Assembly (NCBI GenBank): GCA_002841275.1
Contig: PHET01000017.1
Location: forward strand, 1 to 51,635
Reading direction: 5' to 3'
Length of the DNA stretch: 51,635 nucleotides
Source: Actinobacteria bacterium HGW-Actinobacteria-7
Lineage (GTDB): Bacteria; Actinomycetota; Coriobacteriia; Anaerosomatales; PHET01
Shown: one piece after another, positions 1-51,635 of the stretch
Layout of the letters: each line of letters begins with the position of its first letter
How positions within the stretch are numbered: position 1 is the first letter of the stretch
The notes under the pieces: generated by a model
The model's database searches: none
What the model saw: the letters and a program-made list of their open reading frames with translations, nothing else
Told to the model about the DNA's origin: nothing
Translations under genes and position numbers: made by a program

Positions 1-401
1 ATCTCAAGCGGGATCACCGGCAGTTTGACGGCCCACGCAGTCATGACCGCCACGAGGACTCCCCAGCGAGCACCGTGCTCGCGAAACGTCTTGAGCAGCG
101 GGAAGACGGCGTACACGGGGCCGATGAGCACGGTTCCAAACGCCGCTGCGACCAGCAGCATACCCACGCTGGCCTCCTTGCTGAGACGCCGGCCAAACGC
201 CTGCTTGTCGACCAACACCGCGAACAAGCCCAGCGCCGAGAAGACCGACACGATGATCAGCGACACCGACATCATCGTGTTGAAGGACCGCATCAGGGCA
301 TCTCCGGCGCGCGCAGGTGACACGATCAGCGCCCATCCGTAGAGAGCTATAACCAGGATGACCAGACTCTCCTTCTTTGCCCACTTCCAGACGGCTGTCA
401 C
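1..401 (-). CDS. Permease subunit, second half (partial, runs off window)
   Basis: This reading frame starts with GTG at 401, overlaps the stop of the upstream permease gene in a GTGA junction, and is open to the window edge, so the C-terminus is missing. The visible 133 residues show two or three hydrophobic segments and a loop with GPVYAVFPLL, resembling the PF03773 (COG0701, DUF318) permease family. I infer that it pairs with the next gene as the second half of a split membrane permease: the family usually is one longer polypeptide with two similar halves, and both genes here are about half length. Transported substrate cannot be told from sequence; family members have been linked to organoarsenical and other efflux, but that is not shown here. 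Last gene of the padR operon. Confidence 0.6.
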   Translation of the reverse strand, partial: MTAVWKWAKKESLVILVIALYGWALIVSPARAGDALMRSFNTMMSVSLIIVSVFSALGLFAVLVDKQAFGRRLSKEASVGMLLVAAAFGTVLIGPVYAVFPLLKTFREHGARWGVLVAVMTAWAVKLPVIPLE

Positions 402-883
402 AGGATCCACCCCATCGCAAGTCCGATTGCCATCGCGATCAGAAACGATGCTCCGTTGCGTAGCAGGGCGAATCGCCAGCCAAAGAGCTTGGCCTCGAAC
501 GGGAGCGACGCGATACCCACGAGCACCCATGACACGATGAAGGCGGCGACTGCCGGCATCCACGCGCCCCCCTTGAGCAGCCCTGCAGCGATGGGGAAGG
601 CCACTGGGGGTGGTCCTGCGGCGATCGAGCCGACCGCAGCCCCCACCAGCAGCGACTGAGCACCAGCCGACGCGCCCATCCATCGCTCTATCAGCGCCGG
701 CGGTACGAAGACCTCGAACAGCCCGACGAGCCCGAACACCGCCACGAACATGGGGAGAATCGACCCGAGCTGCCTGCCCCCGGTCTTGAGCGCCGTGACC
801 GCCTTCTCCGGGTGTCTGCGCGCTACGATGAGATAGACGGCCACCATGACGGCCGCATACACGATTCCTGTGGGATCTATCAC
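398..883 (-). CDS. Permease subunit, first half (DUF318-like)
   Basis: A 161-residue integral membrane protein starting with GTG at 883, overlapping the padR stop by GTGA; GAGGAC lies 5 nt upstream. About four hydrophobic helices are visible. The motif AAGPPPVAFPIAAGLLKGGA (about residues 88-107) is the kind of glycine/proline-rich re-entrant segment seen in PF03773 permeases. It is followed by the partner half gene through another GTGA overlap, so the two are almost certainly co-translated and probably form one transporter. Control is likely by the PadR repressor encoded first in the operon. Family assignment rests on motif and layout, not on a search. Confidence 0.65.
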   Translation of the reverse strand: MIDPTGIVYAAVMVAVYLIVARRHPEKAVTALKTGGRQLGSILPMFVAVFGLVGLFEVFVPPALIERWMGASAGAQSLLVGAAVGSIAAGPPPVAFPIAAGLLKGGAWMPAVAAFIVSWVLVGIASLPFEAKLFGWRFALLRNGASFLIAMAIGLAMGWIL

Positions 884-1275
884 CGGCCGTCCTCGGCTTC
901 GCTGGCTTCAGGCTCGCCACTCTCCAGCAGGCCTGCAACGAGAGACAGCAGCTCTGAGCGTCTGCGCAAGTGCTGAGCCCAGTCGTCGGCCAGCTCGCGA
1001 CCCTCGGGCGTGATGCAGTAGTCGCGGCGCTGAGGCCCCGACTCGGCCTCCTTCCATTCGGACGTGACGAAACCGTCCTCCTCGAGGCGGCGCAGTGTGC
1101 GATAGAGGCCACCCGCGTCGACGGCGGTCGCGCCCCCGGTCATCTCCGTGACAGCAGTGCGCAGGTCGTACCCGTGCGCTTCGGTCCGCTGAAGCGCCGC
1201 GAGAATCAGCGGTTCGGTCAACGCGCCCCGGCGCCCACCGCACCGCGTGCTTGTTTCGGAGTGCTCGTGCATCAT
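880..1275 (-). CDS. PadR-family transcriptional regulator
   Basis: 131 residues. The winged-helix PadR core is visible: the segment LILAALQRTEAHGYDLRTAV (20-39), then GGLYRTLRRLEEDGFVTSEW and a wing with RRDYCITPEGRELADDW. PadR proteins are small repressors released by ligands, often controlling adjacent transport genes. Start is ATG 1275 (a second ATG is next to it) with GGAGG 11 nt upstream. It heads a three-gene operon with two permease halves, joined by 4-bp overlaps. Upstream lies a set of CATATAG-type half-sites (1293-1333) that fit an autoregulatory operator. The ligand is unknown. Confidence 0.85.
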   Translation of the reverse strand: MMHEHSETSTRCGGRRGALTEPLILAALQRTEAHGYDLRTAVTEMTGGATAVDAGGLYRTLRRLEEDGFVTSEWKEAESGPQRRDYCITPEGRELADDWAQHLRRRSELLSLVAGLLESGEPEASEAEDGR

Positions 1276-1292
1276 TGGCTGGAAGTCCTCCG

Positions 1293-1333
1293 CATATAGG
1301 TGCCATTGCTACCTATATGCGTATAACATATAG
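1293..1333. promoter_or_regulatory. Palindromic operator upstream of padR-permease operon
   Basis: CATATAGGT (1293-1301) and its exact reverse complement ACCTATATG (1311-1319) flank a 9-nt spacer, and a third half-site CATATAG lies at 1327-1333. The element sits 18-58 nt upstream of the padR start. PadR proteins bind such AT-rich dyads over their own promoters, so autoregulation is the natural reading. The AT-rich core stands out against the GC-rich surroundings and probably also contains the -10 element (TATGTT or TATACG on the minus strand). Confidence 0.7.
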
Positions 1334-1372
1334 CTTCCACGCGAGTCTACCTCTTGACCCTCGGTAGCGTTC

Positions 1373-2110
1373 TCAGGCCTGCGGGGCAGACTCCTCGTGA
1401 CGAGCCCGAGCGGCGGCGGCTCCGCGCTCAAGCGTACCTGCGACCAGGAACCCGGCCAGCAGAATCGCACTGGCGACCATCTCGCCCGCGTACAGCCCCC
1501 CGGTCGCCCCAGCACGCGCCATCGAGCCGGCGCCGGCGATGAGCAACGTGCCCGCGATGATGAGGACATTGCCCCACACCCGATAGCGATACAGCTTGTT
1601 CCTCCAGAACAGAATGATCGACCAGGCAGAGCCGCCCAGCAGCAGCAGCGAGCCGGGGATATTGAAGAACAGCGACATGATCCGCGGGAACGAGCCGGAC
1701 GGCCCGAGCGCGGCGCCCCCAACCACAACGCCAGGCTTGAGCGCCTCGGTGACCAGTTCCGTGTTGAACGATCCCCAGAAGAAGATTCCAAGACACACAA
1801 GGTTGAAGATGAGGTATGCGGTGGGCACGGTGCGGCGCTTGGAAATGAGGTACAGGCTGCCGAGGCCCAAGAATCCCACCATCGACGCAGCCAGCACGAT
1901 GTAGACGCGATAGACCGTAGGGTCCCAGTTCTGGGTGTACTCCGAGTACCATTCCATACCCGCCGCGACGGCATAGAAGAGGAACCCTGTCGCCCATGCA
2001 AGCTGGTGCGGCTTACGCCGACGATTCCACTGGGCGAGAAGAAGCGCCACGTACACGAATCCTATGACCGCTGTGGCCGCTGGCCACCACCACCCGCTCC
2101 AGAACGCCAT
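1373..2110 (-). CDS. Polytopic membrane protein, unknown function
   Basis: 245 residues with about seven hydrophobic helices, several rich in Trp/Tyr (SGWWWPAATAVIGFVYVALL at the N-terminus). I chose ATG 2110 over the longer frame (2167) because GGGAG lies 6 nt upstream of it and none precedes the longer start. Central features are SKRRTVPTAYLIFNL and a loop SFNTELVTEALKPGVVVGG. The C-terminal tail is Arg/Ala-rich and cytoplasmic by the positive-inside rule. I do not recognise the family; layout of seven helices resembles small sensory or YhhN/TspO-like membrane proteins but no defining motif is present. It stands alone, with 87 bp to the next upstream gene. Confidence 0.6.
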   Translation of the reverse strand: MAFWSGWWWPAATAVIGFVYVALLLAQWNRRRKPHQLAWATGFLFYAVAAGMEWYSEYTQNWDPTVYRVYIVLAASMVGFLGLGSLYLISKRRTVPTAYLIFNLVCLGIFFWGSFNTELVTEALKPGVVVGGAALGPSGSFPRIMSLFFNIPGSLLLLGGSAWSIILFWRNKLYRYRVWGNVLIIAGTLLIAGAGSMARAGATGGLYAGEMVASAILLAGFLVAGTLERGAAAARARHEESAPQA

Positions 2111-2197
2111 TGCCGACTCCCATCGTTGGTGGGTCGATTCCTCTGAAGCATACATCTCGCGGCGCACGCAGGTGCACGCCGGGCCACGAGTCGACCT

Positions 2198-2722
2198 CTA
2201 CTGAGGGTTGTGCTCCGGAATCGAGCAGGTGTAGTGCCCGTCTGTCACGCTGATCTCGCCGCCAGACGGGCACGCGACCGCAGTGTCGTAGTCTTTGAGG
2301 TACTGGCCTATTGCGGCTCTGCCTTCGTCCAGCGAATCCAGCGCTGTCGGATCGTTGGTCTCGCCCGAGAGCGCCCACTGCTCCACCGCGCCGTTGAGCG
2401 TCCGCAGATTCGCATTGCATGACTTTGAGCGCGCCGAGTCCGCCGCCGATTGGAACGTCACAGGCGCAAACAAGGCGAATCCGATGACGCCGCAGCCGCA
2501 CACGAGCACAACCAGCGCGAGCACGACGATGAGGATGATCTTGCCTGTGCGCCGCGGTCGCTCGGGTGTTGGGGAGGGGCCGTAGGCCGGAGGAGCCGCG
2601 ACCTGCTCGGCGACTTCATAGATGCCCGAGATGCCCTCGGGGCCGTGACCGTTGATGCATCCGCCGTCCGGCGCCAACCACACATTCGCACCGCACGTAC
2701 TGCAGTATCCTGCCCGAGCCAT
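2198..2722 (-). CDS. Zinc-ribbon, single-TM protein with pseudopilin-like C-terminal domain
   Basis: 174 residues from ATG 2722, with GGGGGAG upstream. N-terminus has CSTCGANVWLAPDGGC (about 6-21), a short two-knuckle zinc-ribbon-like segment. A Pro-rich linker and one strongly hydrophobic helix (IILIVVLALVVLVCGCGVIG) follow. The outer part (CNANLRTLNGAVEQWALSG, then YLKDYDTAVACPSGGEISV and HYTCSIPEH) matches the C-terminal pattern of ComGC/type II pseudopilin-like domains in Gram-positives: helix with N-LRT, then CPSGG and YxCS. There is no prepilin peptidase site ahead of the helix in canonical form, so it may be a membrane-tethered pilin-fold protein and not a secreted pilin. Family call is by motif only. 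Confidence 0.6.
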   Translation of the reverse strand: MARAGYCSTCGANVWLAPDGGCINGHGPEGISGIYEVAEQVAAPPAYGPSPTPERPRRTGKIILIVVLALVVLVCGCGVIGFALFAPVTFQSAADSARSKSCNANLRTLNGAVEQWALSGETNDPTALDSLDEGRAAIGQYLKDYDTAVACPSGGEISVTDGHYTCSIPEHNPQ

Positions 2723-2827
2723 GTCCGTCTCCCCCTCTAGCGATGCGTCCACCCACAGAGTACCTGACCGACAGAACAACGGTTCTCCGCGATGTGGCGA
2801 GAACACGACGGGCCTCGGAGTGAGAGC

Positions 2828-3562
2828 CTATGGCTCCGCCACTGTGGCCCCGTAGCCCGTCCCGTCCGGTGTGATGGAGAGAACAGCGTTGGGGCGGTCG
2901 CCGGGCTGGCCGTAGAGGAACACGTACCCGGTCAGCTTGGCATCCTTGAATCCCAAATCCGCGACGTTGTCCGCCATCCACTTCCGGGCGACGGCAACAG
3001 CGTTCTTCTCGGCGGGGCTTTGGGGAGCGAATGTCTTGGTGAATGCGAGGGGGTCAGAGGGCGGCGCGATCTTGAAGGTGGCCATATTGATCATGCCGTT
3101 GTCGCGTGAGATGGCTGCGGACTTGTCCCAGTACGCCGGGCTCGTGACCTTGTCGCCCAGGACAAGGATGCTCGCGAAGCCGAACGTGCCATCGTCCTGT
3201 TTGCCGGTCAGCAGCATCAGTTCATGGCCGACGAAGAGCGGTTTGTACCCCTCGGTGTTAGTGAAGATGTAGGTGTCGGTGCCGTTCTGCTGATTGGACG
3301 CCTTCTGGTTGGCGGCGAAGGCTTTGAGCGTTGCGCCCACATTGGCAATCGCCTGCTTCTCATTGGCGCTCTCTGGGGCGAGTGCGACGTACGGCTCGGC
3401 TTGAGTGGTAGTGCTCTCGGTGCTTGTGCCCGCCGCCCCCGCTGTCTTGTCTTGGCCCGAGGTGGAACCCTTCACCACCGACTTCGCCGAACCTCCGGAA
3501 CAGCCAGCGACCGACAGCGCCACCACCAGCGAGATTGCTGCAACTACGAACCGCTTCGCCAT
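2828..3562 (-). CDS. Secreted lipoprotein, unknown function
   Basis: 244 residues from ATG 3562 (AGGGG 7 nt upstream; the frame extends further but the next in-frame ATG lacks an RBS). The N-terminus is a lipoprotein signal: positive MAKR, a hydrophobic core, and lipobox VAGC with Cys about residue 21. A Ser/Thr/Gly-rich linker follows. The globular part has no motif I can name. Notable is ANQKASNQQNGTDTYIFTN and a C-terminal region with repeated short strands. It lies 10 bp downstream of the membrane-anchored fibronectin-like gene and is probably co-transcribed with it. Confidence 0.65.
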   Translation of the reverse strand: MAKRFVVAAISLVVALSVAGCSGGSAKSVVKGSTSGQDKTAGAAGTSTESTTTQAEPYVALAPESANEKQAIANVGATLKAFAANQKASNQQNGTDTYIFTNTEGYKPLFVGHELMLLTGKQDDGTFGFASILVLGDKVTSPAYWDKSAAISRDNGMINMATFKIAPPSDPLAFTKTFAPQSPAEKNAVAVARKWMADNVADLGFKDAKLTGYVFLYGQPGDRPNAVLSITPDGTGYGATVAEP

Positions 3563-3572
3563 CAGCGTACCC

Positions 3573-4247
3573 CTAGGTCGTTTCGTCACTCGCTGGAGGA
3601 GTGACCACCGATGCCGGCTTCGCTTTGTGGATGTAGTAGTGCCAGCCGGACTTAGCGCTCTGGTTTCCGGACGCGTCCACCGCCCACACGCGCCAACGGC
3701 GCCTGACGTAGAGGACCCGAGCCGAGTACGACGTGGACTTCAGCTTGCTGATCACCTGCGTCTTGCCGTACGACCCGTTGGAGGCCCTGTCCTGAATCTC
3801 GAAAGAGTAGGTGACGGGATCGCCTGAATCGTCTGTCGATTTCGACCAGCGCAGATACACGCGGGAGGAGTTGATGACCGCGCCGTCCGAGGGAGATGTC
3901 TGCTTGGGTTTGGACGGCGACACGTCGTCGGTGACCGTGGTCTGCTCTGAGACGGTGAGGTCTTCGGCGGCCAGGTCCGGCTCAACGGTATCGGTTGGAA
4001 TCTCTTCGAAGACACCTGCGGGCATCGTGGTCTCTGTCTGAACGACCGACTGAGTCACAGCCTTCGCGGGCACCTTTGGCGCCGAGGCACGACCCAGTGC
4101 GAAGCCAATACCGATGCCCAAACTGAGGATGATCGCGGCTGTCACGCCTAGGGTGATGGTGAGACGCTGCTGACGGTCGAGTCCTGAGCTGTGATAGGGT
4201 CGTCGGCTGATACGGCCCAAGTCGTCCCCGTGCCTGTGTTCGCTCAT
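3573..4247 (-). CDS. Membrane-anchored protein with fibronectin type III-like domain
   Basis: 224 residues from ATG 4247 (GGGGAG 5 nt upstream). A charged, His-containing cytoplasmic N-terminus is followed by one transmembrane helix (about 34-53, ITLGVTAAIILSLGIGIGFA), a Thr/Glu-rich stalk, and a C-terminal beta-sandwich: PKQTSPSDGAVINSS, VYLRWSKSTD, TYSFEIQDR, RRRWRVWAVDASGNQSAKS. The W, Y-F-E and RVWAVDASGN strands match fibronectin III/Big-like folds that bind or space extracellular parts. First of two genes encoding exported proteins (a lipoprotein follows 10 bp on). No enzyme motif is visible. Confidence 0.65.
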   Translation of the reverse strand: MSEHRHGDDLGRISRRPYHSSGLDRQQRLTITLGVTAAIILSLGIGIGFALGRASAPKVPAKAVTQSVVQTETTMPAGVFEEIPTDTVEPDLAAEDLTVSEQTTVTDDVSPSKPKQTSPSDGAVINSSRVYLRWSKSTDDSGDPVTYSFEIQDRASNGSYGKTQVISKLKSTSYSARVLYVRRRWRVWAVDASGNQSAKSGWHYYIHKAKPASVVTPPASDETT

Positions 4248-4358
4248 GCAGACTCCCCGAAGAAGATGGTCTCCGACCAACCCTAGTGCTGTCGGGCCGG
4301 TTGGGCAAGAGCCGCAGGTGCATTGGGGAATAGTCGGTGGCGACGCGGAGCGGCGACG

Positions 4359-5507
4359 CTACTCCTTGAACGTCGAGGCCGCATCGGCCATCAGCTCGCG
4401 GATGGGCAATCCCTGCGGGCACACGTCCTCGCACTGGCCGCACTCCGTGCACAGCGACGCTTTGCCGCTCACACGCGTGTAGCCCGTGAGCCACGGGTTG
4501 GGGTCGTCCCACCGGGCCGCAGCGTTGAGAGCCGCAAGCACATCGGGGATATCGACGCCCGAGGGACACGGCATGCAGTAGCGGCAGGCCGTGCAGTCCG
4601 CCTTCACGCGCGAATCGAGTGCGGTGTGTGCTGCCGAGAAGACCGCGAGCTGCTCGGCAGTGAGCGAGTTCGCGACAGCCGTCTCTGCCACCGCGATGTT
4701 TTGCACCACCTGCTCGAGCGTGTTCATGCCGGACAGGACCAGGCTCACCCCCGGCTCGTTGAAGACATAGCGAAGTGCCCACTCAGCGGGAGTCCACGGT
4801 TCGGGACGGTTCGCGAAGATCTCGCCCACCTCGGCGGGCAGGTTGGCAGCGAGCTTGCCTCCCTTGAGCGGCTCCATCACCACGACGCCCATACCCTTCT
4901 GAGCTGCGTGGAGAAGGCCCGAGCGGCCCGCCTGAAACTGCGTGTCCATGTAGTTGTACTGCATCTGTCCGAAGGCCCAGCCGTCGTACTCATCGACGAT
5001 GCGGACCCAGTCAGCCGCAGGACCGTGAAACGAGAAGGCCGGGTAACGGATGAGGCCTTCGGCGACGGCGCCCTCCAGAAACTCGATGACCCCCAGGTCG
5101 CGGACACGGTCCCACGACTCGCCGTTCATGCCATGGAGCAGGTAGAAGTCGAGATGGTCGGTCTGAAGCCGGGTGAGCTGCTCTTCGAGGAAGCGGTCCA
5201 TGTCATCGCGCGTCTTGAGGAAGAACAGCGGCATCTTGGTGGCAAGGTTCACACGCTCACGCCAGCCGCCCGACAGGGCCTCGCCCACGAATGGCTCGCT
5301 CTCGCCTCTCGAGCCGAAGTTCTGCGCGTGGTAGAAGTACGCCGTATCCACGTAGTTCACTCCGTGGTCGATGGCATAGTGGAGCATCTCGGTGGCCTTG
5401 GGGTAGTCGATCACGTCGGGACGCCCATCGATCACGGGCAATCGCATGCAGCCGAATCCCAGGTTTGAGACTTCGACTCCGGTCGTGCCGAGGGTGCGGT
5501 GCAACAT
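4359..5507 (-). CDS. Aldo/keto reductase with C-terminal 4Fe-4S domain
   Basis: 382 residues from ATG 5507; AAGGAGG lies 8 nt upstream. The N-terminal two-thirds is an aldo/keto reductase barrel: GFGCMRLP, then NYVDTAYFYH carrying the catalytic Asp and Tyr, NLATKMP with the Lys, and DFYLLHGMN with the His. The C-terminus has two cysteine clusters, CTACRYCMPCPSGVDI and CTECGQCEDVCPQGLPI, of the ferredoxin type. This architecture is typical of oxidoreductases in strict anaerobes, which may couple NAD(P)H and Fe-S electron flow. Substrate unknown. It stands alone between convergent and divergent neighbours. Confidence 0.9.
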   Translation of the reverse strand: MLHRTLGTTGVEVSNLGFGCMRLPVIDGRPDVIDYPKATEMLHYAIDHGVNYVDTAYFYHAQNFGSRGESEPFVGEALSGGWRERVNLATKMPLFFLKTRDDMDRFLEEQLTRLQTDHLDFYLLHGMNGESWDRVRDLGVIEFLEGAVAEGLIRYPAFSFHGPAADWVRIVDEYDGWAFGQMQYNYMDTQFQAGRSGLLHAAQKGMGVVVMEPLKGGKLAANLPAEVGEIFANRPEPWTPAEWALRYVFNEPGVSLVLSGMNTLEQVVQNIAVAETAVANSLTAEQLAVFSAAHTALDSRVKADCTACRYCMPCPSGVDIPDVLAALNAAARWDDPNPWLTGYTRVSGKASLCTECGQCEDVCPQGLPIRELMADAASTFKE

Positions 5508-5647
5508 GAAGAGGACCTCCTTGCAGGCGTGACGTGAGGTAGTGCGGGGTGAATCGCTGAGTTTCAAATCCACAGTACAACCGAGTCGGCTCGACCGCAC
5601 ACGATGTGGCAAGAACTCCACGAAGTGCGCAGACTACGCCGCGCGGG

Positions 5648-7471
5648 CTACGCTGTTGCGGCCGCGATCGCCGCAAGGAACGTCTCGCCGTAGCGCTCGA
5701 GCTTGGCGGCTCCTACGCCGCTGACCTCGAGGAACTCCTCGCGCGTGCCGGGTGCGCGACGCGCCATGTCGGCCAGTGCGGCGTCCGCGAACACAACGTA
5801 GGCCGGCACCGACTGCTCGGCCGCGATCTCACGCCGCACCTCGCGCAGGTGCTCGAAGAGCGCGACCTGTTCGTCGGTCTCGAGTACCGTCGCAGCCGAT
5901 TTGGGAAGCTTCGCGGGCTTCTCGGCAGACTTGGGACGGGGGGCCGGCGGACGCGCGAGCACGACCGATTCCTCGCCGCGCAACACGGGCCCGGCGGCCG
6001 GTGTGAGCTTCAGGGTGGAGTACTCGGCGACATCCACACGCAGGTAGCCGCGGTGGATGAGCTGGCGGAATATCGCGGACCAGTCGTCTTTGGAGTGCTC
6101 GGCACCGATATTGTAGACGGACAGCTCGTCGTGCCCGTTGGAGATAATGCGCTCGCCTTCCGAGCCGCGCAGCACGTCGACGACATATCCCATCCCGAAC
6201 CGCTCGCGCAGCCGATACACAGCGCTCAGCGCCTTTTGCGCATCGACGGTCGCATCGTAGGTCTCAGGCGGGTTCTCGCAGACATCGCAGTGCCCACACG
6301 GGTCCGCTCGCTCCTCGCCGAAGTAGCCCAGAAGCGCCCGGCGGCGGCACGAGAGCGCCTCGGCGTAGGCGATCATCGCCGAGAGCTTGTGCGTCTCGAT
6401 GCGACGCTGCTCCTCCTTGGCGACCGCGTCGATGAAGCCGCGTGCGGTCATCACGTCTTGCATGCTCCACAGCATGAACGCCGCCGCAGGCAGGCCGTCG
6501 CGCCCTGCTCGGCCGGTCTCCTGGTAGTAGCCCTCGATCGACTTGGGCATGTCGTAGTGCACCACGAAGCGCACGTCGGGTTTGTCGATGCCCATCCCGA
6601 AGGCCACAGTGGCCACCACGATATCCAGCCGGTCGCCCAGGAAATCGTCTTGCACACGCGTCCGTTTCGCGGCGTCCATACCCGCGTGGTACGCGCCCGC
6701 CGAGAAGCCCGCAGCACGCAGCTTGGCGGCAACCTCCTCGACGCGCTTGCGCGAAAGCGCGTAGACGATGCCGGACGCGCCTTGGTGAGCGCGCAGAAAC
6801 TCGAGCAGCTGCACCGCCGGCTTGGTCTTGTAGGCCGAGGAGTAGTGGATGTTGGGCCGATCGAAACCGGTCACGAAGATACGGGCGTCTCCCAGCCCCA
6901 GCTGGTGCACGACATCTGCGCGCGTCTGTTCGTCGGCGGTGGCTGTCAGCGCCACGATAGGCACGTTGGGGAACCGCTCTCGCAGGATGCCCAGCTTCAC
7001 GTACTCCGGGCGGAAATCGTGCCCCCACTGGCTGACGCAGTGCGCCTCGTCGATGGCAAAGAGCGCGAGTTCGAGCCGGCTCAGCTCGGCGAGGAATCCG
7101 TCGAGCACGAGGCGCTCCGGCGCGACGTAGAGCAGGTCGAGCGCGCCCGCACGCAGATCGCGCAGGACCGATGCGCTCTCCTCGGCACACAAAGACGAGT
7201 TGAGGACCGCTGCGGCGACACCGTTGGCGCGCAACGCATCGACCTGGTCCTTCATCAGCGCGATGAGTGGCGAGACGACGATCGCGACACCGGGCCGGTG
7301 CAGCGCGGGGATCTGGAAGCACAGCGACTTGCCCCCACCGGTGGGCATCAGCACGAACGAGTCGCGCCCGTCCACGAGGTGTTCGATGATCTCGGCCTGG
7401 TGCGGCCGGAACTCCCCGTAGCCGAAGACCTCGGCAAGCGTAGTGGCAATCGAAGTCGTGCGCAAAGACAT
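5648..7471 (-). CDS. recQ: ATP-dependent DNA helicase RecQ
   Basis: 607 residues, normal for RecQ. The start ATG 7471 has GAGAGGA 5 nt upstream; the open frame extends 52 codons further without an RBS. In order: Q-motif region with GEFRPHQ, Walker A MPTGGGKS, Walker B AIDEAHCVSQWGHDF (DEAH plus aromatic loop), helicase C motifs with GIVYALSRKR and QETGRAGRDG, the RecQ-Ct zinc cluster (CRRRALLGYFGE then CGHCDVC), a winged helix, and a C-terminal HRDC domain (about 525-605). RecQ unwinds 3' to 5' and acts in recombinational repair. All key residues appear intact. Confidence 0.95.
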   Translation of the reverse strand: MSLRTTSIATTLAEVFGYGEFRPHQAEIIEHLVDGRDSFVLMPTGGGKSLCFQIPALHRPGVAIVVSPLIALMKDQVDALRANGVAAAVLNSSLCAEESASVLRDLRAGALDLLYVAPERLVLDGFLAELSRLELALFAIDEAHCVSQWGHDFRPEYVKLGILRERFPNVPIVALTATADEQTRADVVHQLGLGDARIFVTGFDRPNIHYSSAYKTKPAVQLLEFLRAHQGASGIVYALSRKRVEEVAAKLRAAGFSAGAYHAGMDAAKRTRVQDDFLGDRLDIVVATVAFGMGIDKPDVRFVVHYDMPKSIEGYYQETGRAGRDGLPAAAFMLWSMQDVMTARGFIDAVAKEEQRRIETHKLSAMIAYAEALSCRRRALLGYFGEERADPCGHCDVCENPPETYDATVDAQKALSAVYRLRERFGMGYVVDVLRGSEGERIISNGHDELSVYNIGAEHSKDDWSAIFRQLIHRGYLRVDVAEYSTLKLTPAAGPVLRGEESVVLARPPAPRPKSAEKPAKLPKSAATVLETDEQVALFEHLREVRREIAAEQSVPAYVVFADAALADMARRAPGTREEFLEVSGVGAAKLERYGETFLAAIAAATA

Positions 7472-7566
7472 CCAGGTCCTCTCAGGCAGTGCGGGGCCGC
7501 GGTTCGCGGAGGACACAGGGTACCGCACGGCAGTGACACGCGGAGCGGCAACGCGGGGTGCAGCAG

Positions 7567-7797
7567 CTAGTCGCGCGTCCAGAACTTCGAGTTCACATAC
7601 AGGTCCTCGACCTGCTTGCGCGCCCACGGCGTCTTGCGCAGGAACTTCAGCGACGAGTTGATGCTGGGGTCGCTCTTGAAGCAGTTGATGTCGATGCGCT
7701 TGGCAAGGCCCGGCCAGTCGTACTTCTTGACCAGCTTGCGCAGGATCGTCTCAAGAGTGACACCATGGAGCGGGTCGTTGGACTGCGGTTCAGTCAT
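7567..7797 (-). CDS. VF530 (DUF2132) family small DNA-binding-like protein
   Basis: 76 residues from ATG 7797; AAGGAG lies about 12 nt upstream. The sequence contains [41 protein letters not shown] and [14 protein letters not shown], which is the hallmark of the VF530/DUF2132 family, reported to have a DNA-binding-like fold. Function is unknown. The longer open frame at this locus (to 8562) is antisense to the radical SAM gene and not real. The gene is divergent from arsS-like with 117 bp between starts. Confidence 0.85.
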
Positions 7798-7914
7798 GTC
7801 GCGCCTGCGCTCCTTTGCTCTTCCGCCGAACTTCTCTCTGGATACCGAGCACTGATTGTACTCGCGCCAGCGTAGAATCCTAGCCGACAGGACCGCCACT
7901 TCCCGGAGGTGTTG

Positions 7915-8835
7915 ATGAACGACTTCGCGCACGCTGTATTGGACGTGGACGCATCGGCGATGCACGCGGAGAGCCTCGATATCCTCACGGTGAACGTGGG
8001 TCTGTACTGCAACATGGCGTGCTCTCACTGTCATCAGGAGAGCTCGCCCGAGCGAACCGAGATGATGTCGCGCGAGAACATGGCGACCGTGGCGCGCATC
8101 GTGCACTCCGCACGGCCGCGGCTGGTCGACATCACCGGTGGAGCGCCGGAACTGCACCCCGAGCTCCCATACCTTCTGGATCTGTTGGCCACCAGCAGGG
8201 CGACGGTCCAGCTGCGCACCAACCTCACCGCGCTGCTCGAGCCGCAGGCTGCAGGCATCGTGGAACAGCTGGCCGCGGGTGGCGTGCACGTCCTCGCCTC
8301 GCTTCCGGGCACCAGCGCGAGCGACGTCCGGGCTCAGCGGGGCGATGTGTTCGACCGCTCCATCGAAGCGCTGCGGCTGCTCCGCTCGGCAGGCTACGGT
8401 CGCGGGCCCGAGCTGCCGCTCGACATCACGGTCACGCCCGAGCTGGAGGCGCCCTGTGACCTCGAGGCCGATTTTCGCACGGTGCTCGAAGGCGAGCTGG
8501 GAATCCCCTTCCGCGATCTGGTCGTGATCACAGCCATGCCCATAGGGCGCTTCCGAGAACAACTCCAGCGTATGGGCTCCTACGGCGAATACCGGCAGGA
8601 TCTGCGCGAGGCGTTCAACCCCGACACCGTGGAGCGGCTGACGTGCCGCTCGTCGCTGAGTGTCGCGTGGGACGGAACGCTCTCCGACTGCGACTTCAAC
8701 CTAGGGGCGGGGCTGCGCGTGGCCGACGGCGTGCCGAACCACGTCTCAGAGTTCGACGCGGTCGTGCTGGCGAGCCGCCCCATCCGGTTCGCCGAGCACT
8801 GCTTTGGCTGCACCGCCTCTCAGGGGTCCGGTTGA
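7915..8835 (+). CDS. ArsS-like radical SAM enzyme (arsenosugar biosynthesis family)
   Basis: 306 residues. Three starts stand in a row (GTG 7909, TTG 7912, ATG 7915); GGAGG at 7905-7909 favours ATG 7915. The radical SAM cluster CxxxCxxC is C32, C36, C39 in [20 protein letters not shown], with [11 protein letters not shown] as the GGE-like SAM segment. The C-terminus has [21 protein letters not shown] and HCFGC, the extra cysteine motifs of the ArsS family (TIGR04167). Known ArsS makes dimethylarsinoyl-deoxyribofuranoside; many members sit, as here, next to TIGR04282/TIGR04283 genes. No arsM is in the window, so the actual substrate is open. The tail is slightly short and lacks the usual final Cys. 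Confidence 0.85.
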
Positions 8836-10241
8836 CAGGGCTCCCTCCTGTGAGCCGGTCCGGCTCACGCGCAGCGCTCCCCCATCTTGTGGTCATGACC
8901 CGTTTCCCAGTCCGCGGTGGCGTCAAGACGCGGCTGGAGCCGGCGCTGGGCGCTGATGGCGCCTTCGAGCTGCACAGTGAACTCGCGCGCTACTGCGTGC
9001 ATCGGATGCACGCGACTGCGCTTTCCGGACTCGCAGAACTGCACGTGTCCGCAGACGGTGGCTCGGCCGCTTCGGTGAGGCGGTGGTTGGGACACGCGGT
9101 ACGTGTGCACCCGCAGTTCGGCGCGGACCTCGGGGCTCGGCTGGCGTACGCGGCGCGCGCCGCCTTGCGAGACGGGGCACCGGCGGTGGTGCTGGTGGGC
9201 TCGGACACGCCGGACCTTGGCCGCGAGCAGGTCTCGGCGGCGCTGGGACTGCTCGCGAGCAGTGATGTCGTTCTGGGGCCAGCGACCGACGGCGGCTACT
9301 ACCTCATCGCGATGAACGCTTCTGTGGCTGACCGGGCCGTTCCCGCGTTGCTGGAGTTGGTCACCATGCCCTGGGGCACGAGCCGCGTTCTCGATGCCAC
9401 GCTTGAGGCCGCTGCCGCCAGCGGGCTGAGCACAGCCCTCCTCGAACCGCTCTCGGATGTCGACCGGCCCGAGGATCTCACCGTCTGGGAGCAGATTCTG
9501 GCCCAGGAAGAGCAGCTCAGGGTGCAGCCACGGCTCTCGGTCGTCATTCCCGCGCTCAACGAGGCCGCCGAAATCGCGTCAGCCGTTCGCGGCGCCCATG
9601 CCACTGGGGCGATCGAGGTCATCGTGGCCGATGGCGGCAGCACCGATGCCACGGTCGACATCGCACGTAAGTGCGGAGCGATGGTCGTGCCGTCGTCCCG
9701 AGGTCGCGCTCGGCAGCTCAACGCGGGAGCCGACCACGCGAGCGGTGACGTCCTGATCTTCCTGCACGCAGACAGCCGATTGCCCGCAGATGCGCTCGAC
9801 CACATTGGCTCGGCACTGCGCGGCTCCGGTGTCGTGCTGGGTTCCTTCCGGTTCCGGGCAGGCGACCCGGCCCGCGCATTGGACCGGTTGATCACCTCTG
9901 CCGGCCGACTGCGGCAGCGCGTCTTCAAGCTTCCCTACGGCGATATGGCGCCATTCCTGCGACACCGGGACTTCGATGACCTTGGAGGCTTCCTCGACGT
10001 GCCCGTCATGGAGGACTACGAGTTCGCGCTGCGCTGCAAGCGGTTGGGCCTGCTGAGAACTGCCGGGGCCGACTGCGTCACGTCGGCACGCGCGTGGCAC
10101 GACCACGGACTGATACGCGTGACGTTGGTCAATGCCCGTGTGATTGCAGGCTACCGGCTGGGCGCCTCATTCGAGCGGCTCGCACGCTGGCGGGCGGGCA
10201 TCCTGGCACCGGGACCCGAGAAGCGCCCGGCCCGAATGTGA
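8832..10241 (+). CDS. Bifunctional glycosyltransferase: TIGR04282-like plus TIGR04283-like
   Basis: 469 residues if translation begins at TTG 8832, which overlaps the arsS-like stop as TTGA and has AGGGG 5 nt upstream; GTG 8850 or ATG 8895 are weaker alternatives. Domain 1 (about 18-225) is a DUF2064/TIGR04282 nucleotidyl- or glycosyltransferase: FPVRGGVKTRLEPALG, VGSDTPDLG, GPATDGGYYLIAM. Domain 2 (about 235-460) is a GT-A family 2 transferase of the TIGR04283 type: LSVVIPALNEAAEI, VADGGSTDAT, LIFLHADS, YGDMAPFLR, VMEDYEFALRCKR. These two families often occur side by side with ArsS; here they are one polypeptide. Translational coupling suggests one pathway that decorates or synthesises a glycosylated product. 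Confidence 0.85.
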   Translation: MTGLPPVSRSGSRAALPHLVVMTRFPVRGGVKTRLEPALGADGAFELHSELARYCVHRMHATALSGLAELHVSADGGSAASVRRWLGHAVRVHPQFGADLGARLAYAARAALRDGAPAVVLVGSDTPDLGREQVSAALGLLASSDVVLGPATDGGYYLIAMNASVADRAVPALLELVTMPWGTSRVLDATLEAAAASGLSTALLEPLSDVDRPEDLTVWEQILAQEEQLRVQPRLSVVIPALNEAAEIASAVRGAHATGAIEVIVADGGSTDATVDIARKCGAMVVPSSRGRARQLNAGADHASGDVLIFLHADSRLPADALDHIGSALRGSGVVLGSFRFRAGDPARALDRLITSAGRLRQRVFKLPYGDMAPFLRHRDFDDLGGFLDVPVMEDYEFALRCKRLGLLRTAGADCVTSARAWHDHGLIRVTLVNARVIAGYRLGASFERLARWRAGILAPGPEKRPARM

Positions 10242-10344
10242 CTCGCCTGTGGCAGGAAGGCACTGAACCTCCGCAGCACTTGTGCCGATAGTCACAGTGA
10301 AGGAGTCAGCAGCGAGCCGGCGCAACCCAAGGGGCTCCTTCACT
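10238..10344 (+). promoter_or_regulatory. Structured leader before histidine kinase gene (nested hairpins)
   Basis: GTGACT (10238-10243) pairs with AGTCAC (10290-10295), enclosing GGCAC (10259-10263) and GTGCC (10282-10286). A second hairpin follows at once: AGTGAAGGAG (10296-10305) with CTCCTTCACT (10335-10344). The right arm of the second hairpin ends one base before the GGAG ribosome site (10345-10348). The outer arm overlaps the glycosyltransferase stop. No T-tract follows, so this is not a simple terminator. I could not match it to a riboswitch class; c-di-GMP-I, cobalamin and ydaO patterns do not fit. Confidence 0.4.
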
Positions 10345-10354
10345 GGAGTCGTTC

Positions 10355-12367
10355 GTGCCTGTGACAACGTTCATCAAGTCGATGTCCATAAAGAGCCGCA
10401 CCGCCATCACAGTACTGGTGGCAATCGCGTGCGGCCTGTCCTACGTACTCATCTCGCTTGAGACCGCGTACAACAACAACCTCGACGAGCAAGCACGCGC
10501 CGCGGTGACCCATGCCGAACAGGCGCTCGAGGTCGTTCAGACCGAGGACACCGCCCGACTTGCGGCCGCCAGCGAGGCGCTGGCGTCGCGCTCGGACCTG
10601 ATTGAGGCCGTCGAAGCTCAGGACCGCAAACTCCTGCTCGAACGGGCTGCGCCGGTCTTCGAGCGGCTGCGCAGGGACCACGGCCTTACGCACCTGTACT
10701 TCATCTCGCCAAAGGGCGAAGTCCTGTTGCGCGTCCACAAACCGGGTGAATACGGCGACCTTCTGAACCGTGCGACGTTCCTGCGCACGAAGGCGACCGG
10801 CAGGCCCTCCGGCGGACTCGAGTTGGGCAAGACCGCCTTTGCCCTGCGCTACGTCATGCCGCTCTACGCTGCGGAAAGCTCGGCAACACCGCCGAGCGCG
10901 GCGGGCCGGCAGCTTATCGGGTATATGGAACTCGCACAGGACATCCCCCAATACCTGCAGATCATGAGCACCCACACGAGCGACGATTACACGTTCGTGC
11001 TCCGCAAGAGCGACCTTGACCGCAATGTCTGGGCGAACATGCGACAGGCTGCGGGACAGCGGGACGACTGGAACGACGACGCCAAGTACATCATCGCCTC
11101 GTCGACAACCTCGAACCGCGACGCCAAGGCGTGGATCCGGGACTACGCAAACCAGCTGGAAAACCCGCTCGCGGCCCCGCTGGTGGAGTCGAGCGGCGGA
11201 TCGGTGGTCGCCCGGGGCGCCTTCCTGGTGAGAGACGAGTTCGGTGGCAACACGGGCATCATGCTTGTGCGACACGACCTCTCGGCGGCCGCGTCCGAGT
11301 TGAGGGCGATCGGTTCGGGTGTCGCGTTCGCCGCGACCACGACGGCCGTTGTGCTCACGCTGCTCCTCATTCTGCTTCTCAACGTGCTCGTATTCCGGCG
11401 CCTGGAGCGCATGAAGGCCAAGATGAACGAAACGGTCGCCAACTTGGGCGGTCCGGCCATGATCATCTACGACGAAGACGTACACGTCGACGAGATCACG
11501 CGCTTCGAACACCAGCTCGAAGTCTATGGCGAGCATCTCGAGGACATCATCGAAGAGCGCACCGTGGACCTCCAGCTCACGAACAGAGAACTCGTGAAGG
11601 CGAATGAGTCCAAGAGCCGGCTTCTGGCCAACATGAGCCACGAGCTGCGTACGCCGCTGAACTCGATCATCGGCTACACCGGCGTGATTCTTCAGGGCCT
11701 CGCAGGCCCGCTCACTGACGAACAGCGCAAGCAACTGGGATTCGTTGCGCGGTCCGGCAAGCAGCTGCTGGGGCTGATCGAAGACATTCTCGACCTCTCA
11801 CGTATCGAAGCCGGAACCATCAGCCTTCACCCGAGCGAGTTCCAGCTCAAGGAACTCGTGGACGGCGTGATGGCTGACGCCGCCAATGGCGCCGAGCGCC
11901 GCGGCCTCCGGCTTGTGTTGGACGAGAGCCCTACAGACGTAACGCTCAACACCGACGAGAACCGGCTGGCTCAGGTACTCCGGAACCTCATCGACAATGC
12001 CATCAAGTACACCCAAGAAGGTGCGGTGACCGTACAAGCCCGTGTGATCGAGGGACGCTGCGTGCGTTTCTCTGTGACCGACACCGGCGTGGGCATCAGG
12101 CCCGAGCATCAGGAGTGGATCTTCCGAGCGTTCACTCAGACCGACGAGGCCGCTGCCCACCGGGTAGGAGGCGTCGGACTCGGGTTGTCGATCTGCCGCT
12201 TGCTGGTGCGCGCGCTTGGCGGAACTATCTTCGTAGCGAGCGCCGAGGGCGAAGGTTCGACCTTCTCGGTCACGGTCCCGCTGGTGCTGGGTTCCACTCA
12301 GAATGTGCAGTGGGCCGAGGATGCCGAGGAACCCGACACTCCGGAGGAGCGCGCGGTAGCCGGCTAG
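10355..12367 (+). CDS. Membrane sensor histidine kinase with extracytoplasmic sensor
   Basis: 670 residues from GTG 10355 (GGAG 6 nt upstream). TM1 (about 15-32), an extracytoplasmic region of about 270 residues with YFISPKGEVLLRVHKP typical of double-Cache sensors, TM2 near 325-347, a coiled linker ending EERTVDLQLTNRELVKANE, HisKA with phospho-accepting H429 in MSHELRTPLNS, then HATPase with N box DNAIKYT, G1 DTGVGI, and GVGLGLSICRLL. All catalytic boxes are intact. No response regulator is adjacent on this strand; the convergent kinase downstream has a very similar HisKA, so both may feed a regulator encoded elsewhere. Confidence 0.9.
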   Translation: MPVTTFIKSMSIKSRTAITVLVAIACGLSYVLISLETAYNNNLDEQARAAVTHAEQALEVVQTEDTARLAAASEALASRSDLIEAVEAQDRKLLLERAAPVFERLRRDHGLTHLYFISPKGEVLLRVHKPGEYGDLLNRATFLRTKATGRPSGGLELGKTAFALRYVMPLYAAESSATPPSAAGRQLIGYMELAQDIPQYLQIMSTHTSDDYTFVLRKSDLDRNVWANMRQAAGQRDDWNDDAKYIIASSTTSNRDAKAWIRDYANQLENPLAAPLVESSGGSVVARGAFLVRDEFGGNTGIMLVRHDLSAAASELRAIGSGVAFAATTTAVVLTLLLILLLNVLVFRRLERMKAKMNETVANLGGPAMIIYDEDVHVDEITRFEHQLEVYGEHLEDIIEERTVDLQLTNRELVKANESKSRLLANMSHELRTPLNSIIGYTGVILQGLAGPLTDEQRKQLGFVARSGKQLLGLIEDILDLSRIEAGTISLHPSEFQLKELVDGVMADAANGAERRGLRLVLDESPTDVTLNTDENRLAQVLRNLIDNAIKYTQEGAVTVQARVIEGRCVRFSVTDTGVGIRPEHQEWIFRAFTQTDEAAAHRVGGVGLGLSICRLLVRALGGTIFVASAEGEGSTFSVTVPLVLGSTQNVQWAEDAEEPDTPEERAVAG

Positions 12368-12380
12368 CCGCGGATTTGCG

Positions 12381-13673
12381 TCACTGAGCCTCGGGACCAG
12401 CGGGCCGTCTCCCGGGAAGCAGGCACCCTTCCTCGAGATTCGGGACCCTGAACGTGAACGTGGAGCCCACGCCCACTTGGCTTTCCACCGTCAGTTCCGC
12501 TCCGATCGCCTCGGCGAGCCGTGCCGAGATGGCGAGCCCCAGCCCGATTCCTTCGCTGAGTGCGCCTTCCGGCCGCGGGAGTTGCCGGAACTCGTGCCAG
12601 ATGATGTCGATGTCCGATGCTGCGATACCCTGGCCCGTGTCGATGACCTTGACGACAATGCCACCACGATCGTCGGGGTCCGCGTGGACGGTCACTCCCC
12701 CTGCCGAGGAGTACTTCAGCCCGTTCTCGATGAGGTTCGTGAGGACCTGTGTCACCTTGCCGGGGTCGCTGTAGATGACAGGGCACTCGTCGCAGATGCG
12801 CTCCGTCAGGACCAGCCCGCGCCGCTTGGCCTCGTGCTCGAGCATGTGCACCGCTCGGCGGACGACATCGCCACCGTTGAAACTCTCGCAGTCGACCTCG
12901 ATCGATCCCTGCTCGATCCGGGAGTAGTTGAGCACTTCATTGATCAATGTCAGCAGGTGCTTTCCCGAATCGTTGATCATCGACAGCTGCCGAATGGCCT
13001 CCTCGGTCATATCTCCGGCGTGACCCTGCAACATCACGCCGCTGAACCCGATGATCGAGTTGAGCGGCGTGCGCAGCTCGTGACTCATCTTGGCGAGGAA
13101 CCGGTTTCGCACATCAGCGGCCTCGCGCAGGTGGATAACGGTCTCGCTCAATGCCGCGGTGCGTCGCTCCACTTCGAATTCGAGCTGCCGGCGATGGTCC
13201 TCTAGCAGCTTCGCGGTGCGCTTCCGCTCGGTTATGTCACGACCGATGACGACCACGTAGTGCCCGCCGCCGAAGTCGACGTGCCGTGCCGAGATCTCGT
13301 AGGCGATCGCCGGTGTCCCCAAGGTGCTCTCAGCCACGAGTCGCATGCCCTCGCCCGCAAGGAGCGGATCGATTGAACGGAGCAGCGCCTCAGGGAGCAC
13401 CTCATGGATGTCTCGCCCCGCGAGATCGCCTTTCGGCACACCCAGGACGCGCGCCGCGGCGTCGTTGGCGTCGGCGACGCTCCCGTCGGTCACCGAGACC
13501 ACGAGGATCAGGTCAGGCACCTCGTCGAGCAGGGCGCGGAACCGCTCCTGCTCGGCCATCTGCTCCACCAACTCGGGGTAGTAGCTCTTCTGCGCCGAGT
13601 TCTCACCCAGACCGATGACGCGCGCCCGTAGCTCGTCCCACTCGGCGTAGTCGCTCTCAGAACGCCGCTTCAT
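12381..13673 (-). CDS. Soluble PAS histidine kinase
   Basis: 430 residues from ATG 13673, with GAGGCG 4 nt upstream and a 17-bp overlap with the end of the alcohol dehydrogenase gene. A PAS domain (about 43-150: LLDEVPDLILVVS, ANDAAARVLGVP, GRDITERKR) is followed by a coiled coil, HisKA with H198 in KMSHELRTPLNS, and HATPase with ENGLKYS, DTGQGI and GIGLGLAISARL. No transmembrane helix is seen. The overlap implies co-expression with the dehydrogenase, so the PAS domain may sense redox state or a metabolite tied to that enzyme; this is inference. No partner regulator is adjacent. Confidence 0.88.
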   Translation of the reverse strand: MKRRSESDYAEWDELRARVIGLGENSAQKSYYPELVEQMAEQERFRALLDEVPDLILVVSVTDGSVADANDAAARVLGVPKGDLAGRDIHEVLPEALLRSIDPLLAGEGMRLVAESTLGTPAIAYEISARHVDFGGGHYVVVIGRDITERKRTAKLLEDHRRQLEFEVERRTAALSETVIHLREAADVRNRFLAKMSHELRTPLNSIIGFSGVMLQGHAGDMTEEAIRQLSMINDSGKHLLTLINEVLNYSRIEQGSIEVDCESFNGGDVVRRAVHMLEHEAKRRGLVLTERICDECPVIYSDPGKVTQVLTNLIENGLKYSSAGGVTVHADPDDRGGIVVKVIDTGQGIAASDIDIIWHEFRQLPRPEGALSEGIGLGLAISARLAEAIGAELTVESQVGVGSTFTFRVPNLEEGCLLPGRRPAGPEAQ

Positions 13674-14823
13674 AGATCGCCTCGATATCTTCCTGTTGCG
13701 GCCTGCGGGGGTTGGTGACCATACACGCGTCACCCATCGCGGTTTCCGCGAGAAGCGGCAAATCTGCTCGGGTGACGCCGAGCGATGAAAGTGAGTCGAC
13801 GACACCGATGCCATGCCGGAAGAGATGCAAGCGCTCGGATATCGCCTGCGGCTCAACATCCGTCGCCGAGTCTATGGCGATTCCCATGGCACGCGCGAGC
13901 TGCACCCGGCGCCCTGCCGAGAACACCGGAAGGTTGAAGTTGAGAACGTGCTCGAGCAGCAGGGCGTTGCACTCACCGTGCGGCAAGTCGAGCTTGCCGC
14001 CCAAGGCATGCGCCATGGCGTGCGTGGCGCCCAGACTGGCGTTAGAGAAAGCGAGACCAGCCTCGAGGCTGGCAAGCGCCATCCCCGTTCGGGACTCGAT
14101 GCTCAGCGGGTCGTCCATACACGGCTCCAGCCAGCGAAAGACCCCCTCGATCGCCCGCAGAGCGCACAGGTCCGTGATCTCCCAGCTCGCGTTGGAGCTG
14201 AATGCCTCGACCGCGTGAACCAGCGCATCAAGCCCGGTCGCTGCTGTCAGATCAGCCGGCATGGTCACAAGCGTCTCAGCGTCGATGAGCGCCACATCCG
14301 GCACCAGGGCCTTGCTCACGAGCGCGATCTTCACATCGCGGTGCTCGTCGGTGATGATGCAGAACTGCGAGACGTCCGCGGCGGTTCCGGCCGTTGTGGG
14401 AACGCAGACCAGCGGCGGCATAGGAATCGGTATGCGATCGACACCCTCATACACCAGGATGTCGCCTCCGTTGCTCACGACGACGCAGATGCCCTTCGCG
14501 CAGTCCATCGGGCTGCCACCACCCACCGCTACGACAGCCTGGCATCCGTGGGCGCGGTACTCCTCGGCACCGCGCATCGCTTCGTGCGAGCGGGGGTTGG
14601 GCGTGACGTCGGTGTAGAGCGTGGTCTCGATGCCGGCGTCCGCAAGGGAGGCCATGACCGCATCGGTCCAACCGGCCTCGCACACACCCGGGTCCGACAC
14701 GACCAGAACCTTCTTGGCCCCGAAGTTGGCCGTGTAGCGGCCCGCGAGGCCCCTCGCATCAACCCCGAACACGAACTCGGGGGCTACGAACTTCCGCATC
14801 TCCTGCACTGATCGCGTGACCAC
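13657..14823 (-). CDS. Iron-containing alcohol dehydrogenase
   Basis: 388 residues, normal for the family. Start is GTG 14823 with AAGGTGG 4 nt upstream. The NAD-binding GGGSPMDCAKGI (about 103-114) and the metal-binding region GLDALVHAVEAFSSNA plus ATHAMAHALGG and LPHGECNALLLEHVL (His residues that hold Fe) are present. The family reduces aldehydes or oxidises short alcohols, diols or 1,3-propanediol with NAD(P). Member of a minus-strand run from dipeptidase through DUF1611 and YbjN-like genes; the downstream PAS kinase overlaps its end. Specific substrate not determinable. Confidence 0.9.
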   Translation of the reverse strand: MVTRSVQEMRKFVAPEFVFGVDARGLAGRYTANFGAKKVLVVSDPGVCEAGWTDAVMASLADAGIETTLYTDVTPNPRSHEAMRGAEEYRAHGCQAVVAVGGGSPMDCAKGICVVVSNGGDILVYEGVDRIPIPMPPLVCVPTTAGTAADVSQFCIITDEHRDVKIALVSKALVPDVALIDAETLVTMPADLTAATGLDALVHAVEAFSSNASWEITDLCALRAIEGVFRWLEPCMDDPLSIESRTGMALASLEAGLAFSNASLGATHAMAHALGGKLDLPHGECNALLLEHVLNFNLPVFSAGRRVQLARAMGIAIDSATDVEPQAISERLHLFRHGIGVVDSLSSLGVTRADLPLLAETAMGDACMVTNPRRPQQEDIEAIYEAAF

Positions 14824-14904
14824 GTTCCCACCTTCTTCAACGGGGATCTGTGATGCCTATACCCGCCGTGCACCGCGCGCCCGAATCAACAGGCGCTACC
14901 ATTC

Positions 14905-15357
14905 CTACGCATCCGCCGAGTCGGAAGCCGTTCCCAAAGCATGATGCAGGATCTCAGCCACCCGAGTGAGTGTCATCACCAGCTCTGCCGAGGAGAGCCC
15001 CGCCTGGTCAACCAACCGATCGTGATCCCACACCGCGCGGTAGTTCTGCAGGTCGGCGGGATCCTGATAGATGAAGTTGCGCACCAGCAGAAAACGCTCG
15101 TTGAACGCGTTTGCGGATTTCACCGCCAGGTCGTACGGCGTCTCATCGGGGTCGAGTTCCCGCGCGGTCCATATCTTGATCGCGTGTTGCTCAGGATGGG
15201 CGTCGATGAGAAACGGGATTCCGCCCATGTCGACCACGATGTTGTTCATGCCTTCAGGGCCGGGTCCAACCGGTACCTGGGCCTCGTCGAAGAGTGCAGT
15301 GAGCTTCTCGGCACTCAGTTCGTCGCCGGGCACCGTCAACTTCGTCTTTTCGGCCAT
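14905..15357 (-). CDS. YbjN-like (type III secretion chaperone fold) protein
   Basis: 150 residues from ATG 15357; GGAG lies about 12 nt upstream with AAGAG nearer. The N-terminus LTVPGDELSAEKLTALFDEA, then NNIVVDMGGIPFLIDAHPEQ and ANAFNERFLLVRNFIYQD, follow the YbjN domain pattern (bacterial sensory transduction regulator fold, PF10722). Members are small proteins of unclear function that bind partners. It lies between the DUF1611 and dehydrogenase genes with gaps under 90 bp and is likely in the same transcript. Assignment is by pattern and only moderately sure. Confidence 0.6.
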   Translation of the reverse strand: MAEKTKLTVPGDELSAEKLTALFDEAQVPVGPGPEGMNNIVVDMGGIPFLIDAHPEQHAIKIWTARELDPDETPYDLAVKSANAFNERFLLVRNFIYQDPADLQNYRAVWDHDRLVDQAGLSSAELVMTLTRVAEILHHALGTASDSADA

Positions 15358-15442
15358 CTCTTAGCTCGCCTCCGTTGGAATCATGACTACCAAGTGATGG
15401 TCGCACGATTGGCAGAGGATTCCCAGCGGCGCGCGCTGCGGA

Positions 15443-16522
15443 TCACCTCTCCAGCTCAGGAAACGCGCGTAGCACCATGTCGACCAGCCGTTGCGGCGAC
15501 CTCGTGAGCGCATCGGTGGCAGGGATGCCGAGGAGGTCCTCGTAGTGCACGATGGCCTCGGAGACTTCGTCGTCGGTCATGCTCTCGTGGTTGATGGTCA
15601 GCCCGATCACGGTGGTATCGGCGAAGGCCTGGATCAGGTCGATCTCGCTCGAAGGCGACGGCATCTTCAGGTCCGGGAAGTCGCCCAGCGACGTTCGGGC
15701 CGGTGCATGCTGAAGGATGACGGCCTGAGGCTGCGATCCGCGCAGGATGAACACCGAGGAGAGATACGCGGGGTGGCTTAGCGCGCCTTGCCCCTCGATG
15801 ATGAGCACATCCGGGCGTTCGTTCTCATACGCCTCGAGTACCGTGGCCTCCATCTCGCCCGAGCAGAACTGACCGGGAATGGCGTCAAGCGCAACTCCGT
15901 ACCGGGCGCCCTGGATGATGCCGGTCTGCCCGGTCGCGACAAAGACCGCATTTATCCCGTAGTCGTGGAGCGCGCGAGTCAGCACCTCAGCGGTCGTGCG
16001 CTTGCCGATAGCGCTGTCGGTGCCCAGCACGGCGATCCGCGGGCACGACACGTCGAAGATACGGCCGGTGAACAACCGGAGGTGCTTCTTGTCGCGCGGG
16101 CGGCGCACGTCGATCAGCTTCACGCCGTGCAAGGTGGCCGCAATCACGAACGCCGGATCGTCGTTCAGGAATTCGTGAAGCCCGTTGACGATGTCCATCC
16201 CGCGCTCGATGGCCTCGAACACCACACCGCGCTCGAAGGGAGAAAGCAGGCCGCTGGCGGGTGCCTTCCCAAAGATGAAGACGTCAGGAACGACTCCCGC
16301 CAGATCGATTGCAGCGCCCAAGTCGGAGCAGATGGGGATTCCGCTGGGCCCGTCGCCCAGCACGTCTCCGGTATCGAGCCCTGTCTTGGTGCTGTCGATG
16401 ACCGAGAGGATCCGGTACTTCTCGGAATGGCGGGCCAGACCGTTGGCCGTCTTGCCATCCTGCGTGCCGAAATTGCCTTCGCAGAAGACTACAGCAGTAG
16501 CGTCATTTGAATCGGGGGGCAT
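15443..16522 (-). CDS. DUF1611 family protein (DgcN-like, D-glutamate N-acetyltransferase candidate)
   Basis: 359 residues from ATG 16522 with a perfect GGAGG 6 nt upstream; the frame goes 15 codons further without an RBS. N-terminal Rossmann-like half has VVFCEGNFGTQDGKTANGL, the C-terminal half a P-loop AVLGTDSAIGKRTTAEVLTR and EGQGALSHPAYLS, the defining layout of DUF1611. Characterised members (DgcN) N-acetylate D-glutamate, working with the racemase DgcA. No dgcA homologue is adjacent; an M19 dipeptidase is. I infer a role in handling D-amino acids from cell-wall peptides, at modest confidence. Confidence 0.75.
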   Translation of the reverse strand: MPPDSNDATAVVFCEGNFGTQDGKTANGLARHSEKYRILSVIDSTKTGLDTGDVLGDGPSGIPICSDLGAAIDLAGVVPDVFIFGKAPASGLLSPFERGVVFEAIERGMDIVNGLHEFLNDDPAFVIAATLHGVKLIDVRRPRDKKHLRLFTGRIFDVSCPRIAVLGTDSAIGKRTTAEVLTRALHDYGINAVFVATGQTGIIQGARYGVALDAIPGQFCSGEMEATVLEAYENERPDVLIIEGQGALSHPAYLSSVFILRGSQPQAVILQHAPARTSLGDFPDLKMPSPSSEIDLIQAFADTTVIGLTINHESMTDDEVSEAIVHYEDLLGIPATDALTRSPQRLVDMVLRAFPELER

Positions 16523-16615
16523 TGAATTCCTCCAGAGGGGGATGCTTTGGGCGTACAGAAATGGCACCCCAACGCGATACCCACCTGCCGGGTGTATTCC
16601 CTCAAAGAGTGTTCG

Positions 16616-17593
16616 CTACTCCGCCGCAGGCAATTGGGCGCAAAGGAAGTCATATGCGTTGGCAAACGCGAACTTCTCGGCAAGGTCCGCACCGTAGATA
16701 CTCTCGACGGCTTCGAGGAGGCGCACGAGCGCGGTGTGGTCGCCCAGTTCGCCCATCGCAGCCACTCCCCAGTCGCTGCCAATCGACACGGCGCTCTCGC
16801 CCGCGAGCGACGCTATCCTGTCGATATGCTGCAAGGCCTCGTTGACGGACCCACTCCCCAGAAAGTCCGGATCGAACGCCAGCCCGATAAGGCCACCGTG
16901 CTGGCCCAGTGCCAGCAGTTGGTCATCGGTCAGGCCACGCGGGTGGTCCCCGATCGCTCGGCAGAACGAATGCGTCACCAGAAGCGGCGGCTCGAACAGC
17001 TCGAGTGTCTCGTAGTAGCCCGCCTCGTTGAGGTGCGCGAGATCGAGCATCAGCGGGCTCTGCGCGAGCGAGCGAACCAGCTTCCGACCAACCGGCTTGA
17101 GCGGCGCGGTCTTGTCGTCGTAGCAGCTGTACCCATAGTCAGTCTCGTAGTTCCAGGTCAGCCCCAGGCTACGCAGGGAGTGCTGGCTCCACAGCGTATC
17201 GAGGCTGTCGGGCCCGATACCAGGGAGGTGGAAGCCTTCCGAGTGGGGCAGGACGCCTGTGCGGGGGTCGTCGGCATCGAGGTCCGCAACGGTGGTCACC
17301 AAGCGCAGCGACGAGCTACAGGTCTCAAGCAACCCGGCGTGAGCATCAAGCTGGTCGAGGAGCGAACTGTCCTCGGTAAGGGGGTACAGCGACGACCAGA
17401 TGACCTGTGCGCGAGAGGGGCCCTCGAGGTATGTCGAGCCGTAGACCGGGAAGTCGCCAGCAAGGCGCTGCACACCGGACAACATGTCCTGGTGCAGGTC
17501 GATGATCCTTGGCTTCCGAGAAGGGTCGCGATCCGCCAACACTGGCACCTGCACCGTCTGCAACGTAGGGACGTGCCTATAGCCAGCGTACAC
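16616..17593 (-). CDS. Membrane-dipeptidase-like zinc hydrolase (peptidase M19)
   Basis: 325 residues. The frame begins with GTG 17593, which has only a weak GGAAG site; the true start could lie up to 20 codons in. The M19 signature is visible: IIDLHQDML with the HxD metal ligands, LGLTWNYE, LMLDLAHLNEAGYYE and LLVTHSFCRAIGDHPRGLTD, then IGSDWG near the end. M19 enzymes cleave dipeptides, including those with D-residues. It precedes the DUF1611 gene by 93 bp on the same strand, making a D-amino-acid salvage pair plausible. Divergent from cheB with 90 bp between starts. Confidence 0.85.
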   Translation of the reverse strand: MYAGYRHVPTLQTVQVPVLADRDPSRKPRIIDLHQDMLSGVQRLAGDFPVYGSTYLEGPSRAQVIWSSLYPLTEDSSLLDQLDAHAGLLETCSSSLRLVTTVADLDADDPRTGVLPHSEGFHLPGIGPDSLDTLWSQHSLRSLGLTWNYETDYGYSCYDDKTAPLKPVGRKLVRSLAQSPLMLDLAHLNEAGYYETLELFEPPLLVTHSFCRAIGDHPRGLTDDQLLALGQHGGLIGLAFDPDFLGSGSVNEALQHIDRIASLAGESAVSIGSDWGVAAMGELGDHTALVRLLEAVESIYGADLAEKFAFANAYDFLCAQLPAAE

Positions 17594-17683
17594 GCTTCCG
17601 GTGCTGCTTGGGGGTGCCCGTTAAAGGACTCGCCCGCGGGTGCCGAGACTGTAGTCGTGCACTCAACAGCGAAAGTGGGGGAA

Positions 17684-18757
17684 ATGCCGGCGAACCCAGC
17701 AACCGGACCGCGAATTCGCGTACTCGTGGTCGACGACTCACTGTTCATGCGGACGATCATCTCGCGAATGCTTGAAGACGCAGGCGACATCGAAGTGGTG
17801 GGGACAGCAACGTGCGGCGAAGAGGTGTTGGCTGCTGTGAAGCAGCACAACCCCGATGTGGTCACGCTCGATATCGTCATGCCGGGTATGGACGGTCTCG
17901 CGGTGCTTGAACAGCTGATGGAGCTGCATCCGGTACCGGTGCTGATGCTGAGTACGCTCACGACGAACAACGCGGACGCGACGATAGAGGCCCTCGAAAA
18001 GGGTGCTGTAGACGTCGTGGCCAAGCCCGGCGACCTCGCCCCCATGATGCCGCAGGTAGCCGGTGACCTGGCCGAGAAGGTCCGCGCCGCCGCAGGCGTC
18101 AACACCGCTCACCTTGGCGCGCAGGCCGAGAGGCCTCACCCGGCGCTCCCGACCCACGACCTCGCCAACTACCCTGCGCCGCTCGACGCCCTGATCGTGG
18201 GAGCGTCCACCGGTGGCCTGCCCGCGCTCAACATCGTCGCTGGCGCGCTACAGCCGGACTTTCCCGCAGGGGTGCTGCTGCTCCAGCTGATGCCCCCGGG
18301 GTTCACTTCGGCACTTGCCGAACGACTTGCGGAGGTGTGCATGCTCCCGGTCAAGGAGGCGCACGACGGTGATGTCTTCGAGCCCGGCAAGATCCTGTTG
18401 GCGCCCGCCGGCATGACGGTGGACTTCGTGCGAGCGGCAAACCTCGTGTACCTCAAGGTCAGCGCCGCGACTGCCAACGGCGGGAGCACCGCGCTCATCG
18501 ACCACGCCATGACCTCGGCTGCGCAGGTCTTCGCCGAGAGGGGCATGGGCGTCATCCTCACTGGTATGGGAGAGGACGGCGCCCGCGGGTTGAGTGCGAT
18601 GCGCGATGCCGGCGCCTACACCATCGCCGAGCACGAGGACTCCGCGGTGATCTGGGGCATGCCTCGAGCCGCGTCCCAAGCGGGAGCAGCCGTGGCGCTG
18701 GCGCGCGCGAACGACATCCCCGTCTTGGTAGCCGGACGGGCCAAGCGCGGCGTGTAG
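17684..18757 (+). CDS. cheB: CheB-like response regulator/methylesterase with altered active site
   Basis: 357 residues from ATG 17684 (GTGGGGGAA just upstream; the open frame continues far upstream antisense to the dipeptidase and that part is not coding). Receiver domain: D17-D18, phospho-acceptor D63 in TLDIVMPGMDG, K114. Methylesterase domain: nucleophile S175 in VGASTGG and D298 in TGMGEDG are present, but the catalytic His of QHMPPGFT is L202 (CAG CTG ATG at 18284-18292). The NRHRPSVD-like substrate segment is also replaced by ANGGSTALID. No other chemotaxis gene is in the window. It may be an inactive regulator-type CheB paralogue. Divergent from the M19 gene. Confidence 0.85.
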   Translation: MPANPATGPRIRVLVVDDSLFMRTIISRMLEDAGDIEVVGTATCGEEVLAAVKQHNPDVVTLDIVMPGMDGLAVLEQLMELHPVPVLMLSTLTTNNADATIEALEKGAVDVVAKPGDLAPMMPQVAGDLAEKVRAAAGVNTAHLGAQAERPHPALPTHDLANYPAPLDALIVGASTGGLPALNIVAGALQPDFPAGVLLLQLMPPGFTSALAERLAEVCMLPVKEAHDGDVFEPGKILLAPAGMTVDFVRAANLVYLKVSAATANGGSTALIDHAMTSAAQVFAERGMGVILTGMGEDGARGLSAMRDAGAYTIAEHEDSAVIWGMPRAASQAGAAVALARANDIPVLVAGRAKRGV

Positions 18758-18778
18758 AGGGACTTCCTGTCGCGTCTG

Positions 18779-21184
18779 CTACTCCGCTGCCCCGACGGCT
18801 GCTTCACCCTCGATCAGGTTATCCCAGCCACGTCCCGACTCGGCGAACGCATCACCAAGGTAGACGTCGAGTGGTTCTGGAACGCCCACGTGGTAGCCCT
18901 GCACGAAATCAACGCCAGCAAGGTTGATGGCGTCGTAGTCCTGTTCACTTTCGACGTATTCGGCGACGGTCTGGATGTTGAGGCCTCGGCACGTCTCGAC
19001 GATCGCGCTCACAAACGGGGCATCGCTGGGGTGCGTGGTCATACCCGTCACCAGGCTGCCGTCGATCTTGAGGAAGTCGATGGGCAGATGCTTGAGGTAG
19101 TAGTAAGAGGACTCCTCGGAACCAAAATCGTCCAGCGAGAAGCGGCAACCGATCTCGCGCAAGGCCAGGATGAACCTCCGGGCGGCGGCGATATCGGCGA
19201 TGGTCGTGGACTCGGTGATCTCGATGATGAGCCGCTCCGGTTCGACGCCGGTCGCTGCGAACTCGGTGCGAATCACTTCGAGGAGCGTCGAATCGCCGAA
19301 TGCCGAGCCAGACAGGTTGATTGCGAACTGGACGTCGTGGCCCTCGGTCTGAGCCAGCGCCAGCAGACGGATGGCCCGCTGTGCCAACCAGCGGTCGATA
19401 TCGCTGATGAGTCCCAGGCGCTCGGCAGTCGAGATGATGTCACCGGGAAACACCAGCTTCCCGTCCGCGTCCCGCAACCGAAGCAGCAGCTCGAAGCCTT
19501 GGCGGGTCGCGGTGGCGGAACTGCGGATCGGCTGGGCATGTAGCAAGAACCGGTCTTCGCGCAACGCCTCACGGATCGTCTCGGCAGCCTCCATACGGAT
19601 CGCGATGTCGGTCCTGATGGCGTCCTCCGAGTCGTATTTCACGACCTGGTTGCCGCCGCGAGACTTCGCGTCGTACATCGCGATGTCTGCCCGCGCCAGC
19701 AGCTCGCTTGTGGACTGGCCGTGCTCGGGGTAGATGACCACGCCCGCGCTCGCACTCACAGTCACCTCGTGTTCGCCTGCCGAGAAGGTCCTTCCCGAGA
19801 AGCCCTTCACCAGCCTCGCGGCCGCGCCAAGTGCCTCGGTGACACTTGCGTGCGGGATCAGCATCCCGAACTCGTCGCCACCCAGCCGGGCAACCACGCT
19901 TTCCGCGCGCGTGACGGACTGCAGGTGCTCGCCGAACACGCGCAAGAGCTCGTCACCCATGGCGTGTCCCAGGGTGTCGTTGATGTCCTTGAAGTGGTCG
20001 AGGTCGAACCACAGCACGGCGCCGGAGGCACCCATGCGGGCATGCTCGTCGATCTGGCGCTGCAGCTCGCGCTCGAAGTGCCGACGGTTGTACAGGCCGG
20101 TCAGCGGGTCGTGCTCGACGAGATACGACATCTCTTCCTGGAACCGGTTCAGCTCGTCGAGCATCTTGTTGATCTCGACCGCAAGACCGCCAATCTCGTC
20201 ATCGCCCTGCACCGGCAGCTTCCGGCCCCCAGCCGTTGAGCGGCCGATCTCTCTGACCGCCGTACTCAGGCGGGTCAGCCGTCTCAGGACCATCCTGTCC
20301 AGCGCCACCGCCAGCACACCGACCATCACAAGCCCGAACAGCGTCATCACCAGACCCACGCCAACAAGCTCCCCGCGTGCCGTGGCGCGCGCCGTGCGTG
20401 GAGCTTCGACGCGCAGCACCAGACCCGGAGTACCCACGATTCCGCGAACCAGCGTGTAAGCGAATATGCGGCGGCTGTCGGGCATGGTGGTGATCTGCCG
20501 CTTCGCGAGAGTGAATGCCGCCCACGCGGAGCGCACATCGGCGGGCATGGGCGCTACGCTCGAGAAGATGTCGAGCCGACGTGCGGTGAGTTTCTCGATA
20601 CTGGCAAGCGTCTCGGGCCGGATGCGATAGCCCATGATGATCGTGCCGTTGGGCACCGCGCTGAAATCGCTCGAACTGATTGGCTGAGCGGCGATGAGGT
20701 AGGCGCCATCAGGCAGTGACAGCCCTCCCGAGACCGTCGCCCGCGGGTCTTTCATGTGCACGAAGTCCGGTTCCGATCCTAGGTACCGCCTGAGCCCGTC
20801 AGGCAGATCCGCCTGGCTCTTTGAGAGTGGATCGAGCGACTTCGAGTAGACGATTCGCCCCGTGTCGTCGGTGAAGATGACGAAGTCGATGTCGAGGTTG
20901 AGCAGCGTGTCATCGGGCAGGTTCTTGCGAATGTATGAGTCGCTGGGCACCTGAACGAACTGGTAGGAATCGTCCCAAGGCGCCCAGTCCCCGCAGATCG
21001 CGACGAGCCGCTTCTGCTCGGCCGCGATAGCCGCCGCCGAACCGTTCAGCCCTGCTACGGCGCCCCTGGTGTCCGCCTCGTCGGCCGCCCGGAAGGCGTA
21101 GACCGACCCCGCCGACTCCATGGCGAACCACAACACGATCGAGATGACCGAGACAACCAAGATCGTGCGCGAGCGGACACCCAT
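18779..21184 (-). CDS. CHASE4-HAMP-GGDEF-EAL membrane c-di-GMP enzyme
   Basis: 801 residues from ATG 21184 (GAGGAG 5 nt upstream). TM1 at the N-terminus, an extracytoplasmic CHASE4 domain with GDWAPWDDSYQFV, TM2 and HAMP (about 280-350), GGDEF with an intact motif at 435-439 (ARLGGDEFGML), and EAL. The preceding R-x-x-S lacks the Asp of an inhibitory RxxD site. EAL has ELL in place of EAL (E565 kept), NLSGS, EITES, DDFG, KIDGSL and AEYVESEQ, so metal ligands look complete. Both synthase and phosphodiesterase activity are possible. Convergent with cheB (21 bp between stops). Confidence 0.92.
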   Translation of the reverse strand: MGVRSRTILVVSVISIVLWFAMESAGSVYAFRAADEADTRGAVAGLNGSAAAIAAEQKRLVAICGDWAPWDDSYQFVQVPSDSYIRKNLPDDTLLNLDIDFVIFTDDTGRIVYSKSLDPLSKSQADLPDGLRRYLGSEPDFVHMKDPRATVSGGLSLPDGAYLIAAQPISSSDFSAVPNGTIIMGYRIRPETLASIEKLTARRLDIFSSVAPMPADVRSAWAAFTLAKRQITTMPDSRRIFAYTLVRGIVGTPGLVLRVEAPRTARATARGELVGVGLVMTLFGLVMVGVLAVALDRMVLRRLTRLSTAVREIGRSTAGGRKLPVQGDDEIGGLAVEINKMLDELNRFQEEMSYLVEHDPLTGLYNRRHFERELQRQIDEHARMGASGAVLWFDLDHFKDINDTLGHAMGDELLRVFGEHLQSVTRAESVVARLGGDEFGMLIPHASVTEALGAAARLVKGFSGRTFSAGEHEVTVSASAGVVIYPEHGQSTSELLARADIAMYDAKSRGGNQVVKYDSEDAIRTDIAIRMEAAETIREALREDRFLLHAQPIRSSATATRQGFELLLRLRDADGKLVFPGDIISTAERLGLISDIDRWLAQRAIRLLALAQTEGHDVQFAINLSGSAFGDSTLLEVIRTEFAATGVEPERLIIEITESTTIADIAAARRFILALREIGCRFSLDDFGSEESSYYYLKHLPIDFLKIDGSLVTGMTTHPSDAPFVSAIVETCRGLNIQTVAEYVESEQDYDAINLAGVDFVQGYHVGVPEPLDVYLGDAFAESGRGWDNLIEGEAAVGAAE

Positions 21185-21372
21185 GTCGACTCCTCAACCA
21201 CTGCAGGCGGCGCGGCATAACCGGGAGAAGGTCCTGTTCAGGGGTATGTTCCCCAGACGCTGAGATTGGTAGTGGGGGGTGTGGGGGCGTAGGCGCACAG
21301 GACCTGCCGCTTTGGTTCGAGGCCCGAGCGGGTACATTCCTCACGAGACCGTCATCCTGTGAGGAGCCCGCT

Positions 21373-22149
21373 GTGGCTGCTATTCGTGCGACAACCCGTC
21401 CGAAGCTCGGCCTGCGGGTTCTCGTGGCCGCAACCATCCTCGCGACGATCGTGGTGAACGTCTTGGCCAACGCGGTGCCATTCTTCGGCCGCGGCACCGG
21501 AGAGGTCTCCAACCTGTACCCCACGCTGGTCACCCCGGCCGGCTACGTCTTCGCAATCTGGGGGCTGATCTACCTCGGGCTGCTCACGTACGCCGGCGCG
21601 CAGTTTCTTTCGAGCTTCCTTGCCGATGACCCTCTACCCGACCACCTCGCGTGGCCGCTCATCGTGAGCGGGGTCGCCAACGTAGTCTGGCTGCTGCTCT
21701 GGCAGTCGTTGAACATCTTCTGGACCGTGCCGGTGATGCTGGTACTGCTCGTCTCACTCATCATCGCCAACGTCATCTCTCGCAGCGGCCAACCGGGTCA
21801 TGCCGCGGTCGCCACGCGCTGGGCCGTTCAGGCGCCACTGAGCCTGTACCTGGGCTGGATCTCGGTCGCCACGATCGCCAACATCTCCGGTGCGCTCTAC
21901 GCGGCACGGTGGGATGGCTGGGGCATCGCACCCGAGTGGTGGGGCGTGGTGGTGCTGGTGGTAGGAGCCGCACTCGCCGTGGCGGGTCTCGCTCGTCACC
22001 GCGACGCTGTGTTCGCCGGCGTGTTCGTCTGGGCGTTCGCGGGCATCGCCGTTGCGACGCCCGCGTCACTCGTGCAGATGACGGCGACTGCGCTTGCCGT
22101 GCTGATTGCTGTAGGCATCGTGCTCGCGATGCTCATGCCCCGTCGCTGA
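21373..22149 (+). CDS. TspO/MBR-like tryptophan-rich membrane protein
   Basis: 258 residues from GTG 21373 with GAGGAG 6 nt upstream. About eight hydrophobic helices, twice as long as minimal TspO but like the extended bacterial group. Segments VTPAGYVFAIWGLIYLGLL, ANVVWLLLWQ and APLSLYLGWISVATIANISG carry the Trp/Tyr-rich core and the conserved W-x-W-x-x-Y-like pattern. TspO proteins bind porphyrins and sterols; extended forms are uncharacterised sensors or transporters. It is a single gene; next gene is convergent. Confidence 0.75.
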   Translation: MAAIRATTRPKLGLRVLVAATILATIVVNVLANAVPFFGRGTGEVSNLYPTLVTPAGYVFAIWGLIYLGLLTYAGAQFLSSFLADDPLPDHLAWPLIVSGVANVVWLLLWQSLNIFWTVPVMLVLLVSLIIANVISRSGQPGHAAVATRWAVQAPLSLYLGWISVATIANISGALYAARWDGWGIAPEWWGVVVLVVGAALAVAGLARHRDAVFAGVFVWAFAGIAVATPASLVQMTATALAVLIAVGIVLAMLMPRR

Positions 22150-22197
22150 CGCTCGAACCCCGTGAAGGCGTCGGTGACCACGGGCGCCGGGGGGCGT

Positions 22198-22560
22198 CTA
22201 CACCGAGGTAGTACGGAGGCTGTTGATACGCCGAGACGTGAGCCCGCTCTTGTTCAGGTGGCGCAGTAGCGGGTCGAAACCCTTGTCCTTCGAGAGCACG
22301 ATGCAGTGAGTGCCCGGTGAGCGCTCGGCCACCCGTCCCAGCTCACAGGCGATGTAGCAGTCCAGAGCGTTGCGACCGTTGCCGTCAACGCGCTTCCATT
22401 CGACTCGGCTGCCCAGCTTCTGCGCGCTGGTCACGACCTCGATGGGCACGTTCTTCTGGCTGACCCCCACGAAGATGGTGACGCTGTAGCCCTCCCCAAG
22501 CAGTCCGAAATCGAGCTGCTGCACGTTCTCGTAGTCCACGAGCAGTAGTTTGTCGCCCAC
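22198..22560 (-). CDS. PIN-like domain protein (PIN_7/NYN-like)
   Basis: 120 residues from GTG 22560 (GGGGAG 5 nt upstream). The N-terminal LLLVDYENVQQLDF carries the first acidic pair, NGRNALDCYIACELG the middle acidic residue, and CIVLSKDKGFDPLLRHL the C-terminal Asp cluster. This is the pattern of PF18475-type PIN-like RNases. Last gene of a minus-strand series of defence-type genes; a nuclease role is inferred from the fold. Ends with a convergent gap of 48 bp from the TspO-like gene. Confidence 0.75.
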   Translation of the reverse strand: MGDKLLLVDYENVQQLDFGLLGEGYSVTIFVGVSQKNVPIEVVTSAQKLGSRVEWKRVDGNGRNALDCYIACELGRVAERSPGTHCIVLSKDKGFDPLLRHLNKSGLTSRRINSLRTTSV

Positions 22561-22617
22561 TGAAGCTCCCCGTCCTCGAAGACCCTGATTGCAAGCCAGA
22601 CAACTCCCCGCACGAAG

Positions 22618-23727
22618 CTACCCGGCCCTCAGCTGCAGCCCAATTGTCTCTGGCCGCGACAAGACCTCCACGAGCCCGCTCTTGATCGAATGCGGCTTGG
22701 CGACGTAGTCCGAGTACCGGAACCTAAGCAGGTAGTACCCACGCTTCAGCAGTTCCGCCTCGCGAACCTCATCTGCGTGCGCGCGGTCTCGGCCGTGGTA
22801 CCTATCGCCGTCGCACTCTATGACTAACTGCGGAACGAAGTCCGGGAGCAGGAGGTCCACTCGGTAGTTGCCGATTCGCTTCTGAGGTATGACTCGATGA
22901 CCCAGCCCGGTGACATAGAGGAACACGTCCAGTTCGAACCAGCTGTCGAACGGGCGCGGGCGAGCGGTTCTGCTTCTGTTCGCCGCGAGCTGTCTCACCA
23001 GCGCCGTCCACTCATCGAAGCGACCGAATCTACGCGCTGCCTCGCTCAGGCCGGCGAGACAGAAGGCGTTCTCGGTGATTCCGAGCGTGGCCAGCGAGAG
23101 CGCCAGATCTTGGGGATCTTGATCGGGGTGCGCCAACGTGAGCCTCAATGCCGAGTCAAGCATCGGCGCCCGTTCAGGAACCACTCGGCGACAGGAGCGC
23201 GCGAGTTCGAGAATCTTGTGCTTATCGATTCCCGTCTCCTTGGCCACAAGTTGGTAGCTCTGAGGAGGGTTGGGGCCCCACCCATTCAGGCGACGAACCA
23301 AATCCCACGCATCGTCATCAGCGACTGCCTCACCGGTAAGTGAGCGCAGCTCGGCTTCGAGCGTGCCGGTCATCGCGTGATGTGTCTCCTTCGGCGGTTC
23401 GACCCGTGCGGGCACGCCGCTCTTGAGGAAACCCGGACCAAGCTGCCGCGGGTCACAAGCCAAGAGCTGGAGGCCCTTTGCCGTGATTCGCGAGGCGCGC
23501 GGCTCGGGGTATTCGAGCAGGCCCGCCTTCTTGAGGTGAGTCCGTGCCCACTCAATCCGATTCTGGAAGAGCGGCCGGCCATCCGACCTGGTGCGCTTGA
23601 GCTCTGGCTCGGAGAGGTGTAGTTCGTCCGCAAGTGTTGCGGTCATCTGCCCAGTTGTATGGGCGTCGCCGTCGGAAAGTACCCGAAGCACGGGCAAAGT
23701 CAGATCGTATACCCCCGGAATAGCCAT
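22618..23727 (-). CDS. Mrr_N-type winged helix fused to HTH and DUF559-type nuclease
   Basis: 369 residues from ATG 23727 (GGGGA 4 nt upstream). N-terminal about 85 residues (VLRVLSDGDAHTTGQM, FQNRIEWARTHLKKAGLLEY, SRITAKGLQLL) match the winged-helix domain found in front of Mrr-type restriction enzymes. A middle segment PPQSYQLVAKETGIDKHKIL resembles a sigma region-4-like HTH. The C-terminal about 110 residues form a PD-(D/E)xK domain of the DUF559/Vsr-like type: SWFELDVFLYVTGLGH, IGNYRVDLLLPD, LVIECDGDRYHGRDRAHADE. I infer a DNA-recognising nuclease, perhaps modification-dependent. It sits in the middle of the defence run. Confidence 0.75.
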   Translation of the reverse strand: MAIPGVYDLTLPVLRVLSDGDAHTTGQMTATLADELHLSEPELKRTRSDGRPLFQNRIEWARTHLKKAGLLEYPEPRASRITAKGLQLLACDPRQLGPGFLKSGVPARVEPPKETHHAMTGTLEAELRSLTGEAVADDDAWDLVRRLNGWGPNPPQSYQLVAKETGIDKHKILELARSCRRVVPERAPMLDSALRLTLAHPDQDPQDLALSLATLGITENAFCLAGLSEAARRFGRFDEWTALVRQLAANRSRTARPRPFDSWFELDVFLYVTGLGHRVIPQKRIGNYRVDLLLPDFVPQLVIECDGDRYHGRDRAHADEVREAELLKRGYYLLRFRYSDYVAKPHSIKSGLVEVLSRPETIGLQLRAG

Positions 23728-23735
23728 CGAGTCCC

Positions 23736-23756
23736 CTCACTCAAGTGCGTAGTGAG
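23736..23756. promoter_or_regulatory. Inverted repeat just upstream of Mrr_N-DUF559 gene
   Basis: CTCACT (23736-23741) and AGTGAG (23751-23756) form a dyad with a 9-nt spacer, immediately before the GGGGA ribosome site of the gene starting at 23727. It could be a repressor site or a small hairpin covering the 5' end. Short arms, so chance is possible. Confidence 0.3.
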
Positions 23757-23842
23757 TTTGTCGGCGTTTGCCGAGGTGGACTTGAATGAGCGCGAGGACG
23801 AACGTGGGCCGAGAAGGCGCCGACTCTGCGGTGAGCAGCACT

Positions 23843-25318
23843 CTACTGCGAAGCGCCCCTGATCTGCCCTTCAGCGTCCAGCGTGATACTGATCTTGCGC
23901 ACATTCACACTCGTCGAACTCGTCTTGTCGAGGTAGTCCCACTCGTAGGTGAACCCATCGCCACTAGCCTCGATTCTAGGCTGGTCGGGCGAGGTAAGCT
24001 TCTTGTACAGCGCTGGATCAGCCTCCTTGAGGCGCTTCTTCGCGAGAGCCACGTCGGCAGCGGGAGCCGCAACTGCCGGAGCGGCGACGGGCACGAGTGT
24101 TGCAGGTGGGCCCATCGAAGCGATTGTCGCTTTCAGCGCCATTGGCACGCCCCAGATCACAACAGCGGCCATGAACAACATCAGGACCACCAGCACAAGC
24201 TTCTCGGCAATCCATCGTCCGAACGACATGGAGGCCGCTGGCCGATACGGTGCCTTGTTCTTCCTCCTGCGCCGCGCGGACTTGCTCCCTTCGCCACCAA
24301 GCGCCGCGAGACCGACCAAGATTCCAGCGCCTACCCACCAAGGGGCCGTTCCGTTCATCAGTCCGACAATTGCCCACAGTACAAATCCGATAGCAGCAAC
24401 CACGAGCACCCCGAGGGCCACTACGCGAGGTGTCGGTTCCGGCAAGCGGCCCTGGGCGCTGACCCCGCTGGGGATAGCCGCGTTTGCATATGTGCGTGGG
24501 GGCGGCGTGCTCGAACCCTGAGGGGACCTGACCGCGTCGGCGGTAGGGCGCGGATGAGGAGCTGGGGTCGCCACGCTCGCGGTGGTTCCTTGTCGATGCG
24601 CCGCATGTGCCTGAGAGAAACGCGGGTCGGTCGACCTGTCCAATCGGAAGACAGACTGCGCCAGCGCCGCCGTCTCCTCGGCGGTCAGCGGAGTCCCAAT
24701 AGCGAAGTCGTAGCGTTCCGAGAAGCGCTCCTCCAACTGGGCCAAATCGGCGACCCGCAGTGCGGTGACCGAGTCGAGCTCCAGCTTGGAGACATCCGAG
24801 TCAACGAACACCGTGAGGCCACGCACCTGGTCAAGCGCGAGAGCCAGACCATCCTCTTTGAGCAACTGATGCAACAGATTCAAATGTTGTTCGTTCTGAC
24901 GCAGCGGGTTCTGGAGTGTCTTCTTCTGACCGCCCGGGTAGCACGCAGTCCACTTGGCATCAGCGTAGGTGCCTCGAATCAGTGCGTTCGTGCGAGCCTT
25001 CGTCTCGATCACCAGCACTCCGTACTGGTCGACGACCACATGATCAAGCTGTGCGGTGATGGGACGGCCAGACGTCTGCTTGCCGATCAGAAGATCATTG
25101 AGAACAACGAAGCCATACCGCAACCGGAGGCGTTCGAGTTCCTTGATGACTCGCGCCTCTGCCGCATCTCCAACTACCCGTGCCTGGTCGTAGTCCACCC
25201 GATCCCTCTCGTTTGCCCTGAATCTGTTATCGGCAACGTAATTGCGTATCCCAAATTCAGACGATGGCTCGACGGCGGAGTGAGCCCGAGGCGATTTGGG
25301 AGGCGCCGAAATCCGCAT
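23843..25318 (-). CDS. NERD-domain protein with two transmembrane helices
   Basis: 491 residues by the ATG at 25318, which has no ribosome site; GTG 25198 with GAGAGGG 5 nt upstream is an attractive alternative start that keeps the domain. NERD (nuclease-related, about 50-165) shows AQLDHVVVDQYGVLVIETKA, with D and E-x-K of a PD-(D/E)xK core. A Pro/Ser/Thr linker, a TM pair near 305-345, a basic cytoplasmic stretch (ARRRRKNKAPYRP), another TM near 385-405 and a C-terminal small domain follow. Membrane-linked NERD proteins occur in defence and mobile regions; exact role unknown. Confidence 0.75.
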   Translation of the reverse strand: MRISAPPKSPRAHSAVEPSSEFGIRNYVADNRFRANERDRVDYDQARVVGDAAEARVIKELERLRLRYGFVVLNDLLIGKQTSGRPITAQLDHVVVDQYGVLVIETKARTNALIRGTYADAKWTACYPGGQKKTLQNPLRQNEQHLNLLHQLLKEDGLALALDQVRGLTVFVDSDVSKLELDSVTALRVADLAQLEERFSERYDFAIGTPLTAEETAALAQSVFRLDRSTDPRFSQAHAAHRQGTTASVATPAPHPRPTADAVRSPQGSSTPPPRTYANAAIPSGVSAQGRLPEPTPRVVALGVLVVAAIGFVLWAIVGLMNGTAPWWVGAGILVGLAALGGEGSKSARRRRKNKAPYRPAASMSFGRWIAEKLVLVVLMLFMAAVVIWGVPMALKATIASMGPPATLVPVAAPAVAAPAADVALAKKRLKEADPALYKKLTSPDQPRIEASGDGFTYEWDYLDKTSSTSVNVRKISITLDAEGQIRGASQ

Positions 25319-25360
25319 CGCAAGTGGGGAAGGCGACGGGGCCGTAGATTAGCAGCGCCC

Positions 25361-25552
25361 TCACCCGCTTTGCTTCTCCTTCTTCATCAGCTCTGTCCGG
25401 TATCGCCCCGGCGCATGCCCGAGGTTCGCGGCGAATGTCAGCCTCGCGTACTCGCAGGCACCTGCGTCGTCGTCGCGTGCCAGCGTCACGATCACCAGCT
25501 CCGTGTAATCATCATCGGAGATGATTACCGTGTAATCCCAGAAATCCGACAT
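25361..25552 (-). CDS. Small acidic hypothetical protein
   Basis: 63 residues from ATG 25552 (AAGGG 8 nt upstream); the longer frame to 25660 lacks an RBS. The sequence has SDFWDYTVIISDDDYTELVI followed by TLARDDDAGACEYARLTFAA and a basic C-terminus with MKKEKQ. No family recognised. It lies 42 bp before the NERD gene and could be its partner or an inhibitor; that is speculation from position. Confidence 0.5.
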   Translation of the reverse strand: MSDFWDYTVIISDDDYTELVIVTLARDDDAGACEYARLTFAANLGHAPGRYRTELMKKEKQSG

Positions 25553-25672
25553 TGCGAGCACCCTTCGATTCCGTGGGAACCGCCTGATTGTGCTGTGGTC
25601 CGACTCAAACGAAGACGGCCGTGTGCGGCGTCCGTTGCCTACTCGCGTTCTCTCCCCCAAACCTGCCGACGG

Positions 25673-26380
25673 TTAGTTCATCACATCCCATGGGGTGATG
25701 ATTCCTAGTGCCTTCTCAGTTGGCTTTCCGCTGTGTGTCACAGCTATTGCCAGAACCCTCGGCCTGCCTCGCGCGATGGACTTCTCGAACTCTTCAAGGG
25801 CCTCACCCACCGTGGCATTCAGCCCAATACACCCGAGCCCAGCATCGTCAACGCAAGCGAGGACCTCACCGACCGTCGTTTCTTCGAGCGAAACGATATC
25901 TTCGCCAAGCTTGTGCCCGAGCCAGACACGCAAGTGCTCACCACTGAGTAGCGACAGTCCGTCTGCACCCTGGACAAGCACTTGGGAAAAGTCGTTGGCG
26001 GTCATGATAGCCAATGCGGTCGCAAGCGTGTCCCCCGGCTCCAGCACCCGTGGGCGCAGTGTCATGACCTTGCTGACACGAACTGGACTCAACACGAGCT
26101 CGGCTAGTGCCTCAATTGATTTCACAGTCTCCTCCGTCGGCTCCGCCAACGGATGGGTTCGGAATTCATGCACCATGAAGTTTCGCAATTGGTTCAGTTG
26201 CTCGAACTGTTCGCGTCGGTTCCTCAAGAACGGCGCGTCGAGAACGTTGCCCCCCATCGCCTTTACCAACACAGCCATGAAGCTGCCCGTGTCTCGCCCC
26301 AAACCCGTTCGCTTCCTCAACTCCGCATCAATGCGATTGAAGGCATCTAGGAACCTAGCTGCCCGGAGGGTTTCGTCCAC
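25673..26380 (-). CDS. HEPN-like domain fused to a CBS pair
   Basis: 235 residues from GTG 26380 (GAGAGG 8 nt upstream). The N-terminal about 100 residues are helical and carry QLRNFMVHEF, where R66-x4-H71 fits the HEPN RNase motif. The remainder (about 105-235) holds two CBS repeats: VMTLRPRVLEPGDTLATAL, IMTANDFSQVLVQ, then TVGEVLACVDDAGLGCIG and ALGIITPWDVM. CBS pairs bind adenine nucleotides, so this could be a nucleotide-gated RNase effector. The fusion and the defence context support that, but activity is inferred. Confidence 0.65.
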   Translation of the reverse strand: MDETLRAARFLDAFNRIDAELRKRTGLGRDTGSFMAVLVKAMGGNVLDAPFLRNRREQFEQLNQLRNFMVHEFRTHPLAEPTEETVKSIEALAELVLSPVRVSKVMTLRPRVLEPGDTLATALAIMTANDFSQVLVQGADGLSLLSGEHLRVWLGHKLGEDIVSLEETTVGEVLACVDDAGLGCIGLNATVGEALEEFEKSIARGRPRVLAIAVTHSGKPTEKALGIITPWDVMN

Positions 26381-26438
26381 GTGTCCAGCCTCTCACCAAC
26401 CCGCATAGGCCGGATTCTCTAGGCCGAGTGAATTTCGC

Positions 26439-27065
26439 TCACAGCTCAATCCACTCGACATGCCCGATCTTCTTGGTTCCCTCAGCCAGATGCACTACAC
26501 GAAAGCGCCTGGGAGCCTTAAGCCCCACAACGGCCAACGGCACTGTCAGGACGTTGCTAAGTGGCCTCAGATAGTTGACATATTTCTCGTATGTGCCGAC
26601 CGCACTATCGAAACCTCCGGCGGCCTTCATCTCCTCCGTTGCCGTGATGATGATGCCCGCCTGAGTCTGAATGGCCTTCTGAACGTGGTTCAACTCGCTC
26701 GCCAACACCGGTTTGAGGAGATTCCAGGCGGCTGCTTCCCCGTGGTTGAAGGCGACCTCCACGGAGACCACATCCTTCGCGAAATCGAGCCGGAAGCGCC
26801 CCTTGTCCCCTGTGAGATACGAAGCGTCGGCGAAGATCGGGCTCTCGTCGGCCCATCCAAGGACAACCAGGCGCTCGTGCAGAAGGGTGTTGATGATGGC
26901 CGACAATGACTTACTGACACGGGAGGAGGACTCAAAGCGTGCGGCAATTTCCTCCTCCGAAATGGACTCGATTGCAGTGACGACTTCCGTCCAGAGCGAC
27001 GCAAAAGGTTCTTCAGCATTGAAGAGAGTCATTCCATGTCGGTGCGAATGCGCAACGTAGTCCAT
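26439..27065 (-). CDS. BglII/BstYI-type type II restriction endonuclease
   Basis: 208 residues from ATG 27065 (GGAGG 4 nt upstream; longer frame rejected). It starts DYVAHSHRHGM as BglII-family enzymes do, and the catalytic core is RFRLDFAKDVVSVEVAFNHG with D94 and E103 at the D-x8-E spacing known for BglII (D84/E93) and BstYI (D119/E128). The residue two after E103 is Ala, where BglII and BstYI have Gln. KPVLASELNHVQKAI and NVLTVPLAVVGLKAP are further family features. Cleavage site not predictable here. Divergent from the first C5 methyltransferase, its likely partner. Confidence 0.75.
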   Translation of the reverse strand: MDYVAHSHRHGMTLFNAEEPFASLWTEVVTAIESISEEEIAARFESSSRVSKSLSAIINTLLHERLVVLGWADESPIFADASYLTGDKGRFRLDFAKDVVSVEVAFNHGEAAAWNLLKPVLASELNHVQKAIQTQAGIIITATEEMKAAGGFDSAVGTYEKYVNYLRPLSNVLTVPLAVVGLKAPRRFRVVHLAEGTKKIGHVEWIEL

Positions 27066-27130
27066 GAGTCCTCCCGCTCGATTGCCTACAGTGCAGTGAA
27101 CCACATCTAGGTCGGGTCGTGTCACACCCC

Positions 27131-27181
27131 CGAACTAATGTTCGTTTCGGACTTGATCTCGCGGTCCCCAGGCGCTAAGAT
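27131..27181 (+). promoter_or_regulatory. Promoter and palindrome for the restriction-modification operon
   Basis: TTGATC (27153-27158), a 17-nt spacer and TAAGAT (27176-27181) make a good sigma-70-type promoter facing the first methyltransferase. Immediately upstream is the perfect dyad CGAAC-TAAT-GTTCG (27131-27144), a candidate operator. It lies between divergent restriction enzyme and methyltransferase genes, where timing of R versus M must be set. No separate controller gene is present, so a methyltransferase or outside regulator may bind it. Confidence 0.6.
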
Positions 27182-27268
27182 GACAGCGACCCGAACGCGG
27201 TCGAGTCTTCTCCGCCACGACGCTATCCGGCGCTCGTGAGCCATGAAAGACCGAAAGGGAACAATACT

Positions 27269-28615
27269 GTGACTGCACGTGCGAAGCGCGCCTCAAAGGC
27301 CGCGCAGCTTCCTGTTGGCGACGTCGTTGAACTGTTCGCTGGCGTTGGCGGATTCCGCTTGGGACTCGAAGGCAAACCAGAGTTTTGGCGTGCCCCTGGC
27401 GATGAGCCCGGCCAGTGGAGAGTGACGTGGTCGAACCAGTGGGAGCCGAGCACAAAGACCCAGCACGCCTTTGATTGCTACGCCGAACGGTTCGAGGACG
27501 GCACCCACTGCAACGAAGACATCGCCCAGGTGAGTGTCGATGACATCCCCGAGCACCAGTTGCTCGTCGGTGGGTTCCCATGCCAGGACTACTCTGTCGC
27601 GAAGCCCTTGAACCAGGCGCACGGCATCCAGGGACGCAAGGGAGTTCTCTGGTGGGAAATCCACCGCATCCTCGAAGCCAAGCAGCCCCAGTTCGTCATG
27701 CTCGAGAACGTCGATCGACTGCTCAAGTCTCCAGGCAGCCAGCGAGGGCGCGACTTCGCGATCATCCTCGCGACCATGTCTGACCTCGGCTACCTGGTCG
27801 AGTGGCGCGTCATCAACGCCGCCGAATACGGTTTGCCTCAGCGTCGCCGTCGTGTGTTCATCATCGGGCGCAAGGTCGACAAGGCCTTCGCCAGTGCGGG
27901 CTTCGACGGCTTCGACTGGATCACATCACAGGGGGTGCTGGCCAGAGCGGTTCCCTGCACATCGCCCAACGGAACGGCCGAGCACGAGCGCGACTTCGTC
28001 ATCGAAGGCGAGCCCCACGAGGTATCTGAACATTTCGGTGCTGGCAGGAAGCTGAGCCAGTTCCTCAACGCCGGCGTCATGTTGCGCCGTGAGGTGTGGA
28101 CCCGCAAGGTGGTAGCTGACTACGACGGCCCGCTCAGTCTGCTTTCGTCGGTCCTCCTCCCAGAGTCCGAGGTGCCTGACGAGTACTTCATCGCACCCGA
28201 GAGGCTCGGCGACATCGATTCCCCCAAGCCAGGAACATGGCGCTATCTGAAGTTCTCAAAGAGCGAGCAGCGCACTCACAAGGGCAGTGGAACGACATAC
28301 CTCTACACCGAGGGCGGTCTCCCCTTCCCCGACCCAATCGACAGAGCAGCACGCACGATTCTGACCGGAGAAGGTGGAACGGCTCCCTCGCGCTTCAAGC
28401 ATGCAATCGCGACCAGCGATGGACGGTTCCGAAGGTTGACTCCGGTTGAGCTAGAGCGGCTGAACGGCTTCCCAGACAACTGGACCGAGGGGATGTCGGA
28501 CGGCAAGCGCGCCTTCTGCATGGGAAACGCGCTCGTTGTGGGCGTTGTCGAGCGCATCGGGCGAGTACTGGCTGACGACCTCACCGCGATGAAGGCCGCC
28601 GTTCCGGGCAAGTAG
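27269..28615 (+). CDS. DNA (cytosine-5) methyltransferase 1
   Basis: 448 residues from GTG 27269 (AAAGGGA 8 nt upstream); GTG 27236 in the same frame lacks an RBS. C5 motifs in order: ELFAGVGGFRLGL (SAM site, motif I), FPCQDYSVAK with catalytic C105 (motif IV), LENVDRLL (ENV, motif VI), LPQRRRRVFIIG (motif VIII), target-recognition region about 215-370, and GNALVVGVVERIG (motif X). Modifies cytosine at C5. Likely partner of the divergent BglII-type enzyme. First gene of the plus-strand operon; the next gene starts 5 bp after its stop. Confidence 0.88.
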   Translation: MTARAKRASKAAQLPVGDVVELFAGVGGFRLGLEGKPEFWRAPGDEPGQWRVTWSNQWEPSTKTQHAFDCYAERFEDGTHCNEDIAQVSVDDIPEHQLLVGGFPCQDYSVAKPLNQAHGIQGRKGVLWWEIHRILEAKQPQFVMLENVDRLLKSPGSQRGRDFAIILATMSDLGYLVEWRVINAAEYGLPQRRRRVFIIGRKVDKAFASAGFDGFDWITSQGVLARAVPCTSPNGTAEHERDFVIEGEPHEVSEHFGAGRKLSQFLNAGVMLRREVWTRKVVADYDGPLSLLSSVLLPESEVPDEYFIAPERLGDIDSPKPGTWRYLKFSKSEQRTHKGSGTTYLYTEGGLPFPDPIDRAARTILTGEGGTAPSRFKHAIATSDGRFRRLTPVELERLNGFPDNWTEGMSDGKRAFCMGNALVVGVVERIGRVLADDLTAMKAAVPGK

Positions 28616-28620
28616 TTCCT

Positions 28621-29049
28621 ATGCCCCGACTGCCAACACCGCCGCCTGCATCATCTCCTGCGATTCGCAAGACGATGCAGGGGAATCGCGGCAAGAACAC
28701 GAAGCCCGAACTCCATCTACGCCGACTGCTCCGCGAAGCCGGCTACCCGGGCTACCGGCTTCATTGGAAGAACGCGCCAGGACATCCCGACATCGCCTAC
28801 CCGGGGCGGAAGGTCGCGATCTTCGTGAACGGTTGCTTCTGGCACCGATGTCCGCTCTGCAAACCACCAATGCCAAAATCGAACAACGAGTTCTGGGAGG
28901 CGAAATTTGCGGCCAACCAAGACCGCGACCTACGGCAGACCGAGAAGCTTGAATCGACCGGCTGGACGGTACTCGTACTCTGGGAATGCCAACTGAAAGC
29001 CCATCCCGGCGAGGAGGTTGCGCGTGTTGTCCATGCCCTACATGGTTAG
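28621..29049 (+). CDS. vsr: Very short patch repair endonuclease (Vsr)
   Basis: 142 residues. It contains [40 protein letters not shown] and GCFWHRC, the Vsr signature including the catalytic Asp of HPDI and the His residues of FWHRC. Vsr nicks next to T:G mismatches left by deamination of 5-methylcytosine, so its place between two C5 methyltransferases is functional. Start ATG 28621 is 5 bp after the upstream stop with a poor RBS, suggesting coupling to it. Confidence 0.92.
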
Positions 29050-29108
29050 ATTCAAGTTGGAACACTGTCAGACCGAAGTGTCATCCTTCCCACCGAAGGA
29101 GGCCACAT

Positions 29109-30224
29109 ATGTCAGCCCTGGCTCTGAGCGCTCAACCCCCTATACTCTGTGAAGAACGCCCCGGGTCATACGTCCCGGGTCAACTCGACCTGATCGGAAG
29201 CATCCGCGTGCCTCACTGGGACATCGCGGGCGAGCTATGCACGCATCGCCCGTTCACATTTGTCGATCTCTTTGCCGGCATCGGCGGCTTTCGCATGGCG
29301 TTCGAATCCCTAGGGGGCGAGTGTGTGTTCTCCTCGGAGTGGGACAGTTACGCAGCTGCCACCTACTGTGCGAACTTCGGCGAGACCCCCTTCGGCGACA
29401 TCACACTCCAAGAGACTCAGTCTCTGATTCCGAAACACGACCTACTGTGCGCCGGATTCCCCTGCCAACCTTTCAGCCTCGCGGGCGTGTCTAAGCACAC
29501 TTCACTGGGCCGAGAGCATGGCTTCGCGCATCCGACGCAGGGGACACTGTTCTTTGAAGTCGCGCAGGTCATCCGAGACCACAATCCGTCGATGTTCATT
29601 CTTGAGAACGTCAAGAACCTCGTCGGCCATGATCACGGCCAGACCTTCCGAATCATCATGGATACTCTGGTGGATGAGCTCGGTTATGACGTCACCTGGC
29701 AGGTAGTCGATGCCGCCGCACTGGTTCCGCAGCATCGTGAGCGCGTGTACCTCGTGGGGTTCCGTAAGCCCACTGAATTCTCCTTCCCTCAGCTACCCGC
29801 TGATGGACCCAAGCTCGGCGCAATCCTCGACCGCAGAGTGGACCCGAAGTACACGCTTAGCGACAAGCTCTGGGCCTACCTTCAGGCATACGCCGCGAAG
29901 CACCGCGCTGCAGGAAATGGCTTCGGTTTCGGCTTGGCAAACCGCGCCGGAGTATCACGGACCCTCAGCGCTCGATACCACAAGGATGGCTCTGAGATCC
30001 TGATTCCGCAGCGTGGTAAGAATCCCCGTCGGCTCACCCCACGTGAGTGCGCGCGCCTGATGGGTTTCCCGGAGGATTTCCAAATCGTTGTGAGTGACAC
30101 TCAGGCGTACAGGCAGTTCGGGAACTCCGTGGCAGTGCCCGTTGTCGCGGCGATTGGCGACGCGATGCTTCACGCCTCCCAAGCCACTGAGCACGGCACG
30201 AAGCAAGACGAGAAGTGCGCCTGA
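29109..30224 (+). CDS. DNA (cytosine-5) methyltransferase 2 (Dcm-like)
   Basis: 371 residues from ATG 29109 with AAGGAGG 5-6 nt upstream. Motif [15 protein letters not shown], motif [13 protein letters not shown] with C119, the [12 protein letters not shown] segment and LENVKNL typical of Dcm/ScrFI-type enzymes, [12 protein letters not shown], and [14 protein letters not shown] at the end. These resemble methyltransferases of CCWGG/CCNGG-type systems. It is followed after 1 bp by an MvaI/BcnI-type nuclease gene, its natural partner, and preceded by vsr. Site specificity is inferred only from family and context. Confidence 0.88.
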
Positions 30225-30225
30225 G

Positions 30226-31532
30226 ATGAACCTCGACGCGCTGATGACCATGATGCGCGACCAAGGTGCAACCCGCCTGTACTACAAGCCCCTCGCGGCG
30301 AACGACAACAGCAAGAACCAGTACTACTTGGGACCGAGTCTCGACGCACTGAACGTCCTTCCGACGGGACCCACCTTCGCCGAGGTCGGCAGCCACGGCA
30401 AGGCCATTCTCAAGGCGCCGGTGAATCTCTTTTGGTTGACCGACGATGGCTCGCCATGCCCGGCCCCGAAGGCACAAGTCATCTTCTACCCGCAGTACCC
30501 GGAGGTTCGGCTAGGATCGCTGTCCGCCTCGTGCTCAGCAGCCCCCAAGGCGATGCTGGCGAGTAGGAATCCCGGAAGGATCATCCTTCTCGGCATAACG
30601 ACGGACAACCGCATCCTAGCTCGTCTCATTGGGCCCGATGATACCGCTCGAGCGGAACTTCTCAGCAAGTCACCGGTGTCGGTCGTCGGCGTTTTCACAG
30701 AGATCGACACGGGCCAATCCCCTCGCGAGGAACTCCTCACGGCTCTTCGGCGGATCGCGGATGCTGGCTGGCACGACGCGTCACGACTCGACTCAAACGG
30801 CAACATGCTCCCGTGGTTGGAACAAACTGCGGCGGGTTCACCCTTGAAGCGGCTCTAGGCGTACGGCCGAATTCAATCGCCGGCCCCGACTTCGCCGGTT
30901 GGGAGATCAAGCAACACGGGGTCAGCAATCTCGAGCGCCCACACAACGGCACACTTACCCTCATGACGCCCGAGCCGGATGGAGGCTGGTACAAGGACCG
31001 AGGAGTCGAGTCATTCATCCGAACATTCGGATACGAAGACACACTCGGGCGGGTGGATCGCCTCAACTTCGGTGGCCACCACAATGTCGGGAGCATCAAC
31101 AACCGGACCTCGCTCGGGCTCGCGCTTGTGGGCTTCGATTCGGTTCGATGCCGGATTTCTGATGCGGCAGGCTCGCTCGACCTGGTGCGAGCCGACGGCA
31201 CCATCGCCGCAAGTTGGAGCTTCGCCAAACTGCTCAACCACTGGCGCAAGAAGCACGCGCGCGCAGCCTACATTCCTTCGTTGAGGCGCACCGGTGAGGT
31301 GATCGCCTACAGCTACGGTCACAAGGTGTGTCTCGGTGTTGGCACCAGCTTCGAGCTTCTGCTTGGGGCGCTCGACCGGGGTGCGGTCTTCTACGATCCG
31401 GGCTTGAAGCTCGAGCACGCGGCTTCCGCGCACCCCAAGACGAAGCGGAGAAGCCAGATCCGCGTCGGCTTCAACAACTTACCGGACTTGTACGACACGT
31501 TTGAGTACGTGGACATACGCTTACCCAGCTAG
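30226..31532 (+). pseudogene. MvaI/BcnI-type restriction endonuclease, frameshifted
   Basis: The gene begins at ATG 30226, 1 bp after the methyltransferase stop. The first frame (LYYKPLAANDNSKNQYYLGP, QVIFYPQYPEVRLGS) ends at TAG 30858; the second frame, open from about 30805 to 31532, continues the family (GTNCGGFTLEAALGV, PDFAGWEIKQHGV, TLMTPEPDGGWYKDRGV, RLNFGGHHNVGS). A -1 shift (one base missing) at about 30805-30825 separates the parts, just before the catalytic PD...ExK in PDFAGWEIKQ. Rejoined, it would be about 435 codons, near normal family length. Known members cut CCWGG or CCSGG. As read, the enzyme is inactive. Confidence 0.8.
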
Positions 31533-31642
31533 CCTGCGCACCCCGACGCGTACGCAGGGGCGATGCGCTGTGAGGGCTTGAGCTCTGCCATCCTGCTACC
31601 ATCGATTCCAGCGCATGCACACCACCTCCCAGGGAGGCCCTC

Positions 31643-32599
31643 GTGCCCAACACCTACACCGCAGCCGTCGTCCAGGCGGCCCCCGTACTCTTCGACCGCG
31701 ACGCCACCATCGACAAAGCCGTCACCCTCATCGCCGAAGCTGCCGCCACTGGCGCGTCGCTTGTGCTGTTCCCGGAGGCGTTCGTGCCGGCGTATCCGCG
31801 CGGGTTCGCGTTTGGCTCGGTGGTGGGCAGCCGCACCGCGGAAGGCCGCGACCTATGGCAGCGCTACTGGAGCGAGTCGGTCGACGTGCCCGGGCCGGCG
31901 ACCGAGCGCCTCGGCGAGGCTGCCCGCGAGCACGGCGTCCACCTCGCCATCGGCGTGATCGAGCGGGAGGGGCGCTACGGCTCGGCAGCCGGCGGCACCC
32001 TGTACTGCACGACGCTGTACTTCGGCCCGGACGGCGGGCTTCTCGGCAAGCATCGGAAGCTCAAGCCCACGGCGGCCGAGCGGATCGTGTGGGGCGAGGG
32101 CGATGGCAGCACGCTGACTGCGCTCGACACGCCTCTGGGCACGCTGGGCGGACTGATCTGCTGGGAGCACTACATGCCGCTCGCCCGCGCGGCGATGTAC
32201 GGCAAGGGCGTGCAGGTGTGGCTCGCGCCCACGGCGGACTCGCGCGACGCCTGGCAGGCGACGATGCGCCACATCGCTCTCGAGGGGCGCTGCTGGGTTC
32301 TGGGCTGCAACCAGTTCGTGACCAAGGACATGTACCCGGCCGACCTACCCGAGCACGAGCTGCTCGCAAGCCAGCCGGAGATCATGTCGCGCGGCGGCAG
32401 TGTCATCGTCTCGCCGCTGGGAGAGGTCGTCGCCGGCCCGCTCTGGGACGAGGAAGGCATCCTCTACGCGGAGATCGATCTCGATGAGGTGTCGCGCGCC
32501 AAGCTCGACTTCGATCCGGTGGGGCACTACGCGCGGCCGGACGTGTTCCGGCTGATCGTGGACGAGCGCGACAAGCGGGCGGTGGAGTTCGAGGGGTAG
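31643..32599 (+). CDS. Nitrilase-family carbon-nitrogen hydrolase
   Basis: 318 residues from GTG 31643 (GGGAGG 5 nt upstream). The catalytic triad is visible: E45 in VLFPEAFVPAYP, K139 in LGKHRKLKPT, C173 in GGLICWEHYMPLARAAMY. The PEAF and CWEHYMPLAR segments are those of true aliphatic or arylaceto-nitrilases and not amidases. Converts nitriles to acids and ammonia. It stands alone at the end of the defence island; base composition is more GC-rich than in the island genes. Confidence 0.9.
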   Translation: MPNTYTAAVVQAAPVLFDRDATIDKAVTLIAEAAATGASLVLFPEAFVPAYPRGFAFGSVVGSRTAEGRDLWQRYWSESVDVPGPATERLGEAAREHGVHLAIGVIEREGRYGSAAGGTLYCTTLYFGPDGGLLGKHRKLKPTAAERIVWGEGDGSTLTALDTPLGTLGGLICWEHYMPLARAAMYGKGVQVWLAPTADSRDAWQATMRHIALEGRCWVLGCNQFVTKDMYPADLPEHELLASQPEIMSRGGSVIVSPLGEVVAGPLWDEEGILYAEIDLDEVSRAKLDFDPVGHYARPDVFRLIVDERDKRAVEFEG

Positions 32600-32640
32600 A
32601 GACTGGCCGCTAGCCAGAGTCCGGTAGGCGCCGCCCTGAG

Positions 32641-33198
32641 CTATGAATCGGCCGCCAGTAGCTCAGTGACGTGCGCGCAGTACCCCGGGGCGTGCAGTGC
32701 CACGACACCGAGGAGCTCTCTGGGTGACAGCGGTGGGTTCCTGAGAGCCGAAGCCGCCCGCAGGACAACCATGACCATCGCCTCAGGATCCTCGCCCAGC
32801 AGCTGTAGCAAGAACTGGTCGGGCGTCATGACAATCGCCCGCGTGTGGACATCCACGGTCGACTGGGGGAAGTGACGGACGTTCAATGTGACGATCGTTG
32901 ACGCGTGGCTGGCTATGGCGGCCGCGACGACATGCGAGTCGTCCGGATCCGGCAGCTGCGCTGTCAGACGATCTATCTCAACCCAGGCCTCGGGAAACGC
33001 AGCGGACATCAACTCCTGAAGACGAACGAGCCTCTCCTGCGGGATGTCCGGCCGGTTCCTCGAGAGCGCGGAGAGCATCTCGGAAAGGATGCGCTCGGAC
33101 CAGATCGGCGCGAAGAACCGCGCCTCAGCACAGCGCAAGAGGATGTCCCTAAGCGCGGCCGGATACAGGACACACGCGTCCAGTACCACGCGCTGCAT
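32641..33198 (-). CDS. PIN-domain toxin-like protein
   Basis: 185 residues. VVLDACVLYPAALRDILL holds the first Asp, IWSERILSEMLSAL the Glu, LPDPDDSHVVAAAIAS the central Asp pair and TIVTLNVRHFP the final strand of a PIN RNase. It starts ATG 33198, overlapping the stop of the upstream gene in TGATG, the usual toxin-antitoxin coupling. The last 50 residues are an extra helical tail. Predicted to cut RNA; target unknown. Partner is the 136-residue DNA-binding protein encoded upstream. Confidence 0.85.
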   Translation of the reverse strand: MQRVVLDACVLYPAALRDILLRCAEARFFAPIWSERILSEMLSALSRNRPDIPQERLVRLQELMSAAFPEAWVEIDRLTAQLPDPDDSHVVAAAIASHASTIVTLNVRHFPQSTVDVHTRAIVMTPDQFLLQLLGEDPEAMVMVVLRAASALRNPPLSPRELLGVVALHAPGYCAHVTELLAADS

Positions 33199-33608
33199 CA
33201 GTACATCCCCAGGTCCTGAGACTCGGCCGCCAATCCATCGAGCGCCTTGCGCCGCAGCGCATCACGGTTGCGGCGATAGGCGATCACGTCGCCAACATCC
33301 ACTCGCCGGTGGGTGCCTACCTTGTAGTGCGCAATCTCACCCGCATCGAGCATCTTGATCAGGTGCGGGCGAGACACGCCAAGGATGTCGGCGGCTTCCT
33401 GCGTGGTCAGGTCGTGTGCCACCACAACTAGCGTCGCGTCCCGGCCTTCGGCGACTATCGAGAGCGCCTCCTCGGCAACGCGATATACCTGCTCCGGCGC
33501 ATCTGAGTCGACGCCGTGTTCGTCTGTGACGGTAATCCGCACAGTGCCTGCCATGTCGGCCCTAGAGTGGTCCACGGCTGGGTCGCCCTGGTGCGTATCG
33601 CTCATCAT
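33198..33608 (-). CDS. Excisionase-type HTH antitoxin
   Basis: 136 residues; two ATG codons at 33608 and 33605 follow GGGAGG. An N-terminal segment VRITVTDEHGVDSDAPEQV is followed by an excisionase/MerR-like helix-turn-helix LTTQEAADILGVSRPHLIKM and wing AHYKVGTHRRVDVGDVIAYR. Such proteins neutralise and repress the PIN toxin encoded in the next, overlapping gene. Its promoter lies within four 9-bp direct repeats at 33634-33669. Confidence 0.85.
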   Translation of the reverse strand: MMSDTHQGDPAVDHSRADMAGTVRITVTDEHGVDSDAPEQVYRVAEEALSIVAEGRDATLVVVAHDLTTQEAADILGVSRPHLIKMLDAGEIAHYKVGTHRRVDVGDVIAYRRNRDALRRKALDGLAAESQDLGMY

Positions 33609-33633
33609 TCGCTCGCCTCCCGGGAAGAGTCAC

Positions 33634-33669
33634 ATTCGCATCATACGAAACATTCGCAATATTCGCAAC
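33634..33669 (-). promoter_or_regulatory. Promoter embedded in four 9-bp direct repeats
   Basis: Four consecutive 9-mers read ATTCGCATC, ATACGAAAC, ATTCGCAAT and ATTCGCAAC. On the minus strand they contain TTGCGA (33668-33663), a 17-nt spacer and TATGAT (33645-33640), a good promoter for the antitoxin gene starting at 33608. A further ATTCGCT at 33607 is in the same 9-bp phase (27 bp away) and overlaps the start codons. This looks like an operator array for the antitoxin HTH. Confidence 0.65.
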
Positions 33670-33678
33670 GCCGGGCGT

Positions 33679-33703
33679 ATTGTCGCGCCAGTGGCGCGAC
33701 AAT
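33679..33703. repeat. Perfect 25-bp palindrome
   Basis: ATTGTCGCGCCA (33679-33690), a single central G, then the exact reverse complement TGGCGCGACAAT (33692-33703). Twelve-base arms with a one-base centre suit a dimer-binding site better than an RNA hairpin. It lies next to the antitoxin repeats and has no T-tract. Candidate operator or recombination site. Confidence 0.6.
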
Positions 33704-33970
33704 TGACTTGGCACAACACTACGGAGCTCTCACCGCCACGAGAGAACAGAGTAGACGGGAGGTCTACGCCGCCTTCGCGGCGCCGATGTGGTGGACTCGG
33801 TGCGTGGTGAGCTCGAGCGGATCGTGGCGCGGGCAGGGTTGCCCTGACGTCGGCGGCCTTCTGAGTTGTCGGGTCGTGTGCTGACTTCTTGCCACAGGGG
33901 CTCCACCGCCATAAAATGTCAGCAGTCGGGGCACATATTCGCAAGACCAGTTGCTCGAATGGAGCGCACC

Positions 33971-34318
33971 ATGACCTCAAAGGCAGAGATCGAAGCGGGC
34001 CTCATGGCTCACGCGAAGTGGAAGCGCCGCTTGCGCGATGCTGTGAAAGCTGGAACCTCCGAATTCAGCCCCGCGTTGGTACGCATCGAAAGCGCATGCG
34101 ATTTCGGCAAGTGGCTGGAGACCGCTTCCCCCGAAGACCGTGCGACTGGCGACTACCAAGAGGTCAGGAAGTTCCACGCGAAGGCCGCTGAGATCTTGCA
34201 ACAGGCGCTCACGGGGCAGGCCGAAAAGGCCGCCCAGCAGCTGGAACACGACGGTTCATTCGGGCAGGCGTCCGGGAGACTCGTGTTGGCCATGCAGCGG
34301 TGGGAAGCCAAGCTCTAG
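33971..34318 (+). CDS. Stand-alone CZB (chemoreceptor zinc-binding)-like protein
   Basis: 115 residues from ATG 33971 (GGAG 6 nt upstream). The CZB pattern is seen: H14 with W17 in AHAKWKRRL, C43 in ACDFGKWLE, and H69 in EVRKFHAKAAEIL. The consensus HxxxH third ligand is V65 here, so only three of four zinc ligands are present. CZB domains usually sit on chemoreceptors or diguanylate cyclases and respond to zinc; a free-standing copy suggests a small sensor or partner protein. Overlaps the end of the convergent next gene by 4 bp. Confidence 0.7.
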   Translation: MTSKAEIEAGLMAHAKWKRRLRDAVKAGTSEFSPALVRIESACDFGKWLETASPEDRATGDYQEVRKFHAKAAEILQQALTGQAEKAAQQLEHDGSFGQASGRLVLAMQRWEAKL

Positions 34319-34596
34319 CCGCCCACCTCTTCGCCATCGTAACCGCCGATTCCAAACCCCGGCCTGGTCTCTCCAAGCACCATGTCCTCAACCTGCGCAG
34401 TGACCTCTAGGTCGCACGACGCATCCTGCTCGTCATCTGGCGCGGTGTCACACTCGCCTCGGCTGCTACCAGCCGGATTGGCGAACTCATCAGGTACTGC
34501 TGGCCGCTTGCTATCCGCGGGGGGTTGCCCATCGAGATCCTCTGCGAAGTCGATATCTTGTTCGTCTCGCATGTCATGCCCCGATTCATTGATCAT
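34315..34596 (-). CDS. Small acidic hypothetical protein
   Basis: 93 residues, strongly acidic (DEQDIDFAEDLDGQPP; DDEQDAS; YDGEEVGG) and probably disordered. Start uncertain: ATG 34596 lacks a clear RBS; ATG 34572, with GGGG 6 nt upstream, is an alternative. It overlaps the upstream triple-HTH gene by 11 bp and likely is co-translated. Its acidity suggests a DNA mimic or a mask for the basic HTH partner, which is speculation. Confidence 0.4.
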   Translation of the reverse strand: MINESGHDMRDEQDIDFAEDLDGQPPADSKRPAVPDEFANPAGSSRGECDTAPDDEQDASCDLEVTAQVEDMVLGETRPGFGIGGYDGEEVGG

Positions 34597-35209
34597 CTGG
34601 TCGGCGGGTAGGAGCTTCCGGACTCAGTCCGGGGCGCACCGCGCCGATGTCAGGTTCATACCCTGATCCCGACGCCTCGACCGCCGCCCAGGTCTTGCCC
34701 CGCGCGATCGCTAACACCGTCGACGCCGACACGCCGAACTCCGCGGCCACCTTGCGCGACGATGCTCCCTCGGCCAGCCGCTGCTTGATCTCGGCGACTT
34801 GCGGCGCGGCAAGCGCCTTGCCCTGTTGCGGCTGCTCAGCGAGCCGGGCGGGTAGCCCCGAGCCTAGCTCGGCCCACGCGTGCCCGTGCTTGATTGCGCT
34901 CACCATGCTGGGGCTGATGCCGAACTCCTCGGCGATCTCTCGCCCGGAACGTCCGGCTTCGAGCGCCTCGATGACCCGCTGCGCGCTCGCGGCGTCCAGC
35001 GTCACGACCGGGGCCACCGCCTGCATCTTGGCGCGGAGTTCCTCGTCAATCGCGTCGGCCCAGCGCTTGCCGCTCTTGATGGCACCCACCGTCTGGGCGG
35101 AAACCCCAAACTGCTCGGCAATCGCAGTGTGGTGCTCTCCTGCCACTATGCGCTGAGCGATCGCCCGGGCCTGGTCGGCATCGAGCTTCCCTCGCACGGC
35201 ACCGCTCAC
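34586..35209 (-). CDS. Protein of three tandem helix-turn-helix repeats
   Basis: 207 residues (GTG 35209; start is tentative). Three repeats of about 45 residues occur at about 9-54, 71-115 and 133-177, each with the pattern A-x-I-A-x-x-F-G-V/I-S-x-x-x-V-x-A-I-x-x-G-x-x-W-A: for example IAEQFGVSAQTVGAIKSGKRW, IAEEFGISPSMVSAIKHGHAW and VAAEFGVSASTVLAIARGKTW (each residue run here is a single repeat core). Such units occur singly after HNH homing nucleases. No nuclease domain is present. A modular DNA-binding protein is the likely role. Confidence 0.7.
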   Translation of the reverse strand: MSGAVRGKLDADQARAIAQRIVAGEHHTAIAEQFGVSAQTVGAIKSGKRWADAIDEELRAKMQAVAPVVTLDAASAQRVIEALEAGRSGREIAEEFGISPSMVSAIKHGHAWAELGSGLPARLAEQPQQGKALAAPQVAEIKQRLAEGASSRKVAAEFGVSASTVLAIARGKTWAAVEASGSGYEPDIGAVRPGLSPEAPTRRPDDQ

Positions 35210-35257
35210 CCTGCGACCCGGCTCTTCTCGGCGAGTTTGTGCGCCTTCTTCCGGCCC

Positions 35258-35407
35258 TCAGAGAAAGGAGATCGGCGAGATGATGATCACGGCGGCCATG
35301 AGGCCGTTGATGAGCTTGTCCGACCAGTCGAACCACGCCGTACCGGCGTAGTAGATGAGCGCGATTCAAGCCACCAGCGCCACGACGCGCACAATCCATT
35401 TCAGCAT
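35258..35407 (-). pseudogene. Small membrane protein with in-frame TGA
   Basis: ATG 35407 follows GGAGGGGG at a good distance and encodes MLKWIVRVVALVA, then TGA at 35368-35366, then, in the same frame, IALIYYAGTAWFDWSDKLIN and GLMAAVIIISPISFL to TGA 35258. Read through, it would be a 49-residue protein with two hydrophobic segments. The stop falls in the middle of the first helix, so the gene is either broken or the base is wrong. It would have been the first gene ahead of the triple-HTH gene. Confidence 0.5.
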
Positions 35408-35513
35408 GCCAAACGCCCCCCTCCGGTGGGAATGTACCCGCCTATGCCGAGTGTCGGCGCCGGCGCCTGGGCCTTCGGCGCATCCGTACGCACAGGAGCG
35501 GTGAACTAGGCAG

Positions 35514-36689
35514 TCACTCGCCGAGGACTTTCTCGGCAATTGAGGCGACTACGCTGTTGCGCAGGTCGCCATCGATCGGTCCGTCTCCGCCGACGTCCAC
35601 GGCCAGATCGAACAGCTCCACGACGCGCCGCATCAGCCGAACCGTGCCACTGTACGAGCGAGATCGGCCGTCGCCCTTGGGGCTCAGCAGCCCGGAAGCC
35701 TGCAGCTGCTTGAGATCGTGTGAGGCGGTTACCTGAGCGAGGTCGGCAACTCCCCGGTAGTAGCGGTTGGTGACCTCACGCCCAAAGAATGCATCCCAAA
35801 GCGCGTTGGCCGCACGCGCATCCATACCCAGTTCGTACACGGCGACATCTTCAAGCGCCGCCCACAGAAGCTTCTCGGTGGCGTTCTTGAGCGAGAGGGC
35901 GTCGGCTTGGCAGCGCTGTGCGCTCACGTAAGCAGCGACAAACGACGTCACGTCAGCGTCTGGACTCCAGCCGCTGCCCAGGCACTCGAACGCCGCATAG
36001 TAATCAGTGGGATGCGTCCCCCACCATTCCTCGAGGCTCGTGAACTGCGGTAGCCTATGGCCTCGGCGATACATCACCAGCGATGCGACGATGCGCGCCG
36101 TGCGGCCATTGCCGTCACGGAACGGGTGAACGGCCGCAAGCCACACATGCGCCAGCGCCGCTTGGACCAGCGCCGGGGTTTGCGCGTCTGCGCCTCCAAG
36201 CCAGCCAGCAAGTTCGTCGACCAGCGCCGGAACCTCCTCGGTCGCGGCAGGCAGATAGACCTGTGCACCCGTGACCGAGTCGGTGAGCCACACCTGTCGA
36301 TCTCGATAGAGCCCGGCGCGCGCGACCCACGAGCGCGCCATCACGCTCGCATGGATGCTTCTGAATACCTCCGCCGTCCAAGCGAACGCTTCGTCGTCTG
36401 CAGGAGACAGCACGAACTGCATCGCCTCGCGGTAGCCGTTCACCAGCGCCGTGTCCTCGGCGCTCACTCCCGGGGGCTTGTCACCAGCGAGGATGCGGCG
36501 AACCTCGTCGACGGTTACCGGCACGCCCTCGAGTGCGACCGAGGCTCCGATCGCCTCGGCTTGCAAGTCGCGACGCACCCGCCCCGACCACGTGCGTGGC
36601 AACGTCGAAACGACGTCGAGCCGCCTCGCCGTCTGTGCGAAATGGTCGATGTCGGCCTGAATCTCAGGTGTCAGTGTGTAGCGGAACAT
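35514..36689 (-). CDS. Fic-family AMP transferase with inhibitory motif and winged helix
   Basis: 391 residues. The Fic motif HPFRDGNGRTAR begins at H188, fully canonical. An N-terminal SVALEG (S50-x3-E54-G55) matches the class II inhibitory motif that blocks ATP until relieved. The C-terminus (about 290-375: RVADLAQVTASHDLKQLQASGLL) is a winged helix likely to bind DNA. Fic enzymes transfer AMP or other NMPs to protein hydroxyls. ATG 36689 has no RBS, and the -10 box ends 7 nt before it, so a leaderless mRNA is likely. Confidence 0.88.
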   Translation of the reverse strand: MFRYTLTPEIQADIDHFAQTARRLDVVSTLPRTWSGRVRRDLQAEAIGASVALEGVPVTVDEVRRILAGDKPPGVSAEDTALVNGYREAMQFVLSPADDEAFAWTAEVFRSIHASVMARSWVARAGLYRDRQVWLTDSVTGAQVYLPAATEEVPALVDELAGWLGGADAQTPALVQAALAHVWLAAVHPFRDGNGRTARIVASLVMYRRGHRLPQFTSLEEWWGTHPTDYYAAFECLGSGWSPDADVTSFVAAYVSAQRCQADALSLKNATEKLLWAALEDVAVYELGMDARAANALWDAFFGREVTNRYYRGVADLAQVTASHDLKQLQASGLLSPKGDGRSRSYSGTVRLMRRVVELFDLAVDVGGDGPIDGDLRNSVVASIAEKVLGE

Positions 36690-36695
36690 ACTATA

Positions 36696-36723
36696 ATCTT
36701 ATAATCGTTTATAAGAATGTCAA
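36696..36723 (-). promoter_or_regulatory. Fic promoter with overlapping palindrome (leaderless)
   Basis: On the minus strand TTGACA (36723-36718), 16-nt spacer, TAAGAT (36701-36696). The dyad CTTATAA-TCGT-TTATAAG (36698-36715) covers the spacer and -10. Transcription would start at or within 1-2 nt of the ATG at 36689. The Fic winged-helix domain is the obvious candidate to bind the dyad. Confidence 0.6.
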
Positions 36724-36741
36724 GTCTCTATCACGCACGGC

Positions 36742-37311
36742 TCAGACCTCGGGCCTGCCCGGAACCTCGTGGCAGTCGGGGCAGCGCGCCTCGTAGTAGT
36801 CGGCGCCACCCACCCAGATGAGCGGCGAGTCCCACGGCGCCGGTTTGCCGTCGACGATGCGCTGCGTCCGAGTCCCCGCCGCGTGGCACTTCTGGCAGAT
36901 CGCGGTGAGCAGCGAGATGTCGTCAGCCAGCGCCATCAGCGTGGGCATCACGCCAAACGGCTCTCCTCGGAAGTCCTGGTTCAGGCCGGTCGCGTACACG
37001 ATGTTGCCGTCGCGCAGAAGCCGGCGCACCACATCCACGAGCCCCTCGTCGAAGAACTGAGCCTCCTCGATAGCCACCACGCGGCACCCCGCGGCCATGA
37101 TCTCTGCCGAGGAACCCACTACACGGGCTTCCATCTCGGTGCCCAGCCGCGAGCGCGCTTTGGAGCCGTCGCGCGAATCCACGTTGTGCTTGTAGACCAC
37201 CACCGAGTCGCCCACCACGGCGTGGCGCGACAGCAGCCGGATCAGCTCGCCGGTCTTGCCGCTGCTCATGCAGCCCGCTATCACGTGCAGTCGGCCAACC
37301 TGGCACTCCAT
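36742..37311 (-). CDS. tdk: Thymidine kinase (type II)
   Basis: 189 residues, normal size. P-loop GCMSSGKT (13-20), catalytic E83 within AIEEAQFFDEG, NQDFRGEPFGVMP lasso-region, and the zinc ribbon C139-x2-C142 with C177-x2-C180. Phosphorylates deoxythymidine for salvage. ATG 37311 has GAGGTGG upstream. The P-loop reads GCMSSGKT where GPMFSGKT is usual, which should still bind ATP. Confidence 0.93.
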   Translation of the reverse strand: MECQVGRLHVIAGCMSSGKTGELIRLLSRHAVVGDSVVVYKHNVDSRDGSKARSRLGTEMEARVVGSSAEIMAAGCRVVAIEEAQFFDEGLVDVVRRLLRDGNIVYATGLNQDFRGEPFGVMPTLMALADDISLLTAICQKCHAAGTRTQRIVDGKPAPWDSPLIWVGGADYYEARCPDCHEVPGRPEV

Positions 37312-37348
37312 GCTGCCACCTCTTTGAATGTCGCGTCGTGAGAGGACA

Positions 37349-37365
37349 GCATAGCCCAGCTATGC
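37349..37365. promoter_or_regulatory. Short palindrome upstream of tdk
   Basis: GCATAGC (37349-37355), CCA, GCTATGC (37359-37365) is a perfect dyad 38 bp upstream of the tdk start. On the minus strand it includes TATGCT, a possible -10. May be operator or a small hairpin. Confidence 0.35.
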
Positions 37366-37399
37366 CTGCGCAGCGCACATCGTCGCTCGTCAGAATCGG

Positions 37400-37439
37400 T
37401 TGACGCGCCCCCAAAATGGGTAGTACTCTCGATACTACC
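37400..37439 (+). promoter_or_regulatory. Promoter/operator of vapBC-like module
   Basis: TTGACG (37400-37405) is followed by GGTAGTA (37419-37425), CTCTCGA and TACTACC (37433-37439), a perfect 7-bp dyad that covers the likely -10 (TACTCT at 37424, 18-nt spacer). It is 26 nt upstream of the RHH antitoxin start and fits the usual autoregulatory operator. Confidence 0.65.
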
Positions 37440-37464
37440 GTTAGTCATACCAGAGGTGATTCCC

Positions 37465-37761
37465 ATGGCCAAGACCACAGTGTCCATTCCCGATGCCTTG
37501 CTCGCAGACATCGACCTCCGAGCCGCCCGCGCCGGCACCACACGCAGCGGCTTCGTGCAGGAGGCGGCCGCACGCTATATCACGGCGCTTGACGCCGAAC
37601 AGGCCCGCGTCGAGCGCAAGGATCGCATCGACGGTGCCATAGCGAAGATGCGAGTGGTCGCCGCACAGATGCCGGAAGGTACCGACGGGACTGCGATCAT
37701 CAGGCAGTTCCGCAACCTGCCCGAGCCATGGCTCAAGCCCCACAAGGACGCCGAGAAATGA
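37465..37761 (+). CDS. Ribbon-helix-helix antitoxin
   Basis: 98 residues from ATG 37465; AGAGGTGA lies 5 nt upstream. AKTTVSIPDALLADIDLRAA is the beta strand and first helix of a CopG/HicB-type RHH DNA-binding dimer, GTTRSGFVQEAAARYI the second helix. The C-terminal half is charged and should bind the toxin. Overlaps the PIN gene as ATGA. Confidence 0.85.
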   Translation: MAKTTVSIPDALLADIDLRAARAGTTRSGFVQEAAARYITALDAEQARVERKDRIDGAIAKMRVVAAQMPEGTDGTAIIRQFRNLPEPWLKPHKDAEK

Positions 37762-38177
37762 GCGACGCCGTACCGGTCTTCGTGATAGACAGCTCGGTGG
37801 CCTACAAGTGGTTCAGCTCCCGAGAAGAATCGCGCGTGAGCGAGGCGCTCGAACTGCTCGCCGGACACGCCGCGGGAGAGCTGCTTCTGGCCGCCCCCGC
37901 GCACATGCCGGCCGAGGTAGTCAACGGGCTTCGCTACTCGAGGATCGATGCAGCGGCCGTGCACACCGCGATCGAGGGCCTCAGTGAGGCTGAGATCGTG
38001 ACTGTGCCACTCGACACCGAGCTGCTGTCCTCGGCGTTGGATCTCGCGCTTGCCTACGACCTCACGATGCATGACGCGCTGTTCCCGGCACTCGCCGTCA
38101 GGCTGGGATGCGAACTCGTGACCGCTGACCGAGCGCAGGCCCGTGTTTCCCAGTGCCCGGTCCGGCTGCTGGCATAG
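37758..38177 (+). CDS. PIN-domain toxin (VapC-like)
   Basis: 139 residues from ATG 37758, overlapping the antitoxin stop. FVIDSSVAYKWF carries the first Asp, HMPAEVVNGLRY the Glu, YDLTMHDALFPALA the third acidic residue and LVTADRAQARV the T-x-D strand: a complete PIN RNase set. With the RHH antitoxin it forms a type II toxin-antitoxin module. Confidence 0.88.
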   Translation: MSDAVPVFVIDSSVAYKWFSSREESRVSEALELLAGHAAGELLLAAPAHMPAEVVNGLRYSRIDAAAVHTAIEGLSEAEIVTVPLDTELLSSALDLALAYDLTMHDALFPALAVRLGCELVTADRAQARVSQCPVRLLA

Positions 38178-38289
38178 CCGTGCAGCGCGAACGGTCTTAT
38201 CCGCGCAGACCTGTGACGGCCGTCACCAGAACTCGGCCTTTCCCCTCGCACTTCCCCACTCCACGTCGATACTGATGGTGGAGGTAGAC

Positions 38290-39639
38290 ATGCAGACACG
38301 CATCGTACGAGGGAACCACGCCCGCACCGCCCGCACGACGTTCGCCCTGGTGGCGCTCGTCTCGGCAATCATCCTGTCCATCACCCTTCTGGGCACCACC
38401 AGCGCTTTCGCGATCGCTCGCACTACGGTGCTGGCGCGCGCCCAAGTGCGGGTCGACAAGCCGGTGCCCTACAGCCAGTCCAAGTACTATGCCGGCTACC
38501 GGACCGACTGCTCGGGCTACGTTTCCATGTGCTGGGCCACCGGGTCGTCCTACAACACGAGGTCGTTTTACAAGGTCACGCATAGAATCCCCGTATCCTC
38601 GCTCCAGCCCGGCGACGCGATGCTCAAGAAGAACTACCACATCAAACTGTTCTACGGCTGGGTCGACGAGGCGCACACGCAGTACGTCGCCTACGAGGCA
38701 TCCAACAACATCATCGCGGGAACCCGCATCCATTCAATCGCCGAGGACCTCGACTTCGGTTACATCCCCGTCCGCTATGACCGCATCACCGGCAGCGCGG
38801 CATCGCGCAACCTGCTGCAAAACGGCGCCTTCAAGGTGTGGGCGAAGTCCTGGGGCAAGAATCCCGATCAGCCCGTCTGGTGGCAGTCCACCGGATCATG
38901 GTGGGAGACCGTGGCCACGCCCCGCACTGACACCTACCGCTCATCCAGGCGCTCACTGAAGTTGACCAACTCCAGCGGCGATCCGTCCGCGTTCACCGAG
39001 TTGTCTCAGTCCGCCGCGATCGTCAGCGGCGCGGAATACCGCGCCTCAGCATGGGCGAAGACCGACTCCGACCCGCGCGGTCTCGAGCTGAAGCTCACCT
39101 ATCTCAACGCCGCAGGAGAGTCCGTCGCCGAGACGACTACCACCGGCGATAGTTCCGGCATCAACAGCTCGTCGTTCAGGTGGATGGGCGTGCGAATGTC
39201 ATCTCCCGCAGACGCCGTCAAAGCGGTTGTCACTGTGCGGCTCGCGCGCGGCGAAACCATCGACGCCTCAGGCACGGTGTTGCCGGGTACATCGGCCACG
39301 CTTGACGACATCTCGCTGTACCGCCCGTACATCTCGGCAAGTATCATCAGAAGCCGCACGACCGCCTACAACGGAACAACAGCCGTCGTGAGCGGGCTGG
39401 TCAGCCCCAAGAGCTCGATCGGCGCCACGGTGACCGTCTACGTGCAGAAGCCCGGTGCCGGGTGGACCAAGCTGGCCACAACTCGTGTGTACGCCTCTGG
39501 CAGCTCTGCGAAGTGGCGCGGAAAGATGACCTTCTCCCGCAGCATGCGCAGGGGCATCTACCGGTTCAAGGCGACGGTCGTCGGCATCCCCGGCTACGTG
39601 GGCACGACCACCAGCATCGCGAGCATCAGGCTGAGGTAG
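38290..39639 (+). CDS. Secreted NlpC/P60-like cell-wall hydrolase with carbohydrate-binding-like C-terminus
   Basis: 449 residues from ATG 38290 with GGAGG 5 nt upstream. A signal peptide (TTFALVALVSAIILSITLLG then TSAFA) is followed by an NlpC/P60-like domain with Cys in YRTDCSGYVSMCW and His in KKNYHIKLFYG. A jelly-roll-like domain (about 170-335: NLLQNGAFKVWAK, RRSLKLTNSSGD, ASAWAKTD) resembles carbohydrate-binding modules, and the last 90 residues are a beta-rich Ig-like module (TTAVVSGLVSPKSSIGATVT). Predicted to cut peptidoglycan stem peptides outside the cell. Confidence 0.8.
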   Translation: MQTRIVRGNHARTARTTFALVALVSAIILSITLLGTTSAFAIARTTVLARAQVRVDKPVPYSQSKYYAGYRTDCSGYVSMCWATGSSYNTRSFYKVTHRIPVSSLQPGDAMLKKNYHIKLFYGWVDEAHTQYVAYEASNNIIAGTRIHSIAEDLDFGYIPVRYDRITGSAASRNLLQNGAFKVWAKSWGKNPDQPVWWQSTGSWWETVATPRTDTYRSSRRSLKLTNSSGDPSAFTELSQSAAIVSGAEYRASAWAKTDSDPRGLELKLTYLNAAGESVAETTTTGDSSGINSSSFRWMGVRMSSPADAVKAVVTVRLARGETIDASGTVLPGTSATLDDISLYRPYISASIIRSRTTAYNGTTAVVSGLVSPKSSIGATVTVYVQKPGAGWTKLATTRVYASGSSAKWRGKMTFSRSMRRGIYRFKATVVGIPGYVGTTTSIASIRLR

Positions 39640-39777
39640 CTGCGCTGGCCCCGCACTCATCGCGATTCTGCTTTCTCTCTTGCGCGCTGCCCGTCACAAA
39701 AGTGTGTTGTTCGACAGCAATTGGGAACACACCTTGTGGCACTCGATGGGTGGCTCATGCAAGACGAGGGGGCGGTC

Positions 39778-40233
39778 ATGGATTTTCCTGCGCTGCAGGT
39801 GCGCGATTTGGACGGCATGGACCGCATCATTCCCGATGACCTGCCGGGCGGCCCCCACGTGATCATCCTTGCGTTCCAGCAGTGGCACCAGGCAGGCGTC
39901 GACCGCTGGATCGCCTCGGTGTCGGAGATCGCGAAGCGGCACCTCGGCACGGATGTCTGGGAGATAGCCACCATGTCACGTGGCTATCAAGCTTTCAGGC
40001 CGGCCATCGACGGCGGCATGCGCTCGGCTGTCCATGACGCCGACGTGCGCCGGCACACGCTCACGGCATACACGGATCTGGAGCGTCTCGCGCAAGCACT
40101 CGAGATCGACTCGCGCGAGACCGTGCACGTGTTCCTTGTCGGCTGCGACGGAACGGTCGGCTGGCACGGTCATGGCGAGCCCGATTCCGTAGATCTCACC
40201 GAGCTCGAGTCAGCGATGCGTCCCTGCCGCTAA
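39778..40233 (+). CDS. Thioredoxin-fold protein without CxxC
   Basis: 151 residues from ATG 39778 (GAGGGGGC upstream); the frame also opens at TTG 39721 without an RBS. The order VRDLDGMDRIIPDDL, HVIILAFQQWHQAGVDRWI, WEIATMSRGYQAF and VHVFLVGCDGTVGWHGHG follows a peroxiredoxin/ATP10-like thioredoxin fold, but the redox CxxC position reads QQWH. Likely a non-redox family member. Its stop overlaps the end of the convergent sensor kinase gene by 4 bp. Confidence 0.6.
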   Translation: MDFPALQVRDLDGMDRIIPDDLPGGPHVIILAFQQWHQAGVDRWIASVSEIAKRHLGTDVWEIATMSRGYQAFRPAIDGGMRSAVHDADVRRHTLTAYTDLERLAQALEIDSRETVHVFLVGCDGTVGWHGHGEPDSVDLTELESAMRPCR

Positions 40234-42161
40234 CGCGGCATCGGCACACGTGCGACAAGCGTCGTCCCCTGCTCGTTGGCCGTGATCGAGAACTCGCCCC
40301 CGTGGCCAACCAGGCGGTCGCGAATGCCTCGCAGCCCCGTCGACCCCTCGGGCGCGTCCTCTGGAACAGTGATAGCCGAACCGCTCCCGTCATCAACAAC
40401 GGTGAGCAGAAGCGCTCCATCTTCAACCCGCAGCGCGATGGCCACGTTCGCCGCCTTGCCGTGACGAACGGCGTTCGTGATCGCCTCTTCTGTGATGCAC
40501 TGCAGGTCCCAGCCCAGTTCGGCAGAGACCTCAGGGGCTTCCTCGGCCTCGACTACGGCCGAGACGCCAAGCCGGGCGCTCTGTGCAGCAGCCACGCTCG
40601 AAAGCTGCTCAGCGAGCGGGACCGTCGTCAACGCCGAGTTGGTGTGTCGCGCCTCGTCGCCCAGAATCTCCTGTAGCTCGCCCACGGTTCCGCGGATCTC
40701 CTCGGCGATGGTGGTCAATGCGGTCGCCGTGTCGGTCGCGACCTGGTTGCTTGCCGCCGCCACACGCTTGGAGAGTGCCGAGAGGCGGTTGTAGACCTTG
40801 TCGTGCGCGTCCCTGCGCATGCGGGCCATCTCTTCGCGCACACGCTCCCGAGCGATCATGCGGCGCTCGTAGACGAAAGCCGCAGGGGCCGAAACCAGCG
40901 TGAGTGCCACCAGGCCCACCGCTCCACCCAGCAGGAACGGGAACCACCCCGAGACGAATCGGCGCCAAGCGGACCACGCGCGAGCGGGCGCGCCCACGGG
41001 TGCCGTCTGCGGCAACTGGTCGTAGACGGCGAGCCAGGCGACCGTCTGAGGAGGCACCTCGTCGGGTGCATACATGGTGCCCGCGCCCATACGGGTGTTG
41101 TTGACACCGGTCATGCACAGGAGGCCGGCAGCGCCACCCGCAAAGCGCCTGGTACGGTCGTCGAACGGCCTTGGGAGACTCTCGTACGAGCTCTGATCGC
41201 TCACTCCTAGACTCGGCCAAACGAGTCGCCCAAGCTCCTGCGCTTGCTCCGCGCTCGCCCCTTGAGGGACTCGCAGCGGAATCGCGCTCCACTCCAGCGG
41301 ACCAAACACCCAGATGTTGATCCTCATCGACGTCGCTAGGTGTTCGAGACGATTCGCAGACCCTGCCAACTGCGGTTTGAGTTGAGCCAGTGTTGCCGCA
41401 GACAGTTCGGGAGGCTCTGTGTCCGCGTCGCCGACCGGGCCCACAACGACAACTCGCCACAGGCCGCCCTCAGGGTCTGTCACCGAGTAGTACGCCGTGT
41501 AGTAGCCGCCGCCGCTCCCACTGACGCCGCCTCCTCGCGCGAGCACGCTGGGATCCAGCGGACGCAGCAGCCCGGGCAGGCCCGTCTGCGACCACACCAG
41601 GTCGGTGGCATTCCGTGGTGCGTAGTCCCCACTCGGGTCGCCATCGAACTGGCGATTTCGCAGATCCATTTCGAGTAGATTCAACGAAGCCGGATCGCCT
41701 ACGGCGGTTGCAACCTTGGTCGGCTGCGGAGGGGCCGGCACAACCCACGCCCAGACCCGCGCCCCGTTCTTACGTTCCCATTGCGAAACGGGTGCGAACT
41801 CAGTCGCATGTGGCGCGACCGACGGAGACAGGACATCAGAAGCCGACGGACTCACGGGCAACGACTCCACCCACTTGATCCACGCGTCTTCGATGGCGAC
41901 ATTGTACGAGTTGCTCCCCGAATCAAGATGGAGCTTCTCGGCGGCGTTCTGCTGTTCGGTCGCATCGAGTTGTTTGACGCGCATCTCGGGTGTCATTGGC
42001 CACTGGGCATAGTCCACCCGGGATGCGGACGTCATGAGCGAGACCGCGAGGTTGGCAGGGATCGAGAACCAGACAACCGCGAGCATGAGCAGCGCAATCA
42101 GTGGAGAGAGCTGCAAGAACCGAATCGTCCACCGACGGCGGTGTCGGGGAGTGCTACTCAT
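40230..42161 (-). CDS. Membrane sensor histidine kinase (NarL-type partner)
   Basis: 643 residues from ATG 42161 (GGAGG 8 nt upstream). TM1 near residues 17-37, a large extracytoplasmic region of about 360 residues, TM2 near 400-425, DHp with MRRDAHDKVYNRLSALSKRV (HD of the HisKA_3-like group) and HATPase with EEAITNAVRHG, VVDDGSG and GLRGIRDRLVGHGG. Its start overlaps the end of the paralogous gene upstream, and both follow a LuxR-type response regulator, so the operon encodes a two-component system with two sensors. Signal unknown. Confidence 0.88.
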   Translation of the reverse strand: MSSTPRHRRRWTIRFLQLSPLIALLMLAVVWFSIPANLAVSLMTSASRVDYAQWPMTPEMRVKQLDATEQQNAAEKLHLDSGSNSYNVAIEDAWIKWVESLPVSPSASDVLSPSVAPHATEFAPVSQWERKNGARVWAWVVPAPPQPTKVATAVGDPASLNLLEMDLRNRQFDGDPSGDYAPRNATDLVWSQTGLPGLLRPLDPSVLARGGGVSGSGGGYYTAYYSVTDPEGGLWRVVVVGPVGDADTEPPELSAATLAQLKPQLAGSANRLEHLATSMRINIWVFGPLEWSAIPLRVPQGASAEQAQELGRLVWPSLGVSDQSSYESLPRPFDDRTRRFAGGAAGLLCMTGVNNTRMGAGTMYAPDEVPPQTVAWLAVYDQLPQTAPVGAPARAWSAWRRFVSGWFPFLLGGAVGLVALTLVSAPAAFVYERRMIARERVREEMARMRRDAHDKVYNRLSALSKRVAAASNQVATDTATALTTIAEEIRGTVGELQEILGDEARHTNSALTTVPLAEQLSSVAAAQSARLGVSAVVEAEEAPEVSAELGWDLQCITEEAITNAVRHGKAANVAIALRVEDGALLLTVVDDGSGSAITVPEDAPEGSTGLRGIRDRLVGHGGEFSITANEQGTTLVARVPMPR

Positions 42162-43671
42162 CGCGATCACCTCCACGTTTCGAGAGCTCGCCCAGGATCA
42201 AGCGCAGCTCATCGACGGTGGAGTCGATGTCGTGGGCGACGCCTGCGACCTCTCGCCGGGTGCTCGCAGACGCCATCGCAGCTGCCGCATCCACCCGCTC
42301 CGAAAGATGAGTCAGCCGTCCTACGACACGCTCGCGCGCCTCACGCCTCACTCGCTCGCGCTCCCGCGCGAGATCTTGCTCCTCGGTCTGCCTGCGCTCG
42401 TAGAGGAACGCGACTGGCGAGGCCACCAGAGCCCCAAGGAACAGCACCGCGAGAACACCGGCGACAAGCAATCCGTTGACGCTGAGCCAGACCTGGACCT
42501 GTTTCCCGGGCGTCTTGACCAGCCGGTCCCACATCAGAGGCACCGCGGGGTTGTTGTCATAGAGAGCGACGAACACCAAGGGTTGTGCGCCCCCTATGTG
42601 ACCCCCCGTGTTTCCTGCGGAATCCGCCGGGGTGTATGCCAACGCCGAAGTGAACCACCCCGCACCGATGCGGGCCGCCAGTATCGAGCCCGCCCGCGAC
42701 ACTTGGTCCGGCCACTGCCCCCACGTGTCCTGGTTGACCAACTGATCCTGAATGGCGATCTGTGCCTGGCGCGCCGTCAAACCCTCTGGCAGACGAACGG
42801 GAACCAGTGGAGCGTCTGTGGGACCTATCAGAAAGGCAGCACCGCCAAGTCGCCCCGTTACTCGCTGAAGCGCTCGAAGATTGCCCGGAGCATCGATCTT
42901 GTGGAAGTCCTGGAGCTCAATGAAAGCGCCATTGAAGGTGTCGTCCGGTACGTCGTTGGAACGTGCCGGATACACCCCGTAGTACTCGTAGGTGTGACGC
43001 CCCACCACCTACGACGCGTAGTAGATGCGGCGGTCGCCGCTGCGCTCGCCGCCAGACCCACCTCCCAGACCCTCGACATCAACAGGCAGCACTGTCGTCT
43101 CGCCCCCGCGCTGAGCGTGACGCAACGCCTCAAGCGCCCCTGAAGACTCGAACTCAGCACGCTCTTGGGCGGTCAGGACCGACGTGTCGGCGACAGACTG
43201 CAATGCTATCGGTGGATACCTCTGTGGCGGAAGCACGAAGACAGCGACACGAGCCCCCGTGTCGCGCTCCCACGCACGGAGCGCATTGAATGCGGGATCC
43301 GAGTCAGGCACCGCGAATGCTTTGACGTCGCCCGCGGAGTCGTAGAGACGCCACGGCTCCTTCAGTAGGTCCGTGGTCACACCGTCCGCCATGCCCTGGA
43401 GCCGGGACGTTGCCGTAACGTCGGTGTTGTAGGCCTGACCGGGCACCCCGCCTGCCGCCTGTTGGCTGCGTTCAAGCCACTCAAGGGCCCGAACCGTCAG
43501 ATCCGGCGGAGCGTAGCCGGCGGCCAGTAGTTCGGGGGTCACCTTGATGCTGGCCGATTCGAACCCAACTGTGCGCATTCCGGCAGGCACCGCGAACCAG
43601 ACTGCCAGCATCGCCAGCAGCACGAGCAGCGGCGATGCCTGCAACATCCGCAGCGACCACCGCGATCTCAT
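42154..43671 (-). pseudogene. Sensor pseudokinase paralogue interrupted by an amber codon
   Basis: ATG 43671 overlaps the response regulator stop (ATGA). The N-terminal part (SPLLVLLAMLAVWFAVPAG TM, extracytoplasmic region to GDRRIYYAS) meets TAG at 43011-43009; the same frame continues (VGRHTYEYYGVYP and on) through a TM and a coiled coil to 42154. Total 505 codons. Relative to the downstream kinase the ATPase domain is absent and the DHp HDK reads RER (RREARERVVGRLTHLSERV), so the phospho-accepting His is lost. Even if read through it would be a sensor-only protein. GTG 43008 directly after the stop could restart translation. Confidence 0.75.
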
Positions 43672-44357
43672 GATGCAGCGCCCTCCACGAGGCGCTTGAA
43701 GGCTTCCGAACGGTTGTTGGCCCCAAGCGCCGCATACGCCGCCTTGATGCGAGCGTTCACCGTGTTGACCGAGACCTGGAGCTCGGCCGCAATCTCCTTG
43801 GCCGAGAGACCCGCTACGCAGAACAGGTAGAGCGTCTTGCGCATGTTCTCCGTCAGTTCGATGTAGTTCGACTGGCCGGCCAGCACTTCGGTGGCATAAG
43901 TACCCAGCCCCGCGATGGTCCCCAGCAGCCGGTCGGCGATGGTGCGCGAAAGTACGAACCGACCCTCCGAGACGTGCACGACGCCGGTCGCGATCCTCTC
44001 GGCGGTCTCGTTCTTCCACACATAGCCGTCGGCTCCCGCGCGAACAGCGGCCAGCACGGTGTCGTCGTCGGCCGAGACGCTCGTGATCAGCACCCGGATA
44101 CCGGCAGCGGCCCGCCGCAGCGCCGAGATGCCTTCGATGCCAGCCCGCTCCCCCTCGGCAAGCCGCACGTCAAGCAGCACGACATCCGGAACCGCTGGCC
44201 CATCGCCCGGGTTGGCAAGCGCATCGATCGCGGCCGGAACGCTGTCTGTGACACTCCAGACTCGCGTGCGCGTGTCACGTGCGACCAGTGCGCGCAGCGC
44301 CTCGCGTGCGTAGTAGTCGTCGTCGACAATCAGGACCTGAATCGGGCTGTCGCTCAC
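43668..44357 (-). CDS. LuxR/NarL-type response regulator
   Basis: 229 residues from GTG 44357 (GGAGG 4 nt upstream; longer frame rejected). Receiver: VLIVDDDYYAREAL, phospho-acceptor Asp in VVLLDVRL, LITSVS and VWKNE with the Lys. C-terminal LuxR-type HTH: GLSAKEIAAELQVSVNTVNARIKAAYAAL. First gene of an operon with two sensor genes joined by overlaps. Targets not visible; PadR gene divergent 161 bp away. Confidence 0.9.
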   Translation of the reverse strand: MSDSPIQVLIVDDDYYAREALRALVARDTRTRVWSVTDSVPAAIDALANPGDGPAVPDVVLLDVRLAEGERAGIEGISALRRAAAGIRVLITSVSADDDTVLAAVRAGADGYVWKNETAERIATGVVHVSEGRFVLSRTIADRLLGTIAGLGTYATEVLAGQSNYIELTENMRKTLYLFCVAGLSAKEIAAELQVSVNTVNARIKAAYAALGANNRSEAFKRLVEGAAS

Positions 44358-44467
44358 GTGGCCTCCCCGCCAACCGTCGCTTCCTGCTCGAAGCATCCTC
44401 CACCCGCCGCCCGCCGAGAAGACCAGAAAGTGGTGTCCCTTCAGATATGGCACATCGTGTGCTAAAG

Positions 44468-44498
44468 TATCGCGACAGGTAACGATATATCGCGTTAC
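44468..44498. promoter_or_regulatory. Palindromic operator for second padR gene
   Basis: TATCG (44468-44472) and CGATA (44483-44487) form a dyad; CGATATATCG (44483-44492) is itself palindromic, and GTAACG (44479-44484) pairs with CGTTAC (44493-44498). The overlapping half-sites lie 21-51 nt before the ATG at 44519 and suggest autoregulation by the PadR. Confidence 0.55.
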
Positions 44499-44518
44499 AC
44501 TCAAAGAAGGGAACTACC

Positions 44519-45091
44519 ATGCACAATCACCAGCACAGCGACGAGGCCTGCGCCCACGGCGCACGCCACCATCACGGAGGATTCGGTCGTCACGGCTTCA
44601 AGGGCCCGTTCGGCATGGGCGGCCCCCATGGCTTTGGTGGTCCCGGCGGCATGCGTGCGCGCCGCGGCGACGTTCGCACGGCCGTCTTGCGCCTGCTTGC
44701 CGAGGCCCCCATGCACGGCTACCAGATCATCCAGGAGCTTTCGGCCAGAAGCGACGGTGCCTGGACTCCCAGCCCCGGCTCGGTCTACCCCACGCTGCAG
44801 TTGCTCGCCGACGAAGGGCTCGTCGTCGCCGAGGAAGCCGCCGGCAAGAAGGTCTTCAGCCTGACCGAGACCGGCGCCGCCGAAGTCGCCAAGACCGCTG
44901 ACCAGCCCGCTCCTTGGGAAGAAGCTGCACAGAGCGATTCCGGCGCTGCGGGCTACCGCGAGGCGGCCGGCAAGCTCATGCACGCGGTCGTCCAGATCGG
45001 CAAGGGTGGCTCGGCAGAACAGGTCGCAGCCGCCATCGAGGTCCTGACCGACGCTCGCAAGAAGCTCTACGCCATCCTCGCAGAGGACTAG
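44519..45091 (+). CDS. PadR-family regulator with His-rich N-terminal tail
   Basis: 190 residues from ATG 44519 (AAGAAGGGA 7 nt upstream). The first 45 residues are rich in His and Gly (HNHQHSDEACAHGARHHHGG and GRHGFKGPFG), then a PadR winged helix (VRTAVLRLLAEAPMHGYQII, PSPGSVYPTLQLLADEGLVV, FSLTETGAAEV) and a C-terminal dimerisation helix. His-rich PadR tails suggest metal binding, but this is inference. Precedes the UbiB-like gene on the same strand by about 55 bp. Confidence 0.88.
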   Translation: MHNHQHSDEACAHGARHHHGGFGRHGFKGPFGMGGPHGFGGPGGMRARRGDVRTAVLRLLAEAPMHGYQIIQELSARSDGAWTPSPGSVYPTLQLLADEGLVVAEEAAGKKVFSLTETGAAEVAKTADQPAPWEEAAQSDSGAAGYREAAGKLMHAVVQIGKGGSAEQVAAAIEVLTDARKKLYAILAED

Positions 45092-45146
45092 ATTCCGCCC
45101 GTCTCACCCCACCCCCGGCCGCACTGCACGACACCACGGAGGATGA

Positions 45147-46841
45147 ATGAAGTCGTCACAGCTACGCGCCCGCTACTGACGCATCGTGTTCTTCTTCGGC
45201 CGAGTCACCCTCGGCTTCATCTTCTGGGAGATCTTCGCGCGTCGCGTCGGCCTGGGCGGGGTGGCACGCCGCAACCGCACCGAGCGCAACCGCCGCACTG
45301 CTGTGCGCTTCCGGGCGCTCGCCATCCGTATGGGCGGGCTGATGATCAAGGTGGGCCAGTTCCTCTCGGCGCGCCTCGATATCCTCCCGCCCGAGATCAC
45401 CACCGAACTCGCCGGCCTCCAAGACGAGGTCCCTGCCGAGAAGTTCGAGGCGATCCGCGACCACGCACAGTCCGAACTCATGCTGCCGCTCTCAGAGCAC
45501 TACGCGTGGTTCGACGAGGAGCCGCTTGCGGCCGCCTCGCTGGGGCAGGTGCACCGCGCGCGGTTGCGTGAGGTCGACGCCGCAGAGCTTGGCTACGCCG
45601 ACGTGGTGGTCAAGGTCCAGCGACCTCACATCGAGCAGGTGGTCGAGGTTGATCTCGCCGCTATCCGCCGAGTGGGTGGCTGGCTGCAGCGCTACCGTCC
45701 CATCCGCGAGCGTGCCGACGTGAGCGCACTGATCGAGGAGTTCGCCACCACGACGCGCGCGGAGATCGACTACCTCGCCGAGGGCAGCAACGCCGAGACC
45801 TTCAGCGTCAACTTCGCAGAAGACCCGCATGTCCACGTGCCGCGCGTGGTCTGGGAGCTCACCACCCGCCGCGTGCTCACGCTCGAGGACGTCTCGGCAA
45901 TCAAGCTGGGCGATTACGACGCCATCACGGCAGCGGGCATCGACCGAGCGCAGGTGGCCGAGGTCCTGCTGAGCACCTACATGCAGCAGATCTTCGAGGA
46001 CGGCTTCTTCCACGCCGATCCACACCCCGGCAACCTGTTCGTGACACCGCTCGAGGGCACCGACGAGGCCGGCAACCGGAACTGGAAGCTCACCTTCGTC
46101 GACTTCGGGATGGTGGGCCACGTTCCCGAGAACCTCCGGACCGGCCTGCGTGAGGCGCTCATCGCTATCGGCACGCAGGACGGCACGCGGTTGGTGAAGA
46201 GCTTCAAGACCCTCGACGTGCTGCTGCCCAGCGCCGACCTCAAACTGATCGAGATGGCGAGCATGCAACTGTTCGACCGCTTTGGCGGCATGAGCATGAG
46301 CGAGTTGCGCGAGCTCGATCACGCCGAGATGATGAGTTTCGGGCTGCAGTTCCAGGAATTGATGCTCAACCTCCCCTTCCAGCTGCCCGAAAGCCTGCTG
46401 CTCCTAGGGCGTTCGATAGCGATCCTGTCTGGCATGTGCACCGGGCTCAATCCGGAGTTCAACCTGTGGAGTTCCATCTCTCCGTATGCATCCAAGCTCG
46501 TGTCCGACGAGGGCGGATCGACGTTCCAGACGATACTTGCCGAGGGGACGAAGATCTTCCAGATCGCCATCGGTCTGCCCGGGCGCGTGGACCGAGTCCT
46601 CACGCTGATGGAGCGCGGAGAGTTCGGCGTGCAGACGCCCATGCTCGACCTGCGAATCCGGCGGCTCGAGCGCTCAGTGGGCCGGATCACCGGCGGACTG
46701 GTCTTCTCGGCGCTGCTGATCTCCGGAGCGATTCTGCACGGCTCGGACCCGGGACTGGGCCGGCTGCTGATGGGCGCCTCGGTGCTGCCGCTCCTGTGGG
46801 TGCTCGTTACCGGCCGAAGACGCCACCCCGGGCGACGCTAG
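45147..46841 (+). CDS. UbiB/ABC1-family kinase-like protein (in-frame TGA near start)
   Basis: GGAGG precedes ATG 45147, which reads MKSSQLRARY then TGA (45177-45179), then RIVFFFGRVTLGFIFWEI in the same frame, just as in intact UbiB proteins (RARYRR). GTG 45186 would give a 551-residue protein lacking only this beginning. Kinase features: KVGQFLSARLDILP (KxGQ), AAASLGQVHRARL (A-rich loop), VVKVQRP (Lys), HADPHPGNLFV and TFVDFGMVG (catalytic and DFG), and two C-terminal TM helices. Family members assist quinone synthesis or lipid handling. The TGA (CGA expected) may be a mutation or an error. Confidence 0.8.
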
Positions 46842-46970
46842 GACGCCAACGGCCGCCCTACCCTGCGCATTCGTGTGGCGGGGCGACGGGTAGTATGCTC
46901 GTGAGACACGATTCAGGCTCGCAGCAGGCCAGATATCCGGCCATTCTCTTGGGGAGGAGAGGCGCAGCCC

Positions 46971-47600
46971 GTGGATGACGACGCGACGCCGGTCGCCCTG
47001 CGACCGACCTTCTTCAGGCGCAACCGGACAACCATCTTGGTTGGAACGCTGGCTGCGGTTCTGGTTGGCGCGGTCGGTGGCTACTTCGCGTGGCGAGTCC
47101 GGACGAGCTCCCCCACAGACGCGCTCACCTCCATCGCCTCGTCTGCGATGAAGGGCGATGCAGACAGCGTGGCCGCCTCAATCGACACGACCTCGATCGT
47201 GGATTCGGCCGTCGACGATGTCTTCTCGGCATCCGACGAACGCCGTAGCGCGCTGCTTTCCGACTACCTCAGAACACACCCCGACACAACTCAGGAGCAG
47301 CTCAAGACCAAGGCGCGTAAACTGGTCGACGAGGAGATTCGCGAGCACGTCAAAGCCGGGACGCTGCCCAAGCGGATCCCGCTCGGAAGCAGCAAACTCA
47401 AAGCGTTGGTCGCCGAGGCGATGGCACGAAAGTCCGTGCAGTCCGTCAAGATCGACGGCAACATCGCGCATGTCGTGGTCACCGTGCCGTTCAGGGGCAA
47501 GACGCTGACCGTACGCGTGCGGATGCGACGCTCCGGAACCACGTGGAAGGTCGATCGCATCGAGAACATGGCCTCCGTGCTGAAGCAAGCCGGCTACTAG
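46971..47600 (+). CDS. Single-TM protein, DUF2939-like
   Basis: 209 residues from GTG 46971 (GGAGAGG upstream at a somewhat long distance). One N-terminal TM (TILVGTLAAVLVGAVGGYFA, about 20-39) and an outer domain with ALTSIASSAMKGDADSVAAS, IDTTSIVDSAVDDVF and a C-terminal beta part AHVVVTVPFRGKTLTVRVRM, the arrangement of DUF2939-type proteins, function unknown. Followed by a terminator region that belongs to the tRNA on the other strand. Confidence 0.65.
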   Translation: MDDDATPVALRPTFFRRNRTTILVGTLAAVLVGAVGGYFAWRVRTSSPTDALTSIASSAMKGDADSVAASIDTTSIVDSAVDDVFSASDERRSALLSDYLRTHPDTTQEQLKTKARKLVDEEIREHVKAGTLPKRIPLGSSKLKALVAEAMARKSVQSVKIDGNIAHVVVTVPFRGKTLTVRVRMRRSGTTWKVDRIENMASVLKQAGY

Positions 47601-47623
47601 CCGCCACGGCGAGCCGAAAAACA

Positions 47624-47656
47624 GCAGGCCCGAGACAGTGTACGTCTCGGGCCTGC
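47624..47656 (-). terminator. Rho-independent terminator for the tRNA gene
   Basis: GCAGGCCCGAGAC (47624-47636) pairs perfectly over 13 bp with GTCTCGGGCCTGC (47644-47656), loop of 7. On the minus strand the hairpin is followed by TGTTTTTCGG, a T-tract, so it ends transcription of the tRNA. On the plus strand no T-tract follows, but the stem may also mark the end of the gene that stops at 47600. Confidence 0.85.
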
Positions 47657-47665
47657 GCAAGTTCT

Positions 47666-47742
<77 letters not shown>

Positions 47743-47830
47743 CTATTCATTTCCCGCTCAAGGCGGACGCACAAGGTAACATACCCACTTCTCGAGATGC
47801 AAATCCTGTCCGCATCCGACCTTCAGTCAA

Positions 47831-50800
47831 CTAGCGGGCGGCCTGCGCCACCGCCGTCTCACCTAGCGGATATGCCACGACCACGGTGCGCTTGTTGCCC
47901 ATGAACCGAGGCAGGCATGTGTAGATGGTCAGGCGGTCGCGACCGCCTCGTGCGAGCCAGCTGGTGTCAGTCGGCTTGGCGGTGTGCTTCTCGGCAATCA
48001 GATAGCGGTGCGCGGTGCCCTTCCAGTGCACCACTACCTCATCCCCTACCTCGGCGCGATGTAGCAGCGAGAACACGTCGGAGCGTCGGTGGCCCGCCAG
48101 CACTGTGTTACCAGGCTCACCGGGCCGCGCGCTGCCGGCGTGCAGGTACGCTCCGTTAGCGAGCGACGACTTCTCACTGGTGCCTACGGGAGTCATGATC
48201 CCCAGGGCAGGGATCGTGACGCGGTTGCCGGAAGCGTGGCTGGCGTTCTTCTCTGCGAGTTGTGCGATCACCTGTGCTGAACGGGTGCTGTTCGTTAGGG
48301 TGATCTTGGCACTTGGGATGGTTACCAAGCCCGCGCGTCTGAGCTCGAAGCCGACCTCGGCTGCGTTGGCCAGTAGCACGATTGCGATTCCCGCAACCAG
48401 CAACGTCATTCCGGCGACTCCGTGACGGCGCGCCCGAGAACGACGGCGGCTGCGAGCCGTCACCGTGTCGGGGCGCACGCGCTGCCTGACGGCTGCACGA
48501 CGACCCATCTGGTACGAGCCACCCAGCAGAAGCGCGATAGCCGCAGATAGCCACAGCCAGTCGTTATCGCCCGTGCGCAGCATGGTACTGTCGCCTACGG
48601 CCGCGGTGCGAGGATCGTCGGAAGACTTGGGATCGGTCTCTGCTGAGTCGACGATTGCGCGGTTCGCAATGGTGGTGCCAGCGCGTACGCCGGAATCCAC
48701 GGTCGTCTTCAGGGTGAGCACCTCGACGCCGCCTACCGGCATGATGCCGATGTTCCAGACAAGCACTCGCGGGTCATCGTCGTTGGCGCCCTTGCCGGTG
48801 ATTGAGCCGGGGACATAGGAGATACCCTCGGGCAGTGCGTCAGTGACGACTACCTGGGTGGTCTGCACCAGACCGGTGTTGCGCACGGTGATACGCCACT
48901 CGATGACATCGCCGGACTTCAGGCGACCTCCGTTGACGTCCTTGGCAACCTTCTCGATGTCCCACGGATCGACAGGATGGGTGACCTCGTTTGAGCGGAC
49001 GTTCACGCCGCCGCTGTGCGCGAACGTGAATGAGTTGAACACGCCCGGTCGCGAAATGTCGTCGGGTAGAACAGTCACCCGGAAGGTAAGCCGACCCGAG
49101 CTGCCCGCAGCCAGCGTCGGCAGCGTGAGGGCAACGGTGCGCGAAGCCGAGGTGTAGCGTCCCGCATCGGCATCGACGCCATCGGTGAGCGTCACGGGTG
49201 AGCCACCCAGATCCAGAGCCATCGAGCCAGGTACATACCCGACCGTCTCGGGAACAACATCGGCGACCTGTACATCGGTCATCGCCACTTGCGTGGGATT
49301 CTCGAACGCCAGAGTGTAGGTGATGATGTCGCCCGGCATCAGGATGGTGCCCGCCGGCGGGTTGGCGCTCTTGCGCAGCACCGGCATCGGCTGGCCGGAG
49401 ACGCTCAGGCCCGAGTCAGTGTCCTCGGCCGCAGGGACCGGATACCCCGATGCGTCCTCGGCCCCCGTAACCCGAGCGGTGTTAGCGACCGCTCCGGCCG
49501 AGAGCGCCTTGAACGTGGCGGTCACTGTCGTGTCGTGGCCCGGCTGCAAACCGCCCGTGCCGGATGCAAGATCGCTCCAGCTCAGCGTGCCACCGGCCGT
49601 CGAGGTCACGACCGAACTCGGTGCCACAGTGGCGGACACGAACTCCAGCCCGGCCGGGAACTCATCGACCAGCGGTAGCTGCGTGATGGTGGTGTTTCCG
49701 GTATTGCTCACCACAATGGTGTAGCTCACGGTCTCGCCGATAACCACGCTCTTGACTCCGCCCACCAGCCGCTTGTCCACGCTGACGGCCGGAGCGGCGA
49801 AGTTCAGCGAGACGTTGTCAGAAGCCGCTTCGACCTCATCGGCATTCTCGTCAACGGTGGCCGGGGCGCCCGCCACATTGATCGTGGTGTAGTTGGCCGG
49901 CACGCCGATAACGGTGAAGACCATGTCGATGGTGACCGACTCGCCCGGCGCCAGCGGCCCAACATTCGCAAAGCGCAGCAGCCCTAGACTCGACGAGCTG
50001 GGAGTCACCGTTGCCGAGTCGAACCGGAGCATGGCGTCATCGAAGGTGTCCTCGACCGGAACAGCACTCACGGTCGTGTCGCCAGAGTTGCGAACAACGA
50101 TTCGGAAGGTGGCTTGATCGTCCATCCCCACGACAGGGCTTTGACCCGGAGCGAGTTCCTTTGTCACCGAGAGGGACGGCTGCGTCACACGCACGTACTG
50201 AGTATCTGTCGGCGAGGTAACCGGATGGCCGCCCTCGTCTACGACGTCACTCGCGCCCGCGCTATTGCCGACGAGCCCTGAATCGGGCCGCGATATCACG
50301 GTGAACTGCACGCCTATCTCGGCATTCTGACCCGGGGCCAGCGCGGGCAACGCGAACTCCAGCGCGCCTGGGCTACCGCTCGAGATCTCGCTCGCGGTGA
50401 CGAACCGTAGCGAAGCGGGGTCATACGTATCGGTGACCGTGCCCGCGGTCAGCGTCGTGTTTCCGGTGTTCTGCAGACGGATGGTGTAGCTGATGCTCTG
50501 ACCAACCTGTACGAACTGATCCTGCCCATCGGCCAGCACTTTGTTGACAACGAGTACCGGTGCCGAGCGGTCGATCACATAGACTGCCGAGTAGGTCTGC
50601 GAGCGATTGCCAAACAGGTCGTAGGCCCAGTAGGTAACTGTGTTGGCGCCCTCATCGGAAACCTCGAAGTCGCCCGAGTAGACGAACGGTCCGGCTCCGT
50701 TGAGCGTGTAGTAGATGACATCGAGATCAGTCGCCGTGCTGTCAAGCGATGCGGTCACTGTCGCGGTGTAGCTACCCGGCGTGGGCGCGATGGACACGAG

Positions 50801-51635
50801 CGGCGGAGTCATGTCGATCTCGACGGTATCCGAGCCGTCGGGACCAACATTGCCGAAGGTGTCGACACCGCGGTAGTGGATCGTGAATGTGCTATCCGTG
50901 CTGAAGACCGGTCGGTCCAGCGGATCGTAGACGACCCACGGGCCACTGGTGCCAACGCGATACTCAAGGTAGGCGACATCGGTAGCGGTGGTAGTCAGTG
51001 ACACGGTCACTGTCTGGCTCGCAACCCACGCTGGCGACGCAGAGGCCTGTGTGAGCGGTCCTGTGGCGTCGATCACCACGGTCTCCTGGCCAATCGGTCC
51101 CGTGTTGCCTGAACTGTCGGTTCCACGAAACTCTATGGTGTACGTCCCGTCGACACTGAACTGCGGCTTGTCAGCCGGGTCGTAGGTGGCCCACGGTCCA
51201 CTCGTACCAACGCGGTACTCGATGGTGCCCATGTCGGTCGCCGTCGTTGTCAGCGAGACCGTGACGGTCTGACTCGAGATCCATGCCGGTGACGGCGACG
51301 CGGTCACTATCGGCGGCGTGCGATCGAGGACGCTGATGGTGACGGTCGCGGTGTCGGTTGCCCCAAGCGAGTCGGTGATCTCGTAGGTGAAGGTATCCGT
51401 GCCGTAGAAGTCAGTCGGCGGCGTGTACGTCACAACGCCTGCCAGAAGGACCACGGTTCCACCTTCGGAGCTCGAGGGCGACACCGCGCTTACCGAAGCG
51501 GTCTGCGTCGGCTCGTTGGGGCCGGCCGAGTCGTTAGACAGGAGGAACGATACGGGGATGTCGAGTGCGGTGTCCTCAGGCGTCGACGTCGAGTCGTCGG
51601 AGGCAACCGGCGGGTCGTTGAGTGCGCTCACGGTG
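47831..51635 (-). CDS. Giant surface protein with DUF11 repeats, LPXTG-like signal and C-terminal sortase domain (partial)
   Basis: The last 1267 codons of a gene whose N-terminus is outside the window. In order: a cadherin-like module (NDPPVASDDSTSTPEDTALD), three Ig-like/OmpL47-type modules (two with PAWxxSQTVTVSLTTTATD), five DUF11 repeats (VSYTIVVSNTGNTTITQLPL and similar), a sorting-signal-like segment LRTGDN (48563-48580) with hydrophobic helix and RRAAVRQR, a basic linker, a second TM (TLLVAGIAIVLLANA), and a sortase domain: VLAGHRRSDVF (His), LTIYTCLPRF (Cys) and KRTVVVAYPL (Arg). An internal ATG 48409 with GGAG 8 nt upstream could also give a free 192-residue sortase. A fused substrate and enzyme is uncommon. 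Confidence 0.85.
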   Translation of the reverse strand, partial: TVSALNDPPVASDDSTSTPEDTALDIPVSFLLSNDSAGPNEPTQTASVSAVSPSSSEGGTVVLLAGVVTYTPPTDFYGTDTFTYEITDSLGATDTATVTISVLDRTPPIVTASPSPAWISSQTVTVSLTTTATDMGTIEYRVGTSGPWATYDPADKPQFSVDGTYTIEFRGTDSSGNTGPIGQETVVIDATGPLTQASASPAWVASQTVTVSLTTTATDVAYLEYRVGTSGPWVVYDPLDRPVFSTDSTFTIHYRGVDTFGNVGPDGSDTVEIDMTPPLVSIAPTPGSYTATVTASLDSTATDLDVIYYTLNGAGPFVYSGDFEVSDEGANTVTYWAYDLFGNRSQTYSAVYVIDRSAPVLVVNKVLADGQDQFVQVGQSISYTIRLQNTGNTTLTAGTVTDTYDPASLRFVTASEISSGSPGALEFALPALAPGQNAEIGVQFTVISRPDSGLVGNSAGASDVVDEGGHPVTSPTDTQYVRVTQPSLSVTKELAPGQSPVVGMDDQATFRIVVRNSGDTTVSAVPVEDTFDDAMLRFDSATVTPSSSSLGLLRFANVGPLAPGESVTIDMVFTVIGVPANYTTINVAGAPATVDENADEVEAASDNVSLNFAAPAVSVDKRLVGGVKSVVIGETVSYTIVVSNTGNTTITQLPLVDEFPAGLEFVSATVAPSSVVTSTAGGTLSWSDLASGTGGLQPGHDTTVTATFKALSAGAVANTARVTGAEDASGYPVPAAEDTDSGLSVSGQPMPVLRKSANPPAGTILMPGDIITYTLAFENPTQVAMTDVQVADVVPETVGYVPGSMALDLGGSPVTLTDGVDADAGRYTSASRTVALTLPTLAAGSSGRLTFRVTVLPDDISRPGVFNSFTFAHSGGVNVRSNEVTHPVDPWDIEKVAKDVNGGRLKSGDVIEWRITVRNTGLVQTTQVVVTDALPEGISYVPGSITGKGANDDDPRVLVWNIGIMPVGGVEVLTLKTTVDSGVRAGTTIANRAIVDSAETDPKSSDDPRTAAVGDSTMLRTGDNDWLWLSAAIALLLGGSYQMGRRAAVRQRVRPDTVTARSRRRSRARRHGVAGMTLLVAGIAIVLLANAAEVGFELRRAGLVTIPSAKITLTNSTRSAQVIAQLAEKNASHASGNRVTIPALGIMTPVGTSEKSSLANGAYLHAGSARPGEPGNTVLAGHRRSDVFSLLHRAEVGDEVVVHWKGTAHRYLIAEKHTAKPTDTSWLARGGRDRLTIYTCLPRFMGNKRTVVVAYPLGETAVAQAAR

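Follow-up and report, generated by a model that had tools for sequence, protein, structure and literature searches.

A conserved family of stand-alone proteins with three tandem resolvase-type helix-turn-helix units in Anaerosomatales-like genomes

The window analysed here, a stretch of DNA of 51,635 nucleotides from an Anaerosomatales-like genome (G000), carries a small gene for a protein made of three tandem helix-turn-helix (HTH) units that are joined by two linkers (Table 1). Orthology begins near residue 8, and the exact start of the gene is uncertain. The gene is overlain on the plus strand by two open reading frames (34647-35156 and 34880-35509), which are shadow frames, because most of the differences between orthologues lie in third codon positions of the minus-strand frame. 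Comparison of the orthologues gives dN/dS values of 0.23-0.29, indicating that the triple-HTH gene is real and subject to purifying selection; it is a genuine, selected gene of a few related bacteria. Just upstream, 48 bases away from the start of the gene, ends a small minus-strand open reading frame (35258-35407) that resembles a small membrane protein and is broken by an in-frame TGA at 35366-35368, with MLKWIVRVVALVA before and IALIYYAGTAWFDWSDKLINGLMAAVIIISPISFL after the stop. This reading frame was considered as a conserved upstream gene and rejected, as no similar DNA lies upstream of the orthologues. Elsewhere in the window, a type II restriction-modification locus (27236-31532, plus strand) consists of two C5-cytosine methylases and, after them, a restriction endonuclease of the MvaI/BcnI family, and a PIN_3 protein with an HTH_17 partner forms a toxin-antitoxin-like pair (32641-33608, minus strand).

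Table 1. Positions of the triple-HTH gene, of the units and linkers of its product, and of the decayed copy of the gene in genome G028
Feature	Position	Strand	Description
Triple-HTH protein gene	34586..35209	-	207 aa, GTG start
HTH unit 1, residues 9-53	35051..35185	-	recognition helix around SAQTVGAIKS; modelled helices 11-22, 27-34, 38-45
Linker 1, residues 54-70	35000..35050	-	conserved, DxELRARM-like; modelled within helix 50-64
HTH unit 2, residues 71-115	34865..34999	-	recognition helix around SPSMVSAIKH; modelled helices 73-84, 89-96, 100-107
Linker 2, residues 116-132	34814..34864	-	LDPELPSRLA...GKAL common to orthologues; low-confidence in model
HTH unit 3, residues 133-177	34679..34813	-	recognition helix around SASTVLAIAR; modelled helices 135-146, 151-158, 162-169
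Decayed triple-HTH gene in G028	L014 7850-8330		two large deletions and a two-base insertion (frameshift)

Several Pfam HTH families, among them HTH_7 (resolvase), HTH_23 and HTH_28, each match the protein three times. The best of these is HTH_7 (E = 4.7e-13), whose score of 49.5 bits over the three stretches exceeds the gathering cut-off of 23.8 bits and places the units in that domain family, and no HNH or GIY-YIG match was found among the 25 best Pfam families. Pairwise alignments of the units score 93, 92 and 86 against shuffle means of 24-27 (z = 14.5, 12.4 and 11.8), a similarity of about 12-14 standard deviations above shuffles, and the repeats are therefore not a product of chance. An earlier, sequence-only reading of this DNA had recognized three tandem HTH repeats in one small protein, with which both the Pfam matches and the unit scores agree. 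It had given the repeats a length of about 45 residues, which is that of the HTH itself, whereas the repeats in fact recur about every 62 residues, since a conserved linker of about 17 residues follows units 1 and 2. The invariant core that it had proposed is roughly right, but units 2 (IAEEFGISPSMVSAIKHGHAWA) and 3 (VAAEFGVSASTVLAIARGKTWA) deviate from it, and the residues that all 12 units of the four orthologues have in common are just L, G, A, G, S, A, I and G. The pattern that can be relied upon for the unit is [IV]AxxFG[VI]SxxxVxAIxxGxxWA.

Modelling with AlphaFold2 from the single sequence, with no alignment, predicted three helices for each unit with a core pLDDT mostly of 70-90, and a placement of the units relative to each other that is not confident (pTM 0.28). 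Fold prediction had been put forward as a check on the earlier reading, which was to be given up if the repeats were not predicted to fold as HTHs; in the model, an HTH is predicted in each of the units. The HTH of the Sin recombinase (2r0q_D) can be superposed on one of the units to within 0.4 A across 36 columns, with a sequence identity of 39%. The fold search returned no whole-protein match at E<0.001, and its top three matches, which are weak, include the Tc3 transposase (1u78), the HTH of which is bipartite, and a CRISPR-repeat-binding protein (2lvs), both of them multi-HTH DNA-binding proteins. A profile search of the PDB with the whole triple-HTH protein yielded no match.

Orthologues that retain exactly three units and the linkers, at 65-74% identity, are encoded in genomes G032, G020 and G026, all three of them members of the order that includes the window's genome but placed in families other than its own. 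In G028, an Anaerosomatales MAG and a close relative of G020, the gene is decayed; the deletions have taken out most of unit 1 and a segment that starts at the end of unit 2 and reaches into unit 3, while the neighbours of this copy are still about 95% identical to those of G020, and this copy demonstrates that the triple-HTH gene can be lost. The gene or its remnant is found in 5 of the 69 genomes of the order, a profile search of 398 genomes of the class added none to these five, and a 396-genome sample of the phylum had the gene in the window's own genome only. Scans of genome contigs for homologues gave none in the first instance and only the decayed copy in the second. The triple-HTH proteins constitute an unannotated, conserved family in Anaerosomatales-like genomes. 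A frame of 166 residues in another genome (G041, L054 1360-1860) appears, from its sequence, to consist of nothing but two HTH units in tandem and is, in its architecture, a stand-alone two-unit relative.

Each carrier genome has the gene in a different place. In the window its neighbourhood includes a Fic-family gene and a PIN/HTH pair; it adjoins an ABC1 kinase gene in G026 and a DUF427 gene in G032, and in G020 it is situated between a membrane dipeptidase gene and a large gene that we take, from its sequence, to encode a phosphoketolase. At the loci compared, DNA similarity between orthologues does not extend much beyond the coding sequence and no neighbours are common to the orthologues, so that no regulon is indicated. 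A ribbon-helix-helix protein followed by a putative PIN-type toxin reading frame forms a further toxin-antitoxin-like pair in the window (37456-38177, plus strand), and G020 and G028 have relatives of this pair, 40-47% identical, in the vicinity of their triple-HTH loci. Patchy occurrence and differing positions hinted at horizontal transfer; however, the dS of the triple-HTH gene (0.74-1.07) equals that of the other genes common to these genomes (0.68-1.07), and there is therefore no sign of recent transfer. Inheritance with repeated loss fits as well, differential loss and rearrangement being sufficient to account for the distribution.

Across genomes, the recognition helices of units 2 and 3 are 90% identical and those of unit 1 are 70% identical, whereas different units share only 47-54% identity in this helix. 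Such conservation within units and divergence between them favours three different sub-sites that together make one composite site, although it could partly reflect constraints of the fold. HTHs can bind proteins as well as DNA. The preferred reading, to which we assign a probability of roughly 0.7, is that the triple-HTH protein is a stand-alone, sequence-specific DNA binder whose three units would engage a composite site, in the capacity of a regulator or an architectural protein. One HTH unit would have been duplicated to yield three units of the Hin/Sin-resolvase type, and the resulting protein would act in trans by binding a specific DNA sequence, its three units probably lying along the DNA, each reading a different short sub-site within one long asymmetric site, with the conserved linkers setting the spacing of the units. 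As there is no catalytic part, the protein most likely acts by occupying DNA, and the outcome may be that of a repressor or other regulator, or that of a local architectural protein. The idea that the repeats read one long site had been advanced before, and it is made plausible by the recognition helices and by the precedent of CRISPR array binding protein 1 (Cbp1), a protein in which the three HTH domains, products of duplication, have been shown aligned along one CRISPR repeat (PMC10883916). The site itself did not come to light, as no upstream motif or operator shared among the orthologues rose above shuffles.

A second account, possible but clearly less probable, holds that the protein is what remains of a homing-type phage nuclease, of the HNH or GIY-YIG kind, after loss of the nuclease domain: its DNA-binding tail, now domesticated as a binder or in decay. 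The dN/dS of the intact copies shows that they are not simply decaying, even though the copy in G028 has decayed as this account would have it. The best PHROG match of the protein is an HNH endonuclease family (phrog_59, 3.4e-17), and most of the phage and plasmid matches examined combine an HNH_3 or GIY-YIG domain with two to four units of this kind; yet the four orthologues have no nuclease domain, no extra domain and no remnant of a nuclease at the N-terminus. The sequence-only reading had noted that single copies end HNH nucleases, and this is borne out by L023 and L024, in which an HNH_3 domain is combined with a single HTH unit, the phage and plasmid proteins having theirs in tandem. Its suggestion that a nuclease partner be sought near homologues led nowhere, since none of the five genomes in which the intact or decayed gene occurs has an HNH_3 domain, and no neighbouring gene recurs among the orthologues. 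The units show a similarity of no more than 25-50% to those of phages, and an HTH of the same type occurs in a serine resolvase of the order, so that these resemblances do not reveal which way descent ran. An origin of the family from a nuclease tail is possible.

It is quite unlikely that the protein is of the Cbp1 type and coats a repeated DNA element, be it a CRISPR array or a dispersed or transposon repeat. The layout is the same, three HTH domains and nothing else, and the weak fold match to 2lvs points in this direction, as does a weak match (2.4e-4) to the NCBIfam family of Cbp1 (NF040595), but the latter, at 21.1 bits, stays far below the curated cut-off of 140 bits, which leaves the protein outside that family. 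Whereas cas1 is present in G032, it is absent from G000, G020, G026 and G028, and a CRISPR link of the triple-HTH protein was rejected on this ground. Given the distance to the cut-off and the lack of cas1, the protein is Cbp1-like at most in sitting on DNA. Very unlikely, finally, is a two-component element in which the protein would supply DNA binding to a nuclease or transposase whose gene lies at another locus. Units of this type are characteristic of recombinases, transposases and nucleases, but the triple-HTH gene has no conserved neighbour, DNA similarity ends at its edges, and its unexceptional dS gives no sign of recent mobility.

If the composite-site reading is true, the triple-HTH family would be a compact natural case of modular DNA reading by enzyme-free tandem HTH units of the resolvase type, set in a poorly studied bacterial order, and a kind of DNA-reading tail known from phage nucleases could stand as an independent regulator. 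If it is false, the family adds one more small, unannotated DNA-binding protein.

Among known systems, the serine resolvases and invertases (HTH_7; Sin, 2r0q) resemble the single unit in both fold and sequence, but in these enzymes one HTH is joined to a recombinase domain, whereas here three HTHs stand alone. The phage homing-type nucleases of the HNH_3 and GIY-YIG kinds (phrog_59 and phrog_6156), such as Myxococcus phage Mx9 p93 and Burkholderia phage BcepSauron gp070, carry one to four copies of the same kind of unit at the C-terminus, and the units of the phage HNH proteins often end in G-x-x-W, as do those of the triple-HTH protein; unlike the triple-HTH family, these phage proteins have a nuclease domain. 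More distant is phrog_664, a phage "DNA binding protein" whose profile matches two tandem units (1.8e-16). Cbp1 of the Sulfolobales shares with the triple-HTH protein its small size and a composition of only three HTH domains derived by duplication, but is archaeal, whereas the triple-HTH protein is bacterial and its host genome is without cas1. An unlikely but more far-reaching reading of this likeness is that the family is a bacterial analogue of Cbp1, a nuclease-free ruler of three HTH units that would have evolved independently, perhaps from the tails of phage homing nucleases, to read a long, asymmetric site composed of one sub-site for each unit, and that would serve in the Anaerosomatales as a general or repeat-coating regulator of the chromatin type.

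Follow-up and report, generated by a model that had tools for sequence, protein, structure and literature searches.

The minus strand at the end of the window, by which we mean the whole stretch of 51,635 nucleotides that was analysed, carries a single reading frame of 1267 codons without a stop (51634-47831), whose 5' end runs out at the contig boundary, also the end of the window. The Pfam models for DUF11 (PF01345; 171 bits, E 1.2e-50, five stretches), Big_9 (E 2.1e-17), and sortase (PF04203; 77.6 bits against a cut-off of 26.6, E 8.8e-22, residues 1139-1255) all exceed their cut-offs in the encoded protein (Table 1). The preliminary description, which had placed a surface adhesin and a membrane-anchored sortase with His, Cys, and Arg residues in one frame, is therefore borne out, and the fusion is also found in relatives.

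Table 1. Features of the fused gene and of its downstream neighbours in the window
Feature	Position	Strand	Remarks
Fused adhesin-sortase ORF	47831-51634	-	1267 codons + stop; 5' portion past contig end
Big_9/cadherin-like Ig domain, at contig end	51332-51619	-	Pfam
DUF11 stalk, five matches	48599-50518	-	48599-48949, 49055-49339, 49457-49753, 49841-50173, 50252-50518
Variant sorting motif MLRTGDND	48560-48583	-	Aligned to LLQTG and LLRTG signals in unfused relatives
Hydrophobic segment 1 (predicted sorting-signal TM, out to in)	48506-48559	-	Helix in AF2 model
Arg-rich loop, 29 residues, predicted cytoplasmic	48419-48505	-	Sequence
TM 2 (predicted sortase signal anchor, in to out)	48350-48418	-	Hydropathy scan and helix in AF2 model
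Internal ATG, probably not a start	48407-48409	-	GGAG 8 nt upstream; sequence
Sortase catalytic domain	47870-48220	-	AGHR 48086-48097, LTIYTC 47915-47932, NKRTVV 47879-47896
tRNA-Met, downstream of fused gene	47666-47742	-	
Terminator-like hairpin, past tRNA-Met	47624-47656	-	

With regard to the upstream rest of the gene, which the preliminary description had suggested looking for, a candidate is present on contig C38 of the same genome (G000; L058 4695-8024, right end). This contig ends within an ORF of 1110 codons, counted from ATG, which exhibits an N-terminal hydrophobic segment and Big_9 repeats. This ORF probably represents the missing 5' portion of the fused gene, so that a single gene would extend over both contigs. 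The end of C38 and that of the window (51332-51634) both lie in Big_9 repeats and have 48 identical bases in common, after which they diverge, so that at least one repeat is probably missing in between.

After the last DUF11 domain, the chain comprises the motif MLRTGDND, a hydrophobic stretch, 29 Arg-rich residues, a second hydrophobic stretch, and the sortase. MLRTG (in which the Pro is absent), the first hydrophobic stretch, and the Arg-rich loop reproduce the layout of an LPXTG-like sorting signal, which is internal rather than C-terminal, since the sortase comes after it. When the LPXTG anchor model PF00746 was run against the window genome, nine matches were obtained at E up to 10, and contig C23, which encodes the fused protein, was absent among them. 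The signal, previously described as degenerate, is real but is better termed variant, since MLRTG fits the consensus [LM]x[RQ]TG, which is seen again in relatives, fused and unfused alike. The T and G do not vary across the seven signals of alignment A3, from which two sequences with RTSG (L048 and L103) were left out, and LPVTG is found behind a homologous DUF11 in L100. A windowed hydropathy scan of the window protein picks out, besides the second stretch, part of DUF11 (surely a false hit) and leaves the first stretch unflagged; the same scan flags both stretches in three fused relatives (L046, L047, and L048), and the AF2 model of the window protein shows helices at both. By the positive-inside rule, two transmembrane segments flanking a basic loop would place the stalk and the sortase on the same outer face of the membrane.

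The catalytic His, Cys, and Arg of the sortase (residues 287, 345, and 354 of P0001) are invariant in the four fused copies described below, in agreement with the preliminary description. The general sortase model TIGR01076 exceeds its cut-off (52.3 against 39.35 bits). None of the NCBIfam sortase class models does so: the best is an SrtD model (56.2 against 140 bits), and the others are class D (52.9/165), E (47.9/160), C (47.6/160), GN (33.4/158.25), and F (19.7/166). Class A and B models are absent among the NCBIfam matches at E up to 0.01, a library that may not contain such models. The predicted structure of the domain exhibits the beta-barrel fold of solved sortases (3re9, Z 19.8, rmsd 2.3, 126 aligned), and class C pilus sortases account for many of the top fold matches, alongside classes A and E. 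With its intact catalytic residues and sortase fold, the domain is a predicted transpeptidase.

The last 372 residues of the window protein were used to search 99 relatives, and the loci obtained were then read. The same continuous frame is observed in G002:C49 (L046; 1318 codons, 50% identity), in G001:C24 (L047; 614 codons, 48% identity), and in the more diverged G002:C56 (L048; 536 codons, 36% identity), and Pfam finds both DUF11 and sortase domains in all three. The fusion is therefore present at four loci in three of the four sampled genomes of the window's family. Other single ORFs combining DUF11 and sortase, the search for which had been proposed in the preliminary description, thus exist here and in a more distant genome (G255, see below). 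Internal stops between adhesin and sortase were considered for L046 and L047 and ruled out, the stops being terminal. At the junction, dN/dS is 0.27 for L046-L047 (dN 0.26, dS 0.97), and 0.44 and 0.46 for the pairs with the window (0.71/1.63 and 0.66/1.45), values that are imprecise with dS near or above 1. Both at the junction and in the sortase, dN is lower than dS in all three of these pairs, and the junction values are those that a translated and constrained segment would be expected to show. A sequencing or assembly error that masks a stop codon or a frameshift, as might occur in a draft assembly of 38 contigs, had been named as a possible refutation; as far as four assembled loci allow, it is excluded by the same fused arrangement at three other loci from two other genomes, and could hold only in the extremely improbable case that all share one error.

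Within the family, three of the four fused loci are truncated by contig ends, and the fourth, that of G001, looks frame-shifted upstream. In the latter (L047 1539-4759), the fused gene seems broken upstream of the junction, with pieces of one adhesin in overlapping frames. A scan of named genomes with P0001 revealed no relative. The same scan with A1 gave 12 loci, of which 11 were examined by pattern search (L110 was left out) and two contain a sortase, L099 and L103. L099 is the contig of G001 (JAJUJM010000006.1, an Actinomycetota metagenome-assembled genome) and is identical across the fused part. By-eye reading of other sortases in long frames (G001:C7 and G028:C22 in the order, G090:C91 in the class) showed no DUF11-like part in front.

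Separate genes also exist in relatives, an arrangement that had been proposed as a refutation; this shows the fusion to be a derived state, not a false one. The DUF11 homologue of G004 (L049) ends in an LLQTG signal and overlaps a separate sortase gene by 29 nt, and that of G041 (L050) ends in LLRTG, with an overlap of 8 nt. Within the window's own family, G002:C5 (L053) exhibits an LLQTG signal and a separate sortase that overlaps by 4 nt if it starts at GTG, whereas its first ATG would leave no overlap. A fourth separate pair, with a 4-nt ATGA overlap, is found in L103, a named contig of Thermoleophilia UBA6103. The overlap lengths (29, 8, 4, and 4 nt) depend on the start codons chosen. As all four linked unfused pairs overlap, a coupled gene pair is the likely ancestor of the fusion. 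Overlapping genes cannot share a frame, so fusion would have required a frame change in addition to the loss of a stop codon. The pair can also be unlinked, since in G045 the substrate (L051 3528-4307) and the sortase (L052 2025-2633) lie on different contigs, away from the contig ends; this sortase is of the window's type, hereafter YTC. In the sortase tree, the window, L046, and L047 are grouped (95/93) inside a clade of nine YTC-type sortases (100/100). L048 lies apart from them, with L103 (83/72), but a single fused clade is not rejected (p-AU 0.302), so that one or two origins of the fusion in the family are both compatible with the tree.

A further fusion came to light among 396 sampled genomes of the phylum. 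Among the matches listed, we read ten, namely nine of the ten with open frames of at least 500 aa (G120 was left out) and G155, and only G255 proved to be fused. In G255:C206 (L089 2821-5847), DUF11 domains are followed in the same frame by VLAYTGFD, two hydrophobic stretches with RRRRR between them, and a TTC sortase, giving 1009 aa if started at the Met of codon 545. G255 belongs to another order of the same phylum, and its sortase lies outside the YTC clade in the tree. On the thin evidence of this one draft contig, it may represent an independent second fusion, in another sortase branch. In the order of G255, a match is present in 22 of 27 genomes; apart from that of G255:C206, the matches have open frames of 209 to 446 aa, and the six of these shorter ones that were read are all stand-alone sortases. 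G255 itself also has a stand-alone sortase, on C27.

For the YTC-type sortase, eight matches of at least 235.7 bits occur in 6 of the 69 genomes searched in the order, the next best match scoring 108.6 bits, and four of the eight are fused, all in the window's family. With at most eight candidates scored per genome, which is less thorough than the search of the order, 396 sampled genomes of the class gave the same six, and those of the phylum gave no further match above 113.3 bits. The signal profile matches seven places; these too are confined to the six genomes with the sortase, and none is in the other 63. These seven matches are the profile's own rows, so the co-occurrence of signal and sortase is partly by construction; what is informative is that no others were hit, and that in G045 substrate and sortase are unlinked and both present. 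The window genome, a draft assembly of 38 contigs, contains a single PF04203 sortase. LPXTG proteins that lack a sortase of their own, which the preliminary description had suggested looking for, are not found in this genome, no protein exceeding the PF00746 cut-off. Neither was a second signal of this type detected there (the next match, at E 0.18, is in a multi-TM protein), nor a further substrate of this type in the 69 genomes of the order. Enzyme and substrate thus look dedicated to each other.

We therefore consider the fusion to be, with somewhat better than even probability, a self-contained display unit, in which a dedicated sortase is joined to its only detectable substrate, cuts at [LM]x[RQ]TG, and links the stalk to the wall. 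The pairing is dedicated, the signal conserved, and the enzyme intact, all of which agree with this reading. We infer the following course of export, cleavage, and transfer. The exported product would span the membrane twice, with the DUF11/Ig stalk outside, the Arg-rich loop between the two TMs inside, and the sortase outside. The sortase would then cleave just ahead of the first TM, either in its own chain (in cis) or in a neighbouring copy (in trans), both of which are plausible. The stalk would be handed to a wall precursor, and the sortase would be left in the membrane with its two TMs. Such a fusion would set substrate and enzyme at 1:1, and one gene would suffice for surface display.

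A different function would result if the signal were a plain TM anchor and no self-processing took place, the sortase acting in trans on other proteins or polymerising stalks as pilus sortases do. The non-canonical motif, the class C pilus sortases among the best fold matches (beside A and E), and the VRTSG found at the motif site of G002:C56 could be taken in this way. We nevertheless regard this reading as unlikely, if worth keeping in mind, given the invariant T and G of the A3 signals and the lack of any other substrate, in the window's own genome or of this signal type in the 69 genomes of the order. In G002:C56 the VRTSG site is not matched by the signal profile, and the signal may be lost or altered. 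This copy also lies on a long branch and, together with the apparently frame-shifted adhesin of G001, would be compatible with a decaying remnant, in which the pair became joined through a frame change and either the sortase or the adhesin is losing its function. We judge decay to be improbable, as the catalytic residues are invariant across the four copies, dN remains below dS, and the frames of the window and of G002:C49 are open over 1267 and 1318 codons.

Structural models bear on whether the motif can reach the sortase groove; alignments of these models with solved sortases are known by their first and last aligned residues only. With the AF2 model of the window protein, 3 of 50 alignment rows begin at the sorting motif, from residue 119, and 47 at the sortase domain. 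With that of G001, nine of 50 begin at residues 101-104, adjoining ARTG (106-109), 35 at 209-218, in the sortase domain itself, and six at 53-55, inside DUF11, which is unhelpful to a groove reading. Among the nine rows of G001 that begin by the motif, 3tbe_C aligns from its chain residue 46 and 2w1j_A from 55, the numbering of 3tbe being, we assume, that of S. agalactiae SrtC1. The lids of class C sortases comprise Leu47/Asp49 in S. agalactiae SrtC1 and Val55/Asp58 in 2W1J (PMC3166054). The 5cuw row of G001 begins at chain residue 168, where the tripeptide observed in the active site of 5cuw starts (PMC5148588); the 5cuw row of the window begins at residue 240, away from the motif. Confidence at the motif is low in both models (block means of 59 for the window and 52 for G001), and a strand is present there in the window model and absent from that of G001. 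As some rows align from the motif, near lid or tripeptide positions, the models weakly suggest that the sortase groove can accommodate the sorting signal of the same chain. As a speculative extension, to which we give a low probability, the protein could be a self-processing zymogen, in which the signal lies as a lid in the sortase's own active-site groove and keeps it closed while the protein is exported. Cis-cleavage, as the first turnover, would then both anchor the stalk and release the enzyme, and the G255 branch would have arrived at this arrangement separately.

Sortases are treated as separate enzymes that locate their substrates in trans. A conserved natural substrate fusion would instead tie one enzyme to one stalk; it would make cis and trans processing directly distinguishable by experiment and provide a natural single-chain display module. 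In the open literature, no description of such a substrate-sortase fusion was found; domain-architecture databases, which lay outside the search, may list it without comment. Dedicated pairs of substrate and sorting enzyme, such as a Gram-negative LPXTG protein beside the sortase TIGR03784, or a single-target GlyGly-CTERM protein beside rhombosortase, are alike in having one enzyme per target and adjacent genes but comprise two genes (PMC3237569), whereas the window encodes one polypeptide. Class E sortases, which act on LAXTG, share a non-Pro sorting motif and a similar fold, and a linker peptide was observed in the active site of SrtE1; in contrast, their substrates are separate proteins (PMC5148588), and the window sortase falls below every NCBIfam class cut-off, including that of class E. 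The N-terminal lid of class C pilus sortases is likewise a segment before the catalytic domain that lies over the active site, and in a minority of model rows the alignment of the motif segment starts near this position. This lid is the enzyme's own DP(W/F/Y) segment (PMC3166054), whereas in the window it would be the sorting signal of a fused substrate. For S. pyogenes SrtA and M protein, a TM-TM contact was proposed from simulation, which similarly places a substrate TM beside a sortase TM; these are two proteins (PMC12746448), whereas the window would form a covalent hairpin.

The preliminary description had also proposed that the internal ATG at 48409 releases free sortase as a second product of the gene. 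The ATG and the GGAG 8 nt upstream are present as described, and a GGAG is also found 11 nt ahead of an internal GTG in L089. The second product itself finds little support and is very unlikely: translation from 48409 would begin at the second TM, without the positively charged loop residues expected to hold the N-terminus inside, and no promoter-like site was found in 47500-49000. No SD of at least 4 bases precedes the in-frame starts examined between the motif and the second TM in L046, L047, and L048, which counts for little, because the separate sortases of L049, L050, and L053 likewise lack one, so that its absence does not exclude internal starts.

The RTSG form of the motif is found both in the fused L048 (919-1062) and in the unfused L103 (8352-8495); the two sortases may lie side by side in the tree, and this form perhaps represents a sub-specificity.
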